This document shows, piece by piece, positions 1-64,000 of a stretch of DNA of 64,000 nucleotides. Below the pieces are notes generated by a model. It was not told the origin of the DNA and ran no database searches. It saw nothing but the letters and a program-made list of their open reading frames with translations. The stretch's first letter is position 1. The number at the start of each line of letters is the position of its first letter. Origin of the DNA: Thermodesulfovibrionales bacterium (lineage in GTDB: Bacteria; Nitrospirota; Thermodesulfovibrionia; Thermodesulfovibrionales; Dissulfurispiraceae); assembly GCA_020062545.1 (NCBI GenBank), contig JAGUWD010000003.1, positions 124,001 to 188,000 of the forward strand. The letters are read 5' to 3'. Position numbers and translations under genes: made by a program.

Positions 1-314
1 CCATGTCCCCATCTGTATGCATCGATCGGGAAATCTTTCCATGAACTACCGACCTTCTTTTTTAATGCCTCTACAAATCCGGCAATAACCGAAGAGGTAC
101 ACCACCTCTTAAAGTAGTTTTCATAGGTGACCTGTCCTACCTCATGGGGGTCCAGTTTTTCGTACTTAAAAGTCGATGCATATTCATAGGCATCAGCGGT
201 CTTTACAGCATTGAGTGCACCGATGGATAAGATTGCAGCGCCTGCTGCTGCCTTCCCGCTATTGATGATTAGGTCTCTCCTTGAAAGTCCGTCATTATTG
301 CCATTAATGGTCAT
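1..314 (-). CDS. Partial Tat-exported C_GCAxxG_C_C / split-Soret-type redox protein
   Basis: The gene reads leftward off the window edge; 104 codons are visible and the C-terminus is missing. A strong AGGAGG lies just upstream of the ATG at 314. The N-terminus holds a twin-arginine motif (SRRDLI) followed by an Ala-rich hydrophobic stretch, so export of a folded, cofactor-containing protein is likely. The mature part contains an RWCTSSVIAGFVEAL segment and DAYRWGH, which match the start of the putative redox-active C_GCAxxG_C_C family, related to split-Soret cytochrome c. The Cys and CxxCH motifs that would decide between the two lie beyond the window. The family call comes from recalled patterns and is moderately sure. 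Confidence 0.6.
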   Translation of the reverse strand, partial: MTINGNNDGLSRRDLIINSGKAAAGAAILSIGALNAVKTADAYEYASTFKYEKLDPHEVGQVTYENYFKRWCTSSVIAGFVEALKKKVGSSWKDFPIDAYRWGH

Positions 315-339
315 AAAACCCTCCTGTTATTTTTTAAAA

Positions 340-385
340 TTTTTAAAAAAGACTCCACTGCAGACAATCCATCTGAAGTGGAGTC
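340..385 (-). terminator. Rho-independent terminator, leftward
   Basis: GACTCCACT (351-359) pairs with AGTGGAGTC (377-385), and an inner CAGA/TCTG pair extends the stem. Read leftward the hairpin is followed by six Ts. It lies between the small secreted-protein gene and the Tat gene, so it could end the former or act as an attenuator for the latter. The spacer also holds a 9-bp direct repeat TGATCAGAC at 481 and 496. Confidence 0.7.
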
Positions 386-498
386 AAATTAAACGGGGAG
401 GAATGCCTATAAAGGACAATCCTTTATACAGACAGAATGCCTGTATTTGTGCAAATAAAGACTCGCAACTTCAGAACTACTGATCAGACTTTTGGTGA

Positions 499-795
499 TC
501 AGACCCTTGGAGGTTGCTCTATTGGGAATGCTAATATGGGTAAATCGAGCCGCGGACTTATAATTTCATGAAGGCTTACAAACTTCAGAGGAGTTGGTTT
601 CCATGGACACTCGCAGAGGCAGGGTTTATCGGCGTTCACAGAGAGAGACGAATTTGATGCATGACAAACATCGAGGCTTAATATAATTAGAGGTCTTCTG
701 CCTTTACGAATTTTTATTATTTTGAAAGACGCTGGAGATATGATGCTTGCCATCAGAGCTATCAATATGACAGGAAGAAATACCCTCAATTTCAT
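499..795 (-). CDS. Small secreted protein of unknown function
   Basis: 98 residues. The first ~23 residues (MKLRVFLPVILIALMASIIS onward) form a plausible signal peptide or single membrane anchor. The rest has several Cys (LDVCHA, KPCLCECPWKP) and is Pro-rich towards the C-terminus. I recall similar short proteins next to redox and efflux genes in anaerobes but cannot name a function. No Shine-Dalgarno is visible; a TATAAA box lies about 6 nt before the ATG, so the start could be leaderless or misplaced. The G+C balance and signal-like N-terminus support a real gene, but a chance reading frame cannot be excluded. Confidence 0.45.
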   Translation of the reverse strand: MKLRVFLPVILIALMASIISPASFKIIKIRKGRRPLIILSLDVCHASNSSLSVNADKPCLCECPWKPTPLKFVSLHEIISPRLDLPILAFPIEQPPRV

Positions 796-947
796 GAATA
801 ATTTATAACAAAAATAAAACAGGCTGTCAACTTGAAGTTATAATTATAATTCTACCGAAAATTATAAATCTCGGGATAAAACATTTCTGTAAAATTTAAG
901 GGAAAAATATTATAATATCGAGATTTTTATTAACCGAATACACTTAG

Positions 948-2762
948 ATGCTTGAGAAAGAACCACCCATAAAGGGAATTATAAAATCCCTTGGTCTTGT
1001 CTTCGGAGATATTGGAACCTCTCCAATATATACCCTTACTGTTATATTTCTCCTTACAAAACCAACGGAGGCCAATGTTATTGGCGTGCTCTCCCTCATT
1101 GTCTGGACACTAATTATACTCGTAACAGTTGAATATGCATGGCTTGCCATGAGCCTTGGAAAGAAAGGCGAGGGAGGCACTATCGTGCTTAAGGAATTGC
1201 TTGTCCCCCTCCTCAAGTCAGGCAGGCAGGCATCATTTGTCACACTGCTTTCGTTTGTCGGAATATCTCTTCTCATCGGAGATGGTGTCATTACGCCCGC
1301 CATTAGTATACTCAGTGCTGTTGAGGGATCGCTTCTCATTCCTGGCTTTGAGCATGCAAAACAGGAAATACTTATTCTTATTGCGGCTGTCATCGCCATA
1401 ACCCTCTTTGCCTTTCAGAGGAAAGGGACGGAGAGAGTAGCAGGAGCATTCGGCCCGTTGATGGTTTTATGGTTTTCATCGCTGGCGATTTCTGGTATTG
1501 TCTCGATACTTCAGGTTCCATCTGTTGTGAATGCTATAAATCCATATTATGCCTTTAAATTTCTTTATGACAATGGTATTGCCGGTTTCTTTGTGCTTTC
1601 AGAAGTCATACTCTGCGCCACAGGAGGCGAGGCATTATATGCAGATATGGGGCATTTAGGCAGAAGGCCTATTATCAGGGCATGGTATTTTGTATTTGCT
1701 GCACTTTTGTTGAATTATCTCGGTCAGGGTGCATTTATTATTAAGCATCCGGATGCAAAGAATATGCTCTTTGAAATGGTTTTCCATCAGGTGCCTATTT
1801 TTTATGTCCCGTTTTTAGTCCTCAGCATTATAGCGACGGTCATAGCCTCTCAGGCGATGATAAGCGGAATGTTCTCGATAGTCTATCAGGGTATACAAAC
1901 CCGTGTTATGCCCATGTTCAAGGTCGACTATACATCCGCTGAATTAAGGGCACAGATATACATAGGCATTGTAAACTGGTTCCTGCTTGCATCTGTCTTG
2001 TTTATCATGTATGAGTTCAAGGAGTCCAGCCGCCTTGCTGCTGCCTATGGTCTTGCAGTTACAGGGACAATGACCCTTACAGGCATAATGATGACATGGA
2101 TATTCCATCGGCAGAAAAAGCCTGTGCTGTCTTTTATTTCTTTCATTGTTACTATTGTTGATATTGCATACCTCATTGCAAACTTCTATAAAATACCCCA
2201 CGGCGGCTACTGGTCAATAATACTCGCCTCTATCCCTTTTTTAACAATAATGCTCTATACCAAGGGGCAGAGACGGCTTTATAAGATGATGAAGTTTATG
2301 CCTTTAGAGGAGTTTCTTAATAAGTTTACAAAGGCATATCCCACAATAGCAAAGATTAAAGGCACAGCACTTTTCCTCATAAGAGACATTGAGGAGATAC
2401 CATTTTATATTACGCAAACGATGTTTTATCATGGCATCATCTACGAAGACAATATCTTTGTCTCGATAATCAAGCGTGATGATCCATTCGGCGTTACAGG
2501 ATATTTCAAAGAAGATATTGCAAAAGGGCTCAGGCTGTTCGAGATACAGTACGGATACATGGAAGTAGTGGATGTTGAGGAGTTATTGAGAGAGGCAGGG
2601 ATAGATGAAAAGACGATATTCTACGGCATAGAGGACATCCATACCACGAGTTTTGTGTGGAAGACGTTTTCTATTATAAAGAGATTAACTCCAGCATTTG
2701 TCCAGTTCTATAAACTCCCGTCCCGGAAGCTGCACGGGGTTATTACGAGGGTTGAGATGTAA
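948..2762 (+). CDS. kup: Kup-family potassium uptake permease
   Basis: 604 residues, near the usual ~620 of Kup/HAK/KT transporters, which import K+ with H+ across the inner membrane. The N-terminal signature GDIGTSPIYTL is present, followed by about twelve hydrophobic segments to residue ~430. A more hydrophilic C-terminal region follows, as in the family. A -10-like TATAAT at 911-916 gives a short leader without a clear ribosome-binding site. The gene stands alone and faces right ahead of the sulfur-relay genes; nothing ties it to them. Confidence 0.93.
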   Translation: MLEKEPPIKGIIKSLGLVFGDIGTSPIYTLTVIFLLTKPTEANVIGVLSLIVWTLIILVTVEYAWLAMSLGKKGEGGTIVLKELLVPLLKSGRQASFVTLLSFVGISLLIGDGVITPAISILSAVEGSLLIPGFEHAKQEILILIAAVIAITLFAFQRKGTERVAGAFGPLMVLWFSSLAISGIVSILQVPSVVNAINPYYAFKFLYDNGIAGFFVLSEVILCATGGEALYADMGHLGRRPIIRAWYFVFAALLLNYLGQGAFIIKHPDAKNMLFEMVFHQVPIFYVPFLVLSIIATVIASQAMISGMFSIVYQGIQTRVMPMFKVDYTSAELRAQIYIGIVNWFLLASVLFIMYEFKESSRLAAAYGLAVTGTMTLTGIMMTWIFHRQKKPVLSFISFIVTIVDIAYLIANFYKIPHGGYWSIILASIPFLTIMLYTKGQRRLYKMMKFMPLEEFLNKFTKAYPTIAKIKGTALFLIRDIEEIPFYITQTMFYHGIIYEDNIFVSIIKRDDPFGVTGYFKEDIAKGLRLFEIQYGYMEVVDVEELLREAGIDEKTIFYGIEDIHTTSFVWKTFSIIKRLTPAFVQFYKLPSRKLHGVITRVEM

Positions 2763-2779
2763 AATTAGTACCCGATAAT

Positions 2780-2795
2780 CAGTAGCCAGTAGCAG
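2780..2795 (+). repeat. Heptamer microrepeat, CAGTAGC word
   Basis: Two tandem CAGTAGC units plus a partial third, between kup and the DsrE gene. The same word recurs at 22629-22659 inside a lipoprotein gene. Confidence 0.6.
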
Positions 2796-2878
2796 TTTCT
2801 AATCCCTGCAACTGGGGTTTACTTTTTTTATTGTCTTATGCTACAAAAATTAGCGATTGTTAAGGAGTTGTGAAGGAC

Positions 2879-3181
2879 ATGACTATCGGGATGCTTATTA
2901 CAACCGACAAATACAGGGATGATATAGTGGGCATCACAGAGGCAGCAGTTGGCAGAGGACATAGGGTTATTATCTTTTTCATGGATGAGGGCTGCCGTCT
3001 GGTAGCAGACAAAAAGATTGCGTCTCTTAAGGAAAATGGCGGTGTTTCTATGAGCCTTTGTGATTATAACCGCAAGAAAATGGGGCTTTTGGATAAAGAT
3101 ATTCCGGAGGGAATTACATGCGGAAGCCAGTATGACAATGCGGTTATGAACAGGGAATCGGATAAAGTGATAGTATTTTAG
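2879..3181 (+). CDS. DsrE-family sulfur-relay protein
   Basis: About 100 residues. The TIGMLITTDKY start, alternating hydrophobic beta strands and helices, and VIIFFMDEGCRLV match the DsrE/DsrF-like fold, whose members carry sulfane sulfur or act as small cytoplasmic redox proteins. Two Cys are candidates for persulfide carriage: DEGC (~residue 40) and ITCGSQYDNAV near the C-terminus. A GTG at 2870 is an alternative start; the ATG at 2879 lies 11 nt after AAGGAG. The gene abuts the next reading frame (TAG then ATG) and heads a four-gene run ending in the YeeE-type transporter, which supports a sulfur role. Confidence 0.75.
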   Translation: MTIGMLITTDKYRDDIVGITEAAVGRGHRVIIFFMDEGCRLVADKKIASLKENGGVSMSLCDYNRKKMGLLDKDIPEGITCGSQYDNAVMNRESDKVIVF

Positions 3182-3448
3182 ATGAAGAAGATAGCGGTTA
3201 TCGTAAGAGACAGGCAGTCTGAGGCTTTGCGCATGGGCATCGGTCTTTCTATACTTAATGATGTGGATATATACATATTTGACAGAAAACTCGAAGCATC
3301 AGATGATATTTTGTTGAATCTCGAAATGATTAGAGAAATGAGATTAGGTCTTTATACAAATACTGCTTTAAATGAAGGGATTGAGTATCTTTCAACAGAA
3401 GACATTGCGAAAAGGCTTCTAAAATATGATAATATTTTGCCGTATTAA
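3182..3448 (+). CDS. Small DsrE-like protein
   Basis: 88 residues, with the start codon directly after the previous stop. MKKIAVIVRDRQSEALRMG and VDIYIFDRKL show the beta-alpha-beta pattern of a DsrE/DsrF-type domain. No Cys is present, so it is more likely a structural partner in a DsrEFH/TusBCD-like hetero-oligomer than a sulfur carrier. The assignment rests on fold pattern and on the operon with DsrE and YeeE. Confidence 0.55.
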   Translation: MKKIAVIVRDRQSEALRMGIGLSILNDVDIYIFDRKLEASDDILLNLEMIREMRLGLYTNTALNEGIEYLSTEDIAKRLLKYDNILPY

Positions 3449-3450
3449 TA

Positions 3451-3618
3451 ATGAAGATACTCCACATATTGAAGGCAGAGCCCGAAGAAAGTATTAAGAA
3501 GGTAATCGAAGAGCACAGAAAAGAAAATGATGTGGCAGTTATAAATTTGGGAAGCGATAAAGATTACGACCGGATTGTTGGGCTTATAGAGAAGGCTGAT
3601 AAAGTAATCGTCTGGTAG
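3451..3618 (+). CDS. 55-aa DsrH/TusB-like small protein
   Basis: A short gene starting 2 nt after the preceding stop. It runs from MKILHILKAEPEESIKKVIEE to a C-terminal KADKVIVW. The beta-alpha-beta pattern and terminal VIVW resemble truncated DsrH/TusB-type proteins, but Cys is absent. Tight spacing on both sides and the operon context make it likely translated; its role is unknown. A small hairpin (ACAAGCC/GGCTTGT, 3620-3636) follows before the YeeE ribosome-binding site. Confidence 0.55.
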   Translation: MKILHILKAEPEESIKKVIEEHRKENDVAVINLGSDKDYDRIVGLIEKADKVIVW

Positions 3619-3660
3619 AACAAGCCTTTGGCTTGTCAATAAACAATACAGGAGGTTTAA

Positions 3661-4752
3661 ATGGAGGGGATACCACAGGCGAGTATTATGGTTATACTCA
3701 GCGGCGTGCTGGTCGGCGTGCTTTTTGGTTTTGTGCTACAGCGCGGCAGATATTGAATGAACTCAGCATTCAGAGACGTGATCTTTGTAAACGATATGAC
3801 TTTGCTGAGGGCATGGCTTTTGGCATTGGTGATTTCTATTATAGGCGCTAACTTTATTGAGGACATTGGACTTATGGGCGCTGATGGACTGAGACGACAG
3901 GCATTTGCCCCTATTGCAGCTATTGTAGGTGGTTATATCTTCGGTCTCGGTATTGTTATGGCTGGCGGATGCGGAAGTGGTGTTTTATATAAGCAAGGCG
4001 AGGGACAATTCGCTGCTACTATAGCCACATTTGGTTTTGGTGTAGGTCTGATTTCAACAATGCATGGTCCGCTAAAACCTGTCAGTCAGTTTTTGAAAAG
4101 TTATAAGGTCTCTATTGGGGAGGGAGAAAATGCTATAACAAGCCCGGCCTTATGGGATGTATTCGGAGGCGGCAATATCAAGTGGATAGTTATAGCCGTG
4201 GTAGCGGCGATAGTCATTCCGGTAGTATTGAAAGGTAAGCCCTTTGCAAAGGGACCCAAGAAAGGCTGGTCATGGTCAGTTGGTGGTGCTCTGATAGGCG
4301 TGGTAGTAGTTCTTGCATGGTGGGCTTCTTATTACTGGGGCGGCCAGGCAAGGGGACTCTCGTTTTCGGGCCCTCTTTCGGACTTTCTTATGTTTGTTTT
4401 AACCGGAAACAGCCAGGCGCCTTTCGATCCGATGTTCAGCATCTTCGGAATTGGTGTAGCAACATGGAGTGCACTTTATGTTATAGGCGTTCCGGTCGGA
4501 GCTTTTTTAAGCGCGAAAGGCCTCGGCGAATTCAAGCTTACGGCACCGAAAGATCCGAACGAACTTGTAAGGGTCTTTTTCGGAGGACTTGTTATGGGTT
4601 TTGGCGGCGCTGTTGCAGGTGGCTGAACTGTCGGCCATGCGCTGACAGGTGTGTCGGCATTATCGCTTCAAAGCATAGTCGCAACAGCATTTATAATCCT
4701 TGGCAACTGGACAATGACTTATTTTATGTTCATAAAGCCGATGAAGGATTAG
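3661..4752 (+). CDS. YeeE/YedE-type transporter with two selenocysteines
   Basis: A single 363-residue protein read through two in-frame TGA codons at 3754-3756 and 4624-4626, ending at TAG 4750-4752. AGGAGG sits 5 nt before the ATG. The first TGA falls in QRGRY-Sec-MNSAFRD and the second in AGG-Sec-TVGHALTG; both are positions where YeeE/YedE proteins carry conserved Cys. A third conserved Cys (GGCGSG, residue 104) is an ordinary TGC. In the thiosulfate importer TsuA three such Cys line the pore and relay the substrate; here two of three become Sec (residues 32 and 322). The protein has roughly nine hydrophobic segments. Each TGA is followed by a SECIS-like hairpin. The substrate is not known: thiosulfate, another sulfur species or selenium are possible. 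Confidence 0.9.
3771..3787 (+). promoter_or_regulatory. Candidate SECIS hairpin for Sec32 of YeeE
   Basis: CAGAGA (3771-3776) pairs with TCTTTG (3782-3787), with one G-U, around a CGTGA loop. Twenty nt separate the TGA from the loop, within the range known for bacterial SECIS elements, which lie inside the coding region and bind SelB. Confidence 0.6.
4641..4658 (+). promoter_or_regulatory. Candidate SECIS hairpin for Sec322 of YeeE
   Basis: GCTGACA pairs with TGTCGGC (7 bp, one G-U) around a GGTG loop that starts 21 nt after the TGA. A G-rich apical loop is typical of bacterial SECIS. A competing hairpin CTGTCGGC/GCTGACAG (4628-4648) overlaps it. Confidence 0.65.
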
Positions 4753-4890
4753 TGGACAAAATGGGAATTTGTTTCCTGTTTTGGGAAAGAAACTTGTTGT
4801 TGAAAACTTTAAGTTTGTTGTAAAATTAAGCAAATTCATGCATGGCATGTTAATTGCTCAGAAAAAATTAATGAAAGGAGGTGAAGTTAA

Positions 4891-5163
4891 ATGAAGAAGA
4901 TACTCGTATTATTAGTCGCTCTCGTATTTGCTCTTGGCGTTGTCGGTCTTAGCTTTGCAGCAGATGTAAAGGGTACTGTTACAAAAGTTGAGGGCAAGAA
5001 GGTAACTGTAAAAGATGATAAGGGCAAGGAGACAACCGTTGAGGTTAAGGACACAGCTGGTGTAAAGGCCGGTGATAAGGTTGAAATCAAGGGCGGCAAG
5101 GTGGTAAAGGAGGCAGCTCCAGCAGCACCTGCAAAGAAGAAAAAGGCTATAGAAGGCTGTTAA
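4891..5163 (+). CDS. Small secreted Lys/Val-rich protein
   Basis: 90 residues with a strong AAAGGAGGTG ribosome-binding site. The signal peptide (MKKILVLLVALVFALGVVG onward) is probably cleaved after SFAA. The mature part is an alternating V/K beta-rich stretch (GTVTKVEGKKVTVKDDKGKE, then VKAGDKVEIKGGKV) resembling a small OB- or SH3-like barrel. It ends in an Ala/Pro/Lys tail and a terminal GC. Periplasmic location is likely; function is unknown. It has its own terminator and follows the YeeE gene by 138 nt, so it may be expressed separately. Confidence 0.75.
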   Translation: MKKILVLLVALVFALGVVGLSFAADVKGTVTKVEGKKVTVKDDKGKETTVEVKDTAGVKAGDKVEIKGGKVVKEAAPAAPAKKKKAIEGC

Positions 5164-5182
5164 TTGGTTTTAATATAATAAG

Positions 5183-5215
5183 GGGTGGAAGCTTACGCTT
5201 CCACCCTATTTTTTT
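5183..5215 (+). terminator. Rho-independent terminator
   Basis: GGGTGGAAGC (5183-5192) pairs perfectly with GCTTCCACCC (5197-5206) around TTAC, followed by a T-run. It ends the small secreted-protein transcript directly before trmJ. Confidence 0.93.
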
Positions 5216-5220
5216 GTCAT

Positions 5221-5961
5221 ATGAAGAATACGAAGAACTGGAAAGATAATATTTATTTCATTCTTGTTGAGCCGAAGGAATCGGGCAATATAGGTGCATC
5301 TGCAAGGGCGATAAAGAATATGGGTTTTAAAAACCTATGCCTTGTGAACCCGCCATCCGTTATAACCGACGAGGCAAGATGGTTTGCTTGCAATGCCCTG
5401 GACGTTCTGGAATCAGCAAAAACTTATGATAACCTTATGAGCGCAATTAAAGATAAAACCATTGTTATTGGTACCACAAGGAGGAAGGGTAAAAGGCGCG
5501 GTGTAATTCTGCCTGTCGAAGAAGGCATGGAAAGGATATTCAACATTGCCTGTGACAACAAGATTGCGATCCTATTCGGAAGGGAAAACAGGGGCCTTTT
5601 TAATGAGGAGGTTGAGGAATGCGGATTCCTTATTACTATACCAACAAGCAAAGAACAACCGTCTTTAAATTTAGCCCAGGCAGTTTTGATTGTGGCATAC
5701 GAACTTTCAAAGGCAGAATACAAGAGTCAGCAGTTAAGGGGAGAAAAAAGAATATTGGTCAATCATGAAGAACTAATATCGTTATACAAACGAGTAGCAG
5801 AAACACTAAGACTGCTTGAATATATTCCGAAAGGCGACAGAAATCTTGAAAAAAAGATTATGCAAAATTTGAAGCACCTTATAGGCAGGGCAGGGCTTAT
5901 GGATTGGGAACTGAAGATGCTGCATGGAATATGTTCTCAGATTGAAAAGAAGATAAAATAA
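5221..5961 (+). CDS. trmJ: TrmJ-family tRNA (cytidine/uridine-2'-O-)-methyltransferase
   Basis: 246 residues from the ATG at 5221; the upstream in-frame GTG lies inside the terminator stem and is rejected. The SPOUT/SpoU methyltransferase motifs are clear: VEPKESGNIGASARAIKNMG near the N-terminus, ILFGRENRGLFNEEVEEC in the middle and a PSLNLAQAV SAM-knot segment. TrmJ methylates the ribose of position 32 in tRNA. The C-terminal ~80 residues are helical, as in TrmJ. No clear Shine-Dalgarno is visible. Confidence 0.88.
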   Translation: MKNTKNWKDNIYFILVEPKESGNIGASARAIKNMGFKNLCLVNPPSVITDEARWFACNALDVLESAKTYDNLMSAIKDKTIVIGTTRRKGKRRGVILPVEEGMERIFNIACDNKIAILFGRENRGLFNEEVEECGFLITIPTSKEQPSLNLAQAVLIVAYELSKAEYKSQQLRGEKRILVNHEELISLYKRVAETLRLLEYIPKGDRNLEKKIMQNLKHLIGRAGLMDWELKMLHGICSQIEKKIK

Positions 5962-5989
5962 GGGTACGGAAAGTATACTTTCCGTACCC
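5962..5989. terminator. Bidirectional hairpin between convergent genes
   Basis: A perfect 28-nt palindrome, GGGTACGGAAAGTA followed by its complement, directly after the trmJ stop. T-rich sequence follows on the minus strand, so it probably terminates the leftward zinc-ribbon transcript as well as trmJ. Confidence 0.8.
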
Positions 5990-6029
5990 TTATAAAAAGA
6001 CCTGACCGGTCTCAACATCCCCATGGGTT

Positions 6030-6191
6030 TCAGCCGCCTCCGCCAAAGAGTCCATAAAGGCTCTGAGGATTTAGCTTCAGGATATTGGCGCTTCCGCATT
6101 TAGGACAACTATTGCCTTCTGCATTGTGCATGGCTGATTGACTTATGACAAAGTGGTTGCCGCATGAGAAGCATATATATTCTACTGCCAT
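6030..6191 (-). CDS. 53-aa zinc-ribbon protein
   Basis: A short gene with GGAGGTG 6 nt before its ATG at 6191. The protein begins MAVEYICFSCGNHFVISQ and has a second knuckle CPKCGSANIL: two CxxC pairs 20-25 residues apart, as in FmdB-like regulatory zinc ribbons. It ends in a Gly-rich LFGGGG tail. It is probably cytoplasmic and zinc- or iron-binding. The function is unknown. Confidence 0.8.
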   Translation of the reverse strand: MAVEYICFSCGNHFVISQSAMHNAEGNSCPKCGSANILKLNPQSLYGLFGGGG

Positions 6192-6228
6192 ATTTTCACC
6201 TCCATTAGAAAATGGTTTATTATTAATC

Positions 6229-6266
6229 GTTCATAGTTTTTTTACTATGAACAATGATCTATCAAC
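6229..6266 (+). repeat. TTCATAG-type microrepeat with inverted arm
   Basis: GTTCATAGT (6229-6237) faces ACTATGAAC (6244-6252), followed by AACTGTC/AACTTTG heptamers. The TTCATAG word recurs in tandem at 27132-27173. Confidence 0.5.
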
Positions 6267-6268
6267 TG

Positions 6269-6499
6269 TCAACTTTGTCTTTGCAGTCTCGGTTTTGCCC
6301 CTAATTTATACAGGATATTTGCCATGATGCAGAATCCTGTGAGGGCGAATATGATTAAGTTTACACCGACGAGCCCCGTTAGAATCAACCAGTAAGGGCT
6401 GTGGACAGCAGCGAGTATGGCGCTTGCAAGTGCGAATATCCCTGCAATGAGCCACGTGAGCCTCTCCAGATACCAACTGTCTGTTTGTGCTAAATACAT
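6269..6499 (-). CDS. DUF2892 small inner-membrane protein
   Basis: 76 residues with two hydrophobic segments (LIAGIFALASAILAAVHS and LTGLVGVNLIIFALTGFC), matching the DUF2892/YgaP-like transmembrane family. The tail is FCIMANILYKLGAKPR, with Cys in the second helix. The start lies 3 nt after the RND stop, making it the last gene of the efflux operon. Such proteins often sit beside rhodanese or RND genes; the function is not established. Confidence 0.8.
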   Translation of the reverse strand: MYLAQTDSWYLERLTWLIAGIFALASAILAAVHSPYWLILTGLVGVNLIIFALTGFCIMANILYKLGAKPRLQRQS

Positions 6500-6502
6500 T
6501 AA

Positions 6503-9500
6503 TTAACTCACCTCCTCTATACCCTTAACCCTTTTTTTATATACATAATAAAGCACTGGAACCATCGTTCTCGAAAGCAGTGTTGCCGCCACTTCTCCTG
6601 CCATCAGCGAAATCGCCATTCCCTGGAATATGGGGTCAAAGAGTATAACCGAAGAGCCAACAACAACTGCCGCTGCAGTGAGGAGCATTGGCCTGAATCT
6701 TATTATACCTGCCTGTACAACAGCCTCTTTGAGAGGAATTCCCTCGGAGAGCTTGAGCTCTATGAAATCCACAAGTATGATTGAGTTTCTTACCACTATC
6801 CCTGCGCCTGCTATGAACCCTATCATTGATGTTGCCGTGAAAAATGCACCCATTACGGCATGTCCCGGCAGTATTCCCACAAGGGAAAGGGGTATTGGAG
6901 CCATAATCACAAGAGGAACCATAAAGGACTTAAACCATCCAACAACCATTACATATATCAAAATCATGACCGCTGCAAATGCTATTCCTAAATCCCTGAA
7001 TACCTCATATGTAATGTGCCATTCTCCATCCCACTTCATGGAATATTTATCCTCAAGCCATGGTTGTATTGCGGAGTATTGCTTTAATTCATATCCCTCC
7101 GGAAGCTTGAGGTTTTTAATCTTTTCCTTCATCTTCAATATGGCGTAGACAGGGCTTTCTTCTGTTCCCGCGACTTCACCTGTGACATAGATGACCCTTT
7201 TCAGGTTTTTTCTGTAGATTGTCTTATCCTCTATGCTTTCTTTGACTTTTATAAGCTCGGCAACTGGAACCTGAATTCCCGATTGCGACGGAACTGTTAT
7301 TTCCCTCAAATCCTTTATGCTCGCCCTCTGGGAAATTGGAGTCCTCAGATACAGTTCCACCGGTTCTTTATCCTTCTCGATGTGCGCAAGGCCTGCAGAA
7401 GCGCCGTTTAAGGCCATATGGAGCGTCTGCGCCACCTTTTCTGTGTCTATACCGTTGTATGCTGCCTTTTCTTTATCGACCTCGAATAAGAGTTTCTTCT
7501 GGTCATCCTCCACGTACCAGTCAACATCAACGACTCCCTTTGTGTCTTCGAAGACATTTTTAATCTGTCTTGCAATGTCAATCTGCCTGTTGAAATCTGG
7601 GCCATAAACTTCAGCAACAAGGGTGCTTAAGACAGGCGGTCCAGGAGGTATTTCCACCACCTTAATCCTTGCATTGTATTTATCCCCTATCTTCTTGATC
7701 TCAGGCCTCAGTCTCTTTGCGATTTCATGGCTCTGTGCCTTCCTTTTATCTTTAGGAACAAAGTTCACCTGAATGTCTGCTACATTGCTTCCTGACCGCA
7801 TAAAATAGTGCCTCACAAGGCCGTTGAAATTAAAAGGTGCTGCTGTTCCTGCATACACCTGATAGTTTGTGACCTCCGGCACTGTTTTTAGATATTCTCC
7901 TATCTCCCTCGATAATGCAGCACTCTTTTCAAGGGTTGTGCCTTCTGGCATATCGATGATCACCTGAAGTTCGCTCTTGTTGTCAAAGGGGAGCATCTTT
8001 ACTGTAACGAGCTTAAGGGGAACAAGCATGAATGCGGCTCCTAATAAAAGCAGGACGAATCCGAAAAATGCCATTCTTTTTTTTCCGCTTTCAAGGAGCC
8101 CCCTGAGATTCTTCTCATATATCCTGTTTAATGCACCGAGTATCTTGTTTTCTTTTTCTCCCCTGTCGTCATGCTTCGTTCCCTTTAGCACAATATAGCT
8201 TAACCACGGGCTGATGATAAATGCGATGAGCAATGAAAGGAGCATTGCTGCAGAAGCGCCAACCGGGATTGGGCGCATGTAAGGCCCCATCAGTCCCGAA
8301 ACGAGCGCCATCGGGAGAAGGGCTGCAATAACCGTAAATGTAGCAAGTATTGTGGGGTTGCCAACCTCATCTACTGCAAGCACCGCTGTCTCGGGATCTA
8401 CCCTGCCTATTTTGAAATGGCGGTGGATGTTTTCCACCACAACAATGGCATCGTCAACAAGTATACCTATGGAGAATATGAGTGCAAAGAGTGTGACCCT
8501 GTTGAGCGTGTATCCGTACATGTAGTTCACAAGTATCGTAAGTGCAAGGGTCACGGGCACTGCCACTCCAACAACTATTGATTCCCTCCATCCCAATGCA
8601 AGGGCTATGAGTATTGTTACCGAGATGGCGGCGATGAACATATGTTCGAGGAGTTCGTCGGACTTTTCCTTTGCTGTGTCTCCATAGTTCCTTGTGGTTG
8701 TTATCTCGATGCCGGATGGTATGATATTGCCTTTAATTGCTTCTATTTTCTTAAGTGCCCTCTCTGCAATGTGTGTGGCGTTAGTGCCTTTCTTTTTTGC
8801 TATGGCGATAGTTACAGCCTCATATGTGCCTGTCCCCGGGGGGGTCGCGGGGGAGATGGAATCTTCCCCGCGTTTAGCAGGGCCAAAGCCCATAAATACA
8901 TAATTTGCAGGTTCTTCAGGTCCGTCGGTTATTCTCGCAACCTCTCTCAGATATACAGGCCTTCCATTGAATACACCTATAACTACATTTCCCACTTCCT
9001 GTACATCCTTGAGAAATCCGCCTGTATCAACTAAGAATTCTTTATTTGATGAAGGAAATGCGCCTGATGGCAGGACAAAGTTTGCTTTCTGGAGCATTCC
9101 TGTTATCTGTAAAGGAGAAATGTTATAAGCCCTCAGCCTTGAAGGCTCCAAGCTTATCCTTACCTGTCTTTTTTGTCCTCCGATTATACTGAATTCAGAT
9201 ATATCACTGTCCTTTTTAAGTTCATCAGCGACCTCAACAGCGACCCTTCTTAATTCATAGCCTGTATATCTGTCGCTCCATAGAGTGAATGCAAGAATCG
9301 GGACATCATCTATGGATTTCGGTTTTACAAGTGGCTGCGACACCCCATGGGGGATTTTGTCCAGATTAGACCATAGCTTGTTGTAAAGATTCACGAGACT
9401 TTTTTCCATATCCTGCCCAACATAAAACCGTACAATGGCCATGCTCATGCCGGGCTTTGATATGGAATAGACATATTCAACGCCCTTTATCTCCCAGAGG

Positions 9501-9727
9501 AGCTTCTCCATGGGTTTTGTAACTCTCTCTTCAACCTCTTTTGCCGATGCGCCAGGATATGAGACAAGGACATCTATCATGGGCACTACTATCTGAGGCT
9601 CTTCTTCCCTTGGAGTTACTATTACAGCGAATACGCCGAGTATGAGTGAAGCTATGACAATAAGCGGCGTGAGCTTTGACTTTATAAATGCCTTTGCAAT
9701 CTTGCCTGCTGTGCCTATTACTTCCAT
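6503..9727 (-). CDS. RND efflux pump inner-membrane subunit (AcrB/HAE1 family)
   Basis: 1074 residues, typical for an RND permease with twelve transmembrane helices and two large periplasmic loops. The first helix ([19 protein letters not shown]) is followed by porter-domain sequence ([20 protein letters not shown]). The proton-relay acidic pair is in [17 protein letters not shown], in helix 4. It would drive proton-coupled export with the adaptor and TolC-like genes upstream. The start overlaps the adaptor stop by 1 nt. Sequence features resemble HAE1/NFE-like pumps rather than a clear heavy-metal CusA; substrates are unknown. Confidence 0.92.
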
Positions 9728-10839
9728 TATTTAATGATTCCTCCGTCTATAGCCTTTTCAACTCCATCAATAATTATCTTTTCTCCGCCGTTCAATCCTG
9801 ATAATACTTCTATCTGTTCGCCGTATTTTTTCCCCGCCTTTATCAGGCGGTATGTTATGACTCCTTGTTTATCCACAACATAAACTCCGACAAGCTGCCC
9901 TTTCTCCACAATTGCTTTTTGAGGAACGAGTATTGCCTCTTTTTTGCCTTCAGGGATGAGAACCCTTCCGTAAATTCCTGTTTTTAATGAAGGCATTTTC
10001 ATATCAACCTTAATGAGAAATGTCCTTGACATTGGATCAACGGCAGGAATGATTTCTGATATTCTGCCCTTTGTTTCCTGCCCTATCGAGTCAATAATCA
10101 CATCAACTGGCATTCCTGTTTTAAGTTTTCCCGAAAGTCTCTCATCCACATTTGCCTCTATCCTGAAATACGAGTTATCTTCCACGGTTAAAATTGGTAT
10201 GCCTGGAACTGCCATGCTGCCCAATTCTATTTTTTTCTCTGTTACGACACCTGATATAGGTGCGGTTATTCTTGTAAATCCATGATGTACCTGTGCCTCT
10301 GCAAGCATTGCCCTTGCCTTTTCGTATTCCATATCAGCGACTTTTTTCTGGGTCTCTATCTGGTCTATCTCCTGCTGTGATATGGCCTTTTCATCATGGA
10401 GATTTTTATACCTCTGGTATGTTATGTCCATTAAAGACTTGTTCTGCTTTGCAGCCTCAACAGCCTTATCTGCTGCCTTGACTCTTTGTGCGATATCCCT
10501 GTCATCTATGGTCATGAGTGTCTGTCCTGTATGAACTCTATCGCCTTCCTTGACCTTTACGGATGTGATAGTTCCCATTACTCTGCTCGCAATAACACTT
10601 ATTGTTTTTGCCTTGACAGTGCCTGATGTTTCATAGTATTCATCGACCTGTACAGGTTGTATTTCTGTTATGGTTACTCCTGTTACTACCTGCCTCTTTA
10701 CCTCTGCAGTGCCGGGCTTAATCTTGTCTTTGCAGCCAATGGTTAGAGCAAAGAGCAAAGAACAAAGAGCGAAGATGAAAATAATTTCTCTTTTGTCCAT
10801 TGTCTGTGCTCTGACTTCTGTCTTCTGAGTTCTGCTCAT
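9727..10839 (-). CDS. RND periplasmic adaptor (membrane fusion) lipoprotein
   Basis: 370 residues. GGAGGA 5 nt before the ATG at 10839 fixes this start. An internal Met precedes a lipoprotein signal ([19 protein letters not shown], then IGC), so Cys36 is probably lipidated. The lipoyl/barrel-sandwich halves are visible ([20 protein letters not shown] and [20 protein letters not shown]) around a helical hairpin, followed by the beta-barrel. It bridges the RND pump and TolC. Oddity: the first 13 residues and part of the signal peptide are encoded by heptamer microrepeats (10745-10779, 10807-10834), so the N-terminus was reshaped by repeat expansion. Confidence 0.9.
10745..10834 (-). repeat. Two heptamer microrepeats in the adaptor signal region
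   Basis: Plus strand 10745-10772 reads AGAGCAA, AGAGCAA, AGAACAA, AGAGCGA. 10807-10834 reads TGCTCTG, ACTTCTG, TCTTCTG, AGTTCTG. Both keep a 7-bp period and are read in frame. Confidence 0.7.
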
Positions 10840-10857
10840 AGTATTCCTCCAGATCTA

Positions 10858-12237
10858 TTACTCAATCTTTAAATCCTTTAATATTGTTCCGCTCTCATAG
10901 CTTAGATTAACCACTGCAAGCCTGTATTCGTTCTCCTTTGCCACGAGGTTTGCCCGTGCATGGTCAAGGCTTACCTGCGCATCCATTAAATCCACAATAG
11001 GCGATAATGCATTTTCGTATCTTATTTTCACAAGTCTTTTGCCCTCTTCTGCGGTTTTTAATGCAGCCTTTGATAATTCAATATTTTTCCGTGCTTCTTC
11101 CGCACCGAGGTATGCCTCATAAACCTTGAACGCAACCGCCTTTTTTAGTCCGTTGATATATTCTTCCGTCTCTGCCGCTTTATATTTTGCCTTTGACCTT
11201 TCATATTCTCTCTTTGTGCCGTCAAACAATTCCCATCGAAGAAACGCCATGAGCTGCCAACTGTCGCCTTCCGAGCCAAAGGGCTTTTTATGGTCATTGA
11301 GCTGGTATGTGCCGCCTATGCCTATGGATGGAAGATAGCCCGATTCTGCAATCTTTATGCTGTTTTTGGCATTCTGATGCCGGAGTTCGAGGGACTTGAT
11401 GTCTTTTCGTGATAGGGATGCATTGGTATAATAATCAATGCCCATCGTTGTGAATTCAGGATTTTCATTATTTGAGTCGACAGATTCCGACATCCCCAGA
11501 AGCATTCCCAATGCCCTTTTTGCGACATTGAGATTTTTCTGCGCACTCACGAATTTTTGCTCTGCATCTGTAACAGATGTGGATGCCCTGAGGGTATCGG
11601 AATAAAGACCCAAGCCTGCCCTGTATCTCAATTCGGCTATCCTCAGGTGCTCTTTTGCATCTTCCACAGCCTTTTCTGCAATCTTAACATATTCCTTTGC
11701 TGTATGAACCATCAGGTATGTATGAACAACCCTGAAGGCTATTTCTTCCTTCTTCCTTATAAATTCCTCGCCCTTTGCAGAGAATTCATTTTTCGATATG
11801 TCGAGGCCGATATTTGCCTTTCTTACAAATAAAGGCTGTTCAAATGAAAGGGATGTCTGAAAATCGTTTATCGGTTTCGGGTTATTTAACGATGTTATTG
11901 CAAAATCGGACTGTGCAAAGCGTTCCTGATTGAGTTTTGCCATAAAAGAATATGTCGGACTGTTTGTCCTCATGTATCTTTCCTCGAATGTTATCTTTGG
12001 AAGCAGGAAGCTCCTCGCAACCCCTATATCTTCTTTCTGCGCAGAGAGGGAATTTTTAAAGGCGAGCACCTCATGGTTGTTCTCAAGTGCGGTTCTGATT
12101 GCATCCGAAAGAGAAACCTGCTTTTCAGAAGCAAAGACAACAGAAGGCGATAGGTAGCAGAGCAAGAACACTCCAATACTCCAATACTCTAATATTCCTT
12201 TTAACGCTCGACGATGTACACTCGACGCTTTACGCAT
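10858..12237 (-). CDS. TolC-family outer-membrane efflux channel
   Basis: 459 residues from the ATG at 12237, chosen because GGAGG lies 5 nt upstream; the upstream GTG at 12249 overlaps that site. A signal sequence (FLLCYLSPSVVFA) is followed by VSLSDAIRTALENN, the classic TolC repeat start. Two long coiled-coil halves follow, with repeat-like KEHLRIAELRYRAGLGLYSD and EGKRLVKIRYENALSPIVDL. It provides the outer-membrane exit duct for the adjacent RND pump. The first ~20 residues are encoded by microrepeats (12170-12238). Confidence 0.9.
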   Translation of the reverse strand: MRKASSVHRRALKGILEYWSIGVFLLCYLSPSVVFASEKQVSLSDAIRTALENNHEVLAFKNSLSAQKEDIGVARSFLLPKITFEERYMRTNSPTYSFMAKLNQERFAQSDFAITSLNNPKPINDFQTSLSFEQPLFVRKANIGLDISKNEFSAKGEEFIRKKEEIAFRVVHTYLMVHTAKEYVKIAEKAVEDAKEHLRIAELRYRAGLGLYSDTLRASTSVTDAEQKFVSAQKNLNVAKRALGMLLGMSESVDSNNENPEFTTMGIDYYTNASLSRKDIKSLELRHQNAKNSIKIAESGYLPSIGIGGTYQLNDHKKPFGSEGDSWQLMAFLRWELFDGTKREYERSKAKYKAAETEEYINGLKKAVAFKVYEAYLGAEEARKNIELSKAALKTAEEGKRLVKIRYENALSPIVDLMDAQVSLDHARANLVAKENEYRLAVVNLSYESGTILKDLKIE

Positions 12238-12238
12238 A
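12170..12238 (-). repeat. Octamer and heptamer microrepeats at the tolC start
   Basis: 12170-12193 is ACTCCAAT, ACTCCAAT, ACTCTAAT (8-bp period). 12204-12238 is ACGCTCG, ACGATGT, ACACTCG, ACGCTTT, ACGCATA (7-bp period). The first word's complement recurs in thiL at 41497-41520. Confidence 0.7.
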
Positions 12239-12643
12239 ACGTCCTCCACTTCTTTTTTTCTTTTTTTGCTTCATGAATGCCTTGAATGTCTCCATGTCGC
12301 ATTTGCCTGTCCTCTTCTGAAAATCTTCACATTCCTTCAGAGATTTAAAATCTTTTGTTAAAACCTTATCATCTTTCAGAAGCTCTTTCAACACAGACAG
12401 AATCAACAGGTTTTTTCTTGCGAGGTTCTTTTTTATTCTGTAAAACATGAGCTTTCCCTCCCTCCTTCCTGCAAGAAATCCTGCCTTTGCAAGGAGGGAG
12501 AGGTTTCTCGATATGAGTGGCTGCGACATGTTAAGGACGCCCATTATCTGGCATACGCATAACTCCCTTTTTTCGAGGAGCATGAGTATCCTGAGCCTTG
12601 ATTCATCGGATAGGAGCTTGAATATTTCGGTGATTTCTTTCAT
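12230..12643 (-). CDS. ArsR-family winged-helix repressor of the efflux operon
   Basis: 137 residues from ATG 12643 (ATG 12649 is an alternative). KLLSDESRLRILMLLEKREL and CVCQIMGVLNMSQPLISRNLSLL form the winged helix. ELCVCQ matches the metal-sensing ELCVCD helix of ArsR/SmtB proteins, so a thiol-reactive or metal ligand is plausible. The C-terminus is Cys- and Lys-rich (GKCDMETFKAFMKQ). Its end overlaps the tolC start region, making it the first gene of arsR-tolC-adaptor-RND-DUF2892. A promoter (TTGACA at 12675-12680, TATAAA at 12651-12656 on the minus strand) with an ATATAATCATATAT dyad places the likely transcript start at the ATG, so the mRNA may be leaderless and self-repressed. Confidence 0.87.
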   Translation of the reverse strand: MKEITEIFKLLSDESRLRILMLLEKRELCVCQIMGVLNMSQPLISRNLSLLAKAGFLAGRREGKLMFYRIKKNLARKNLLILSVLKELLKDDKVLTKDFKSLKECEDFQKRTGKCDMETFKAFMKQKKKKRSGGRYA

Positions 12644-12650
12644 AAACATA

Positions 12651-12680
12651 TTTATATATGATTATATGAAAATTTGTCAA
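12651..12680 (-). promoter_or_regulatory. Promoter and putative ArsR operator
   Basis: -35 TTGACA, 18-nt spacer, -10 TATAAA. The AT-rich dyad ATATAATCATATAT lies in and next to the spacer, where ArsR binding would block RNA polymerase. Confidence 0.55.
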
Positions 12681-12726
12681 GGAAAAAATTATTGCATTGA
12701 TCGATAAAAAATTGTACTCTGATTTT

Positions 12727-13137
12727 ATGCCAATATTTGTTGTCCATGAACATCACGCAAGGCATCTCCATTTTGATTTCAGGCTTGAAATGCAAGGTGT
12801 CTTGAAGTCATGGGCAGTGCCGAAGGGGCCTTCTATGAATCCTGCGGATAAAAGACTCGCAATAATGGTAGAAGACCACGACATCGATTATAGTTCTTTT
12901 GAAGGTGTAATACCCGAAGGACAATACGGTGCTGGCACTGTAGTTATATGGGACAAGGGGCAGTATGCATTGCTTGACGGAAGTATCGGCTCTGGCAGGA
13001 TTGAATTTGCATTGCAAGGGAAAAAGTTGAAGGGCGTTTTTATTTTGATAAAGATGAAAGGCAAGGATAAGGAGTGGCTTTTGGTGAAGAAGAGGGATGA
13101 ATATGCCGATCCGGATTTCGTTCTGAAGACAGTGTAA
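12727..13137 (+). CDS. Stand-alone LigD-type 3'-phosphoesterase
   Basis: 136 residues from the ATG at 12727; a TTG at 12697 is in frame but would add an atypical extension. MPIFVVHEHHARHLHFDFRLEM is the hallmark start of the phosphoesterase (PE) domain of DNA ligase D, with the metal-binding His pair. LKSWAVPKGPSMNP, VEDHDIDYSSFEGVIPEGQYG and a C-terminal KEWLLVKKRDEYA follow. The domain trims 3'-phosphates and ribonucleotides at DNA ends in Ku-dependent end joining. No Ku or ligase domain is adjacent, so it acts alone or with unlinked partners. Confidence 0.88.
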   Translation: MPIFVVHEHHARHLHFDFRLEMQGVLKSWAVPKGPSMNPADKRLAIMVEDHDIDYSSFEGVIPEGQYGAGTVVIWDKGQYALLDGSIGSGRIEFALQGKKLKGVFILIKMKGKDKEWLLVKKRDEYADPDFVLKTV

Positions 13138-13408
13138 TTTTGTTGCCTTAGAGATACAAATCAGGTTTGTTGCAATTTTAAATAGATTGGAAATAATGGA
13201 CGGAATTGCTTGCGTTTAGATAATTTAAATTTTTAAATTGAAGTTGACATACGTGTGTGCTTGTGTTAAGGTTTTGTAAAAATATAATAATATAATAATA
13301 TAACAAAGAAAAAGGGGGTGATTAATGGGATAAAGTTATTTTCATTGATCTAATTCTGTTCAATAGTTAACATCTAACCAAAAAACACAAAAAACGGGGA
13401 GGAAAAAA
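13138..13408 (+). promoter_or_regulatory. Leader and promoter region of the haem beta-propeller gene
   Basis: No gene is visible here. TTGACA at 13244-13249 starts a promoter-like region, and TATAATA-type units repeat three times at 13283-13304, any of which could be a -10. A strong AAGGGGGTGAT ribosome-binding motif at ~13312 precedes a dead-end ATG GGA TAA. The real start at 13409 has its own GGGGAGG. Confidence 0.4.
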
Positions 13409-14536
13409 ATGAAAAAATTGCTGGTTGTATGTTTGGCATTGGCGATTGTATTGACAGGCTATTTCGTCTTTAGCGTTATTGATACCAAGACCTCTGTAGC
13501 TACCGCCGCAAAGAAAGGTTATTCGGCAACGGTATATGTAGCAGGTATGGGCGGGCATTTCGCGGCAGCAGATGTGAATATTGATCCGAACAATGCAGAC
13601 AATCCTATTAAAATAAATAAACTTGACAGGATTGTTATCGGTGATAAGAAGACACATCCTACTCATGATGCAAGAATAGACAATCAGAATCCGAATCATC
13701 TTTTCTGGTCAACATATGTTCTTGACCCTAACGGTAAGCAGCATGTAGGAATGACCGACCTTAAAACCGGAAAAGTTGTAAAAGATGTAGCAATGGATCC
13801 TGATCCCAGGTCTCTTGCCAAAAAGCCGCCTGTTTATTGTGCCTCCGGACAGAGCAAAAACTACTACATGCCTATATTTATGGGCACAGAAGGTTATGTT
13901 GACCTGTTTGACAAGAAGAACCTTGATCACAAAAAACGCATGTTTATTAGCGATCTCGGTTTCAAGGCGGGGACTTATCAGTTTCTCCACGGCACAAGTT
14001 CTAATGACGGCAAAAAATTCCTTCTTGCCATAAATGAAACCAAAGAAGGCAAAGGCACGGGGAAAATAGACTTGGTGCTTGTTGATCTTCCGGCTATGGA
14101 AAGAGGCGAGTGGAAGGTCATAGCTAAGGCTGCTCATACAGGTGTAGGAGGCAACACTATTTCTTTTAGAGAGTATTTCTCAAAGGACGATAAATACATC
14201 TTCCAGTCTGCTGCCGATCGTATATGGGTATTGGACGCCAATACGCTTAAAATGGTTGATGAAAAAATGGTTGACGGACAGGCTCATGATATGATGCCGA
14301 CGCCTGACGGAAAATATGCGATTATAACCATAAGAAACATTACCGAAGGTTGTGATGTTGAGGGTAAGCCTATTGCCGGCAAACATATAACTGACGGAAC
14401 TCTTCAGCTTTATGATGTTGAAGCAAAAAAGCTTGTGGGCAAACAGGTTTCTGTGTGCCAGGCATGCCATAAGGGCATGGGTATTGGCGATAAAAGCGCA
14501 GTTCTTTGCGGTATTGACGCAAACTACAAGATGTAA
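13409..14536 (+). CDS. Periplasmic monohaem c-type beta-propeller protein
   Basis: 375 residues with a signal peptide or N-terminal anchor (LLVVCLALAIVLTGYFVFSV) and a C-terminal haem c site CQACH at about residue 350. Between them, repeated blade-like segments (GKQHVGMTDLKTGKVVKD, DRIWVLDANTLKMVDEK, HDMMPTPDGKYAIITI, TLQLYDVEAKKLVG) indicate a seven-blade propeller of the YVTN/cytochrome-d1 type. It probably works in periplasmic electron transfer or substrate binding; I cannot name the substrate. A terminator separates it from the ABC genes downstream. Confidence 0.75.
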   Translation: MKKLLVVCLALAIVLTGYFVFSVIDTKTSVATAAKKGYSATVYVAGMGGHFAAADVNIDPNNADNPIKINKLDRIVIGDKKTHPTHDARIDNQNPNHLFWSTYVLDPNGKQHVGMTDLKTGKVVKDVAMDPDPRSLAKKPPVYCASGQSKNYYMPIFMGTEGYVDLFDKKNLDHKKRMFISDLGFKAGTYQFLHGTSSNDGKKFLLAINETKEGKGTGKIDLVLVDLPAMERGEWKVIAKAAHTGVGGNTISFREYFSKDDKYIFQSAADRIWVLDANTLKMVDEKMVDGQAHDMMPTPDGKYAIITIRNITEGCDVEGKPIAGKHITDGTLQLYDVEAKKLVGKQVSVCQACHKGMGIGDKSAVLCGIDANYKM

Positions 14537-14556
14537 GCATAATAATTAATCATTAA

Positions 14557-14595
14557 ATATAGCCTGTGCCGATTAATCGGCGCAGGCTATATTTC
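14557..14595 (+). terminator. Terminator-like hairpin after the propeller gene
   Basis: ATATAGCCTGTGCCGAT pairs with ATCGGCGCAGGCTATAT (14557-14592, one G-U). The T-tract is weak (TTCT), so leakage into the ABC genes is possible. Confidence 0.7.
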
Positions 14596-14625
14596 TAAAA
14601 TCAAACTAAAATTTAAAGAAGTAAT

Positions 14626-15825
14626 ATGACGAAAGAGCTTACACTGTTTTCTTTTGCTTTAAAAAACTTGAGCCGCAAAAAATTAAGAACAGGCATCCTT
14701 ATAATTGCAATATCTCTGCTCGTATGCTCCCTTGTTTTTGCCATGTCTTTTGTGAAGCGGGTTAACGCGAGTATTAAACTCACATCTGAAAGGCTTGGCG
14801 CCGATATACTTATTGTGCCTGCCGGTTCAAGGGGATCAGCGGAGAATATACTGCTTGAAAACCAGGTGAAATCATTTTATATGGACATGTCCGTAATAGA
14901 TAAATTGAAAACTATTGAAGGAATAGCTGCTCTCACGCCCCAGACCTATCTTATTACCATGCCAAGTCTTTGTTGCGGGGTGCCGGAGGCTATGGTTATA
15001 GCTTTTAATCAGGATACCGATTTTATTATTACTCCATGGCTTGATAAAAAACTCAAAGCGGGACTGAAAAAGGGGGAAGCGGTAGTAGGCAGCGATTCGG
15101 CCCTTAACCTTGACCTCGGTCTTGTTGATGTTGACAGCGTCCTTTTTGGAAGCACATTCAAAATAGTGGGGGTTCTTGGCAAAACCGGAACAGGCCTTGA
15201 TAACGCAATATTCATCAGTGATGACAATATGCCTCATATAATAGAGAGCGGCAGGGTTAATATAAAGCCCGGTCAAATATCAATTGTTTTTGCAAAAGTT
15301 AAAAAAGGGTATGACCCATATAAAATTTCAAGAAATATTGAGGATTCCATTTTAGAGGTTGATACTGTAGCGCGTAAGGATATAGGCAAAAGTATCGTAA
15401 ATGCATTAAGCGATATAAACAAAATTTTTTATATCACCGTGATTTTAGCGTCTATTCTTTCAATATTTCTTGTCTGGGCTATATTTTCAGCTATCGCCAA
15501 TGAGCGCGCCCGTGAAGTGGGGATTATGCGCGCCATTGGCGCAAAGGAATCTCATGTGCTAACCCTGTTTTTTATAGAAGTTGTAGTTGTAGGTGCGATA
15601 GGCAGCCTGCTTGGAATAATTTTTGGCAATGCCATGTATTTTACCCTTTCAAAGAGCTTTTCAATAATAAAGCATCTTTCTGCTGAATTAAATGCGGTTG
15701 AACGCTCTATAATAACTATTTCAGGATTTTTAATCGGGACGTCCGTCTGCATTGTTGGGGCTCTTTTACCGGTTCAGAGGCTTAAAAAACTGGAGCCGCT
15801 TATTGTAATAAAAGGGGAGAGTTAA
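14626..15825 (+). CDS. FtsX/MacB-type ABC transporter permease
   Basis: 399 residues. An N-terminal membrane helix (RTGILIIAISLLVCSLVFAM) is followed by a large periplasmic MacB_PCD domain (about 45-260) and three C-terminal helices, including the FtsX-type coupling segment NERAREVGIMRAIGAKESHV. The periplasmic domain has a CC pair at residues 116-117 (SLCCGVPEA). This architecture moves lipids, lipoproteins or peptides out of the inner membrane rather than importing solutes. The stop overlaps the ATPase start. Confidence 0.85.
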   Translation: MTKELTLFSFALKNLSRKKLRTGILIIAISLLVCSLVFAMSFVKRVNASIKLTSERLGADILIVPAGSRGSAENILLENQVKSFYMDMSVIDKLKTIEGIAALTPQTYLITMPSLCCGVPEAMVIAFNQDTDFIITPWLDKKLKAGLKKGEAVVGSDSALNLDLGLVDVDSVLFGSTFKIVGVLGKTGTGLDNAIFISDDNMPHIIESGRVNIKPGQISIVFAKVKKGYDPYKISRNIEDSILEVDTVARKDIGKSIVNALSDINKIFYITVILASILSIFLVWAIFSAIANERAREVGIMRAIGAKESHVLTLFFIEVVVVGAIGSLLGIIFGNAMYFTLSKSFSIIKHLSAELNAVERSIITISGFLIGTSVCIVGALLPVQRLKKLEPLIVIKGES

Positions 15826-16508
15826 TGAGCTTGATTGAGCTTAGAAATGTTACAAAGTCTTATGCGATAGACAACGCTGTAATAGACGCTGTGAGTAATG
15901 TTTCTATTGAGATTGCAAAAGGGCAGTTTGTATCTATTGTGGGACATTCAGGCTCGGGCAAGACCACGTTGCTTTCAATCTTAGGAGGCATAGTAAAGCC
16001 TACTTCCGGCGGTGTTTTATTTGACGGGCAGGACATTTATGCTTTTACTTCCGATGAGCTTTCTGAATACCGCTCAAAAAAGATCGGGTTTATGTTTCAG
16101 TTCGCAAGCTTATTGCCTGTTCTTACCGCTAAGGAAAATATTATGCTGCCCGTGCTTTTTAGGTTTAACGGGAGCGACGGATCGGGCGTATCTGAGGAAA
16201 AGGCATTGGAACTTCTCGAAATGGTTGGTCTTGGCGATAAAATTAATGCTTATCCCTCGCAGCTTTCAGGCGGCCAGCAGAGGCGTATTGCAATAGCAAG
16301 GGCGTTTATGAATAACCCTGAAGTTATACTTGCCGATGAGCCTACCGGAGACCTTGACGAAGAAACCGAAGCGGAGATGATGAACTTCTTCAAGCGCATG
16401 AATAACGAGAAAAATATAACATTTATTATGGTAACGCATAATACCGACCTGGCCATGCAAACGGGCCGCAGACTGAGAATGAGCAACGGCGTTATTTCCG
16501 AATTGTAA
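15825..16508 (+). CDS. LolD/MacB-type ABC transporter ATPase
   Basis: 227 residues. Walker A is GHSGSGKTTLL (~40), the ABC signature LSGGQQRRIAIA (~147) and Walker B VILADEPTGDLD (~167), with an H-loop VTHN. The start codon overlaps the permease stop (TAATG), indicating translational coupling. It is the ATPase partner of the FtsX-type permease. Confidence 0.92.
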   Translation: MSLIELRNVTKSYAIDNAVIDAVSNVSIEIAKGQFVSIVGHSGSGKTTLLSILGGIVKPTSGGVLFDGQDIYAFTSDELSEYRSKKIGFMFQFASLLPVLTAKENIMLPVLFRFNGSDGSGVSEEKALELLEMVGLGDKINAYPSQLSGGQQRRIAIARAFMNNPEVILADEPTGDLDEETEAEMMNFFKRMNNEKNITFIMVTHNTDLAMQTGRRLRMSNGVISEL

Positions 16509-16552
16509 TTTTCTTTTTTTATCCTTTTTATTATAATGCCTCTTATAAACTA

Positions 16553-16574
16553 CCCTGCCCCTTTTGGGGCAGGG
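16553..16574 (+). terminator. GC-rich hairpin after the ABC operon
   Basis: CCCTGCCCC and GGGGCAGGG flank TTTT. No T-run follows on the plus strand, so it may be a processing or pausing hairpin rather than a full terminator. Confidence 0.55.
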
Positions 16575-16790
16575 ACCTTCTGAGAGATGAAGTTGAAAGA
16601 TTTATTTTTATTTGAAAAATTAGTTAAAAATTGAAATAATATATCAAGCATTTGCATTTTGGGGGGTAATAATACAACGTTCCTGAGGAGACATTCTCCC
16701 CGGAGCAGACAAAAAGGGGGTGATGCATATCGATAAGCCGCATTGGGGGTAACTGTCATGCAAGTTCAAGAATTTCAAAAAGGAGGGTTT

Positions 16791-18077
16791 ATGAGATTTC
16801 TTAAGTTAATTATGATTTTGCTTTTCATTGCTGTGCCGTTAGTGGCATTTTCAGCAGAAAAGGCAAAGACCATCGATGAGCTCGCAAAGATGTATGATGT
16901 TTCTTCATGCAAGCAGTGCCATCCAAAGGTGTTTGAGGAATGGGAAAAGTCTTATCATGCCATATCTCTTGTTGGCTCACCACGTACCATGGCTACCATA
17001 GCAAGTGCTGTAAAAGATGGTATCTTGAAGGAATGGACTAAGTCAGGAGCAAAAGAAGTAAAGGATATTAAAGTAGAGCACATGTTATCCTGCCTGAAAT
17101 GCCATCTGCCTCAGATAAAGGATGCAACTGACGCAGTTGCTCAGGAGATTGCAAAGGCAGCAATCGATGGTGCTGCAGGTGATGAGGCTGCTCAGGAAAA
17201 GCTTAAAAAGGTTGGAATCAACTGCCTTATCTGCCACAATCAGAAGGCACTTATACACAAATGGACTGACGGCGAGCCAGAAGCCGGTGTTATTTACGGC
17301 AATAAGGAAGGCGCCCATGGCGATGCGAAGTTCAAGGCACTGAAAAAGAGCCCGATAATGAAGGAGTCAATCCTCTGCGGCCAGTGTCACGGTCTTGGTC
17401 CGAACTTTGATCTAACAGAACCAACACAGTGCGCAACTCTTTATGGAAGCTATCTCCATTCATATGTGCCTTCAGGCGGCTCAAAGACATGCCAGGAATG
17501 CCATATGGACAAAGGCCACTTAATGCCTGCCTACAGGGACCCTGATCAGGCAAAGAAGGCTGTAAGAGTGGAAGTTGATGCAATGGGCTATTACTTCCTG
17601 CCAAAGCCCGGAGATTCCATTCCAACTGCAAAGGTCACTGTAAAAATGATAAGCAATGCAGGACACAGAATTCCTGACGGCTGACCATCCCCGAACAGAG
17701 TGGTCCTGGATGTGACCGCTAAGACAAAGGATGGCAAAGAGGTATTCAATACTTCCAAGATTTATATGCCGCAGTCTCCTGCCAAAGGTAGAGGCGATAA
17801 GATGGCTTATGGACCTTTCAGAAAATCAGGTATGCTTTCCGATACAAGCCTTCAGCCCGGCAAACCTACAAAAGAGATCTTCGAGATTAAGTTCCCCTAC
17901 GAAGATGTAGAAAAAGAGGGCAAGAAGGTAAGGGAAGTAAAGGCAAAGGAAATGGATGTAACTGTAAAACTATGGTACCTGCCAGCAGGTGGTGACCACA
18001 GGAATGATAATGCTACACCTGTGAATAAGGCAAAGTACCTTTTCTATGAAACAACAAAGACAGTTACGGTAAAATAA
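16791..18077 (+). CDS. Pentahaem cytochrome c with in-frame selenocysteine
   Basis: One 428-residue protein read through TGA 17682-17684 (Sec298). AAGGAGGG 5 nt before the ATG at 16791 fixes the start. A signal peptide (LKLIMILLFIAVPLVAFSA) is followed by five CxxCH haem sites: CKQCH, CLKCH, CLICH, CGQCH and CQECH. The TGA lies in GHRIPDG-Sec-PSPNRVVLDV; the downstream frame continues for 131 residues as a beta-rich domain with no start of its own and ends at TAA 18075-18077. It is probably a periplasmic electron carrier or reductase subunit. A SECIS-like hairpin follows the TGA. Reading it as two genes would leave an orphan C-terminal domain. Confidence 0.85.
17699..17720 (+). promoter_or_regulatory. 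Candidate SECIS hairpin in the cytochrome gene
   Basis: AGTGGTC (17699-17705) pairs with GACCGCT (17714-17720), one G-U, around the loop CTGGATGT. The loop begins 21 nt after the TGA, the same spacing as in the YeeE and DsrE genes. Confidence 0.65.
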
Positions 18078-18090
18078 CTGTATCGAATTC

Positions 18091-18127
18091 AAATATTCGG
18101 CCCCGTGATTCACGGGGTCGAATATTT
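18091..18127 (+). terminator. Terminator after the seleno-cytochrome
   Basis: AAATATTCG-G-CCCCGTGA pairs with TCACGGGG-T-CGAATATTT, a long stem with one mismatch, followed by a T-rich stretch. Confidence 0.85.
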
Positions 18128-18149
18128 ATTTAATATCGGGGTGTTATCA

Positions 18150-18452
18150 ATGCTTCGTTTGATTGGTTTGTTGATAGCTGTCTTAATTATTTTTGGCTCT
18201 GTTGCCATGAACGCAGAAACAAAGCATGAGAGGGTCGTCAATCTTACCGGAGGAGGTCTCTGTCAGAACAGCGCGACAACTATTATGACAGAAGAAGTTT
18301 CCAAGCTTAAGCCCGGAGATATTCTTACCGTAGTAATAGAGACAGAGAATAAGCACCTCATTAAGGCTGCCATAGTGCTCGAAAAGCTCCCGGTTGTTTA
18401 TGAAGAATTAACAGATATTGATTTAACCCGCTTTATAATCAAGCTTAAATGA
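18150..18452 (+). CDS. Small exported protein with a TusA-like core
   Basis: 100 residues from the ATG at 18150. The signal peptide is LIGLLIAVLIIFGSVAMNA. The mature part begins VVNLTGGGLCQNSATTIMTE and contains KLKPGDILTVVIETENK, a pattern reminiscent of TusA/SirA proteins (a Cys near the N-terminus, then LKPGDxLEV). The usual CPxP is CQNS here and the protein is exported, so a sulfur-carrier role is speculative. Its 3' end overlaps convergent rsmA by 30 nt. Confidence 0.6.
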   Translation: MLRLIGLLIAVLIIFGSVAMNAETKHERVVNLTGGGLCQNSATTIMTEEVSKLKPGDILTVVIETENKHLIKAAIVLEKLPVVYEELTDIDLTRFIIKLK

Positions 18453-19211
18453 TGGACTCAGGTTATCGGCGAGCCTCGCAAATTCTTCTATGCTCAATGT
18501 CTCTGCCCTTCTGTTTGGATCGATTTCAGCATTAATCAGGATTTTCTTAATATCCTTTGAGATCGAGCTCAACGAATTGGATAGTGTTTTTCTTCGCTGA
18601 GAAAATGCTGTTTTCACTATTCTGAAAAATAACTTTTCATCCGCTACTATTACCCTTGGCTTATCAAATATTTCTATATGTATCACAGCAGAATCGACCT
18701 TTGGCACAGGTCTGAATGCACCTTTGGGGATAATGAATTTCAATTTTGGCTCTCCATAATACTGGACAGCAATGGAAAGAACACCATAATCCTTTGTGTT
18801 TGGTTTTCCAACAATTCTTTGCGCCACTTCTTTTTGGATTGTAAGGGTCATGGATTTAAGATTTTTTCGTGTCTCGATGAGTCTGAATATTATAGGCGTG
18901 GTTATGTAATAGGGAATATTTGCCACCACCTTGAATGGCTCAAGTTTTTCATAAGGGTATTTGAGTGCATCTCCATGGATAAGTTCTATGTTAAATCCCT
19001 TTATTTCTTCTTTCAATTTCGCATAAAGTTCGTAATCAAGTTCTATGGCTATAACCTTTTTTGCGACCCCTGCAAGTATTTTAGTAAGTGTTCCTATCCC
19101 AGGCCCGATTTCGACAACAGTATCATTATGCGTAATATCGGCAGCCTCAACAATTCTATGTAAAATTGAGGGGTCAAAGAGAAAGTTCTGTCCCAAATAT
19201 TTTTTCGGCAT
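18423..19211 (-). CDS. rsmA: 16S rRNA dimethyladenosine transferase
   Basis: 262 residues. Clear KsgA/RsmA motifs: KKYLGQNFLFDPSIL at the N-terminus, SAM-binding VVEIGPGIGTLTKIL and the catalytic NIPYYITTPIIF. It dimethylates two adjacent adenosines near the 3' end of 16S rRNA. No strong Shine-Dalgarno is seen before the ATG at 19211. Confidence 0.96.
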   Translation of the reverse strand: MPKKYLGQNFLFDPSILHRIVEAADITHNDTVVEIGPGIGTLTKILAGVAKKVIAIELDYELYAKLKEEIKGFNIELIHGDALKYPYEKLEPFKVVANIPYYITTPIIFRLIETRKNLKSMTLTIQKEVAQRIVGKPNTKDYGVLSIAVQYYGEPKLKFIIPKGAFRPVPKVDSAVIHIEIFDKPRVIVADEKLFFRIVKTAFSQRRKTLSNSLSSISKDIKKILINAEIDPNRRAETLSIEEFARLADNLSPSFKLDYKAG

Positions 19212-19269
19212 AATATAAGTTACATTTTATATTGTTTTATGATATTTTTAAAACTGAATTATGTATGGT

Positions 19270-19440
19270 ATGGCCAGCAGGTGCGCATCAAAGCCTTTAC
19301 AAAGCCGTTGTTCTTTATGCAGAGTAGGAGACTATTAGCGCCTTTACCTAAATAGATAACAATGTAGGAGGTGACGGATTCAAGAGAATGTTTTACAATA
19401 TTCCGAAGTGTAAAGTCTTTTCAGCATACCTGCTGCCATA
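19270..19440 (+). ncRNA. Structured intergenic element, copy A
   Basis: The two ends pair: ATGG-(C)-CAGCAGG at 19270-19281 with CCTGCTG-CCAT at 19429-19439, then AAGCCTTTACA with TGTAAAGTCTT (one mismatch). CTATT/AATAG closes an internal hairpin. The unpaired core CAATGTAGGAGGTGACGGAT is shared with copy B at 48.1 kb. Paired bases differ between the copies in a compensating way, which suggests selection on structure. It may be a small RNA or a fold-back mobile element; the strand is not determined. Confidence 0.5.
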
Positions 19441-19467
19441 TGTGCGGTAGTACTCAGGTAAATTTTA

Positions 19468-21982
<2,515 letters not shown>

Positions 21983-21998
21983 GAGGACTATAGTGGGA

Positions 21999-22754
21999 TT
22001 ATTTGATAGCCGAATACGATTTTACCTTTATCTTCACAATATAATTCTTAAACTCGATTTTTAGCCGCGAATTATACCAGATTGGCTTTGAATTCGAGGG
22101 CTGGTTCTGCTGATCGATTCCTTCCGTACTTTCATTATTGCTTTTTGCCGGTACATCATAAAAGATCTTCAACTCTTCTCCATCATTAAGCTCGATGGTC
22201 TGCTGTACCGGCAGCAATGTTTTTTTGCTGATGAGTAATTTCCTGTAAGAGTTTTTTAATTCATATGCGTCTTCTTTTTCCTGCAATGTGTAATCTTTTA
22301 TATTCCACCAGAAGAAGCTGTTTTTAAGGCCGTCGATGAGTATTGTGCTTTTGTTTTTGTCCAGTTTCGGCTTGCTTTTGATAATGCCTTTGTCTTCGCT
22401 TACTTCGCCTGCAAGAAAGCCAAGATAATAGAGCCTGAGATTGAGTTTGTCTTCTGAAACATTCAATGATGCATCACCGCTCATGCTGCTGTCATTCTTT
22501 TCATACTCCACAGATAAAACCGCCTCTATGGATTTGATGTCCTTAAGTTCTGAGAGGGCATTCTCGATGTGAATCCCCTCATAAGAAGGTAATTCCACAT
22601 GTTTCGGAGCGCAAGAAGAGACAAAAGACAGTAGCAAGTAGCCGGTAGCCAGTAGCCAGAATAAAAGATTTGGATGTTTTTGCCCTTTTTCTTGACCTTT
22701 GACCACTGACCCCTGACCCTTATATTCTGATATTTTCGATAACATCTTCGACAT
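21999..22754 (-). CDS. LolB-like outer-membrane lipoprotein
   Basis: 251 residues. AGGAG 6 nt before the ATG at 22754 supports this start inside the radA 3' end. A lipoprotein signal (LLATGYLLLSFVSSC) appears only after ~30 residues. The mature domain (SIEAVLSVEYEKNDSSMSG, LRLYYLGFLAGEV) has the antiparallel beta pattern of LolB/DUF4292 proteins, which receive or handle lipoproteins at the outer membrane. The odd N-terminal extension (EYKGQGSVVKGQEKGQK) and the signal peptide are encoded by heptamer microrepeats. Confidence 0.72.
   Translation of the reverse strand: MSKMLSKISEYKGQGSVVKGQEKGQKHPNLLFWLLATGYLLLSFVSSCAPKHVELPSYEGIHIENALSELKDIKSIEAVLSVEYEKNDSSMSGDASLNVSEDKLNLRLYYLGFLAGEVSEDKGIIKSKPKLDKNKSTILIDGLKNSFFWWNIKDYTLQEKEDAYELKNSYRKLLISKKTLLPVQQTIELNDGEELKIFYDVPAKSNNESTEGIDQQNQPSNSKPIWYNSRLKIEFKNYIVKIKVKSYSAIK
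22629..22720 (-). repeat. Two heptamer microrepeats at the lipoprotein start
   Basis: 22629-22659 reads CAGTAGC, AAGTAGC, CGGTAGC, CAGTAGC, CAG. 22693-22720 reads TGACCTT, TGACCAC, TGACCCC, TGACCCT. Both stay in frame with the coding strand. Confidence 0.75.
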
Positions 22755-24129
22755 TCCTGACTCCTACTATGGTTATGCCTAAATCGTTTTTCAATCTCTC
22801 GGCATTATTTTTGGGGATAATAGCCTTTTTAAATCCTATTTTTGCCGCCTCTTTGAGCCGCGCTTCGCTCTGAGCCACTGCCCTCACTTCACCTGATAAT
22901 CCAACTTCGCCGAAGAGAAATGTTTTTGCATCCATTGGCATTTCTCTGAATGACGATACGATTGCCGAGATTATGCCTATGTCTGCTGCAGGCTCGAGTA
23001 TTTTCAAGCCTCCCACAATATTTATGAATACATCCATTCCGCCAAGATGTATTCCTGCCTTTTTTTCGAGGACTGCTATCAACAGATTCACCCTGTTAAA
23101 ATCAACTCCCATGCTCGTCCTTCTCGGCATACCGAAGGTTGTTGGAGAGACGAGTGCCTGCAATTCTACGAGTAAAGGACGTGTGCCTTCCATGGTTGCG
23201 ATTACTGTCGAGCCTGAAGCACCCAACGGCCTCTCTGACATAAACAACTCTGAAGGATTGGTTATTTCTATAAGACCTTCGTCCGTCATCTCAAAGACGC
23301 CGATCTCATTTGTCGAACCAAATCTGTTTTTAATTGTCCTTAATATTCGATAAGGGTGTCCTCTGTCTCCCTCGAAATACAAGACCGTGTCAACTAAATG
23401 CTCCAATACCCTCGGCCCAGCAATAGCCCCTTCCTTGGTTACATGGCCTATGAGGAATACAGGTATCTCCGACCTTTTTGCAAAGAACATTAGCTTTGCC
23501 GCAGACTCCCTGATCTGTCCAACGGAGCCAGGTGCTGATGTGAGTTCTTCTGTATAAATGGTTTGTATGGAGTCGACAACCACTGCCGACGGCCTTAAAT
23601 CCTCGGCAGTCCTGATGATATTTTCTACCAGTGTTTCAGGCAGAAGCATAATATTGTCAGAGTCTATGGAAAGACGCTCTGCACGTAATTTTATCTGCTC
23701 AGGTGACTCTTCGCCAGAGACATATAAAACAGTCCGGAGTCCGGAGTTCGGAATTTGTAGTTTAGTATCTGATATTTGACCCTTGACTCTTGACTCTTGA
23801 CTCTTGACTATTTTCGCTACTGCCTGAAGCAGCAGCGTGGATTTCCCAATGCCCGGGTCGCCGCCTATGAGGATTATTGCACCGTTTACAAGCCCTCCTC
23901 CCAATACCCTGTCGAATTCATTTATTCCGACAGCTGTTCTCTTTTCCTTGCCTCCAATTATCCTGCTCAATGGCTGAGGTTCGGAGGCTCCGAAGGATTT
24001 CAATGCCTTCGGACTCTGCTTTTCTTCTGAAAAGCTGTTCCATGCGCCGCAATCAGGGCATTTGCCGAGCCATTTTGGGCTTGCATATCCGCATGCCTGA
24101 CATTGAAAAACTGTTTTGATCTTAGACAT
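22720..24129 (-). CDS. radA: DNA repair protein RadA, with repeat-encoded insertion
   Basis: 469 residues. An N-terminal zinc finger (CQACGYASPKWLGKCPDC), a RecA-like ATPase with Walker A GGDPGIGKSTLL, the KNRFG motif and a C-terminal Lon-like domain (GGMDVFINIVGGLKILEPAA) are all present. RadA is a branch-migration helicase in recombination. Residues ~107-133 (SQESRVKGQISDTKLQIPNS and flank) are an extra loop absent from typical RadA between AVAKIVK and TVLYVSGEE, encoded by microrepeats at 23732-23809. The ATPase motifs are untouched. Confidence 0.95.
   Translation of the reverse strand: MSKIKTVFQCQACGYASPKWLGKCPDCGAWNSFSEEKQSPKALKSFGASEPQPLSRIIGGKEKRTAVGINEFDRVLGGGLVNGAIILIGGDPGIGKSTLLLQAVAKIVKSQESRVKGQISDTKLQIPNSGLRTVLYVSGEESPEQIKLRAERLSIDSDNIMLLPETLVENIIRTAEDLRPSAVVVDSIQTIYTEELTSAPGSVGQIRESAAKLMFFAKRSEIPVFLIGHVTKEGAIAGPRVLEHLVDTVLYFEGDRGHPYRILRTIKNRFGSTNEIGVFEMTDEGLIEITNPSELFMSERPLGASGSTVIATMEGTRPLLVELQALVSPTTFGMPRRTSMGVDFNRVNLLIAVLEKKAGIHLGGMDVFINIVGGLKILEPAADIGIISAIVSSFREMPMDAKTFLFGEVGLSGEVRAVAQSEARLKEAAKIGFKKAIIPKNNAERLKNDLGITIVGVRNVEDVIENIRI
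23732..23809 (-). repeat. Two heptamer microrepeats inserted in radA
   Basis: GTCCGGA, GTCCGGA, GTTCGGA at 23732-23752, and ACCCTTG followed by three ACTCTTG units at 23779-23806. Together with the sequence between, they encode an in-frame loop of about 27 residues. Confidence 0.8.
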
Positions 24130-24922
24130 GAAGCAGCCTCATACCCTTGCCGATGCTATAGGCATTCTTAATGGCAATATCCACAAACTCCTTCGCCTTT
24201 CTTGTAGCCTCTAAAACAGATATGCCTTTTGCAAGACAGGCACTTATTGCCGCAGAAAACGCACATCCTGTCCCGTGATATTCGCCTTTTATTTTTTTAC
24301 CCCTGAGACGATGAAATTTTTCTCCGTCATATATTAAATCTAATGTTTCTCCATCGCTTCTGACTTCTGACTTCTGACTTCTGACTTCTTCGAAATGCCC
24401 GCCTGTTATTAGTACTATTTCAGTGCCCAAATTTTTTAATTCCATAGCAGCCCTTTCCATATCTTTTTCATCCATTATGGTTATGCCTGAAATGGCAGTT
24501 GCCTCGTAGATATTGGGTGTTATGACTTTTGCGAGAGGGAATAACTCCTCCTTGAGTGCATCGAGGACGCCGTTTTCCATCAGGCTCGTACCTGTGGATG
24601 ATATGGTGACTGGGTCTATGACCAGATTCTCAAGCTCATATCCCTTTATAATTTTTGCCACTGCCTTTACAGCATCTATGGAAAAGAGCATTCCTGTCTT
24701 AATGGCATCGGGTCTAATGTCACTAATGAGAGTATTAAGCTGTTCTTCAAGGAATTTCCCGTCAACTTTCAAAATTGCATTCATCTCATATGTGTTCTGG
24801 GCTGTAAGTGCAGAGACTGCTGAAAGGCCATAAACGCCGAAGTGATTGAAAACCCTGATATCTGCCTGCAATCCCGCCCCTCCGGTAGGGTCAGAGCCTG
24901 CTATGGTAAGGGCTGTCTTCAT
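24122..24922 (-). CDS. thiD: Hydroxymethylpyrimidine/phosphomethylpyrimidine kinase
   Basis: 266 residues from the ATG at 24922; an earlier ATG at 24943 lies upstream of the -10 box. MKTALTIAGSDPTGGAGLQADI is the family start, and GTGCAFSAAISACLAKG is the C-terminal anion-hole/catalytic motif. It phosphorylates HMP and HMP-P in thiamine synthesis. EEVRSQKSEVRSDG is a repeat-coded insertion. The start overlaps nothing upstream; its end overlaps radA by 8 nt. TATAAT 7 nt before the ATG indicates a leaderless mRNA. Confidence 0.93.
   Translation of the reverse strand: MKTALTIAGSDPTGGAGLQADIRVFNHFGVYGLSAVSALTAQNTYEMNAILKVDGKFLEEQLNTLISDIRPDAIKTGMLFSIDAVKAVAKIIKGYELENLVIDPVTISSTGTSLMENGVLDALKEELFPLAKVITPNIYEATAISGITIMDEKDMERAAMELKNLGTEIVLITGGHFEEVRSQKSEVRSDGETLDLIYDGEKFHRLRGKKIKGEYHGTGCAFSAAISACLAKGISVLEATRKAKEFVDIAIKNAYSIGKGMRLLHV
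24361..24388 (-). repeat. Four TGACTTC heptamers inserted in thiD
   Basis: Four perfect tandem copies. Translated leftward they give a 7-residue period (SQKSEVR) in a surface loop before the conserved LIYDGEKF segment. Confidence 0.85.
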
Positions 24923-24929
24923 GAAATGT

Positions 24930-24979
24930 ATTATATCAGGCATGAGAGAATGTTGACAAATCTACATGATTTCTATTAT
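24930..24979. promoter_or_regulatory. Overlapping divergent promoters of thiD and rplM
   Basis: Leftward: TTGTCA (24954-24959), 18 nt, extended -10 TGATATAAT (24930-24938). Rightward: TTGACA (24953-24958) and TATTAT (24974-24979) with a 15-nt spacer, or TTATCT with 17 nt. The two -35 boxes share five bases, so only one polymerase can bind at a time. Confidence 0.6.
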
Positions 24980-25029
24980 CTTATTTACTCTTAATTCATC
25001 GAATTCAATAGTTAAGGGAAGGTGTATAG

Positions 25030-25467
25030 ATGAAGACGACGAAGTTTGCAAAAAAGGAAGACATTAATCGTAAATGGTATGTTGTGGATGCAAAAGACCA
25101 GATCCTCGGCAGGTTGAGCTGCCAGATCGCATCATACCTCCGCGGCAAGCATAAGCCTGTATTTACACCAAATGTGGATACAGGGGATTTTGTGATTGTT
25201 GTCAATGCAGATAAGGTTAAGGTTACAGGCAAGAAGATGACAGACAAAATGTATTACAGGCATAGCGGCTATATCGGAAGCATAAAGGAAAAGGCGCTTA
25301 AGGACAGGATGAAAGAAGAGCCTGAAAATGTAATAATGGATGCAGTGTGGGGAATGCTCCCGAAGAACAGGCTTGGCAGGGCAATGATCAAGAAATTAAA
25401 GGTATATCGCGGCCCTGAGCATGGCCATGCTGCACAGAAACCAGAACTAATACAAATTACAAAATAA
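25030..25467 (+). CDS. rplM: 50S ribosomal protein L13
   Basis: 145 residues. [39 protein letters not shown] and the C-terminal [15 protein letters not shown] are diagnostic. GGGAAGGTG precedes the ATG. It is cotranscribed with rpsI 9 nt downstream, the usual bacterial pair. Confidence 0.98.
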
Positions 25468-25476
25468 GGAGTAGAG

Positions 25477-25869
25477 ATGGCTTCACTACAGTACAATTCA
25501 ACAGGCAGGAGAAAAAGGTCAATAGCACGGGTTACGCTAATTCCCGGCAAAGGCAAGATTACCGTAAACAACAGGGAATTCGAAAACTACTTTCCAAGGG
25601 AGACCCTGAGGATGATTATAAGGCAGCCATTTCAGGTTGCAGGCGTAATCGGTAAATATGATGTTGAAGCCAGTGTTACAGGCGGCGGTCTGAGCGGTCA
25701 GGCAGGCGCATTGAGGCACGGAATTGCAAGGGCGCTTGTTACTGTCGATGCTGATCTGAAGTCAAAACTCAAGAAAGAAGGGCTTTTGACAAGGGACCCG
25801 AGAGAGGTCGAGAGAAAGAAGTACGGATTGAGGGGCGCGAGAAGAAGGTTCCAGTTCTCCAAGAGATAA
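25477..25869 (+). CDS. rpsI: 30S ribosomal protein S9
   Basis: 130 residues. [20 protein letters not shown] at the start and the basic C-terminus [17 protein letters not shown], which reaches the P-site tRNA, identify S9. AAGGAG lies 6 nt upstream of the ATG. It is followed by a strong terminator. Confidence 0.98.
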
Positions 25870-25901
25870 TAAGTACAGTTTACTCATTGTTAATACAACC
25901 G

Positions 25902-25931
25902 AAAGCCCGTTCAAAGAACGGGCTTTGTTTT
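25902..25931 (+). terminator. Terminator of rplM-rpsI
   Basis: AAAGCCCGTTC and GAACGGGCTTT around AAA, then GTTTT. Confidence 0.92.
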
Positions 25932-25935
25932 AATA

Positions 25936-26064
25936 CAAGCAGGACAAGGTATTTTCGCTCATTCTCGACGGGCATCCAGCCCGTCTGCGAGGCTACGCCA
26001 GCCCGCTTAGCCATCCATGGCACGCTTGGGCTGCCGAAGCCGCTCCAATACCATGTCCTACTTG
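25936..26064 (+). repeat. GC-rich palindromic element before argC
   Basis: Terminal arms CAAGCAGGACAAGGTATT (25936-25953) and AATACCATGTCCTACTTG (26047-26064) are inverted with 2 mismatches in 18. The interior is much richer in G+C than the surroundings and holds nested hairpins (GACGGGC/GCCCGTC, GGCTA/TAGCC). There is no gene in it. It is probably a small non-autonomous mobile or REP-like element. Confidence 0.6.
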
Positions 26065-26084
26065 TTTATTAAGAGGTAGAGAAT

Positions 26085-27125
26085 ATGATAAAAATAGCGA
26101 TTTGTGGTGGCAGCGGGTATACGGGTGCTGAGCTTCTGCGTATTCTTTCAGGACACTCTGAAGTCGAGATAACTGCTGTTACATCCGAGAAGTCAGCAGG
26201 CAAGAGGGTTACAGACCTTTTCCCGCATCTTCACAAGTATTCTTACCTTATTTATGAGCCTTTGGACAAAGAAAAAATCCTGAATAAGGCAGATGTATTT
26301 TTCATGGCACTGCCTCATGCAGCGTCTCAGGAGGCAGTGGATTATTTCTTTAAGAATGGCAAAAAGGTTATAGACCTTTCTGCCGACTACCGTTTGTCAG
26401 ATGTAGCGGTTTATGAGGAATGGTATAAGACGCCTCATAATTATGCTGATACATTGAAAAATGCTGTTTACGGCCTTCCAGAGCTTCATCGTGAGAAGAT
26501 AAAAAAGTCGAGCCTTATTGCTAATCCAGGCTGCTATCCGACAAGTGCTATCTTAGGATTATACCCAGCGATAAAAGAAGGCATTATTGATATTGAAACT
26601 ATTGTTGTTGATTCGAAGTCAGGCACATCCGGCGCGGGGAGAAAGGCTGACGTGGGCTTTTCATATTGCGAAGTGAACGAAGGCTTTAAGGCATACGGAA
26701 TTGCCGTACACCGCCACACGCCCGAGATAGAGCAGGAACTATCAGGAATTGCGGGCAAAAAGATAACAATAAACTTCACACCGCACCTTGTCCCTATGGA
26801 CAGGGGAATAATCTCTACAATGTACGGAAAGATGGTTAAAAAGATCGATACCACAGCAATACTTGATATTTATAAGAAATATTATGACACAGAACCGTTT
26901 GTAAATGTCCTTGACGAGGGCGTTTATCCGAATGCGAAGAATGTCCGAGGCAGTAACTTTGTTGAGATAGGGCTTAAGGTGAACAAACGCACAAATACAC
27001 TGATTATTGTTTCTGCAATAGACAACCTCGTCAAAGGCGCATCAGGACAGGCCGTGCAGAACATGAATATCATAATGGGGATTAAAGAAACAACATCTCT
27101 TGAGTCATTGGCGGTATTTCCATAA
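26085..27125 (+). CDS. argC: N-acetyl-gamma-glutamyl-phosphate reductase
   Basis: 346 residues. The NAD(P)-binding IAICGGSGYTGAELLRILSG and catalytic NPGCYPTSAILGL (Cys) are clear, with SKSGTSGAGRKAD and the C-terminal NLVKGASGQAVQNMN. It performs the third step of arginine synthesis; argJ of the same pathway is 33 kb away. AAGAGGTAGAG provides the ribosome-binding site. Confidence 0.97.
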   Translation: MIKIAICGGSGYTGAELLRILSGHSEVEITAVTSEKSAGKRVTDLFPHLHKYSYLIYEPLDKEKILNKADVFFMALPHAASQEAVDYFFKNGKKVIDLSADYRLSDVAVYEEWYKTPHNYADTLKNAVYGLPELHREKIKKSSLIANPGCYPTSAILGLYPAIKEGIIDIETIVVDSKSGTSGAGRKADVGFSYCEVNEGFKAYGIAVHRHTPEIEQELSGIAGKKITINFTPHLVPMDRGIISTMYGKMVKKIDTTAILDIYKKYYDTEPFVNVLDEGVYPNAKNVRGSNFVEIGLKVNKRTNTLIIVSAIDNLVKGASGQAVQNMNIIMGIKETTSLESLAVFP

Positions 27126-27131
27126 CTTTAG

Positions 27132-27208
27132 TTCATAGCTGATAGCTCAATGTTCATAGTTCATGGTTCATAGTAACAATCAACGATGAACTATCAACGG
27201 TGAATGAT
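27132..27208 (+). repeat. Heptamer microrepeats after argC
   Basis: 27132-27173: TTCATAG, CTGATAG, CTCAATG, TTCATAG, TTCATGG, TTCATAG. 27181-27208: CAACGAT, GAACTAT, CAACGGT, GAATGAT. Non-coding spacer between convergent genes. Confidence 0.75.
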
Positions 27209-27258
27209 TTCAACTACATCATGGGGTACTGTCCCATCCGCCAGATTTTTCTTTATCG

Positions 27259-28500
27259 TCAAAACTCATATCTTAGTTGCAGATAAATATTGTCATTTTT
27301 ATCCAATTGCCCGAACTGGCTCCATCTCTCGCCTTCACCAAAGATGTTCCCTCCTACTGCTGCCCAGATGTGGTCGGAGAAGTTGTATTTGATTTCCGGA
27401 TTCAGCATGTAATCTCCATCCGATGGGCTGTAAAAAGAAAAAAAGGAAAGTCTCATGGTCTGGTGCATTAAAAACTGTGTCAGTCTTATAGTGGAAAGCT
27501 GATAAAATCTTTTGTCTATTGGAAGTCCTGCAGGATGATTTTTCTTGTATTCCGAATAGGCATGCATATATTCGCCATAATATTGAAGCCCTATTGTGAA
27601 GTCCTCCCACAACTGCCTCTGATACCCGACAAGAAATTTCGTCTGTGAATTCGGCGTTGTATAGTCTATTCCTTTCCTGTCCTGCCTTGAGTTATAATAG
27701 CCCGCCTCAAAACTCAAGACACCGTCAAATGCCCTCCCCTGAAGGCTTGCGCCGTAAACGGAGAGTTTAGGATAGTGAAAAGTTATCTTGGTAGTATTGT
27801 TTAAATCATCCGGTATCATGTAAGGCCTGCGATAAAAGCCTCGATAAAAATAGACGGACGCATCAAAACCGGCTATGTCCCTATAAGCCCTTAATGCTAA
27901 TTCCGTATTTTCAAGATTCGTTGCAGGGTCTTTCTCCTCCCTGGTGGTTACATTCGGCATAGGGTCGAACATGTAAAACCTTCTTGAATCAGTATAATTA
28001 TTAGGTTCGAAAACCGGTATAGCGATAAATTCAAATGAAGCGAATTCAGGATACGCCCCTACCTTTACGCCGTCAATGCTTTTTTTCATGTATTCCAGCG
28101 GCCTTCCCGAAAAGAACGCCTCGTAATCCTTCGGGAACACGTCGTTTATAAATATCAAGTCGCCGACTCCCCATGTGATTATCTGCCTTCCTGCCCTCAA
28201 GTCCCATTTTTGAGCAGTATAATCTATATAGCCTTCCCTTAATTCCAAATTCCCCTTTTCATCGTTGTGATCAAAGGATGCATCAGTCTTTATAAACAAA
28301 CGGAACGGATCTTTAGCTCCATCAAGTTTTAATTGAAACCTTTCCTCTGCCCATTTGAAATCACCTCCATCAGGATTTGTTCTTGTGCTGAAGGAATAAT
28401 TCCCCTGAAAAAGCCATGAAGCGATATATCGGCTCCAAAAGCAGTCCCCGGCAGAAGCGATATCAGCGCAATGCAAACTATAATCCAAAGCCAGAGATAA
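27259..28500 (-). pseudogene. DUF1302-like outer-membrane protein, frameshifted and invaded at its 5' end
   Basis: The body (about 390 residues from GNYSFSTRTNPDGGDFKWAE to a terminal YLQLRYEF) is a beta-barrel-like outer-membrane protein with many aromatic strand segments and a C-terminal Phe, of the DUF1302 type. The signal peptide and mature start (LWLWIIVCIALISLLPGTAF, then GADISLHGFF) lie in another frame. Adding one T to the T5 run at 28408-28412 restores HGFFQGNYSF. The native start codon is missing, replaced by a ~177-bp repeat whose right end reads into the gene. It may be a pseudogene, an assembly error or a slippage-corrected gene. Neighbours (LolA-like protein, MMPL exporter) suggest an envelope export set. 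Confidence 0.65.
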
Positions 28501-28671
28501 GGATATGTCTCTGAAGTGAATAGCAATGTTTTGGTAACAGTTCTTTGCGAAGTGAAGCGTAAAGCAGCCGCAAGTGTCTGAACCCGTAGGGTGAGTTTTG
28601 CGGCTGTAGCGTAACAAGCATTTAGAACTGTCAAAACGAAGCTCCTGAACGGAAGAGACATATCCTTATCT
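28495..28671 (+). mobile_element. MITE-like element, copy 1
   Basis: Perfect 18-bp terminal inverted repeats: AGATAAGGATATGTCTCT (28495-28512) and its complement at 28654-28671. Inside are a second dyad (GTTTTGGTAACAGTTCT against AGAACTGTCAAAAC) and CAGCCGCAA/TTTGCGGCTG. It shares long identical blocks with copy 2 at 43.3 kb. No transposase is encoded. It sits at the start of the DUF1302-like gene. Confidence 0.75.
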
Positions 28672-28676
28672 TCATA

Positions 28677-29465
28677 TTATTCAACCCATTTCTTTGGAGG
28701 CTGTTTCAGAAATCGCTCTGAAAATAGGCTGTCCTCGATGCCGATGTTATAATCCGATTTTATGTATGCAACCTCTGTCCTGTGTCCGCTCTGGAGGTTT
28801 TTCATTGCCCTCTTTGTGACAGTAGGGAATCCTTTTATATTCTTTATTTCATCGGCGCTGAAGATTTTGTAAAGCTCGCCTTTCCTGTCATAGTATTCTT
28901 CTTTCGAAGGCAGGAAGTTTGTCTTATCAATCCATGAAAGTTTATAGCTGTAGTCCACATCTGCCGCCTTTGGAGTGCTCTTTATTACATAGCAGTCCTT
29001 CCCTCCAAGTTTTTCTTCTTTTACTATTGCATGGGTATCATCGTGGATATCCCTTCCGGAAACATCCTCATAGGTGAAATCGGAGCCGACAAAGCTCGAT
29101 GCCTTATCCTGCGCCGCGATTCTTCTTACCATGTTTATCGCAGGCACAAAGAGCCATCTGTCATCGTCTTTTGCGGGATATTTATAAACCATGAACGTCA
29201 TGTCCTTGACATCGGCGGGCTGAAAGAAATACATGAAGAACTTCTGGTCGCCGCCCGGCTCTCCATAATTTTTTCTTAGCATCGTAAGCTCCCTTATCCG
29301 CTCCGCACCGCCTTTGCTTATAAGCTTCATTATCACCCTTGCCTTGAAGTCTTTTCCCTGATAGAGAAACGCAGCCTGCGATTTTTTCATCACATCCTCG
29401 GCGCTTATCGCGAGCGCTTCTACAGGCAGAAGCACTATCACCAAAAACATAAGATACCGTATCAT
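28677..29465 (-). CDS. LolA-like outer-membrane lipoprotein-sorting protein
   Basis: 262 residues with a signal peptide (MFLVIVLLPVEALA). The fold pattern of COG2834 proteins is visible: FKARVIMKLISKGGAERIRE, KFFMYFFQPADVKDMTFMVY, SSFVGSDFTYEDVSGRDIHD and LSWIDKTNFLPSKEEYYDRK. Such proteins bind a lipid or hydrophobic ligand in a half-barrel and typically partner MMPL/RND exporters. Its start overlaps the RND stop by 4 nt. It ends 5 bp from the mobile element. Confidence 0.85.
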   Translation of the reverse strand: MIRYLMFLVIVLLPVEALAISAEDVMKKSQAAFLYQGKDFKARVIMKLISKGGAERIRELTMLRKNYGEPGGDQKFFMYFFQPADVKDMTFMVYKYPAKDDDRWLFVPAINMVRRIAAQDKASSFVGSDFTYEDVSGRDIHDDTHAIVKEEKLGGKDCYVIKSTPKAADVDYSYKLSWIDKTNFLPSKEEYYDRKGELYKIFSADEIKNIKGFPTVTKRAMKNLQSGHRTEVAYIKSDYNIGIEDSLFSERFLKQPPKKWVE

Positions 29466-31765
29466 CTTGGTCCTCCTTTAAACAGCCAGCCCCGCATTAA
29501 CACTATCAGCGCCGGCAGATATACTATTGTCATTATCGCGCTCAGGAGCATCATACTCACGATGAATGCGCCTACCGTTATATATGGCGTGAGCGGCGCG
29601 AGCATCATCACAGAAAAGGCGGCTGCGAAAAGCACTGCGTTACGCATAATGCCTTTGCCCGGTCTTGCGGCTGTCCACAAAAGTGCATCGGTTAATGAAT
29701 CCTTGCTTTCGCCGAGCCTCTGTTTAAGCCTGCTTACAAAGTGAATGGCAAAATCCACAGCCATGCCGAGACTGAGGCATGAAAGCACGGAGATAGGCAT
29801 GTCAAATCTCTTTCCGGAAAATCCGATAACGCCGTAAATAAGAAGTACTGTGAATATCAGCGGCACGTAACTCACCACCGCCCATTTAAACGAACGGAAA
29901 TTAAAGACGAGTATCACGAATACCACAACGAGCGCGAGGACAAAACCCTTAACCATGTCCCATAGGACTTCGTGGTTCCACACGAGATTGAAATACGCGA
30001 TACCCGCGGGCTTGAGTTTTAGAGGCAAGGGATTTTGCTTTTTGTATTCATCAGCAGCCTTTATGACTTCTTTCATCGCCCCTGCGTCCCATGTCTTAAG
30101 CTGCACCCAGATGTTCGCCTTCTTGAACGAAGGGTCAACTACATTATCCAGATCGGAAGGTTTAGCAGACATGCTGAAGAGGAATAGATACTGGCCTACG
30201 GCTTCCTTTGTATCGGGAACGGTATCGTATTTCGGGTCGTCGTCGTGCAAGACACGATTAATCCTCTTAACATAATCCGCTACCGAGAATGTCTTTCCAA
30301 CCATAGGCAGTTTTTCAAGATGCCTCTGGATCCCCTCTATATAACGCATGGCCTCCGGAGTCTTGATATATTCATTGTTGCTTTCGGAGATAGCCACAAC
30401 ATAACCGAGAGATGTGCCTCCGAGGGCATTGTTTATTTCCCTATCCGCAACCCGCACCTCATTGCTCTTTTTAAACCACTCCACCAAATTATTATTCACC
30501 ACTATCTTTGATATGCCGATAATGGATATCACGAAAAGAATAAGACCTATTACGACCGTGGTCCCGGCCTTGTGAGTTCCCGCTCCGGCAAGCGTTCTGA
30601 GTAATTTAGATCCGCTGCCTGCGGTAATATCCTCTCCCTGCGACGCCCTATCCAGATGGGATTCTTTTACGAACATAAACATAGCCGGAATAAAACTGAA
30701 GCTTAAAATCCTCAGCGCCACAGTGCCGAAGGCGACAAGCCCGCCGAAGACCTTGACCGGAATGATGCTCATGAATAAAAGCACCCCGAAACCAGCGGCT
30801 GTCGCAAGCGCGGTGTAGCGCACCGGACGGCCTACGGCATGCATGGTTTCTATAATGGCGACCTTCTTATTCCTTTTTTCTTTATAGCAAAAATAGAATT
30901 CGTTAAAGATATGCATGCTGTCCGTTGCAATAGCCATCAGAAATACAGGCGCCATCGAACTCATAATATGGATAGGGAAACCGAGGGCTATTAAGAGCCC
31001 CATGCTCCAGACGATGCTCATCATGGCGTCCATCATCAGGGTGACGGATAAAAACAGATCTTTGAACATGAGATACCTGACAAAAAGCATCACCATTCCC
31101 GCAATAGGCGCAAAGACCGCCATAAGCTTGAACATCTCCGCGCCGAATGTGTCCCTCGCTACAGGGTCGCCCGCTACGTAATATTTCTCGTCGCCTTTTT
31201 CGTTCTTTAATATCTCCCGTATTTTGTCGGCTATTTCCTTACCGTTTGCCCCTTTTTCGAGAGGGACATATATGGCGGTGGTCTTTCCGTCCTTTGAAAT
31301 AATGCGGTTAAGAAAGAGGGGGTTATCGAAAAGGTCTTTCCGAAATTTCTTTAATTCAGTATCGATCTTCGGAATATTGGTCATGAGAGGGGCCACCTTT
31401 AAAGTTCCAGCTTCTGCTGTCACATTTGTAATGGTGGGAAAGCTGTTCACATCCCGCGAGGCGACTCCTTTTATTCTTACGATATCATCGGTTATTTTCT
31501 TGATCTTATTGAGGGTCTCTGTGTTGACGACGCCGTTTTCGTTTTTAATCCCTACCACTATCATGTCTTCGTACAGCCCGAAGGTGCTGTCCACCTCGTC
31601 ATTCCATACCCTGACATCGGACGTAGCCGGAAGCATGTGCTTGGGGTTGGTGTCTGTCTTCATCTTCGGGAATTGGGTCATGAATAGAAGCGTAACAATG
31701 ACCGACAGGATCACGACTAATTTAGGATGCTCAACGGAAAATTCAACAAGCGAAAACTTTTTCAT
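29462..31765 (-). CDS. MMPL/RND-family exporter (HpnN-like)
   Basis: 767 residues from the ATG at 31765, chosen for GGAGAG 6 nt upstream; an earlier Met at 31792 lacks a site. Two RND halves, each with one plus five helices: PKLVVILSVIVTLLFMTQFP, periplasmic loop, then a GLLIALGFPIHIMSSMAPVF cluster, repeated with SCLSLGMAVDFAIHFVSRLK. An MMPL protein of this size exports lipids, hopanoids or similar hydrophobic compounds. It forms an operon with the LolA-like and outer-membrane genes. Confidence 0.88.
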   Translation of the reverse strand: MKKFSLVEFSVEHPKLVVILSVIVTLLFMTQFPKMKTDTNPKHMLPATSDVRVWNDEVDSTFGLYEDMIVVGIKNENGVVNTETLNKIKKITDDIVRIKGVASRDVNSFPTITNVTAEAGTLKVAPLMTNIPKIDTELKKFRKDLFDNPLFLNRIISKDGKTTAIYVPLEKGANGKEIADKIREILKNEKGDEKYYVAGDPVARDTFGAEMFKLMAVFAPIAGMVMLFVRYLMFKDLFLSVTLMMDAMMSIVWSMGLLIALGFPIHIMSSMAPVFLMAIATDSMHIFNEFYFCYKEKRNKKVAIIETMHAVGRPVRYTALATAAGFGVLLFMSIIPVKVFGGLVAFGTVALRILSFSFIPAMFMFVKESHLDRASQGEDITAGSGSKLLRTLAGAGTHKAGTTVVIGLILFVISIIGISKIVVNNNLVEWFKKSNEVRVADREINNALGGTSLGYVVAISESNNEYIKTPEAMRYIEGIQRHLEKLPMVGKTFSVADYVKRINRVLHDDDPKYDTVPDTKEAVGQYLFLFSMSAKPSDLDNVVDPSFKKANIWVQLKTWDAGAMKEVIKAADEYKKQNPLPLKLKPAGIAYFNLVWNHEVLWDMVKGFVLALVVVFVILVFNFRSFKWAVVSYVPLIFTVLLIYGVIGFSGKRFDMPISVLSCLSLGMAVDFAIHFVSRLKQRLGESKDSLTDALLWTAARPGKGIMRNAVLFAAAFSVMMLAPLTPYITVGAFIVSMMLLSAIMTIVYLPALIVLMRGWLFKGGPR

Positions 31766-31827
31766 AAACTGCTCTCCATTATATTCTTGCATTCAAATAT
31801 TTGCATGTTTTATTAAACTAAAACTGA

Positions 31828-33015
31828 TTAAGGTAGATTCGTTAATCCGTTTCGCATTTTCCAGAGAAAATACCTCTCGAATGCCATCTTGAGCCATTTA
31901 TAATGTATGCCTCCTTTAATCATCGCTTCCTGCCTTGGTGGAAGAACAGGATACGCCTTCATAAACGCTGCGGTGTCACCCATGTCCATAAGACAGACAA
32001 CGGACAATTCTTCCGCTGAAGGCAAAGGCTCGTTTCTTATTTCCGCTGTAATCGTTGCCGCCGCTGTCTTTGCCATTGTTATAGTCATGTAACCTGTCTT
32101 TGGCACTCCTGTTGGCACAGGTGTCGGCTCAGGAGGAGCAATAGCCATTGCAACGCCGATAGTGAAGATATTTTTATATTTTGTGTGTCTGTAATTTTTA
32201 TCCACAGGTATGAAGCCCCTCGGATTTCCCAATGGCGCAACAGCAGGGACACCCTTGAATGGCGGCGCTATCATTGCAAGCTTAAATGGCAGTTTTGTCC
32301 CGTCTTTAAGCCTTAACTCTGACGGCACAACCTCTTCAATGGCCTGATTTGCGAGATATTTAATATCTCTTTTTGCAAACTCATCCTTAACGAATCTCTT
32401 TGAATTGCCAAGTCCTCCAATGCCGAAATGGCCCACATACGGCTCTGATGTCAGATAAAATATCGGCACCTTATGCCTCATTTTCATCCTTCTCAGTTCT
32501 GTATCCATCTCAAATGCAAGTTCATACGAAGGCCCGAAGCAGCTCACTCCCTGGGCAGAGCCTAAGATTATGGGCCCTGGTTCTTCGAGGATTTTCTTCC
32601 ACGAGAGATTGGTTTTCACAGCATGGTCGAGGGTAAAGGTGCAGTCTGTGTATCCCTTATCAGGACCGAGACCAGGTATTTCATCGAACGAAAGATGGGG
32701 GCCTGTCGATATTATGAGATAGTTGTATGGAATCTCTTTTGTAGCTGTAAATACCTTTGATGCATCAGGGTCAACCTGTTTCGCAGCCTCATGAATAAAA
32801 TCTATGCCTTTTGGTTTCAATATCTCCGAAACCTTCAGGGTTATATCATCAGGCCTTCTATGTCCCATTATCAGCCACGGTAAAGAAGGGAGGAAGACAA
32901 ACCTGTCGTCATCGCTTACTACAATTACCTCCGCTTCTTTTCCCAAAAGCCTTTTTAATTCAAAGGCAGCGGTAAGTCCGCCGAAAGAGCCGCCGAGTAT
33001 TACTACCTTTTGCAT
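31828..33015 (-). CDS. Sulfide:quinone oxidoreductase-type flavoprotein
   Basis: 395 residues. An FAD-binding GxGxxG-like VVILGGSFGGLTAAFELKR is followed by a second dinucleotide fold. Three Cys sit where SQR enzymes carry their catalytic set: Cys125 (TDCTF), Cys159 (GVSCFG) and Cys341 (SVVCLMD), close to the canonical 128/160/356. The C-terminus (KWLKMAFERYFLWKMRNG) is an amphipathic membrane-association helix. It would oxidise sulfide at the membrane and pass electrons to quinone. It is the last gene of the ArsR-DsrE operon. A related flavocytochrome or NDH-2-like enzyme is the alternative. Confidence 0.85.
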   Translation of the reverse strand: MQKVVILGGSFGGLTAAFELKRLLGKEAEVIVVSDDDRFVFLPSLPWLIMGHRRPDDITLKVSEILKPKGIDFIHEAAKQVDPDASKVFTATKEIPYNYLIISTGPHLSFDEIPGLGPDKGYTDCTFTLDHAVKTNLSWKKILEEPGPIILGSAQGVSCFGPSYELAFEMDTELRRMKMRHKVPIFYLTSEPYVGHFGIGGLGNSKRFVKDEFAKRDIKYLANQAIEEVVPSELRLKDGTKLPFKLAMIAPPFKGVPAVAPLGNPRGFIPVDKNYRHTKYKNIFTIGVAMAIAPPEPTPVPTGVPKTGYMTITMAKTAAATITAEIRNEPLPSAEELSVVCLMDMGDTAAFMKAYPVLPPRQEAMIKGGIHYKWLKMAFERYFLWKMRNGLTNLP

Positions 33016-33017
33016 CG

Positions 33018-33299
33018 TTAAAACACACCCACTGTTTTATTCTCTTTTATCATGATATCTACAAGCTCTTCGTAATTTATTTCCTTCACTCCCTTTTCCA
33101 TATCCGCCGAAGGTATGCCCCTCAACCTCGCGTCATCGCCGAGCACGAATGCTGTTCCGCAGAAGCCTTCAAGCCTGTCTTTCTGTGAAAAGTAAACAGC
33201 ATTCTGCAAAAGACAAATATCAGCCGCCATATCCCTTGCGAGTTTTATTCCCCTTTTACCCTCCGGAGTATCCGGCGCACTTTTTATAATTACAAGCAT
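33018..33299 (-). CDS. DsrH/TusB-like sulfur-relay protein
   Basis: 93 residues. LVIIKSAPDTPEGKRGIKLA and DICLLQNAVYFSQKDRLEGF match the DsrE superfamily, of the DsrH/TusB kind by position and by the LLQNAV segment. A single Cys (LEGFCGTAF) might carry sulfur. The stop is 2 nt from the SQR start, and the DsrF-like gene is 10 nt upstream. Confidence 0.78.
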   Translation of the reverse strand: MLVIIKSAPDTPEGKRGIKLARDMAADICLLQNAVYFSQKDRLEGFCGTAFVLGDDARLRGIPSADMEKGVKEINYEELVDIMIKENKTVGVF

Positions 33300-33309
33300 A
33301 AAAACCTCC

Positions 33310-33663
33310 CTAAAAAATCATGGTTGTATCCGATTCTTTTATAACTTCGGCAATCTCTGAGCCGTTGGCAATTATTACTCCCTCTATAATATCTCCACTC
33401 TCGATGTGGTGATCCTTCATCGATGCCTTATCCGCGTATACAAGAGCGCCCATATCTATGCAGTCTTTTATCCCTTCTTCGATGCTCGAATATTCCGTGC
33501 CTGACACGTTGTGACCTTTCCTTGCGGCAGCCACACCTCCGTCAAGGAGTATGAGTTTTACATCCATCTCGTTGGTCAAACCGCCGAGTGCATGGCGTAC
33601 AGCCTCGGATGCGTCAACCGAGCCGTAAGGCGGCCTCCTTAAAATTATGCATACGCTTCCCAT
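33310..33663 (-). CDS. DsrF/TusC-like sulfur-relay protein
   Basis: 117 residues. SVCIILRRPPYGSVDASEAVRHALG and VKLILLDGGVAAARKG are typical of DsrF/TusC proteins. AGGAGGT lies 5 nt before the ATG, overlapping the end of the Sec-containing DsrE gene. It is expected to form a hetero-hexamer-like complex with its neighbours. Confidence 0.85.
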   Translation of the reverse strand: MGSVCIILRRPPYGSVDASEAVRHALGGLTNEMDVKLILLDGGVAAARKGHNVSGTEYSSIEEGIKDCIDMGALVYADKASMKDHHIESGDIIEGVIIANGSEIAEVIKESDTTMIF

Positions 33664-33671
33664 AATACCTC

Positions 33672-34016
33672 CTACACGCCGAAATTCAGGAACACTGGCT
33701 TTGTTTTGATAACATTAAATAATCCCTTCAGGGAGCTCATCTCTCCTCCCTCAACTGAATCTTCGTCCGCAAGACCGCGGAGCTGCATGCAGCCTGTTCA
33801 TATGTCAACTTTGAGCCCCCTGCTCACAAGGTCTTCCAGTGCAGACAATGCCCGCGGAACCTGTCCTTTGACAATTGAGAAAACACCATCTCCAGACGCA
33901 ACAAGCCTCACCTTTTGTCCCTTCCTTAGTGCAGCATCTGCGAGCTTGAATATGGTGTGTGTGTTTTCAAAACTGTAAGGTGTTGTCGAAAGAAACATGA
34001 CAATTTCTTTTTGCAT
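33672..34016 (-). CDS. DsrE-family protein with selenocysteine
   Basis: One 114-residue protein read through TGA 33798-33800 (Sec73), ending at TAG 33672-33674. The N-terminal part (EIVMFLSTTPYSFENTHTIF, KVRLVASGDGVFS) is a DsrE fold. The TGA lies in GLKVDI-Sec-TGCMQLRGL, so it forms a Sec-x-x-Cys redox motif where DsrE proteins have their reactive Cys. The downstream 41 residues complete the fold and have no start of their own. DsrE-like selenoproteins have been reported from metagenomes. The gene starts 3 nt after arsR and leads the DsrF/DsrH/SQR genes. Confidence 0.88.
33766..33781 (-). promoter_or_regulatory. Candidate SECIS hairpin in the DsrE gene
   Basis: On the minus strand TCCGC pairs with GCGGA around GGTCTT. 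The loop begins 21 nt after the TGA and resembles the GGUCU loop of the E. coli fdhF SECIS. A perfect palindrome GCTGCATGCAGC lies between TGA and stem. Confidence 0.7.
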
Positions 34017-34019
34017 CTA

Positions 34020-34361
34020 TTACCTCCTTTTTTGCCCGGGATATTTCCCTTTTTTAGTTACAGGACAACATGCAGGAGCAGGCAATTCTTCATAATAATC
34101 TCTATTTAGAAGTTTGATGATGTCTGGAACAATCGGGTCTTTTAAAAAATAGCACCTGAGCCTTCCGTCAACATAGTAATCAATGACGCCGAATCTTCTT
34201 AAGAGAGACAGATGCTGGGACACATTGGGCTGGCTAATCTCAAGAAACTCCTCAAAATCACTTACGCACTTCACGCCTTTTGTAAGCTCCTCAAGTATCT
34301 TTATCCTCACCGGGTGGGCTACTACTTTTAAAAGCTCTATTCTTTTTCCTATTGAACGCAT
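34020..34361 (-). CDS. ArsR-family regulator of the sulfur operon
   Basis: 113 residues. KVVAHPVRIKILEELTKGVK and FLEISQPNVSQHLSLLRRFGV form the winged helix-turn-helix. Cys in VKCVSDF, LRCYF and a C-terminal PACCPVTKKGKY could sense persulfide, as known for SqrR/BigR-type ArsR proteins, although the exact Cys spacing is not proven here. GGAGG lies 10 nt before the ATG. It leads the DsrE-DsrF-DsrH-SQR operon and probably autoregulates it. Confidence 0.87.
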   Translation of the reverse strand: MRSIGKRIELLKVVAHPVRIKILEELTKGVKCVSDFEEFLEISQPNVSQHLSLLRRFGVIDYYVDGRLRCYFLKDPIVPDIIKLLNRDYYEELPAPACCPVTKKGKYPGQKRR

Positions 34362-34395
34362 CTACTTATTACCTCCAATTATATGCCTGAATAAA

Positions 34396-34424
34396 AATAT
34401 AATAATATTTGAATATATTGTCAA
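34396..34424 (-). promoter_or_regulatory. Promoter with putative operator for the sulfur operon
   Basis: Minus strand: TTGACA (34419-34424), 17-nt spacer, TATATT (34396-34401). The spacer holds an ATATT-AATAT type dyad, a likely ArsR-family binding site. Confidence 0.6.
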
Positions 34425-34709
34425 GGGGAAAATATTTTTACTATGAAAAAAGAGCTTATAAGCACAAGAAAGGCTGTGCCTTTTATTACCTCAATCCATC
34501 CTGTGGCCTTGAGTTTCAGCTTATAGAGCGTCAAGGAGAATATCGTATTATCGATGAGTGGCGGAGTATAATAGCCGGCATCCGAATTAAATAATAAGCA
34601 AATACGGCAAAGGCAATATAAAAAATCATCGAGACCCTCTGTGGAAATTCCTTGTATATTTGTATAATATTAATCAATTTTATCATTACTCACAAATGAG
34701 CCAAATCAT
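34425..34709 (+). other. Intergenic spacer, with tup promoter and possible gene remnant
   Basis: No complete gene is visible. A frame up to 34594 encodes a protein-like tail (GLEFQLIERQGEYRIIDEW) that could be the remnant of a lost gene. TATAAT at 34663-34668 is the likely -10 of tupA. I see no molybdenum/tungsten cofactor riboswitch. Confidence 0.4.
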
Positions 34710-35546
34710 ATGTTCAAGGGAGGCATTACGAAGTTCAGAGGAATTTTTCTATTAATGATTTTATCCTGTGTATTTTTCCCTTCAGCATCATCTGCCGAGA
34801 CCCGCATCCGCTGTGCATCAACAACGAGCACGCAGAATTCGGGATTATTCGATTACATCCTTCCAATATTTGAGAAAAAGGCAGGCATTAAAGTCGATGT
34901 AGTCGCTGTTGGCACAGGAGCCGCAATCGAGATAGGCAAAAGGGGAGATGCCGATGTGGTCTTTGTCCATGCAAAGGAGCAGGAATTAAAGGCTGTTCAG
35001 GAGGGATATTTCGTGAACCGCCATGATGTTATGTATAACGATTTCGTTATTATCGGTCCTGCCAATGATCCTTTGAAAATAAAAGCCATAAAGTCAGCAA
35101 CAGAGGCTTTCAAAAAGATTGCAGAGAGTAATTATCCATTTGTATCGAGGGGAGATAAATCAGGAACTCATACAAAGGAATTGTCTATATGGAAAAAATT
35201 AGTCATCGAGCCGGAAGGACATAAATGGTATCTTGAGGTCGGGCAGGGAATGGAAAAGACACAGAGGATTGCCAATGAAAAACGTGCATACACACTTACG
35301 GACAGAGGCACATGGCTTGCGACAAAGGATAAAGACAGGCTTGAAATGATAATTGTCCTTGAGGGCGACCCCATATTATTCAATCAGTATGGTGTTATGG
35401 CAGTAAATCCTCAGAAGCATAAGCATGTAAAATACAAAGAGGCTATGGAGTTCATAAACTGGCTTATATCAAAGGAGGGACAACATACCATTGCGTCATT
35501 TAAGGATAAAGATAGAAATCAGTTGTTTATTCCTAATGCAAAATAA
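34710..35546 (+). CDS. tupA: Tungstate ABC transporter, substrate-binding protein
   Basis: 278 residues with a signal peptide (GIFLLMILSCVFFPSASSA). The mature protein opens IRCASTTSTQNSGLFDYILP; the TTST element is the oxyanion-binding hallmark of TupA. SRGDKSGTHTKE is the second binding segment. It binds tungstate in the periplasm and delivers it to TupB/TupC, whose genes follow in order. Tungsten or molybdenum would supply formate dehydrogenase-type enzymes. Confidence 0.92.
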   Translation: MFKGGITKFRGIFLLMILSCVFFPSASSAETRIRCASTTSTQNSGLFDYILPIFEKKAGIKVDVVAVGTGAAIEIGKRGDADVVFVHAKEQELKAVQEGYFVNRHDVMYNDFVIIGPANDPLKIKAIKSATEAFKKIAESNYPFVSRGDKSGTHTKELSIWKKLVIEPEGHKWYLEVGQGMEKTQRIANEKRAYTLTDRGTWLATKDKDRLEMIIVLEGDPILFNQYGVMAVNPQKHKHVKYKEAMEFINWLISKEGQHTIASFKDKDRNQLFIPNAK

Positions 35547-35614
35547 AAGGAAGTATCGAACCCAGAAATTTTGCTTCAAGCCAGCCTTACCCTTCTGCGA
35601 TACATGAGATTGTT

Positions 35615-36313
35615 ATGGATTCAATAATAGAGGGATTCAAAAAGGCATTTATACTTATTTTTAATCTCAATACAGAGCTTTTAGGCATTATATTTTTATC
35701 CCTTAAAGTCTCTGGCTCAGCCCTTTTGGTTTCGGCTGTTATCGGCATTCCCCTGTCCGCCATCCTCGGTTTGAAAAAATTCCCTGCAAAGGGATTCGTC
35801 ATAAGCCTCATGAATACATTCATGGGTCTTCCTCCTGTTGTTGTCGGCCTCTTCGTTTATATTTTGCTGTCAAGGAGCGGCCCTCTCGGATTTATGGGGC
35901 TTCTCTATACGCCGTCAGCAATGGTCATTGCGCAGACAATCCTTGCGCTGCCAATTGTGGTATCCCTTTGCCATTCAGCCATTGTCGGGGTTGATCCAAT
36001 AATTAAACAGGCATCGATGACCCTCGGTGCAACACCTTTTCAAACAACAATTACAATAATAAAAGAGGCAAGATACGGAATAATGTCGGGTGTTATCGCA
36101 GCATTTGGGAGAGTGATGGCAGAAGTTGGCGCAATACTGATTGTGGGAGGGAATATTGCGGGTTACACAAGGGTTGTGACAACCACCATTGCACTTGAGA
36201 CAGACAAAGGGAATTTCGAGCTCGCCCTTGCTCTGGGAATAATACTCTTGACAATCTCGCTGCTTATAAATGTAGTACTTCATTTTATTCAGAAGAAAGG
36301 CATGGTTAAATAA
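35615..36313 (+). CDS. tupB: Tungstate ABC transporter permease
   Basis: 232 residues with five to six helices. LKVSGSALLVSAVIGIPLSAIL and the EAA-type loop IKQASMTLGATPFQTTITII with GRVMAEVGAILIVGGNIAG fit TupB-type permeases. The gene lies 68 nt after tupA and 27 nt before tupC. Confidence 0.92.
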   Translation: MDSIIEGFKKAFILIFNLNTELLGIIFLSLKVSGSALLVSAVIGIPLSAILGLKKFPAKGFVISLMNTFMGLPPVVVGLFVYILLSRSGPLGFMGLLYTPSAMVIAQTILALPIVVSLCHSAIVGVDPIIKQASMTLGATPFQTTITIIKEARYGIMSGVIAAFGRVMAEVGAILIVGGNIAGYTRVVTTTIALETDKGNFELALALGIILLTISLLINVVLHFIQKKGMVK

Positions 36314-36340
36314 TATTGGTGAAGAGGTGAATTGGTGCAA

Positions 36341-36994
36341 ATGAATATGACATTACGCATATCCAATATTTATAAAAGCTATAACGGAAGGTCTGTGTTA
36401 AAAGGCTGCTCGTTTTCATTTGACAGGGGCGGTATCTATGTATTGACAGGACATAACGGCAGTGGCAAATCCACACTCCTGAGAATATGCGCCCTTCTCG
36501 AACCGCCTGATAGGGGAGAGATTAATTATCTCTCCGGCAGTAATATTATTAAGAAAGACACAGAACTGAAACGCAGGATGACCCTTGTATTGCCTAAAGT
36601 TGGAGTGTTCAATACAACCGTCTTCAAAAATGTGGCTTACGGATTAAAAATCAGGGGAATAAAAGGCAATAAAATGGAGGAAAGGGTTAACAAGGCACTG
36701 GACTTTGTCGGTCTGGCGCACAAAAAAGATCAAAATGCCCTCACTCTTTCAAGCGGTGAAACTCAGAGGCTCGGCATAGCGAGGGCAATGGCCATAGAGC
36801 CCGAGATACTCTTTCTTGACGAACCAACAGCCTCGGTCGATATGGAGAACACAGAAATAATAGAAAATATTATTTTAAATATGAAAAGAAAAGACAAATC
36901 CACCATAGTCATTACCACCCATGACATGTCGCAGGCCGAGAGGCTTGGAGACACCATGCTCATTATGTCTGAAGGCAGGATTATTCAAGGTTAA
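36341..36994 (+). CDS. tupC: Tungstate ABC transporter ATPase
   Basis: 217 residues from the ATG at 36341 (GTG 36335 and ATG 36347 are alternatives; GAGGTG lies just upstream). Walker A GHNGSGKSTLL, signature LSSGETQRLGIARAM and Walker B EILFLDEPTASVD are present. It completes the tupABC operon. Confidence 0.9.
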   Translation: MNMTLRISNIYKSYNGRSVLKGCSFSFDRGGIYVLTGHNGSGKSTLLRICALLEPPDRGEINYLSGSNIIKKDTELKRRMTLVLPKVGVFNTTVFKNVAYGLKIRGIKGNKMEERVNKALDFVGLAHKKDQNALTLSSGETQRLGIARAMAIEPEILFLDEPTASVDMENTEIIENIILNMKRKDKSTIVITTHDMSQAERLGDTMLIMSEGRIIQG

Positions 36995-37033
36995 GTTGCA
37001 CTTTCAGGCTGTTTTTTAGTATCTTATGAGGAT

Positions 37034-37121
37034 GCCGGAGTGGCGGAATTGGTAGACGCAAGGGACTTAAAATCCCTCGGGTCTCTGACCTGTACGAGTT
37101 CGAGTCTCGTCTCCGGCACCA
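37034..37121 (+). tRNA. tRNA-Leu (UAA anticodon)
   Basis: Acceptor GCCGGAG pairs with CTCCGGC; the discriminator is A and CCA is encoded. The anticodon loop ACTTAAAATC contains TAA, and a long variable arm (CGGGTCTCTGACCTG) marks a class II tRNA. The T-arm is GAGTTCGAGTCTC. Length 88 nt. Confidence 0.97.
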
Positions 37122-37127
37122 TAGTCT

Positions 37128-37150
37128 AAGTAATAAGTAGGAAGTAAGAG
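37128..37150 (+). repeat. AAGTAAT-type heptamer microrepeat
   Basis: AAGTAAT, AAGTAGG, AAGTAAG directly after the tRNA and before galU; it may supply the galU ribosome-binding region. Confidence 0.55.
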
Positions 37151-37154
37151 GGAT

Positions 37155-38027
37155 ATGAAAACAACAATTAAAAAGGCTATACTCCCTGCAGCAGGTCTCG
37201 GTACGAGATTTCTGCCTGCCACCAAGGCATCGCCAAAAGAAATGATGCCAATAGTCGATAAACCATTGATCCAGTATGCAGTGGAGGAGTCTTTATCGTG
37301 CGGCATAAAGGATTTTATTATCATTACAGGCAAATATAAAAGGGCCATTGAAGACCATTTCGACACTGCATACAGGCTGGAAGAGAAACTGAGGGCATCC
37401 GGCAAAGAAACGATACTAAAAGAACTCAATAAGTTAAATAACATCAATCTCGCATACATACGGCAGAGGGTTCCCCTCGGCCTCGGTCATGCAATACTGT
37501 GCGCCAGGCCTTTTGTTAAGGACGAGCCTTTTGCGGTTATTTTAAGCGATGATGTCATAGACCCTGGGTACCCGCTATTAAAAGAGATGATTACGGTCTA
37601 TGAAAAGAAGAAATGTCCTGTAATTGCGCTACAAGAGGTTCCGAAGTCTGAGGTTCACCGCTATGGTATTGTCGATGGCAAGCAAGAAGGTGCTGTGTAT
37701 AAAATTAAGAACATGGTGGAAAAGCCTGCCCCTGACAAAGCCCCTTCAAATTTAGCTATAATAGGTAGGTATATACTGACGCCAGAAATATTCAAGATCC
37801 TCGAAAGGCAGAAGCCGGGGGCTGGAGGCGAGATACAACTGACCGATGCATTAAAAAGCCTTGTAAAAAAGACCCCCGTTTATGGCTATCTGATAAAAGG
37901 AAAGAGATACGATGCTGGCGATAAACTGGGGTATTTGCAGGCAACGGTTGACTTTGCCCTTAAGAATAAGGAATTATCAGAGGGCTTTAAGAAGTATCTG
38001 GTTGAAAAAGTCAAAGATTTACCATGA
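37155..38027 (+). CDS. galU: UTP-glucose-1-phosphate uridylyltransferase
   Basis: 290 residues. The nucleotide-binding AILPAAGLGTRFLPATKASP, KEMMPIVDKPLIQYAVEE, and VEKPAPDKAPSNLAIIGRYI are GalU motifs. It makes UDP-glucose for envelope polysaccharide. The stop overlaps the hsp20 start (ATGA). Confidence 0.96.
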   Translation: MKTTIKKAILPAAGLGTRFLPATKASPKEMMPIVDKPLIQYAVEESLSCGIKDFIIITGKYKRAIEDHFDTAYRLEEKLRASGKETILKELNKLNNINLAYIRQRVPLGLGHAILCARPFVKDEPFAVILSDDVIDPGYPLLKEMITVYEKKKCPVIALQEVPKSEVHRYGIVDGKQEGAVYKIKNMVEKPAPDKAPSNLAIIGRYILTPEIFKILERQKPGAGGEIQLTDALKSLVKKTPVYGYLIKGKRYDAGDKLGYLQATVDFALKNKELSEGFKKYLVEKVKDLP

Positions 38028-38398
38028 AAAATGTCTTAAAAGGCTTGTTTTATTATGAGGCAGAGACCTGCACAGGGCCTCTGATAGACATTTATGAGAC
38101 CGCAGATGACCTTGTTTTTGAGGTCGACCTTCCGGGGATAGACCTGACCAATCTATCCGTAATGGTCTATGAGGATTTGCTTATTATCGAAGGAATGATG
38201 ACCGACACCGATGACGAATTACAAAAATATTTGTGCATGGAAAGAGGCACAAGGGAATTCAGGCGTGTAATGAAGATACCCATCCATGTCAATACCGTGG
38301 CAGGAGATGCATTTTATAGCAATGGTGTTGTAACGGTAAAATTCCCCAAGCTGAAGGGCAAGTTGATAAAAATTAAAATAGAGAAAATAAGTAAATGA
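38024..38398 (+). CDS. Small heat-shock protein (Hsp20/alpha-crystallin)
   Basis: 124 residues. The alpha-crystallin domain is visible: PLIDIYETADDLVFEVDLPG, LSVMVYEDLLIIEG and the end strand NGVVTVKFPKL. The N-terminal arm is short and the final IxI-like motif is weak (IKIEKISK). It is a holdase chaperone. Its position directly before lon, 18 nt away, suggests coregulated protein quality control. Confidence 0.9.
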   Translation: MKNVLKGLFYYEAETCTGPLIDIYETADDLVFEVDLPGIDLTNLSVMVYEDLLIIEGMMTDTDDELQKYLCMERGTREFRRVMKIPIHVNTVAGDAFYSNGVVTVKFPKLKGKLIKIKIEKISK

Positions 38399-38416
38399 GT
38401 GTTGGAGGAAATATAG

Positions 38417-40948
38417 ATGGCAGAAGCGAATAAGAATACCGAAAAAGAGCAGATAGAGATTCCAGCTACATTGCCGGTGCTGCCTGCAAGGGATATTGTG
38501 GTTTTCCCTTACATGATACTCCCATTGTTCGTAGGTAGGGATGTATCGATAAAGGCAATCGACCACTCCCTCAATACAAACAGGATGATATTGCTGCTTA
38601 CCCAGAAAGACCTGAATGTGGAAACGCCTACGCCTAATGACCTTTATTCCATTGGTACTGTATGCATGATCATGAGAATGCTGAAACTCCCGGATGGACG
38701 GGTGAAGATACTTGCACAGGGATTAAGCAAGGCAAGAGTGGTCAATTTCTCGCAGCAGGAACCATTCTTCATGGCTGAGATAGAAAAGATGGCAGAAGAG
38801 AAACCTGTGGAGATGACCCTTGAGAACGAGGCATTGATAAGGAATGTCAAGGAACAGATGGATAAGGCAGTATCTCTCGGAAGAACTATCCTGCCAGATG
38901 TGATGGTAGTCATAGAAAACATAGACGATCCCGGCAGGCTCGCAGACCTGATCGCATCCAACCTCGGCCTCAAAACAGAGCAGGCGCAGGAGATACTGGA
39001 GATGGCAGACCCCATAGAGAGATTAAAAAAGATAAGCGAAATACTGACCAGAGAGATACAGTTATTAACCATACAGCAGAAGATCCAGACAGAGGCACGG
39101 GGGGAAATAGACAAGACGCAGAGGGAATACTTCCTGCGCGAACAGCTTAAGGCAATACAGAGGGAACTTGGAGAGATAGACGAGCGTGCGGAAGAGATAA
39201 GGGAGTTTAAGAAAAAGATAGAAGAAGCAAAGATGCCGGAGAAGGTAATGAAAGAGGCGGAAAAGCAGCTAAAGCGGTTGGAGAAGATGCATCCTGACAG
39301 CGCTGAGGCTGGAACAATAAGGACATACCTCGAATGGCTTACAGAGCTGCCGTGGTCTAATAGCACAAAGGATCAGCTCGATATAAAGGTGGCTGAGAAG
39401 GTTTTGAATGAGGATCACTATGACCTCGAAAAGGTCAAAGAAAGAATACTCGAATACCTCAGTGTCAGAAAGCTCAAAGAGAAGATGAAGGGCCCCATTC
39501 TATGCTTCATCGGGCCTCCTGGCGTTGGAAAGACATCCCTCGGCCGTTCCATAGCCCGTTCTCTCGGAAGAGAATTCGTCAGGATGTCCCTCGGAGGCGT
39601 TCGTGACGAGGCGGAAATCAGGGGACACAGGAGGACATATGTGGGCGCCCTCCCAGGCAGGATTATACAGGGAATAAAACAGGCAGGGACAAACAATCCC
39701 GTATTTATGCTTGATGAGATAGACAAGATCGGAATGGACTTCAGGGGAGACCCGTCTTCTGCACTTCTTGAAGTACTTGATCCAGAGCAGAACAATTCGT
39801 TCATGGACCATTATCTGGCAGTTCCCTTTGACCTGTCCAATGTAATGTTCATAACAACAGGGAATCTTGCAGATACCATACCCGGGCCGTTAAGGGACAG
39901 GATGGAGATATTATATCTTTCAGGTTATACTGAAGAGGAAAAACTGGAGATAGCTAAAAAATATCTTATCCCAAAACAGCTTGAAGAACACGGCATAACA
40001 TCTAAGATATTAAAGCTGAGCGACTCTGCCATCTCGCAGATAATATCACACTACACGAGGGAGGCAGGAGTCAGAAACCTCGAGCGTGAGATAGCCAACC
40101 TCTGCAGAAAAGTAGCAAAACAGGTTGCAGAGGGAAAGGCAAAGAAATTCGATATCACTGCAGGCAATGTCCAGAAATATCTCGGTGTGCCCAAATATCT
40201 ACCCGAAGAGGAGATGAAAAAAGACGAAGTTGGGGTCTCTACAGGTCTTGCATGGACAGAGGCCGGTGGGGATGTCATATATGTGGAAGCCACAACCATG
40301 AAGGGCAAGGGAAGCCTTACTCTTACAGGGCAGTTGGGAGATGTCATGAAGGAATCTGCACAGGCTGCATTGAGCTATGTAAGGTCACGGGCAAAGCAAC
40401 TGAACATAAGCGAAGATGCATTCTCAAAGGTTGATCTGCATATACATGTTCCGGCAGGCGCCATTCCAAAGGACGGGCCTTCAGCAGGCATAACAATGGC
40501 AACTGCTATAGCTTCGGCACTTACAGGAAAACCTGTGAAAAAAGATGTTGCCATGACAGGGGAAGTAACATTAAGAGGCAGGGTTCTCCCCATAGGAGGA
40601 CTAAAGGAAAAGACATTAGCTGCCAAAAGAATGGGGATAAAGACCGTAATAATACCTCACAGGAACAAGAAGGATCTCGAAGACCTTCCCAAGTATGTCA
40701 AGGAAGGCATGAACTTCATCCTCGCCGAAACAATGGATGATGTCTTGAAAACAGCCATCGGTGGAGATAAAAGGGGTACAAAGGTTAAGAAGGTAGAGGT
40801 TACTAAAGCTAAGGCCATGGTAGCTTCACCGGCCAATAACAAGAATATTCGCAGCATAAAAGGCTTAAAGGTAAAGTCAGGCATAAAAAATGAAACTCCA
40901 TCAAATAGGAGAGTTAGAGCTTCTAAGGGAAGTAAGAAAAAGGTTTAG
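38417..40948 (+). CDS. lon: ATP-dependent Lon protease
   Basis: 843 residues. An N-terminal substrate domain ([20 protein letters not shown]), coiled coil, AAA+ domain with Walker [11 protein letters not shown] (~365) and Walker [12 protein letters not shown], and the protease domain with catalytic Ser in [12 protein letters not shown] (~689) and Lys in [15 protein letters not shown] basic C-terminal tail of ~60 residues ([11 protein letters not shown] onward) exceeds the usual end and overlaps thiL by 59 nt. Confidence 0.97.
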
Positions 40949-41981
40949 CTCTTATTCTAAGATTAATGGCAGCAGCGTCATAGTCGGCATCGGCGATGAT
41001 GCTGCTGTTATAGCCCCTCAAAAGGAAAAAATCCTTGTTACGACGGATATGATGAACGAGAGGATCCATTTTGATCTGAGCTTTACCTCCCCTTTCCATC
41101 TCGGTTTTAAACTGGTATCTGTCAATGCAAGCGATATATTTGCCATGGGCGGCAGACCAAAGTACCTTTTCCTGAATATAGCAATGAAGAAAGAAGAGGA
41201 TGAAAATACATTCTGGAAGATGTATGAAGGGATCTTCAGTGCAATGAATATCTACGGAGTGAGCCTGGTGGGTGGAGACCTGTGTGCAACAGAAAACGAT
41301 ATGGTACTTTCTGCTACAATAATTGGCGCAGGCGATAAGGTTATCACAAGGGGTAGGGCATCTGTAGGAGATAAGATTTATGTGACCGGCACTCCAGGCG
41401 ATTCTGCATGCGGACTGGAAATATTGAAAAGGCTTACAGACGAATCAAAGGAGATAATCAAAAATCTGGAGTACTGGAATAATAGTCATAAAAATATTGG
41501 AGTTTTGGAGTATTGGAGTAATGAGTTGAAAAATACAATCGATTGGGATATTGCCGAGCCGTTGCTCAGAAGGCATCTCATGCCTGTTGCGAGGGATTCT
41601 GCTGAAATTGCAAATTATGCCACGGCAATGATAGACATAAGCGATGGCCTGTTTATTGATCTGTGCAGGATATGCGATGAAAGCAATGTGGGAGCAAGGG
41701 TTTATCTCAATAAAATACCAATGTCTGATGAGATGAAAAAAACAGCAGAGATTATGAAATTAGACTCAATACACCTTGCAACATCAGGCGGTGAAGATTA
41801 TGAGCTTTTATTTACAGCGCCGCCGGAAATTAAATTCGAAATTCGAAATTCGAAATTCGAAATTTTAAAGACAACCTGTATAGGTGAAATCATAGAAAAG
41901 GACAGAGTTGTTGTAGACAAATCAGGCAAAGAATCTGCCTTAAAGACAGAGGGGTATCAGCATTTTGGCACTTCGGGATAA
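40890..41981 (+). CDS. thiL: Thiamine-monophosphate kinase with repeat insertions
   Basis: 363 residues. [51 protein letters not shown] and [13 protein letters not shown] are ThiL motifs; the last two distinguish it from SelD, which has an N-terminal Sec/Cys Gly-rich loop lacking here. It phosphorylates TMP to the coenzyme TPP. Two in-frame insertions are microrepeat-encoded: an EYWNN...GVLEYWSN segment (DNA 41463-41530) and [10 protein letters not shown] (41832-41866). It overlaps the lon 3' end and the next gene's start. Confidence 0.92.
41497..41520 (+). repeat. TTGGAGTA octamers inserted in thiL
   Basis: TTGGAGTT, TTGGAGTA, TTGGAGTA, with a degenerate copy (CTGGAGTA) upstream near 41466. 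The same word, inverted, is at the tolC start (12170-12193). Confidence 0.75.
41832..41866 (+). repeat. AAATTCG heptamers inserted in thiL
   Basis: Four perfect AAATTCG units and a final AAATTTT, in frame, between EIK and the conserved TTCIGEII segment. Confidence 0.85.
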
Positions 41982-42396
41982 GTTAGCAGCAATTTTCAGC
42001 GTTAAGGATTCTCCAAAAAAGATAGCAATATCCTTTGCAGTGGGGGTCTTTATCGGCATGTCGCCGATTTTGGGGCTGCACACTGTATTGGGCATTGCAG
42101 CCGCATGGATTTTCAGGCTGAATAAGTTTGTGACCATTATCGGCGTTTATGTAACCAATCCGTGGACTATCGTGCCAATATATACATTTGCCACATGGTT
42201 CGGCGCCAAATTACTGGGTGTAAAGAAGATAATACCGGCTATCGACTGGAATAATATAAGCTTTAACTATCTATTAAACGAAATGAGCCATCTTTTATTG
42301 CCCTTTGTCTTTGGAACCACCCTTCTCGGACTTCTATCCGCAATAGCAGGCTATATAATAATCTATCAGGCAGTAATGAGAAGCAGGCAGGAGTAA
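41965..42396 (+). CDS. DUF2062 membrane protein
   Basis: 143 residues from a TTG start overlapping the thiL stop. KKIAISFAVGVFIGMSPILG and YVTNPWTIVPIYTFATWFGA are the DUF2062 signature, with two to three helices. The function of the family is unclear, possibly envelope or glycosyl-related. It is translationally coupled to thiL. Confidence 0.85.
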   Translation: MALRDKLAAIFSVKDSPKKIAISFAVGVFIGMSPILGLHTVLGIAAAWIFRLNKFVTIIGVYVTNPWTIVPIYTFATWFGAKLLGVKKIIPAIDWNNISFNYLLNEMSHLLLPFVFGTTLLGLLSAIAGYIIIYQAVMRSRQE

Positions 42397-42404
42397 AACA
42401 AAGT

Positions 42405-43040
42405 CTATTTCCCGAGTCCAGGAAGCAATTGAAGAAGCCCACCTGTAATAAATTCTGCTGCAATAGCAGCCAACAGCAAACCCATAAGACGAACCATTAT
42501 ATTTATCCCTGTCTTGCCAAGCATACGACTGACAGGGATAGCTATATTCAGAAATACCCAGGTCAACATAGCTACTAAAAGAATAGTGATGATTATAAAA
42601 GTAATATGCAAGGGTTCGGTTGATGTATCAGAGTAAATTATCACTGTAGATATTGCACCAGGTCCGGCAAGTAAAGGCATAGCTATCGGTACTACCGCAA
42701 TACTGTCCTTCTCTTCGGCTTCTTCGGCTTCCTCGGGAGTCTGCTTGCCCTCTGTGCGTTTTGCCTGCATCATAGCAATCGCCATTAACAACAAAAGAAT
42801 GCCACCGCCTACCTTGAAAGATGCTATGCTTACACCAAAAAAATTCAATAAGGGCTTTCCTATCAAAGTAGCTACAGTTAATATAATAGCAACTGATATG
42901 CTCGTAATCTTAGCTATATGCCTGCGATCATAGTCGGTAGAATCCTTTGTAAGACTTACAAAAATTGGAATAATAGCAAGAGGGTCTACTATAGCCAGCA
43001 GAGTGGTAAAAATCTTTATATATTCTGTCCAATCGAGCAT
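42405..43040 (-). CDS. MarC-family integral membrane protein
   Basis: 211 residues and six predicted helices. TTLLAIVDPLAIIPIFVSLT, GGGILLLLMAIAMMQAKRTE and VPIAMPLLAGPGAISTVIIY are MarC/YchE/YhgN hallmarks. The transported substrate, if any, is unknown; an earlier link to multiple antibiotic resistance was not upheld. It has an acidic loop PEEAEEAEEKDS. It is convergent with the DUF2062 gene. Confidence 0.9.
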   Translation of the reverse strand: MLDWTEYIKIFTTLLAIVDPLAIIPIFVSLTKDSTDYDRRHIAKITSISVAIILTVATLIGKPLLNFFGVSIASFKVGGGILLLLMAIAMMQAKRTEGKQTPEEAEEAEEKDSIAVVPIAMPLLAGPGAISTVIIYSDTSTEPLHITFIIITILLVAMLTWVFLNIAIPVSRMLGKTGINIMVRLMGLLLAAIAAEFITGGLLQLLPGLGK

Positions 43041-43109
43041 AGTCTATACCATTATAACAATTTTAAAGAGCTTTAATGTTTTACCGCCTGCATGTGATAC
43101 AATAATCGA

Positions 43110-43235
43110 ATGATTTTAGACTCGCTCGACAATTTCGACAAATATCTCTGCATCCATCAGGGTTTTACAATCACTCAGAAATACCCGTCTCGGCACCTTC
43201 ACTCCATCGGCGAGAATGTAAGTGTAAGTTAGCAA
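43110..43235 (+). pseudogene. Truncated YhcH/YiaL-like remnant
   Basis: 41 codons beginning MILDSLDNFDKYLCIHQGF, like the N-terminus of YhcH/YjgK/YiaL cupin-like proteins (normally ~150 residues). It then diverges to a premature stop. No ribosome-binding site is evident. It is probably a decayed fragment left beside the mobile element. Confidence 0.35.
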
Positions 43236-43281
43236 ATTCATGTTATTATAAATAAATATTATATTCAATTAAATCCCAAAT

Positions 43282-43464
43282 CCAGCGATAAGAATGGGGC
43301 TCTGAAGTGAATAGCGATGTTTTGGTAACAGTTCTTTGCGACTGGAGCGTTAAACAGCCGTAAGTGTTTGAACCCGAAGGGTGAGTTTTGCGGCTGTAGT
43401 GAAAGGAGCATTAGAACTGTCAAAACAGAGCTTCTGAACGGAAGAGACTTATCCTTATTGCTGG
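43282..43464 (+). mobile_element. MITE-like element, copy 2
   Basis: Same core as copy 1 (for example TCTGAAGTGAATAGCGATGT against TCTGAAGTGAATAGCAATGT, then GTTTTGGTAACAGTTCTTTG in both). The terminal inverted repeats are 22 bp but degraded: 43282-43303 against 43443-43464. It lies between the YhcH remnant and rimO, 33 nt before the rimO start. Confidence 0.75.
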
Positions 43465-43497
43465 ATCGGTAAATAGTATTTCAGTGAGGAAATAAGA

Positions 43498-44859
43498 TTG
43501 ACTAAGATTAACATTACAACCCTCGGCTGTCCGAAAAACGTTGTCGATTCAGGACATCTGGCAAGAAGATTTGAATTAGAAGGATTTATCCATGTGGATG
43601 ATGCAAACGATGCGGATATTATCCTCGTCAATACCTGCGGCTTTATAAGGGATGCAAAGGAAGAATCCATAGAAGAGATACTGAGGCTTGCCAGGATTAA
43701 AGGCAAAAAGGCAAAGCTTGTCGTATTCGGCTGTCTCGCAAAAAGATACAGGGATGAGCTTATAAAGGAAATCCCTGAGATGGACGCGATATTTGGAGTC
43801 GGAGAAGATAACAGTATAATCGCATACTGCAAGGATCTGGTGAAAGGCAAAAGGAAAAAGGATATAGGAGATATTAAGATACCTGTTACCTATCGCTCAT
43901 TGCCTATCGCCTCGTCATATGCTTATCTTAAAATCGCCGAGGGGTGCGATAAAAAATGTACCTTCTGCGTTATACCTTCCATTAGGGGAAAGTTCAGGAG
44001 CATTCCGCCTGAAAAAATGTTGAAAGAAGCAGGGGAACATATCAAGAACGGCGTCAGAGAACTGATACTTGTGGCGCAGGACATCACAAAGTATGGAAAG
44101 GAATTTGAAAACTACAATCTTGTTTCCCTATTAAAAGACCTTGCTTCAATAAAAGGCGACTTCCGCATCAGACTTCTGTATCTTTATCCAACAGAGATAA
44201 CCGACGAATTACTGGAGCTTATAGCAAAAGAAGACAAAATACAGAAGTACCTCGATATACCCCTCCAGCACTCAGAGGATAAAATCTTGAGGTTGATGGG
44301 AAGGAGAGGAACCAGAAAGGAATATATTAAGCTGATAAGGAATATCAGGCGGACAATACCCGGGGTTGCTCTCAGAACCACATTTATAGTGGGATTCCCT
44401 GGCGAGACAGAAGAGGATTTCCAAGGGCTTGTGGATTTCATTGAAGAGATGAGATTTGACAGGCTCGGTGTATTCAAATACTCAAAAGAGGAAGACACCC
44501 CTGCTTCAAAACTCAAAGGGCATGTACCGGAGAAGGTGAAAGACAGAAGGCTTGATGAGATAATGAAAAGACAGGCGCTCATATCCCTTGAGAAGAACAT
44601 GGAACTCATCGGCAGAAGATACGAGGCGATAATAGACGAGGTTGACGGTAATACTGCTATTGCGCGGCTCTATTCCCATGCCCCGGAGATAGATGGGGTC
44701 GTTATAATTCAGAGTACAGAACACAGAATACAGAATACAGAAAAAGAAAGTCTGTCTGCTGACTTCTGTCCTCTGCCTTCTGTTAAAGTCGGCGACCTTG
44801 TTACTATTGAAATTGTTGATGCCTATGATTATGATCTAAAAGGTGTCTTGTACCCGTAA
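43498..44859 (+). CDS. rimO: Ribosomal protein S12 methylthiotransferase
   Basis: 453 residues from a TTG start with GAGGA upstream. The UPF0004 domain (TTLGCPKNVVDSGHLARRF, VNTCGFI, FGCLAKRY) gives three cluster-binding Cys. The radical SAM CxxxCxxC is CDKKCTFC, and a C-terminal TRAM domain (KVGDLVTIEIVDAYDYDLKG) is present. It methylthiolates an Asp of ribosomal protein S12. Microrepeats encode TYRSLPIASSY (43889-43909) and an insertion STEHRIQNTEKESL with its neighbour (44716-44784) inside the TRAM domain. Confidence 0.93.
   Translation: MTKINITTLGCPKNVVDSGHLARRFELEGFIHVDDANDADIILVNTCGFIRDAKEESIEEILRLARIKGKKAKLVVFGCLAKRYRDELIKEIPEMDAIFGVGEDNSIIAYCKDLVKGKRKKDIGDIKIPVTYRSLPIASSYAYLKIAEGCDKKCTFCVIPSIRGKFRSIPPEKMLKEAGEHIKNGVRELILVAQDITKYGKEFENYNLVSLLKDLASIKGDFRIRLLYLYPTEITDELLELIAKEDKIQKYLDIPLQHSEDKILRLMGRRGTRKEYIKLIRNIRRTIPGVALRTTFIVGFPGETEEDFQGLVDFIEEMRFDRLGVFKYSKEEDTPASKLKGHVPEKVKDRRLDEIMKRQALISLEKNMELIGRRYEAIIDEVDGNTAIARLYSHAPEIDGVVIIQSTEHRIQNTEKESLSADFCPLPSVKVGDLVTIEIVDAYDYDLKGVLYP
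43889..43909 (+). repeat. CCTATCG-type heptamers in rimO
   Basis: CCTATCG, CTCATTG, CCTATCG, then a partial CCTCG. The same word family is at 57318-57338. Confidence 0.6.
44716..44784 (+). repeat. Two heptamer microrepeats in the rimO TRAM domain
   Basis: ACAGAAC, ACAGAAT, ACAGAAT, ACAGAAA at 44716-44743; GTCTGCT, GACTTCT, GTCCTCT, GCCTTCT at 44754-44781. They encode an in-frame loop of more than 20 residues. Confidence 0.8.
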
Positions 44860-44896
44860 GGGGGACTCAGTCCCCCTCACGAAATCCCCCTTTTTA
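44859..44896 (+). terminator. Terminator after rimO
   Basis: AGGGGGAC pairs with GTCCCCCT (44859-44877). A second TCCCCC followed by TTTTT can pair alternatively with the same G-run. Confidence 0.75.
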
Positions 44897-44936
44897 TGTA
44901 TCCTGAGATTAATCTTGTGATATAATTAATACCGTC

Positions 44937-46175
44937 ATGTCATACGACCTGTGCGAAAAATACAAAATCGGCAAGACCCTCCTGCGGCAGGATATTCCAT
45001 TCGATGAAAAACTGCAGGATGTGGTCAATATTTTAACAAAATGCCTCCGTGTAAAGAGATGTTCCATAATGATAATCAATCCTGACGACCTGACACTGGA
45101 AGTAAAGGCAGCCACAAACCATGAGATTGTAGGCCTCAAGAGAAAACTCTGCGATGTCACCATCTCCACCCGTGCACTGATAGACGACAAGCCATTCTAT
45201 TCCGATGAAAATAGACGATCGTTTTTCACACCATTGGACTCTTCGCAATATTCTTCAGAATTCTCGATCAGTATCCCCATAAAGTATATGGACAAAAAGT
45301 TAGGCGTAATAAACCTCACGGATTCAGAGGATGGAAAGCCCTTTACCAAAAAACATGAGGCTACTGTAATAGATATAGTGGAACATCTGGCGCCCTACAT
45401 CTATGCCGCACAAACAAAGGATTTGCTGGAAAAAAAGGTAAAAAAACTCGAAGAAACAAACAAACGTCTTATGGAACTGGATGAACTAAGGACAAACCTT
45501 ACGAGTTTTATCGTGCATGACCTCAAAGGCCCGATCACCACAATTATGGCTAACCTGGATATGTTGAATTATGAGCCTCTCACGCCGCAGCAGTTCGAGT
45601 ATGTCAATCTTGCTACTGAAGATGTCTATAAAATGCAGAACATGGTCATGAACATCCTCGATACACTGAAACTCGAAGAAGGAAAAATAATGATATACAG
45701 GGAGGAAACAGACATCTACACCCTGGCCAAAAGAGAGATAGCATCCTTTAAAAATGTGCTTACACGCAGGAATATCGAGCTTGTATTTGAGGGGAGTTCC
45801 CACATCTGTTATATCGATGAAAACCTCATAGGCAGGACAATAACAAACCTCTTAAGAAATGCCATAGAACATTCTCCTGATGGAGGAAGGATTGATTTCA
45901 CAATTCAATATAACGAAAACAAAAAAGAGACCATAATTAGCATAGCCGATCAGGGCAAGGGTATTCCTGATGACCTTAAAGAGAAAATATTTGACAAATT
46001 CTTCCAGATGGAAGGAGAGACCAAACAGAGAAAGACAAGTACGGGACTTGGATTGACATTCTGTAAACTCGTGGTGAATGCACACGGTGGAGATATATGG
46101 GTTGAAGATTCCGAAGACCGTGGAGCGAGGTTTATTTTTACCCTGCCGGAGACTCTAAAGGAGGGAATACACTGA
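44937..46175 (+). CDS. Soluble GAF-domain sensor histidine kinase
   Basis: 412 residues without membrane helices. The N-terminal part (15-165) is a GAF domain (VKRCSIMIINPDDLTLEVKA, FSISIPIKYMDKKLGVINLT), then a coiled coil, HisKA with phospho-accepting His in FIVHDLKGPITTI, and HATPase_c with N box LLRNAIEHSPDGG, G1 IADQGKGIP and G2 TGLGLTFCKLVVNAHGG. The ligand is unknown. An extended -10 TGATATAAT 10 nt before the ATG suggests a leaderless mRNA. The stop overlaps the response-regulator start. Confidence 0.93.
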   Translation: MSYDLCEKYKIGKTLLRQDIPFDEKLQDVVNILTKCLRVKRCSIMIINPDDLTLEVKAATNHEIVGLKRKLCDVTISTRALIDDKPFYSDENRRSFFTPLDSSQYSSEFSISIPIKYMDKKLGVINLTDSEDGKPFTKKHEATVIDIVEHLAPYIYAAQTKDLLEKKVKKLEETNKRLMELDELRTNLTSFIVHDLKGPITTIMANLDMLNYEPLTPQQFEYVNLATEDVYKMQNMVMNILDTLKLEEGKIMIYREETDIYTLAKREIASFKNVLTRRNIELVFEGSSHICYIDENLIGRTITNLLRNAIEHSPDGGRIDFTIQYNENKKETIISIADQGKGIPDDLKEKIFDKFFQMEGETKQRKTSTGLGLTFCKLVVNAHGGDIWVEDSEDRGARFIFTLPETLKEGIH

Positions 46176-47356
46176 TGGCAATCCCCATGGAATATCTTCA
46201 TATAAATTGTCTTGTTGTTGACGATGAATCGTCCATGCGCAAAACAGTAAGCAACATGCTGACGAGGATGGGCTTTAAAAGCATTATCACTGCTGTGGAT
46301 GGGAAAGAGGCCTTCACTATTATTCAAACATCAAAGATAGACCTCGTTATCTGCGACATTAACATGCCTGAAATGACAGGGCTTGAACTATTTAAAACCG
46401 TAAGGGAAAATAAAAAATACAGTGACATAATTTTCATATTCGTCACAGCAGAGATAAGGAGACATACAGTGGCAAGGGCAGCAGAAGAAGGAGGAGCAGG
46501 GTATATCATAAAGCCTTTTGTCATGGCCACGCTTGAAGATAAAATAGCAGCGGTATTAAGCAAAAAATTCAAGCCATCTTCCATCGAGACGCACCTGAAA
46601 AATTTCCAGCAATATCTGGAGGGCAGGGACTTGCAGTCGGCGGAAAATGAACTTAAAAAGGCATTAGAAATGGCGCCGGAGTCTCCAACAATCATTTACA
46701 ACTTTGGCCAGTTGTACCTTGCAAAAGGAGAAACGGACAAGGCAATCGAATCCTTCAAAAATGCAATCGCTAAAAAGCCCCTCTTTGTAAAGGCATATGA
46801 TGCCATCGGGGAGATATATGAAGACATGGGGGATGTGCAGTCTGCAATCAAGTATTATGAGGCTGCCCACGATATAAGTCCTTCAAACACCGACAGGCTT
46901 ATTACGCTGAGCAAGCTTTATAACAGGGGGGGAGAGACAGATAGGGCAGAGAATATATTGAAGGACGCGGTATCCGATGTCAGGCAGGATGTCTCCACAT
47001 CCGGGCATTTGATGGGAGAGTTGTATCTGGCAAAAAATGAAAACGAAAAGGCACTGGAGATACTTGTTAAGGCATATAAAAAGAATCCTTCGGATACGTC
47101 GATAATGCAGAGCCTTGCAGAGGCATACAGAAAAGTGGGGCAGCCTGAACAGGCAATAGAGATATATAATGGAATCCTTAAAATAAATCCCAATAATGCC
47201 CATGCATATTACAGCATGGGCAAGACCTACCTCGAGATGAGTGTCAAGGACAAGGCAATTGATGCCATTAAAAAGGCATGGGAGCTGAACCCATTCTCAA
47301 AGGAGATAACAGCAGACCTCAAGGCCCTCGCTGAAAAGGATAAATTTGATATTTAA
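46175..47356 (+). CDS. Response regulator with C-terminal TPR array
   Basis: 393 residues. A CheY-like receiver (residues ~10-130) has acidic VVDDE, phospho-acceptor Asp in VICDINMPEMTG, the switch Thr in IFVTAE and Lys in YIIKPF. About six TPR units follow (for example PTIIYNFGQLYLAKGETDKA and AHAYYSMGKTYLEMSVKDKA). There is no DNA-binding or enzymatic domain, so output must be by protein-protein contact. The start overlaps the kinase stop. Its last codons overlap uppP. Confidence 0.92.
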   Translation: MAIPMEYLHINCLVVDDESSMRKTVSNMLTRMGFKSIITAVDGKEAFTIIQTSKIDLVICDINMPEMTGLELFKTVRENKKYSDIIFIFVTAEIRRHTVARAAEEGGAGYIIKPFVMATLEDKIAAVLSKKFKPSSIETHLKNFQQYLEGRDLQSAENELKKALEMAPESPTIIYNFGQLYLAKGETDKAIESFKNAIAKKPLFVKAYDAIGEIYEDMGDVQSAIKYYEAAHDISPSNTDRLITLSKLYNRGGETDRAENILKDAVSDVRQDVSTSGHLMGELYLAKNENEKALEILVKAYKKNPSDTSIMQSLAEAYRKVGQPEQAIEIYNGILKINPNNAHAYYSMGKTYLEMSVKDKAIDAIKKAWELNPFSKEITADLKALAEKDKFDI

Positions 47357-48131
47357 GGCAATAATATTGGGTATAGTAGAGGGTATTACTGAATTTCTAC
47401 CCGTGTCTTCAACAGGCCACCTTATCCTTGCAGGGGATCTGCTCGGCTTTACAGGTGATAAGGCAAAGACCTTTGAGGTATTCATACAGCTCGGAGCGAT
47501 TCTTGCGGTGGTATGGATGTATCGTGAGCGGGTATTATCGTCCATAAAAGGGATTGGCACAAGTAGGACAAACAAATTTTTATTAAACCTTTTTATAGCA
47601 TTTCTGCCTGCTGCATTTTTTGGGCTTCTGACACACTCCCTTATAAAGCATTACCTGTTTAATCCTCTGACCGTTGCCTTTGCACTTATATCCGGAGGTA
47701 TTGCTATGCTTATCATCGAAAGGATTGTCAGAAACCCTGTTGTCGTGGATGTGGATGAAGTTTCTCTTAAACGGGCTTTGGGCATCGGTCTGGCACAGAC
47801 ATTGTCTCTTTTTCCGGGTGTTTCAAGGGCAGGAGCGACAATAATGGGCGCCATGTGCTTTGGTCTGGAGCGGAAAACGGCTACCGAGTTTTCCTTTTTC
47901 TTAGCAATACCGACCATGTTTGCTGCAACATCGTACGATCTATTAAAAAGTATTCATAATCTAAACTTAAGCGATATGCCTGTTTTTGCGACAGGCTTTT
48001 TTATCTCCTTCTTCTCTGCACTGCTCGTTATAAAGGCATTTTTAGGATTCGTTACAAGGCATACCTTCAACTCCTTTGCAATATACCGTATTATCTTCGG
48101 CACGGTTATACTTTTTTACTATCTGTACTAA
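47346..48131 (+). CDS. uppP: Undecaprenyl-diphosphatase
   Basis: 261 residues from a TTG overlapping the previous gene. EGITEFLPVSSTGHLILAGD and FPGVSRAGATIMGAM are the two BacA/UppP active-site motifs, in a protein of about eight helices. It recycles the C55 lipid carrier for peptidoglycan and polysaccharide synthesis and gives low-level bacitracin tolerance. Confidence 0.95.
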   Translation: MIFKAIILGIVEGITEFLPVSSTGHLILAGDLLGFTGDKAKTFEVFIQLGAILAVVWMYRERVLSSIKGIGTSRTNKFLLNLFIAFLPAAFFGLLTHSLIKHYLFNPLTVAFALISGGIAMLIIERIVRNPVVVDVDEVSLKRALGIGLAQTLSLFPGVSRAGATIMGAMCFGLERKTATEFSFFLAIPTMFAATSYDLLKSIHNLNLSDMPVFATGFFISFFSALLVIKAFLGFVTRHTFNSFAIYRIIFGTVILFYYLY

Positions 48132-48139
48132 TATGAGCG

Positions 48140-48314
48140 ATATTGCATGTCAGGCACGGCTCAAAGACTTTAAAAAGTGCTGTTTCAAGTGTATTATATA
48201 AAGATAATAAGTGCATTACACTATAAGTATCCAATGTAGTAGATGACGGATACAAGATAAATGTTTCTACAAATACGGGGTTTAAAGTCTTATCGCCGCA
48301 CCTGACATGCATAT
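48140..48314 (+). ncRNA. Structured intergenic element, copy B
   Basis: GCATGTCAGG (48145-48154) pairs perfectly with CCTGACATGC (48301-48310). AAGACTTTAAA pairs perfectly with TTTAAAGTCTT, with CGGC/GCCG between. AGTGTA/TACACT closes an internal hairpin. The core CAATGTAG..G.TGACGGAT.CAAGA matches copy A, whereas stem bases differ with pairing kept. It fills the uppP-ftsK spacer; strand and function are unknown. Confidence 0.55.
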
Positions 48315-48339
48315 TTTAAAGGTAGTAAGGTTTTGAAAA

Positions 48340-50409
48340 ATGCAGAAAGAGATTGACATCGTTTCCACCAACAGAAGCAGGCGGCTGCAGGAGATAGCAG
48401 GCGTTATTGCAGTCCTTGGAGGACTATACCTCGCCCTCTCACTTTTTACGTACCACAAATGGGACAGGTCGCTGCTCACATTTTCCAATACACCGCCAAA
48501 GAATTACGGCGGCATTGTGGGTGCATACCTCTCCGATATCATATTTTCGACCATAGGCTTTTCTGGCCTTTTAATACCCGCCTTTCTCATAATTTATGGA
48601 GTCAGGAAGATCATGGGAAAAGAAAGAAACATGATTCATGTGCTTGGCACATTTCTTTTCCTGCCTTCCTTATCGATGCTATTACACCTTTTATCTGAAA
48701 CCACGGCACTGAAAATCGATCCTCCGGGTGGACTCATAGGCCTTTTTCTATCAGGCATCTTCGAAAGCCTGCTTTCGAGCATCGGTGCATATATACTGAG
48801 CATCGGCATCATTATTGTTTCCATAATCCTCATGAGTCCTGTCTCACTGTTTTCGTATTTTATTGAAAGAAAAAAGCAGAAAAGCATTAAGGAAGAACCC
48901 ATTCAAGAAGATTATGACTCAGGAATTATAATCAGCGAGCCCAAAAATAAGGAAGCATTTATTAAAGCAGCTCCGTTACAAAAACCGGCTAAAGAAAAAC
49001 CTTTACGGGAAAACACCAGTGGCTACAAACTCCCTCCCCTTGATTTTTTGAAGGATGCCGAAGGCATATCAGGGCCGACAAAGGAAGAGCTCAATGCAGC
49101 AGCATCGGGCCTTGAAAAGAAACTCTCTGACTTTGGTGTCAATGGCAAGATAAAGCAGGCCCATCCAGGCCCTGTAGTAACAATGTATGAATTCGAACCT
49201 GCTGCAGGAGTAAAGATAAACAGGATAGTCTCTTTATCAGATGACCTTGCCCTCGCCCTCCGTGCACCGAGCATCAGGGTATATCCTATTGCAGGAAAGG
49301 CGACCATAGGCATAGAAGTCCCGAATAATGAGCGGGCAGCAGTCTCCCTCAAAGAGATAATTTCATCAGAAATTTTCCAGAGAAGTCCTTCCCTTCTTAC
49401 ACTCGCTCTCGGAAAAGACATATTCGGAAATCCGGTGATTACAGACCTTGCAAGGATGCCTCATCTATTAGTAGCAGGTGCAACAGGCTCAGGCAAAAGC
49501 GTTTCCATAAATGCAATGATAATGAGCCTCCTTTATAAGGCCACGCCGGATGAGGTCAGGATGTTGATGGTCGACCCCAAACTCCTCGAATTGTCGGCTT
49601 ACAGTGATATTCCGCACCTCGTATCACCAGTAATAACAAGTCCGAAAGAGGCTTCTGATGCCTTGAAAAAGGTTGTCTTTGAGATGGAGAGGAGATACAG
49701 ACTCCTTGCTGAAAAGGGTGCGAGGAATATAGAAAATTACAACAGGCAGGCATCTCAATCAGAAAGGCTTCCATATATCGTGGTATTTATAGATGAGCTC
49801 GCGGACCTCATGTTAACAGCGCCGAGCGATGTTGAAAATGCCATTGCAAGGCTTGCTCAGATGGCAAGGGCATCGGGGATTCATCTTATCCTTGCTACAC
49901 AGAGGCCATCGGTTGATGTCATAACAGGACTCATTAAGGCAAACTTCCCTGCAAGGATATCCTTTCAGGTGACATCAAAGGTTGATTCAAGAACAATACT
50001 CGATGCGCAGGGCGCAGAACAGCTCCTCGGAAAGGGAGATATGCTTTTTATGGTGCCTGGCGTTAAAATTATGAGAATTCATGGCGCTTATGTAAGCGAC
50101 GTTGAGGTTAAATCAGTAACAGAATTTGTAAAAACACAGGGAACACCTGACTACTCATCCTTTGAGAATATTGTTGTTGCAGATGAACAGGAAAAGGGAA
50201 TAGACATCTCGGGCGAAAGGGACGAAATGTATCAGAGGGTGATCGAGTTTGCAGAATCTATTGGGGAGGTCTCCATTTCGTCTATTCAGAGGAGATTTAA
50301 AATCGGCTATAACAGGGCAGCAAGGATGATGGAACTCCTCGAGGAAGACGGTCTTGTTGGACCGCCAAAGGGTGCGGGAAAACCGAGGGATTTTCTGGGG
50401 AGAAGATAA
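48340..50409 (+). CDS. ftsK: DNA translocase FtsK/SpoIIIE
   Basis: 689 residues. Four N-terminal helices (residues ~15-180) are followed by a linker, the alpha/beta RecA-like motor with Walker A GATGSGKSVSINAMI and Walker B YIVVFIDELADLM, and a C-terminal gamma winged helix (ISSIQRRFKIGYNRAARMME) that reads orienting DNA motifs. It pumps chromosome DNA through the division septum. The stop overlaps lolA. Confidence 0.96.
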   Translation: MQKEIDIVSTNRSRRLQEIAGVIAVLGGLYLALSLFTYHKWDRSLLTFSNTPPKNYGGIVGAYLSDIIFSTIGFSGLLIPAFLIIYGVRKIMGKERNMIHVLGTFLFLPSLSMLLHLLSETTALKIDPPGGLIGLFLSGIFESLLSSIGAYILSIGIIIVSIILMSPVSLFSYFIERKKQKSIKEEPIQEDYDSGIIISEPKNKEAFIKAAPLQKPAKEKPLRENTSGYKLPPLDFLKDAEGISGPTKEELNAAASGLEKKLSDFGVNGKIKQAHPGPVVTMYEFEPAAGVKINRIVSLSDDLALALRAPSIRVYPIAGKATIGIEVPNNERAAVSLKEIISSEIFQRSPSLLTLALGKDIFGNPVITDLARMPHLLVAGATGSGKSVSINAMIMSLLYKATPDEVRMLMVDPKLLELSAYSDIPHLVSPVITSPKEASDALKKVVFEMERRYRLLAEKGARNIENYNRQASQSERLPYIVVFIDELADLMLTAPSDVENAIARLAQMARASGIHLILATQRPSVDVITGLIKANFPARISFQVTSKVDSRTILDAQGAEQLLGKGDMLFMVPGVKIMRIHGAYVSDVEVKSVTEFVKTQGTPDYSSFENIVVADEQEKGIDISGERDEMYQRVIEFAESIGEVSISSIQRRFKIGYNRAARMMELLEEDGLVGPPKGAGKPRDFLGRR

Positions 50410-51071
50410 TGAAAACAGGCAAAGGGTATAAGGCGAGAGGCAATGGGTGTAAGACCTTAACAATATTTTTATTTTATTTCTTTATCTTTAGCTTTTTGCC
50501 TTTAGCCTTTTGCCTTGCTGATGATGAAGTCACGAGAATCCAGAAGGCGTATGAAAACATAAAGGATATCAAGGGGAGTTTTATTCAGAAAAGCTATATA
50601 AAAGACCTGAAAAGAACAGATATTTATAAAGGCCAATTTTTTATAAAGTCTCCAAAGATGAGATGGGAATACAAGGGAGACAAGCCGCAGATTGTGTATA
50701 TCACAGGCGACGATATAATAATTTACCAGAAAAAAGAAAAACAGGCATTCAAGGCCAGATTCGACAGGGCGACCTACGGACAGGCTCCAATAGCCCTTTT
50801 GGGCGGGTTCGGGAATATAAAAAACGAATTCGATGTATCGACAAAGTCGGAACAGAAACTCTTACTGAAACCTAAAAAACCTATGGGCAATATAGTTTCT
50901 GTGGAAATCACCACATCCAGCGAAGAATTCCCGATAGAATCTCTCACCATCATTGATACTTTATCCAACAGGATCAATATTTATCTGAAGGATGTAAAAA
51001 TAAATACCGAACTGAAGGATAAGCTCTTTGAATTCTCCCCTCCAGAAGGGGTAAATATTTTGCAGCAGTAA
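50409..51071 (+). CDS. lolA: Outer-membrane lipoprotein carrier LolA
   Basis: 220 residues. A signal region ending SFLPLAFCLA precedes the LolA fold: IQKAYENIKDIKGSFIQKSY, FFIKSPKMRWEYKGDKPQIV and the C-terminal DVKINTELKDKLFEFSPPEG. It shuttles lipoproteins through the periplasm. The first residues (KTGKGYKARGNG) and the signal peptide are encoded by microrepeats at 50417-50451 and 50494-50514. ATG overlaps the ftsK stop. Confidence 0.92.
   Translation: MKTGKGYKARGNGCKTLTIFLFYFFIFSFLPLAFCLADDEVTRIQKAYENIKDIKGSFIQKSYIKDLKRTDIYKGQFFIKSPKMRWEYKGDKPQIVYITGDDIIIYQKKEKQAFKARFDRATYGQAPIALLGGFGNIKNEFDVSTKSEQKLLLKPKKPMGNIVSVEITTSSEEFPIESLTIIDTLSNRINIYLKDVKINTELKDKLFEFSPPEGVNILQQ
50417..50514 (+). 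repeat. Two heptamer microrepeats in the lolA signal region
   Basis: AGGCAAA, GGGTATA, AGGCGAG, AGGCAAT, GGGTGTA at 50417-50451, and TTTTGCC, TTTAGCC, TTTTGCC at 50494-50514. Confidence 0.65.
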
Positions 51072-51072
51072 A

Positions 51073-52023
51073 ATGACTACCCTTAAAAAAATAGCAATAA
51101 CAATAGGAGATCCGGCAGGCATAGGCCCTGAGATAGTATTGAAAGCGATCATGTCGCATGAAATCGAGGGATTATGCGAACCTATTATCATCGGGGACAT
51201 CGCTGTTCTTGAGGAAGCAGTTGAGAAACTGAACATACCGGTAGACCTGAATAGCCTCAAAATAATAAATACCGGTGAAATCAAAGACAGAAACTTCCAG
51301 AGATGCAAACCTACTGCCGAAGGCGGCAGGGCGTGCGTAAGCTATATCAAAAAGGCTGTTGAGCTTGCATTAAATAAAGAAGTTTATGCAATTGTGACTG
51401 CACCTATTTCAAAGGAATCATTGAAAATAGCCGGATTTAAATGGCCCGGGCATACCGAAATGCTGGCAGAGTTGACCAGCACAAAAGACTATGCCATGAT
51501 GTTTTACAGCGATAAATTAAAACTAATCCTCGTAACAATCCATACCGCTCTAAAAAATGTTCCGGATTTAATAAAAAAAGAAAAAGTCCTGAAAACTATC
51601 ACACTCGCTAAAAAATCATGCGATATGATGGGCATAGAAAATCCTAAAATTGCAGTTGCAGGATTGAATCCACACGCCGGAGAGACAGGCATATTTGGAG
51701 ACGAAGAAATAAAAGAAATTATTCCGGCTGTTAATGAAGCACAGGCATCGGGCATTTCTGTCTCTGGCCCGTATCCGGCAGACACCCTGTTCCACAAGGC
51801 GTATAATGGTGAATTTGATATAATTGTATGCATGTATCACGATCAGGGCTTGATACCCCTTAAAATGATAGCCTTTGACAAAGCCGTTAATGTTACAATT
51901 GGTCTGCCAATAATAAGGACATCTCCCGACCATGGTACAGCTTATGACATAGCATGGAAAGGGATTGCCAATCCATCGAGTATGAATGAGGCAATAAAAC
52001 TGGCAGTAAGAGTGAAAATATGA
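51073..52023 (+). CDS. pdxA: 4-hydroxythreonine-4-phosphate dehydrogenase
   Basis: 316 residues. ITIGDPAGIGPEIVLKAI, TAPISKESLKIAGFKWPGHT and MYHDQGLIPLKMIAFDKAVN are the PdxA signatures, with metal-binding His in GHTEM and YHDQG. It oxidises 4-phosphohydroxythreonine in pyridoxal phosphate synthesis. It starts 1 nt after the lolA stop. Confidence 0.96.
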   Translation: MTTLKKIAITIGDPAGIGPEIVLKAIMSHEIEGLCEPIIIGDIAVLEEAVEKLNIPVDLNSLKIINTGEIKDRNFQRCKPTAEGGRACVSYIKKAVELALNKEVYAIVTAPISKESLKIAGFKWPGHTEMLAELTSTKDYAMMFYSDKLKLILVTIHTALKNVPDLIKKEKVLKTITLAKKSCDMMGIENPKIAVAGLNPHAGETGIFGDEEIKEIIPAVNEAQASGISVSGPYPADTLFHKAYNGEFDIIVCMYHDQGLIPLKMIAFDKAVNVTIGLPIIRTSPDHGTAYDIAWKGIANPSSMNEAIKLAVRVKI

Positions 52024-52071
52024 AATCTTATTTCGCCAAGAGTTAGACTAAAAAATTCCTCTTATCCGAAT

Positions 52072-52265
52072 CTTTTTGAAAAGGCCGCCAAAATGTCATC
52101 TTTTGTAAGATGGGGTATGCCTCCAATATATCTTCAAATGACATACCTTCTGAGAGCTTTTTTTAATATAAGCTCAACCGTTATCCTTGTTCCCTTGATT
52201 ATAGGTTTCCTGAGCATAATGTCAGGGTCTACGGTAATTCTTTCTTTATAAGATGACGTGTTCAT
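52072..52265 (-). pseudogene. DUF433 antitoxin-like gene with two frameshifts
   Basis: Reading leftward from ATG 52265: YKERITVDPDIMLRKPIIKG, then TRITVELILKK in frame 1. After the A7 run it continues as LSEGMSFEDILEAYP in frame 2, and after a CCCC run as PHLTKDDILAAFSKRFG in frame 3, ending at 52072. Joined, these give a normal ~65-residue DUF433 protein, a family usually paired with DUF5615 PIN-like toxins. No partner is present. It marks the left edge of the accessory island. Confidence 0.75.
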
Positions 52266-52411
52266 TTTTGCTTCCTTATGGCACAGTTCTCTTGCATGGC
52301 TTTTATAAGTATTCTACTCCAGACAATAAGGAAAATCTATAGTTATAACACCTACACATGACACTCAGTTACTTAAAAATCCATATTTATATAAATAATA
52401 GAATTATTTGC

Positions 52412-52440
52412 TTGACATTTAAAAATAGCTTTGTTATTGT
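52412..52440 (+). promoter_or_regulatory. Promoter of the GHKL operon
   Basis: TTGACA (52412-52417), 17-nt spacer, TATTGT (52435-52440); a TAAAATATAAT stretch follows as an alternative -10. GGAAGGA precedes the first ATG at 52472. Confidence 0.55.
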
Positions 52441-52471
52441 TAAAATATAATTTTGATATTCAGGAAGGAAT

Positions 52472-52690
52472 ATGGAACAGGAAAGCAGAAACGAACGGTT
52501 TAAAAGAATAGCTGCCAAAAGAACAAACGATATCCTTGAGAAAATAAGAATATTGGGGAACTGCTCTAATAAAAGCTCCTATGAGTATACAGAGGAAGAA
52601 GTAAATAAAATTTTCTCAGAGATTGATAAGCAGTTAAAACTGACAAAAGCCAAATTTCTGGCGGGGAAAAGGGAAAGGTTTAAGCTGTAA
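52472..52690 (+). CDS. Small helical protein leading the GHKL operon
   Basis: 72 residues, highly charged and alpha-helical, with no signal or membrane segment. The core RFKRIAAKRTNDILEKIRIL and the later YEYTEEEVNKIFSEIDKQLK resemble a small conserved protein that I have seen in mobile and defence-type contexts in Firmicutes and others; its function is not known to me. It could be a regulator or antitoxin-like subunit of the next gene. An AT-rich composition differs from the flanking housekeeping genes. Confidence 0.7.
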   Translation: MEQESRNERFKRIAAKRTNDILEKIRILGNCSNKSSYEYTEEEVNKIFSEIDKQLKLTKAKFLAGKRERFKL

Positions 52691-52741
52691 AAATATTCGT
52701 CTTTGGCGAAGAAGAGAGTTTGTTTTTGTAGGGGGAGATAA

Positions 52742-54514
52742 ATGTCGATACCATTACACATATCACCAAGATTAATTCCAAACATAGCAAGTCTTTATAC
52801 CGAGGTTAACAGAATTTTTATGGAATATATTGATAACGCTATTGACAGCGCAGAATCTTTTTATGATGAGAAACAAAATGCATACTCAAAATCTATAGAG
52901 ATAGCTTTAACAATCCACGGAGATAACTACAGAAACGGCAAGGTCATTATTTCCGACAACTGTTCTGGCATAACTAATTTCACCAAGGTCGTTCAAAGTA
53001 TTGGAAATTCTGATAAAAAAGCTGATTTCACAACTAATGGTCAATTCGGCTATGGCATTTATTCGTTTATGGCAGCATGTTCAAAATTGGAAATAACTTC
53101 TAAAACTGAAAAAAATGATGCTCTTTATATTCCGATAGAAAAAGAACAATTTAATGCAGACAAACAAGACGATGTCTCCTTCCCAAGCCCTAAGGTAATT
53201 AAAAATTTTAGATATACATCTGGAACGGAAATATGTTTATCAGGTTTTGAAAAAGATACTTGGAAATATATCGATATTGAAGAACTAAAGGCCGAGATAG
53301 AAAAACATTTTGAACTGTTGTTAGGAAGAAAAAATCTTACCATACAGTTAAGTTGTATAAATAGCCCATTATTTAGCGATAGAAGAGAATATATTTGTAC
53401 GCCATTTGATTACAACAAATATGAAGGGGACGAATATAAAGATGATGTAGATAGATTGAGTTATACAAAAAGAGGAAGGGTGCCGGAGCCCGTTGATTTA
53501 AGATTAGGGAAACCTATTCGTATTTTTATAAAGGTTACAAAAGGCAAGGAAATAAATAAAAGACCTGTATTTATTTGTAAAGGAAGAAGAATTGCTGAAA
53601 TAAAAGACATTAAAAGTTTCAGATCCAATCATAAAAGCGAACTTTGGGATCATCCAAATGTTACAGGATATATAGATTTGTCCGATTTTTTGGAACCAAC
53701 AATTGCACAGGATGACTTCAAAAATAGCAACCGCAAAAGAGCATTGTTTGGCTATCTTATTGAGATAGAACCATTGATTTTGGATGTAGTAAAAGATGTT
53801 AACAAAACCTCGGAGGAAAGACACTACCAAGAGTTGGAAGACAGATTAAATCAGGCTCTATCAAAACTGGCACGATTAGACTCTATGAACTATAGAACAG
53901 ATTATCTGTCAGGGAATGAAATTAATTTACAGAAAGGCGGTGCAGGACAAGGCATCGAGGAAGGCGTAGGTTCAAAAGACCGCGGTAACTATCCTCATGA
54001 AGAATCATCTGTTGAGAGAATCGGCGAAAACGAAGGTGAAGGGAAAGGTGCAGGCGGCAATTCAGGAAATATTCCAAGCGGTAACGAAGGAGAATATGCT
54101 TTAAACAAAGAGACTGACAATCCTTTTGAGGATAGTGAATTTAAAGGTGGAGAAAAGAAAAAGAGCGGTTTCAATATCAGGATTGATGACAGAGAGCCGG
54201 ATATCGATTCTGCTACAAATGAACCTATGCGTTCCAACATTTACGGCAGCGAAATCAGGATATTTAAACAGCATTCAGATTTTCAGAAAAGAATAGATAT
54301 TTCAAGAAGAGGAGAGCCAAGAATCACTCAAAGGCTAATAACCTATTTAGCGGGTGAAATTACAGTTCATTACAAAGATAAATTTCATACGAAAAAGGGA
54401 ACGCAACCAGAGTATAATAAATCTCTTTTTAGCGATTTGGTGGATTTTGTATATCAGTTTGAGTCAATGCTTCAAGACTTGGCCGGAAAGAATTTATCGG
54501 ATTTGAGCAATTGA
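52742..54514 (+). CDS. GHKL (Hsp90/MORC-like) ATPase
   Basis: 590 residues with AGGGGGAGA upstream. The Bergerat ATP fold is clear: N box IFMEYIDNAIDSAES (~30), G1 VIISDNCSGI (~73), G2 GQFGYGIYSF (~103). The second part (to ~370) has the S5-like transducer pattern seen in MORC, Hsp90 and MutL proteins. Residues ~400-470 are a Gly/Glu/Asn-rich low-complexity linker, and a conserved-looking C-terminal domain (~490-590) follows. Such ATPases act as clamps on DNA or protein. It is not a histidine kinase, since no HisKA domain is present. It lies 3 nt before the next gene. A defence role is inference from context. Confidence 0.82.
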   Translation: MSIPLHISPRLIPNIASLYTEVNRIFMEYIDNAIDSAESFYDEKQNAYSKSIEIALTIHGDNYRNGKVIISDNCSGITNFTKVVQSIGNSDKKADFTTNGQFGYGIYSFMAACSKLEITSKTEKNDALYIPIEKEQFNADKQDDVSFPSPKVIKNFRYTSGTEICLSGFEKDTWKYIDIEELKAEIEKHFELLLGRKNLTIQLSCINSPLFSDRREYICTPFDYNKYEGDEYKDDVDRLSYTKRGRVPEPVDLRLGKPIRIFIKVTKGKEINKRPVFICKGRRIAEIKDIKSFRSNHKSELWDHPNVTGYIDLSDFLEPTIAQDDFKNSNRKRALFGYLIEIEPLILDVVKDVNKTSEERHYQELEDRLNQALSKLARLDSMNYRTDYLSGNEINLQKGGAGQGIEEGVGSKDRGNYPHEESSVERIGENEGEGKGAGGNSGNIPSGNEGEYALNKETDNPFEDSEFKGGEKKKSGFNIRIDDREPDIDSATNEPMRSNIYGSEIRIFKQHSDFQKRIDISRRGEPRITQRLITYLAGEITVHYKDKFHTKKGTQPEYNKSLFSDLVDFVYQFESMLQDLAGKNLSDLSN

Positions 54515-54517
54515 TTT

Positions 54518-55390
54518 ATGAACATAAATTTTTTAGTACAACAAATAACTCCTTTATACAATAAGTATAGGGAAAGCAAGAATATTATTTCAGGGACAGA
54601 GGCTCTTGAAATAATGTGGGATATTGGCGATATTCTAAGGCAATATATCGAGGAACACCATATTGCTCCACATCGACTATTTTGGTCTGTCTATGGAAAT
54701 GCAGAAGGCACCCAAAATGTCGCAAAAAAAAGTTACATAACCAGAGAATTTCAAAACAGATGCCACAGGATTAGAAGAATATTCAGCAGTAAGGATCAAA
54801 TCAGAAAAGATTTTCCTCACTTGGAAAGTTTTACAACATTCAGAGAGGCAATGCCTTTTTTCGACAATGGGAAATATAGACTTGAGGGTAAAGAAAAAAA
54901 AGATTTATTAAGTTTGCTGAATAGCAATCTTCAACCACAAACTATATTACGGAAAATTAAGTCGTTGCAGAAAGAAAGAATTGGTATTAGCAACCCCAGA
55001 ACTCAGCGACTGCATGAAGTTGAGAATGAAAAAAAAACGTTCATAAGTTTTTATAATTTTATATACAAACTTATTACATTTGAAAGTTACGATATGTGCT
55101 TACATGAAGCTGGCAATGTCAACTCAGACTACATAAAAGTCTTATCTAAAAATGTTAGTGCTTTATCGCAAGAGGGATTAAAATTTTTTGACCTTGATAT
55201 TCCGAGTGAACTTAAAAGCCCGTGGAAAGAATTTAGTCAGATAGTAAAACATTTGATTTCTCAGAAAGATGCGAAGATGCGTAGAAGATTTAGAAGGTTA
55301 GTTCCTGTTGAAAGAATTATTAGATTAGCAGATATGCTTTATGGTATATCATCAGAAGAAAATTTTATTAGCATCAAGAAAAGGTTATAA
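54518..55390 (+). CDS. Uncharacterised partner of the GHKL ATPase
   Basis: 290 residues, basic and mostly helical, without signal or membrane segments. The N-terminal segment (LVQQITPLYNKYRESKN, then ALEIMWDIGDILRQYIEE) faintly recalls the DUF1016/YhcG N-terminal domain, and KKSYITREFQNRCHRIRRIF looks nucleic-acid binding. The middle contains LLNSNLQPQTILRKIKSLQK, and the C-terminus RRRFRRLVPVERIIRLADML is strongly basic. No catalytic motif is recognisable to me. It starts 3 nt after the ATPase stop, so the two are surely cotranscribed and probably form one system. Confidence 0.7.
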   Translation: MNINFLVQQITPLYNKYRESKNIISGTEALEIMWDIGDILRQYIEEHHIAPHRLFWSVYGNAEGTQNVAKKSYITREFQNRCHRIRRIFSSKDQIRKDFPHLESFTTFREAMPFFDNGKYRLEGKEKKDLLSLLNSNLQPQTILRKIKSLQKERIGISNPRTQRLHEVENEKKTFISFYNFIYKLITFESYDMCLHEAGNVNSDYIKVLSKNVSALSQEGLKFFDLDIPSELKSPWKEFSQIVKHLISQKDAKMRRRFRRLVPVERIIRLADMLYGISSEENFISIKKRL

Positions 55391-55393
55391 AAA

Positions 55394-55510
55394 ATGAAAT
55401 CATGCACTCGAAATATTAACGACATCCTCACAAAAATCGACTCCATCAAATCCGTTTTTGACGACTATTGCCCTTTCATTAATGATGTTTTTTGCTTTTA
55501 CTTTTTGTAA
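55394..55510 (+). pseudogene. Short remnant reading frame
   Basis: 38 codons (NINDILTKIDSIKSVFDDY in the middle) that resemble a fragment of a Fic-type protein's helical segment. No ribosome-binding site is visible and the frame ends in a low-complexity tail. It is probably a decayed gene piece; confidence is low. Confidence 0.25.
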
Positions 55511-55556
55511 TTAAGTAAAATTAGAAAAAAGGTTTTGAGGCAGGGAATCAACAAAT

Positions 55557-55850
55557 ATGAAGAAACTTGATGAAATAAAAAATATTCTCGCAACCCACAG
55601 AGATACCCTTGAAAAGAAATACAAGGTTAAGACCATAGGAGTATTTGGGTCATATGTGAGAGGAAAGCCAAAAAAACGGAGTGATGTTGACATCCTCGTT
55701 GAATATACAGAGACCCCTGACTTTTTTGAATTTCTCGATTTAGAAGAATATCTTTCCGATATACTGGAGATAAAGGTAGACCTTGTTACAAAGGATGCTC
55801 TGAAGCCTTATATAGGCAAGCGTATCCTGAAGGAAGTTGTATATCTGTGA
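55557..55850 (+). CDS. MNT-domain nucleotidyltransferase (MntA-like antitoxin)
   Basis: 97 residues. The minimal nucleotidyltransferase signature is IGVFGSYVRGKPKKRSDVDI: GSxxxG followed by SDVD, with a third acidic residue near KVDLVT. In HEPN/MNT modules this protein AMPylates and silences the HEPN RNase. Its stop overlaps the GTG of the HEPN gene, the usual coupling. Confidence 0.92.
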   Translation: MKKLDEIKNILATHRDTLEKKYKVKTIGVFGSYVRGKPKKRSDVDILVEYTETPDFFEFLDLEEYLSDILEIKVDLVTKDALKPYIGKRILKEVVYL

Positions 55851-56203
55851 AGAAAAGAGAATACAGAGACTATCTTATTGACATTGCGACTTCAATAAAC
55901 GATATCGAGTCATTTATTGAAGGGATGACATATGAGGACTTCCTGAACGACAAAATGGCATCAAATGCGGTTATCAGGAGTCTTGAGGTTATTGGCGAAG
56001 CAACGAAAAATCTTCCCAAGTCTATACGAGACAGGGACACTTCTATTCCGTGGAAGAAAATGGCCGGAATGAGAGATAAGATAATTCATGAATATTTTGG
56101 TGTGAATTATGAGACGGTCTGGAAGACCGCTAAAAAGATATTGCCGGGATTAAAAGATAAAATATCTCATCTTATCGAACAAAAAATCTCGGACGACAAA
56201 TGA
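55847..56203 (+). CDS. HEPN-domain toxin (DUF86, HepT-like)
   Basis: 118 residues from a GTG start. The HEPN RNase motif Rx4HxY appears as RDKIIHEYF, preceded by SLEVIGEATKNLPKSIRD, the typical DUF86 sequence. It is expected to cleave RNA (such as tRNA) when released from the MNT antitoxin upstream. The module closes the accessory island on the right. Confidence 0.93.
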   Translation: MKKREYRDYLIDIATSINDIESFIEGMTYEDFLNDKMASNAVIRSLEVIGEATKNLPKSIRDRDTSIPWKKMAGMRDKIIHEYFGVNYETVWKTAKKILPGLKDKISHLIEQKISDDK

Positions 56204-56231
56204 TATTATTGAAACAATGAGAGGTGTGTAT

Positions 56232-57317
56232 ATGCTATTAGAACCATACAATTTAGCAGGAATGGAGCTTAAAAACCGTATCGTCCGCTCTGCAACTTAT
56301 GAAAAGAGGGCGGATGAGGACGGGTTTGTGACAGAAATTCTGATAGAGTTCTATGAGGATATCACAAAAGGCGGGGTCGGGCTAATCATCACTGGCAATG
56401 CACTTGTGCATATCTCAGGCCGTTCTGTGCCGCAGATGATATGTATTCACAATGATTATTACATAGACAAATTAAAGCACCTGACAGAGGCCGTTCATAA
56501 ACTTGGTGGCAAAATAGTAATCCAGCTTGTTCACGGAGGCAGACAGTGTTTTCCTGCTCTGCTCGGAGGTCTGCAGCCAATTGCACCATCTGAAGTCTAT
56601 GACCCGTCAACGAAAATCACGCCGAGAGAAATGGCCAATGAAGAGATATGGGAAGTTATTGAAGCATTCGGGGATGCTGCAAGAAGGGCGATGTATGCAG
56701 GATTTGACGGTGTACAGATACATGGTGCCCATGGGTATCTCATCAGTGAATTCCTTTCACCCCACACAAACAGGAGAGACGACTACTGGGGAGGAGACGA
56801 GGAGAGAAGATTCCATTTCCTCGAAGAAGTCTATAAAGCAATGAGAAAAGAGGTGGGAGACAATTATCCAATACTGATAAAAATGAATGCGGATGATTTT
56901 ATTGAGGGAGGATTGATTCCTGAAGAAAGTGTCAGGATTGCAAAAAGGCTTGAGGAGATGGGTATAGATGCCATTGAAGTAAGCGGCGGCATGTATGAGT
57001 CGACACCAAAAACAGCACAACCAAATATACTTAACACTGAACAGGAGGCTTACTTTAGAGAGAATTCAAGACTGTTCAAAAAAGAATTAAACATACCTGT
57101 AATCCTCGTAGGTGGAATCCGCTCAAAATCCGTGGCTGAAGATATCCTACAAAAAGGTGATGCAGATCTCATATCCATATCCAGGCCACTCATCAGGGAG
57201 CCTGATCTGCCCAATAAATTCAAGGAAGGCAAAGAAAAGGCAGACTGCATATCATGCAATGGCTGTATGAGATTTCAAAAGCTGGATGTTGTGAAATGCA
57301 CGCAGATTAATAAATAG
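56232..57317 (+). CDS. Old Yellow Enzyme-family NADH:flavin oxidoreductase
   Basis: 361 residues from the ATG at 56232 (AGAGGTG 5 nt upstream; an earlier ATG lies inside that site). The FMN TIM barrel is shown by [51 protein letters not shown] and [12 protein letters not shown]-terminal [18 protein letters not shown] retains the Cys pattern that binds 4Fe-4S in 2,4-dienoyl-CoA reductase and TMADH relatives, but the extra FAD/NAD domain is absent. It is probably an iron-sulfur ene-reductase core protein. The substrate is unknown. Confidence 0.88.
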
Positions 57318-57342
57318 CCTATTGCCTATCGCCTATTGCCTG
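57318..57342 (+). repeat. CCTATTG heptamer microrepeat
   Basis: CCTATTG, CCTATCG, CCTATTG, CCTG, filling most of the spacer before tyrS. Confidence 0.7.
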
Positions 57343-57358
57343 TTTTATCATATCTGTT

Positions 57359-58570
57359 ATGCTTTCGCCAGAAAAACAGTTCGAGATAATAAAAAGAGGC
57401 ACTGTCGAGATCCTTCTCGAAAAGGAGCTTCTTCACAAACTGGAAAAATCCTTCAAGGAAAATCGACCTTTAAAGATCAAGGCAGGCTTTGACCCTACAG
57501 CCCCTGACATACACTTGGGACATACAGTTCTTCTTGAAAAAATGAGGCAGTTTCAGGAACTGGGACACGAGGTTATCTTCCTTATCGGCGATTTCACAGG
57601 CATGATTGGCGACCCCACAGGCAAATCAGAGACAAGAAAACCTTTAACAAGGGAGGAAGTGCTTAAAAACGCTGAAACATACAAAGAGCAGATATTTAAA
57701 ATCCTCGATCCAGAAAAGACAATAATAAAATTCAACAGCGAGTGGCTTATGAATCTGACTGCTATGGATATAGTCAGACTTCAGGCAAAACAAACCGTTG
57801 CAAGAATGCTCGAACGAGAAGACTTTAAACAAAGGTTTACAAGCCATAGCCCGATAGGCATGCACGAATTCATGTATCCGCTGTTTCAGGGCTACGACTC
57901 TGTTGTGCTTAATATAGATGTAGAACTCGGAGGCACAGACCAGAGATTCAATCTCCTGATGGGAAGGGAGTTACAACAGGAATATGGTCAGGAGCCGCAA
58001 TCTCTGGTTATAATGCCATTACTTGAAGGGCTTGACGGCGTAAAAAAGATGTCAAAAAGCCTCGGCAATTATATCGGCATCTCGGAGCCGCCAAAAGATA
58101 TGTACGGCAAGCTGATGTCCATCAGCGATGAGTTGATGATTAAATATTATGAATTGTTAAGCCATATCAGCATAAAAGAATTCAATAACCTTAAGGAAGG
58201 GTTAAAGTCAGGAAATGTCCATCCTAAAAAGGCAAAGGAAAACCTTGCGATGGAAATCGTGGAGAGGTATTGGGGCAAAGAAGCGGCAATACATGCAAAG
58301 GAAGAATTCGACCATATTTTTAAAGAAAAGGGCGTTCCTGATGAAATACCTGTGTTTGAGCTTCAATGGGATGAGGAGGAGATGTGGCTTCCAAAGATTA
58401 TGAAGCTGTCAGGAGTCACGCCGAGCACAGGCGAAGCAATGAGGTTGATCAAACAGGGAGCGGTAAGCGTTGATGAACAGAAAATCACCGACCATCAAAA
58501 GGGCTTCAAAAGGGGAAATTATCTGATCAAGGCAGGCAAAAGGAAGTTCGTTAAAGTTATTTCAAAATAG
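57359..58570 (+). CDS. tyrS: Tyrosyl-tRNA synthetase
   Basis: 403 residues. Class I signatures: the HIGH-like HLGHTVLL after [11 protein letters not shown] and the KMSKS loop [33 protein letters not shown] forms the tyrosine and tRNA site. A C-terminal S4 domain ([17 protein letters not shown]) is present. This is the TyrZ-like type of many anaerobes. No strong Shine-Dalgarno is seen. Confidence 0.96.
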
Positions 58571-58582
58571 GCTTTCTGCTTT

Positions 58583-59701
58583 TTAAACTGATGCAGATGG
58601 CGTCTTACCCGTTAATTCATCCATCAATGCCTTTACGGAAACTATCCTGTCAATCCTTGATGCATTTGTCCCAACGGTATAGAGCGGTTCTTCCTTGTCA
58701 CGGTTATAACCGGCTGAACTCAGAAGACCATTGCAGATACAGAAATGGTGTTCATTGCTTTCCTTTGCGGGACAGATAGTAAACTTGCCTTCTTTATCCT
58801 TGAGAAGCACATAGCCTTTGTCACATTTTGGAGGTCTCAGCCTTTTAAGTGCAGAAACATACATGGGAGATTGTTTTATCACTCTGAACGGGAGTCCGCA
58901 TGGCGAGCCTGGATCGTGTGCAACTACAATATCCTCCTCCTTTGCCGCAATCACAGCCTGCTTATATTCACCCGATGCACTGCTTTCCTCTGTAGCGAGA
59001 AACCTGGTACCCATCTGGACGCCGTCAGCCCCCATTTTTATAAATCTTGATATATCATCGTATGTGTAAATTCCTCCGGCAACTATGACTGGGAAATCTC
59101 CATACTTTTTTGCCATGTCTTTAACCGGAGGCAAAAGGTTTTCGAGTTTGTTGGATTCTATATCTATCTGGTCAATTTTAAATCCAAGATGCCCTCCGGC
59201 AAGAGGTCCTTCAAGCACTACTGCATCAGGCCTGTAGCCCAATCTCTCCCATTTTTTGCATATTATCTCAAGCGCCCTTGCAGAAGATACTATAGGTATA
59301 AGGGCGGTATCTTTGGGTGGCTGAATAGCAGGAAGAGTGAGCGGCAGGCCAGCGCCAGAAATAATAGCATCAGCTCCGGCATCGAGCGCTCCCTTGACCG
59401 AATCATTGTAATCCCTTACCAGGGCACCCATTATATTGATGCCGGCAAAACCGCCTTTTGCCTTTGCAAGGGAAACCTCCTCATATGCAGCCTCATATGA
59501 ATTGTATTTTTTGCCAGTTCTCTTTGAAACAAGCCTGTCAAGGCAGGCACTCGAAACAATACCGAGACCGCCCTCTTTTGCAACAGCGCTCGCGAGTGGG
59601 TATAATGATACCCCAACTCCCATCCCGCCTTGAATGATAGGCACCTTTATTCTTTTATCTTTAATTATAAGCTCCGGCAATGCAGACTCAAAACACACCA
59701 T
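58583..59701 (-). CDS. Nitronate monooxygenase-family FMN protein
   Basis: 372 residues. VPIIQGGMGVGVSLYPLASA, FAGINIMGAL, AIISGAGLPLTLP, VLEGPLAGGHLG and FPVIVAGGIYTYDDISRFIK are NMO/2-nitropropane dioxygenase motifs of an FMN TIM barrel. A C-terminal ~70-residue tail with Cys (HHFCICNGLLSS) is shared by a subset annotated as enoyl reductase-like. The physiological substrate is not clear in anaerobes. It is convergent with tyrS. Confidence 0.87.
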   Translation of the reverse strand: MVCFESALPELIIKDKRIKVPIIQGGMGVGVSLYPLASAVAKEGGLGIVSSACLDRLVSKRTGKKYNSYEAAYEEVSLAKAKGGFAGINIMGALVRDYNDSVKGALDAGADAIISGAGLPLTLPAIQPPKDTALIPIVSSARALEIICKKWERLGYRPDAVVLEGPLAGGHLGFKIDQIDIESNKLENLLPPVKDMAKKYGDFPVIVAGGIYTYDDISRFIKMGADGVQMGTRFLATEESSASGEYKQAVIAAKEEDIVVAHDPGSPCGLPFRVIKQSPMYVSALKRLRPPKCDKGYVLLKDKEGKFTICPAKESNEHHFCICNGLLSSAGYNRDKEEPLYTVGTNASRIDRIVSVKALMDELTGKTPSASV

Positions 59702-59840
59702 TATAACCCCTTGAAAAAGTTGTGAGGCAAAAACGATTGACAGAGAATCCGGTTAAATAGGAGGGTCTGCACCGTTTTTAACTCTTATTTATAATCGCTT
59801 ACCGAGGGGGATTTTATCAAGAGGAAACTATTGCAAGCTT

Positions 59841-60176
59841 TCAGTGATGCCTCCCTTCGGAATGTCCACCGGCGATTATGTAGATGGCCTCAGAAATGTT
59901 TTTATTCTCCAAAAAGCATTCATGCTCTCCTGTAATATGAAGGGCAGAACCTTCCTTCAAAGTTCCTGCATAGTGTCCCGTTACTGCGATATCACCCTTC
60001 ATCGCAAGAACAATTTCCTCATGTCCCTCTCCGGGCTTTATTACCCTTCCTTTTTCTGACGGCTTTAAAATCCCGTATATCATATAACAGGCATGGCTTC
60101 CGGTCTCTTTAAAGCCAAGGATATGCTCTCCACTTTCCGATTCCAATGCCTCATTTTTCAACTCAAAAATTCTCAT
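59841..60176 (-). CDS. Small cupin-like protein with His-rich end
   Basis: 111 residues. RVIKPGEGHEEIVLAMKGDI and HYAGTLKEGSALHITGEHEC follow a single-domain cupin barrel pattern with His/Glu metal ligands. The C-terminus GGHSEGRHH could bind metal. It has no signal peptide. It lies 15 nt after argJ and is likely cotranscribed. The function is unknown. Confidence 0.72.
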   Translation of the reverse strand: MRIFELKNEALESESGEHILGFKETGSHACYMIYGILKPSEKGRVIKPGEGHEEIVLAMKGDIAVTGHYAGTLKEGSALHITGEHECFLENKNISEAIYIIAGGHSEGRHH

Positions 60177-60191
60177 AACTCCTCACTGTTT

Positions 60192-61373
60192 TTATGTCCT
60201 GTACTCCGCATTTATCTTTACATAATCCTCTGTCAAATCACAGGTAAGCACCTTTGCCGTGCCCTTTCCTAAATGTAAATCAACAACTATCTTAATCTCC
60301 TTGTTCTTTAATTTTTCATTCGCCTCTTTATCTTTGCCCATTCCCGTACCCTTGCTGACTATTTTAAGACCATTCAGATATATATCCGTTTTTTCCTCTT
60401 TTATGGCTATCCCTGAGTATCCAAGCGCTGCCATTATTCGTCCCCAGTTTGCATCATTGCCGTATATTGCGGTCTTCACAAGCAAAGAATTTGCAATAGC
60501 AAAGGCGCCTTTTTCAGCATCTCTTTCATTCTTTGCGTTTTTCACCTCTATTTCCACAAGCTTTGTTGCACCCTCTCCGTCCCTTACAATCATCCTGCTT
60601 AATTCGTAGGTTATATCTGAAAGTGCCTCAGAAAACTTTCTGAATCCCGAATTATCCTTCAGCCTTATTACCTTATTGCCGGCCATGCCGTTTGCCATAA
60701 TCAGAACCGTATCATTCGTTGACATGTCGCCGTCAATAGTTATGCGGTTGAACGACTTCTGCACGGCATTTTTTAAAGCCTTATCAAGGGCTGATTTATC
60801 TATATTGACATCGGTTACGATAAAGCAGAGCATTGTCGCCATGTTCGGGCATATCATGCCTGCACCTTTACATACACCTGAAATGGTAATTGCCTTGCCG
60901 TCAATCTTTATTATTTTGCTTATTGCCTTTGGGAATGTATCAGTCGTCATAATGGCAGCAGCAACATCCCCGATTGTTCTCCTTCCGAGATCATCTGCAA
61001 GCTCGGTGATCTTAGAGCGGATACGTTCCATAGGCATGGGCGTACCTATAACGCCTGTTGAGCAGACATAGACTCTGTCTGTCTTCACGCCGAGTGTTTT
61101 AGCGGTCATTTCTGCCATCTCTACAGCATCCTTCATTCCCTGTTTGCCGGTGCATGCATTGGCATTGCCGCTGTTTACGATAATGGCCTGCCCTCTGCCT
61201 GATTCAATCCGCTTCATATCGAGTTTTACAGGCGCAGCCTTAACATTGTTATTTGTGAACATGCCTGAAATAACAGCCTCTCTCTCAGAAAATATAAGGG
61301 CGAGGTCTTTCCTGCCGGGCTTCTTGATAGCCGCCTCAACAGCAGAAAAAAGAAAACCTTTGGGAGTATTCAT
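60192..61373 (-). CDS. argJ: Bifunctional glutamate N-acetyltransferase/amino-acid acetyltransferase
   Basis: 393 residues from the ATG at 61373 (AGG 5 nt upstream; a GTG at 61379 overlaps the site). The self-cleavage site is in GAGMICPNMATMLCFIVTD (ATM-L with nucleophilic Thr). NSGNANACTGKQG and CSTGVIGTPMPMERI are further motifs. It transfers acetyl from ornithine to glutamate in the cyclic arginine pathway, complementing argC. An extended -10 TGCTATAAT lies at 61404-61409 on the minus strand. Confidence 0.95.
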   Translation of the reverse strand: MNTPKGFLFSAVEAAIKKPGRKDLALIFSEREAVISGMFTNNNVKAAPVKLDMKRIESGRGQAIIVNSGNANACTGKQGMKDAVEMAEMTAKTLGVKTDRVYVCSTGVIGTPMPMERIRSKITELADDLGRRTIGDVAAAIMTTDTFPKAISKIIKIDGKAITISGVCKGAGMICPNMATMLCFIVTDVNIDKSALDKALKNAVQKSFNRITIDGDMSTNDTVLIMANGMAGNKVIRLKDNSGFRKFSEALSDITYELSRMIVRDGEGATKLVEIEVKNAKNERDAEKGAFAIANSLLVKTAIYGNDANWGRIMAALGYSGIAIKEEKTDIYLNGLKIVSKGTGMGKDKEANEKLKNKEIKIVVDLHLGKGTAKVLTCDLTEDYVKINAEYRT

Positions 61374-61554
61374 AATCACCTATACGATTAAGAATTAGTT
61401 TACATTATAGCATAAAATACTTATTTTACTGCTGCATTACCTCTTGTCTGTTTCTGTCAGCGGTTAGAACGGAGACGATAACGGTTGGGGACACACCGGT
61501 GGCAGTTAATTTTACATAATATTTTATTAACTAATTTAAAAACAAAGAAAAAAC
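61374..61554 (-). promoter_or_regulatory. argJ promoter and tRNA downstream spacer
   Basis: Contains the argJ -10 (ATTATA on the plus strand, 61404-61409) and a T-rich stretch after tRNA-Asp on the minus strand that may end the tRNA transcript. No gene is visible. Confidence 0.5.
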
Positions 61555-61631
61555 TGGCGGGGCGGACGGGGCTCGAACCCGCGACCTCCGGCGTGACAGG
61601 CCGGCGTTCTAACCAGCTGAACTACCGCCCC
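61555..61631 (-). tRNA. tRNA-Asp (GUC anticodon)
   Basis: Leftward: acceptor GGGGCGG pairs with CCGCCCC, discriminator G, CCA encoded. D-arm GTTCAGCTGGTTAGAAC, anticodon loop CTGTCAC with GTC, T-arm GCGGGTTCGAGCCCCGT. Length 77 nt. Confidence 0.97.
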
Positions 61632-61642
61632 AAAGCGGTTTA

Positions 61643-61718
61643 TGGTAGGCGGAACAGGGATCGAACCTGTGACCCCAGCCTTGTAAGGGCTGTGCTCTCC
61701 CAGCTGAGCTATCCGCCC
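61643..61718 (-). tRNA. tRNA-Val (UAC anticodon)
   Basis: Leftward: acceptor GGGCGGA pairs with TCCGCCT (one G-U), discriminator A, CCA encoded. D-arm GCTCAGCTGGGAGAGC, anticodon loop CTTACAA with TAC, T-arm ACAGGTTCGATCCCTGT. It lies 11 nt upstream of tRNA-Asp in the same transcript. A TTGACA (61757-61762, minus strand) with a TAAATA-type -10 is the likely promoter. Confidence 0.97.
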
Positions 61719-61803
61719 GAAAAGCGATTTATATTTAACTACATAAAGTCAGATTTTGTCAATTACTTGAATTATGCTGCGATTGTTGGTTATTATTCGA
61801 TTT

Positions 61804-62784
61804 ATGAGATTATTGAAAATTGTCCTGTTTGCCTCGGTGTTTTTCGCCATATCCTTCACCTCTGCTTTTGCCGAGGTTTATTCCTACAGCAAAAATAATA
61901 CAGTAATAGGAGTTATCAAGACCCATAAGGTTAACGGAAACGAATCCCTGATAGAAATAGCAAGGAACTACAATATTGGCTACAATGAGATTGTTGATGC
62001 AAATCCAAAACTCGACCCCTTCCTTCCTGGCAGCAGTTCGACTGTTAATATACCTACGATGTGGATATTGCCTGATGTGGCATCATACGATGGGATTGTT
62101 ATAAATATAACAGAGATGAGGCTTTATTACTTTTTCAAACAAAAGAAGACGGTACTGGTAAGAACATTTCCAATAGGCATAGGCGATGAAGGCAATGACA
62201 CTCCTGTTGGGAATTTCAAGATAATAGAGAAAATAGCGAATCCTGCATGGCATGTGCCTGAATCCATAAAGAAAGAGAGGAGACCGGGATTGCCTGATGT
62301 GGTTCCTCCAGGCCCTGAAAATCCCCTTGGTACACATGCATTAAGGTTATCCCTCGGCAGTTATCTAATACATGGGACAAACAGACCCTGGGCAGTTGGA
62401 AGAAAGGTTACTCACGGTTGCATACGATTGTATCCGGAGGATATTCCTAAACTTTTCCAGATGGTACCTAACGGCACTAAAGTTGTTATTGTCCGGCAGC
62501 CTGTTAAAGTAGGCGTAAAGGGCGATAGCGTATATATAGAAGTCCACAGAGACGATACAGAAAAGGACATGAACTATTTTAACGAGGCAGTTGAATTGTT
62601 GAGGAAGAAGGGTTTGCTTAAAAAGATAAATACCGAAAAGCTATATCATGCTGTTAGGGAAAAGAGCGGAATACCTGTGGAGATTTCCGGCTTTAAAATA
62701 GAACTCCCGCAAAAAATTTTCGCAGAAAATTTTTTGCGGGAGGGTAAGATTACTTCTTCTGCTGTAATTCAAAGGCCTTTTTAG
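61804..62784 (+). CDS. LysM-like L,D-transpeptidase (YkuD)
   Basis: 326 residues from ATG 61804 (61774 is an alternative). A signal peptide (LLKIVLFASVFFAISFTSAF) is followed by a LysM-like module (SLIEIARNYNIGYNEIVDAN) and the YkuD domain with HGTNRPWAVGRKVTHGCIRL, holding the catalytic His and Cys (THGC). It cross-links peptidoglycan or attaches lipoproteins to it. The abundant alanine-zipper lipoprotein encoded next door is a plausible substrate. The last ~25 codons contain the terminator hairpin, and the 3' end overlaps the convergent gene by 35 nt. Confidence 0.9.
   Translation: MRLLKIVLFASVFFAISFTSAFAEVYSYSKNNTVIGVIKTHKVNGNESLIEIARNYNIGYNEIVDANPKLDPFLPGSSSTVNIPTMWILPDVASYDGIVINITEMRLYYFFKQKKTVLVRTFPIGIGDEGNDTPVGNFKIIEKIANPAWHVPESIKKERRPGLPDVVPPGPENPLGTHALRLSLGSYLIHGTNRPWAVGRKVTHGCIRLYPEDIPKLFQMVPNGTKVVIVRQPVKVGVKGDSVYIEVHRDDTEKDMNYFNEAVELLRKKGLLKKINTEKLYHAVREKSGIPVEISGFKIELPQKIFAENFLREGKITSSAVIQRPF
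62704..62742. terminator. Bidirectional terminator inside a coding 3' end
   Basis: CTCCCGCAAAAAATTTTC and its exact complement (18 bp) around GCA. The stem's T/A runs give a T-tract in both directions. It lies within the L,D-transpeptidase gene and just past the lipoprotein stop. Confidence 0.8.
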
Positions 62785-63121
62785 CCTTTCCAAAAGCAGC
62801 CTCAGCCCTGTCAGCAGCAGCCTCAGCCCTCTTTGCAGCAGCCTCAGCCCTGTCAGCGGACTCCTTTGCAACCCTCATTGCCTCCTGGGCAAGAGATTTT
62901 GCTTCTGCTGCATCCTTTTTAGCTGTGGACACATCAGACGATAGCGCACCAACCTTGCCTTCAAGGGCACCAACCTTTGACTCAAGAGCCGAAACCCTTG
63001 CCTCAAGCTTGCTTATCCTGTCAACAAGCGGGTCTACCTGCTGTTTTACATAGTCTTTTGTAGCACATCCGAAAGAGAAGATAAATATTACTGCCATTAC
63101 CAATAGAAGTGCCTTTTTCAT
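62750..63121 (-). CDS. Lpp-like alanine-zipper lipoprotein
   Basis: 123 residues with AAGGGGGTG upstream. The lipobox is FSFGC after MKKALLLVMAVIFI, so Cys19 is probably lipidated. The mature protein is one continuous coiled coil: heptads VSALESKVGALEGKVGALSS, then an Ala zipper (SADRAEAAAKRAEAAADRAE) with an A-x-RAEAA repeat, ending in LQQKK. The terminal Lys resembles Lpp, whose C-terminal Lys is linked to peptidoglycan by L,D-transpeptidases such as the convergent gene's product. Confidence 0.88.
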   Translation of the reverse strand: MKKALLLVMAVIFIFSFGCATKDYVKQQVDPLVDRISKLEARVSALESKVGALEGKVGALSSDVSTAKKDAAEAKSLAQEAMRVAKESADRAEAAAKRAEAAADRAEAAFGKAKKAFELQQKK

Positions 63122-63193
63122 TTATTTTTTCACCCCCTTTCTGGAAAAAATGTTAATTCTTTAAAACAAAGATACACCTAAACAAATAAAATT

Positions 63194-64000
63194 TCAAGCA
63201 TTATTTGATGTCTTGCTGAAAAACGCAACGAAGAATACAATTGATAAGAAAATGACTATGGTTCCGCCTGGCGCAAGGTTAAGGCGATAGGAGATTATAA
63301 TTCCAGAAATTGTGGAAAACAGGGATATAAGGCATGAGACCATGACCATTCTGTAAAATCGTTTTGTCAGCAGTTGTGCAGCAGCGCCCGGTATTACGAG
63401 GAGCGCAGAGATAAGGATAATACCTACCAATTTGATGCCTACTACTATGGCGATTGCCATTGAGAGCAGGAATATGGATTTTATGAGCCTTACCTTTATG
63501 CCGCCTACAAATGCAAGCTCTTCATTAAAGGTGATGAAATAGAGTTCCTTCATGATTACGAATACGACCCCCATCAGAAAGAGGGTTGTGCATACGGCTA
63601 TTAATGCATCTTCATTTGTTATTGCCAGTATGCTACCGAAGAGATAACCGAACAGGTCCACATTGTAGCTTGTCGATAATCCCACAAGGACGATACCGAG
63701 TGCCATGGAGCTGGAAAAGAATATCCCTATGGCTGTATCCTCTGCAAGCCTGCCCTTTGAGCTTATCTGTTCGATGCCAAAGGCCACGATAATGGAATAT
63801 ACAAGTGCTGTCAGAAGTGGGTTTATGCCCAGCAGGAAGCCTATGGAAACCCCTCCAAATGCAGCGTGAGAGATGCCGGAGCCGAGGAACGATACTCTTC
63901 TCAGCACTATGAATACTGATATTATCCCTGAAAATATAGAAAGCACTGCTCCTGTGAGCAATGCCCTTTGCATGAACCCGTATGAAAAAAGTTCTAACAA
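63194..64000 (-). CDS. Metal ABC transporter permease (ZnuB/MntB family), possibly 5'-truncated
   Basis: At least 268 residues. The first visible codon is TTG at the window edge, so the true start may lie outside. GAVLSIFSGIISVFIVLRRV, LGSGISHAAFGGVSIGFLLG and VVGIKLVGIILISALLVIPG with AAAQLLTKRF are ABC-3 permease motifs. The protein has about eight helices. It imports zinc or manganese with an ATPase and binding protein that would be encoded beyond the edge. Confidence 0.92.
   Translation of the reverse strand: MLELFSYGFMQRALLTGAVLSIFSGIISVFIVLRRVSFLGSGISHAAFGGVSIGFLLGINPLLTALVYSIIVAFGIEQISSKGRLAEDTAIGIFFSSSMALGIVLVGLSTSYNVDLFGYLFGSILAITNEDALIAVCTTLFLMGVVFVIMKELYFITFNEELAFVGGIKVRLIKSIFLLSMAIAIVVGIKLVGIILISALLVIPGAAAQLLTKRFYRMVMVSCLISLFSTISGIIISYRLNLAPGGTIVIFLSIVFFVAFFSKTSNNA

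Follow-up and report, generated by a model that had tools for sequence, protein, structure and literature searches.

A YeeE/TsuA-family transporter gene with in-frame TGA codons, probably selenocysteine, at two of three relay positions in a Nitrospirota genome

In a 64,000-nucleotide stretch of a Nitrospirota genome (the window), the gene at 3661–4752 on the plus strand encodes a transporter of the YeeE/TsuA family in which in-frame TGA codons take the place of the first and last of the three relay cysteines. Both are almost certainly read as selenocysteine (Sec), judging from sequence comparison across relatives, downstream RNA structure and the gene content of the genome, and this Sec/Cys/Sec form looks new among the sequences and literature consulted. 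The explanation we favour, at a probability of roughly 0.6, is that the protein would bring in sulfane sulfur or thiosulfate, handled by the selenolates, and feed a sulfur-transfer route of the DsrEFH type. Such a transporter would have two Sec residues, each directed separately, and would belong to a candidate bacterial switch, dependent on selenium, between Sec and Cys isoforms of a transporter.

Results

Two in-frame TGA codons at relay positions of a TsuA-type transporter

With TGA taken as selenocysteine, 3661–4752 (+) reads through to a 363-residue product that stops at a TAG (4750–4752); the only ORF listed under table 11 is a 289-aa segment lying between the TGAs, from the ATG after TGA 32. 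The read-through protein matched PF04143 (Sulf_transp; YeeE/YedE/TsuA) as one full-length domain over residues 28–351 (E 1.8e-72), and StTsuA (6LEO) aligned with residues 12–359 (E 3.3e-47), the structures 6LEP, 8J4C and 8K1R being matched as well. In the 6LEO alignment, codons 32, 104 and 322 fall on C22, C91 and C293, with the motif QRGRY-U-MNSAFRD placed at C22, GG-C-GSG at C91 and AGG-U-TVGH at C293. Imported thiosulfate meets C293 first, C91 second and C22 third in StTsuA, where C22 lies at the interface with YeeD (PMC11073785). Because of this alignment, we read the relay here as Sec322 (outer, periplasmic; TGA at 4624–4626, +), Cys104 (middle; 3970–3972, +) and Sec32 (inner, cytoplasmic; TGA at 3754–3756, +), which bears out the set of residues named in the original prediction. 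Relay geometry was taken from the alignment to solved structures instead of from AlphaFold2, which gave a pLDDT of 44 with 14 homologs.

Scores fell below the cut-offs of the NCBIfam TsuA equivalogs (254.9 bits vs 400, and 159.8 vs 645) and of the YedE selenium-transporter models TIGR04112 (43.1 vs 200 bits) and NF033796 (88.5 vs 350 bits). By sequence, then, the transporter is a member of the TsuA/YeeE family to which we give no TsuA equivalog assignment. In comparison with three relatives, pN/pS was 0.03–0.14 before, between and after the TGAs, indicating purifying selection in each segment tested.

A scan of one genome per species yielded 14 relatives, all from Nitrospirota save one contig labelled Bacteroidetes. 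Both TGAs were present in the twelve full-length ones and the first TGA on one partial contig, and the remaining relative (L020) has TGC at codon 32 and TGA at codon 322. Two wider surveys, which took in 149 genomes from the order and 296 from the phylum and read codons at the aligned positions, raised the number of genomes with both TGAs to 16; one of them (G012) is a single 2.4-Mb contig. TGA at codon 322 occurs, besides these 16, in 19 further one-Sec genes, and codon 32 is TGC or TGT in CCU and CCC homologs. The two-Sec frames are free of any other in-frame TGA, TAA or TAG, and TGAs in the family sit only at relay-Cys columns, codon 104 never being TGA but TGC or TGT in each member examined of the phylum sample. 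Since homologs lacking Sec, like StTsuA, have Cys at columns 32 and 322, the proposal that the two TGAs replace family cysteines holds, and the worry that resequencing might turn TGA into TGC or TGT is covered by the recurrence of TGA in independent assemblies.

Three further observations concern the same family. Met33 is kept in most all-Cys homologs and is an ordinary internal residue there. A terminal TGA at alignment position 360 of one all-Cys gene (L115) was considered as a Sec site and rejected; coming right where the match ends, it was taken for the natural stop. Plasmid records gave only partial and distant YeeE matches.

SECIS-type hairpins follow both TGA codons

A SECIS-type hairpin could be drawn after each TGA, the first at 3767–3793 (+) with the loop CGUGA and the second at 4641–4658 (+) with the loop GGUG, the loop G lying in both cases 22 nt after the UGA. 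In the relatives, the corresponding structures have 10 pairs and the loop CGUGA after UGA 32, and 7 pairs and the loop GGU(G/A) after UGA 322, with the loop G-U 22–24 nt from the UGA at both sites. Pairing was assessed in a fixed-structure test against shuffles that preserve the protein and draw on each gene's own codons, with all-Cys genes as control. Two-Sec genes formed 9.69 of 10 pairs at site 32, against 7.93 under the null (z 6.2), and 6.79 of 7 pairs at site 322, against 3.65 (z 10.1); genes with Sec at 322 only had z 12.3 at 322 and z −0.4 at 32, and all-Cys genes had z −1.4 at 32 and 2.1 at 322. The z-scores are somewhat generous, the structures having been drawn from the same sequences, and the all-Cys control is the safer comparison. 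Moreover, two pairs in each hairpin show compensatory changes, and RNAalifold recovered the hairpin at site 32 as drawn and the one at site 322 less a single pair. In the two-Sec set, no other 13-codon stretch of the gene is as conserved at synonymous positions as codons 31–43 (0.81 vs a mean of 0.43); in the all-Cys set this is not so.

The published bSECIS model calls for an apical loop of 3–9 nt, an upper stem of 4–16 bp, a G in the first two loop positions, a spacing of 16–37 nt and a minimum free energy of at most −7.5 kcal/mol (PMC13188914). Both sites fit its geometry: site 32 with the loop CGUGA, a 6-bp upper stem and a 20-nt spacing, and site 322 with the loop GGUG, 7 bp and 21 nt. 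Isolated hairpin 2 also lies within the energy cut-off (−10.6 kcal/mol, z −2.9). Hairpin 1 of the window is weak (−3.6 kcal/mol over 30 nt, −5.8 kcal/mol over 51 nt) and misses the cut-off, although the site-32 hairpin of some relatives, at −8.2 kcal/mol, lies within it; its support is therefore comparative rather than thermodynamic. Single-sequence minimum free energies were uninformative at site 32 (mean z −0.15 vs synonymous shuffles), because single-sequence folds often miss the conserved hairpin. The claim of a SECIS-like hairpin after each TGA is thus upheld by covariation and the synonymous null at both sites, and falls short on energy at site 32 of the window.

In two genomes only, a divergent YeeE subfamily (L077, 2431–3393, and L078) has the set Sec32/Cys104/Asp322, and in L077 the TGA is followed by a strong hairpin (z −4.3).

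The genome encodes a complete selenocysteine pathway

The source genome (2.62 Mb in 47 contigs, 100% complete) was searched with profiles for the selenocysteine machinery, whose presence had been proposed as a check on the reading. The genes selA, selB, selC (tRNA-Sec, 71.4 bits) and selD were all found, each over its curated cut-off.

Other signs of selenocysteine use and decoding were noted in this genome. Outside the window, selD (G000:C19:20916–21830) itself has an in-frame TGA, like other Sec-containing selenophosphate synthetases, and 1.5 kb from the main tRNA-Sec there is a second match over the cut-off (G000:C14:3585–3671, 50.5 bits), which may be another tRNA (Ser or Leu). Within the window, a zinc-ribbon protein of 59 aa is encoded at 6015–6191 (−), and its frame has a TGA six codons before the end (GGGG-U-NPWGC-stop). 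Its relatives in four genomes (G012, G355, G356 and G148) carry their TGA at the matching position (GGGU[N/S]...C-stop), each followed by a hairpin-like stretch with a GGU-type loop, and by these sequence features the product is probably a small C-terminal selenoprotein.

Cys and Sec have been exchanged repeatedly at the outer positions

A tree built from 71 members of the family gathers the two-Sec genes, together with L020, into a single group with 99/99 support. A single clade of Sec322 genes was rejected (p-AU 0.0001); in other families of the order, genes with Sec322 turn up again in among all-Cys ones. The tree requires at least seven changes at codon 322 and three at codon 32.

The repeated exchange could be read in another way. 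In a selenium-replete lineage, TGA and TGC/TGT might be near-neutral alternatives, both residues serving a hydrogen-bond relay and Sec bringing no special transport chemistry. The seven or more switches at codon 322 fit such drift, as do Cys and Sec forms found together in one genome and in close relatives. Yet a gain of Sec takes more than the codon, each one needing its hairpin too, and the two hairpins have been kept across 16 genomes under a constraint independent of the protein; nor would a neutral process predict switching at 322 and 32 and never at 104. We regard this reading as unlikely, though slightly less so than the other alternatives. Since a hydrogen-bond relay does not obviously need Sec, repeated Cys/Sec exchange suggests, in our view, covalent or redox sulfane chemistry. 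Two points favour chemistry over mere guidance of the substrate: the exchange is seen time and again at the mouths but not once in the middle, and a hairpin of its own is required by, and retained with, each Sec. The original idea that a selenol could speed the transfer of thiosulfate or persulfide stands as a conjecture.

A second, all-Cys YeeE gene lies elsewhere in the genome (L079, 4783–5868 (−) of G000:C35), next to a LysR regulator that matches the selenium-metabolism model LysR_Sec_metab (NF040786; 318 bits, cut-off 250) and near a YedF gene (TIGR03527) and a split-Soret cytochrome gene. The same LysR–Cys pair was found in G012, G024 and G011. This arrangement suggests that the all-Cys paralog may step in as a backup when selenium is low, under a Sec/Cys switch governed by the selenium-type LysR. 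The backup idea fails to hold everywhere, since G011 has the LysR-linked Cys paralog and no two-Sec gene was found there.

Putative sulfur-transfer genes lie upstream of the transporter

Three small genes precede the transporter on the same strand. The first, at 2870–3181 (+), encodes 103 aa from a GTG start, probably the DsrE component of a type II DsrEFH sulfur transferase. Its product gave a weak match to Pfam DsrE (E 0.0078), an ortholog scoring just at the gathering threshold, and its predicted fold, of moderate confidence (pLDDT 58.6), had DsrE-family proteins as its top seven PDB matches, including 2HY5_A (DsrE of DsrEFH) and 2D1P_A, with E-values of 0.0016–0.096 and none below 0.001. 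Cys64 and Cys84 are conserved in it. The next two genes, at 3182–3448 (+; 88 aa) and 3451–3618 (+; 55 aa), are termed dsrF-like and dsrH-like from their position and size and from their order upstream of yeeE, which is kept in relatives. By sequence, the dsrF-like product had no family match and the dsrH-like product no reliable one, and when profiles of the small upstream genes were run against PDB sequences, all matches were spurious; a missing sequence-family match has likewise been reported for DsrEFH type II (PMC13293266). Among 17 two-Sec loci, at least one of the dsrE/F/H-like genes lies upstream in nine and all three in eight, the remaining half or so having none within the stretch examined. 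No TusA- or TsuB-like partner gene was found adjoining the transporter; elsewhere in the genome there are seven TusA-family matches over the cut-off, and dsrA is present.

Downstream, 4891–5163 (+) encodes a small secreted protein of the ExtJ family (NF040942; 78 bits, cut-off 52.5), a neighbour found at this place in most two-Sec loci. A natural Cys version of the locus is seen in genus g5 (L160 and L161), where the order Kup-yeeE-extJ-trmJ is the same, the YeeE is all-Cys and there are no dsrEFH-like genes.

This neighbourhood bears on whether a genuine two-Sec transporter might instead carry a selenium compound, or serve in selenium or tellurium detoxification, a selenium substrate having been put forward in the original prediction. 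The ExtJ family belongs to a selenite/tellurite operon, YedE relatives have been tied to selenium uptake (PMC5322559), and the Cys paralog of this genome is grouped with selenium-metabolism LysR and YedF genes. Against this, the YedE selenium-transporter models score far under their cut-offs (43 vs 200 and 88.5 vs 350 bits), the nearest models and structures are thiosulfate transporters, and DsrEFH-like sulfur-transfer genes lie upstream of the transporter, here and at about half of the loci; a transporter that needs Sec to import selenium would also seem self-defeating under starvation. The suggestion thus gained no direct support, the ExtJ-family gene downstream notwithstanding, and we consider a selenium substrate quite improbable.

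Discussion

That the TGA codons are real stops, whether in a pseudogene, through an error in sequencing or in a gene divided among shorter products, is refuted at the level of sequence and now very improbable. The table 11 ORF beginning directly after TGA 32, with Met33 as a usable start, would allow it, but both TGAs recur in 16 genomes, including one assembled as a single contig, in frames without other stops and with pN/pS of 0.03–0.14 in all three segments, Met33 is internal in most all-Cys homologs, and SECIS elements and sel genes are present. Genome-wide reassignment of TGA (e.g. to Trp or Gly), although more than one gene of the genome has an in-frame TGA, is virtually dismissed by the restriction of family TGAs to Cys columns, the use of TGA as a stop in some family members, the lack of internal TGA in long neighbouring ORFs of the window and the complete Sec pathway.

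Returning to import of sulfane sulfur or thiosulfate, the reading we prefer, the protein would form a nine-helix TsuA-type pore with Sec322 at the periplasmic mouth, Cys104 in the middle and Sec32 at the cytoplasmic mouth, UGA 32 and UGA 322 each being decoded by SelB and tRNA-Sec via its own hairpin some 20 nt downstream. The substrate would be sulfane sulfur in the form of polysulfide, persulfide or thiosulfate. The outer selenolate would catch the incoming sulfur, the middle Cys would hand it onward and the inner selenolate would deliver it to a TusA-type carrier, from which it could pass to the DsrEFH-like complex encoded upstream and then to DsrC and the Dsr pathway. Sec may be favoured at both mouths since, at neutral pH, a selenolate is ionised, and since its bonds to sulfur form and break fast. 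Both sulfane import and clusters of the yeeE-tusA-dsrEFH type II kind have been described (PMC13293266, PMC11582611).

The distances within the pore limit how such a relay could work. The relay cysteines of StTsuA are 8.6 and 6.7 Å apart (PMC11073785, PMC11582611). Movement or a diffusing intermediate would consequently be needed, 6.7–8.6 Å being too far for simple direct hand-over. With cysteines about 7–9 Å apart, published work favours a hydrogen-bond relay for the movement of sulfur by YeeE/TsuA-type proteins, while delivery of sulfane sulfur has been proposed for the related SoxT proteins; in E. coli, TsuA depends on TsuB. More tentatively, the pore might be a covalent chalcogen relay in which sulfane sulfur is bound, passed on and released as Se-S intermediates, periplasmic Cys/Sec swaps tune the process and a selenium-regulated all-Cys protein acts as backup, a version we consider possible but doubtful. 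Were it true, the TsuA family could act as a transmembrane sulfur transferase, beyond a hydrogen-bond channel. The occurrence of Sec at precisely the two outer relay positions, repeatedly so at the periplasmic one, suggests real chemistry on the passing sulfur and makes the nucleophile question testable. Such genes are probably under-recorded in sulfur-cycling genomes, because annotation with the standard code breaks them at TGA codons.

The closest known proteins are TsuA of Spirochaeta thermophila (6LEO/6LEP) and YeeE of E. coli, which share with the present transporter the fold family, a full-length alignment, the three relay positions and the motifs around them. They differ in having Cys/Cys/Cys where Sec/Cys/Sec is found here; the present protein, moreover, scores under the TsuA equivalog cut-off (254.9 vs 400), and its gene has no adjoining tsuB or tusA. 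A one-Sec YeeE/YedE selenoprotein with the motif GUxSG (PF04143, WP_012471001.1) appears in earlier lists (PMC13188914, PMC9312934), although the main texts of these two papers do not mention it by name. It is likewise a PF04143 member containing Sec, but, to go by its motif alone, which is what sets it apart, its Sec fits only the middle position (GGCGSG, codon 104), which is Cys here. Several multi-Sec bacterial proteins have also been listed (PMC13188914). Sec at both mouths was not found in the literature searched, which was mostly open-access. The expectation that a two-Sec pore would be unusual stands, accordingly, for the two-mouth form, and has to be tempered by the one-Sec YeeE already on record with Sec in the middle.

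The yeeE-tusA-dsrEFH type II (YTD) cluster is known from sulfate reducers, sulfur disproportionators and cable bacteria (PMC13293266, PMC12998232), in papers whose main texts do not mention selenocysteine. Our locus resembles it in the placement of yeeE beside dsrE/F/H-like genes, in its Nitrospirota host and in the dsrA of the genome, and differs in lacking an adjoining tusA, and in having dsrEFH-like genes at only about half of the two-Sec loci. Of the three subunits, DsrE is the one supported, by weak profile and fold matches.

For the regulatory side, the nearest parallel is HrsM, a LysR-type protein that controls the switch between Sec and Cys isoforms in Methanococcus maripaludis (PMC11097638). 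The present case differs in being bacterial, in concerning a transporter whose regulation is putative, and in the LysR–Cys pair of G011, a genome where no two-Sec gene was found. The two systems are alike in that one genome has both isoforms, Sec and Cys, and in that the Cys gene adjoins a LysR regulator belonging to the selenium-metabolism family.
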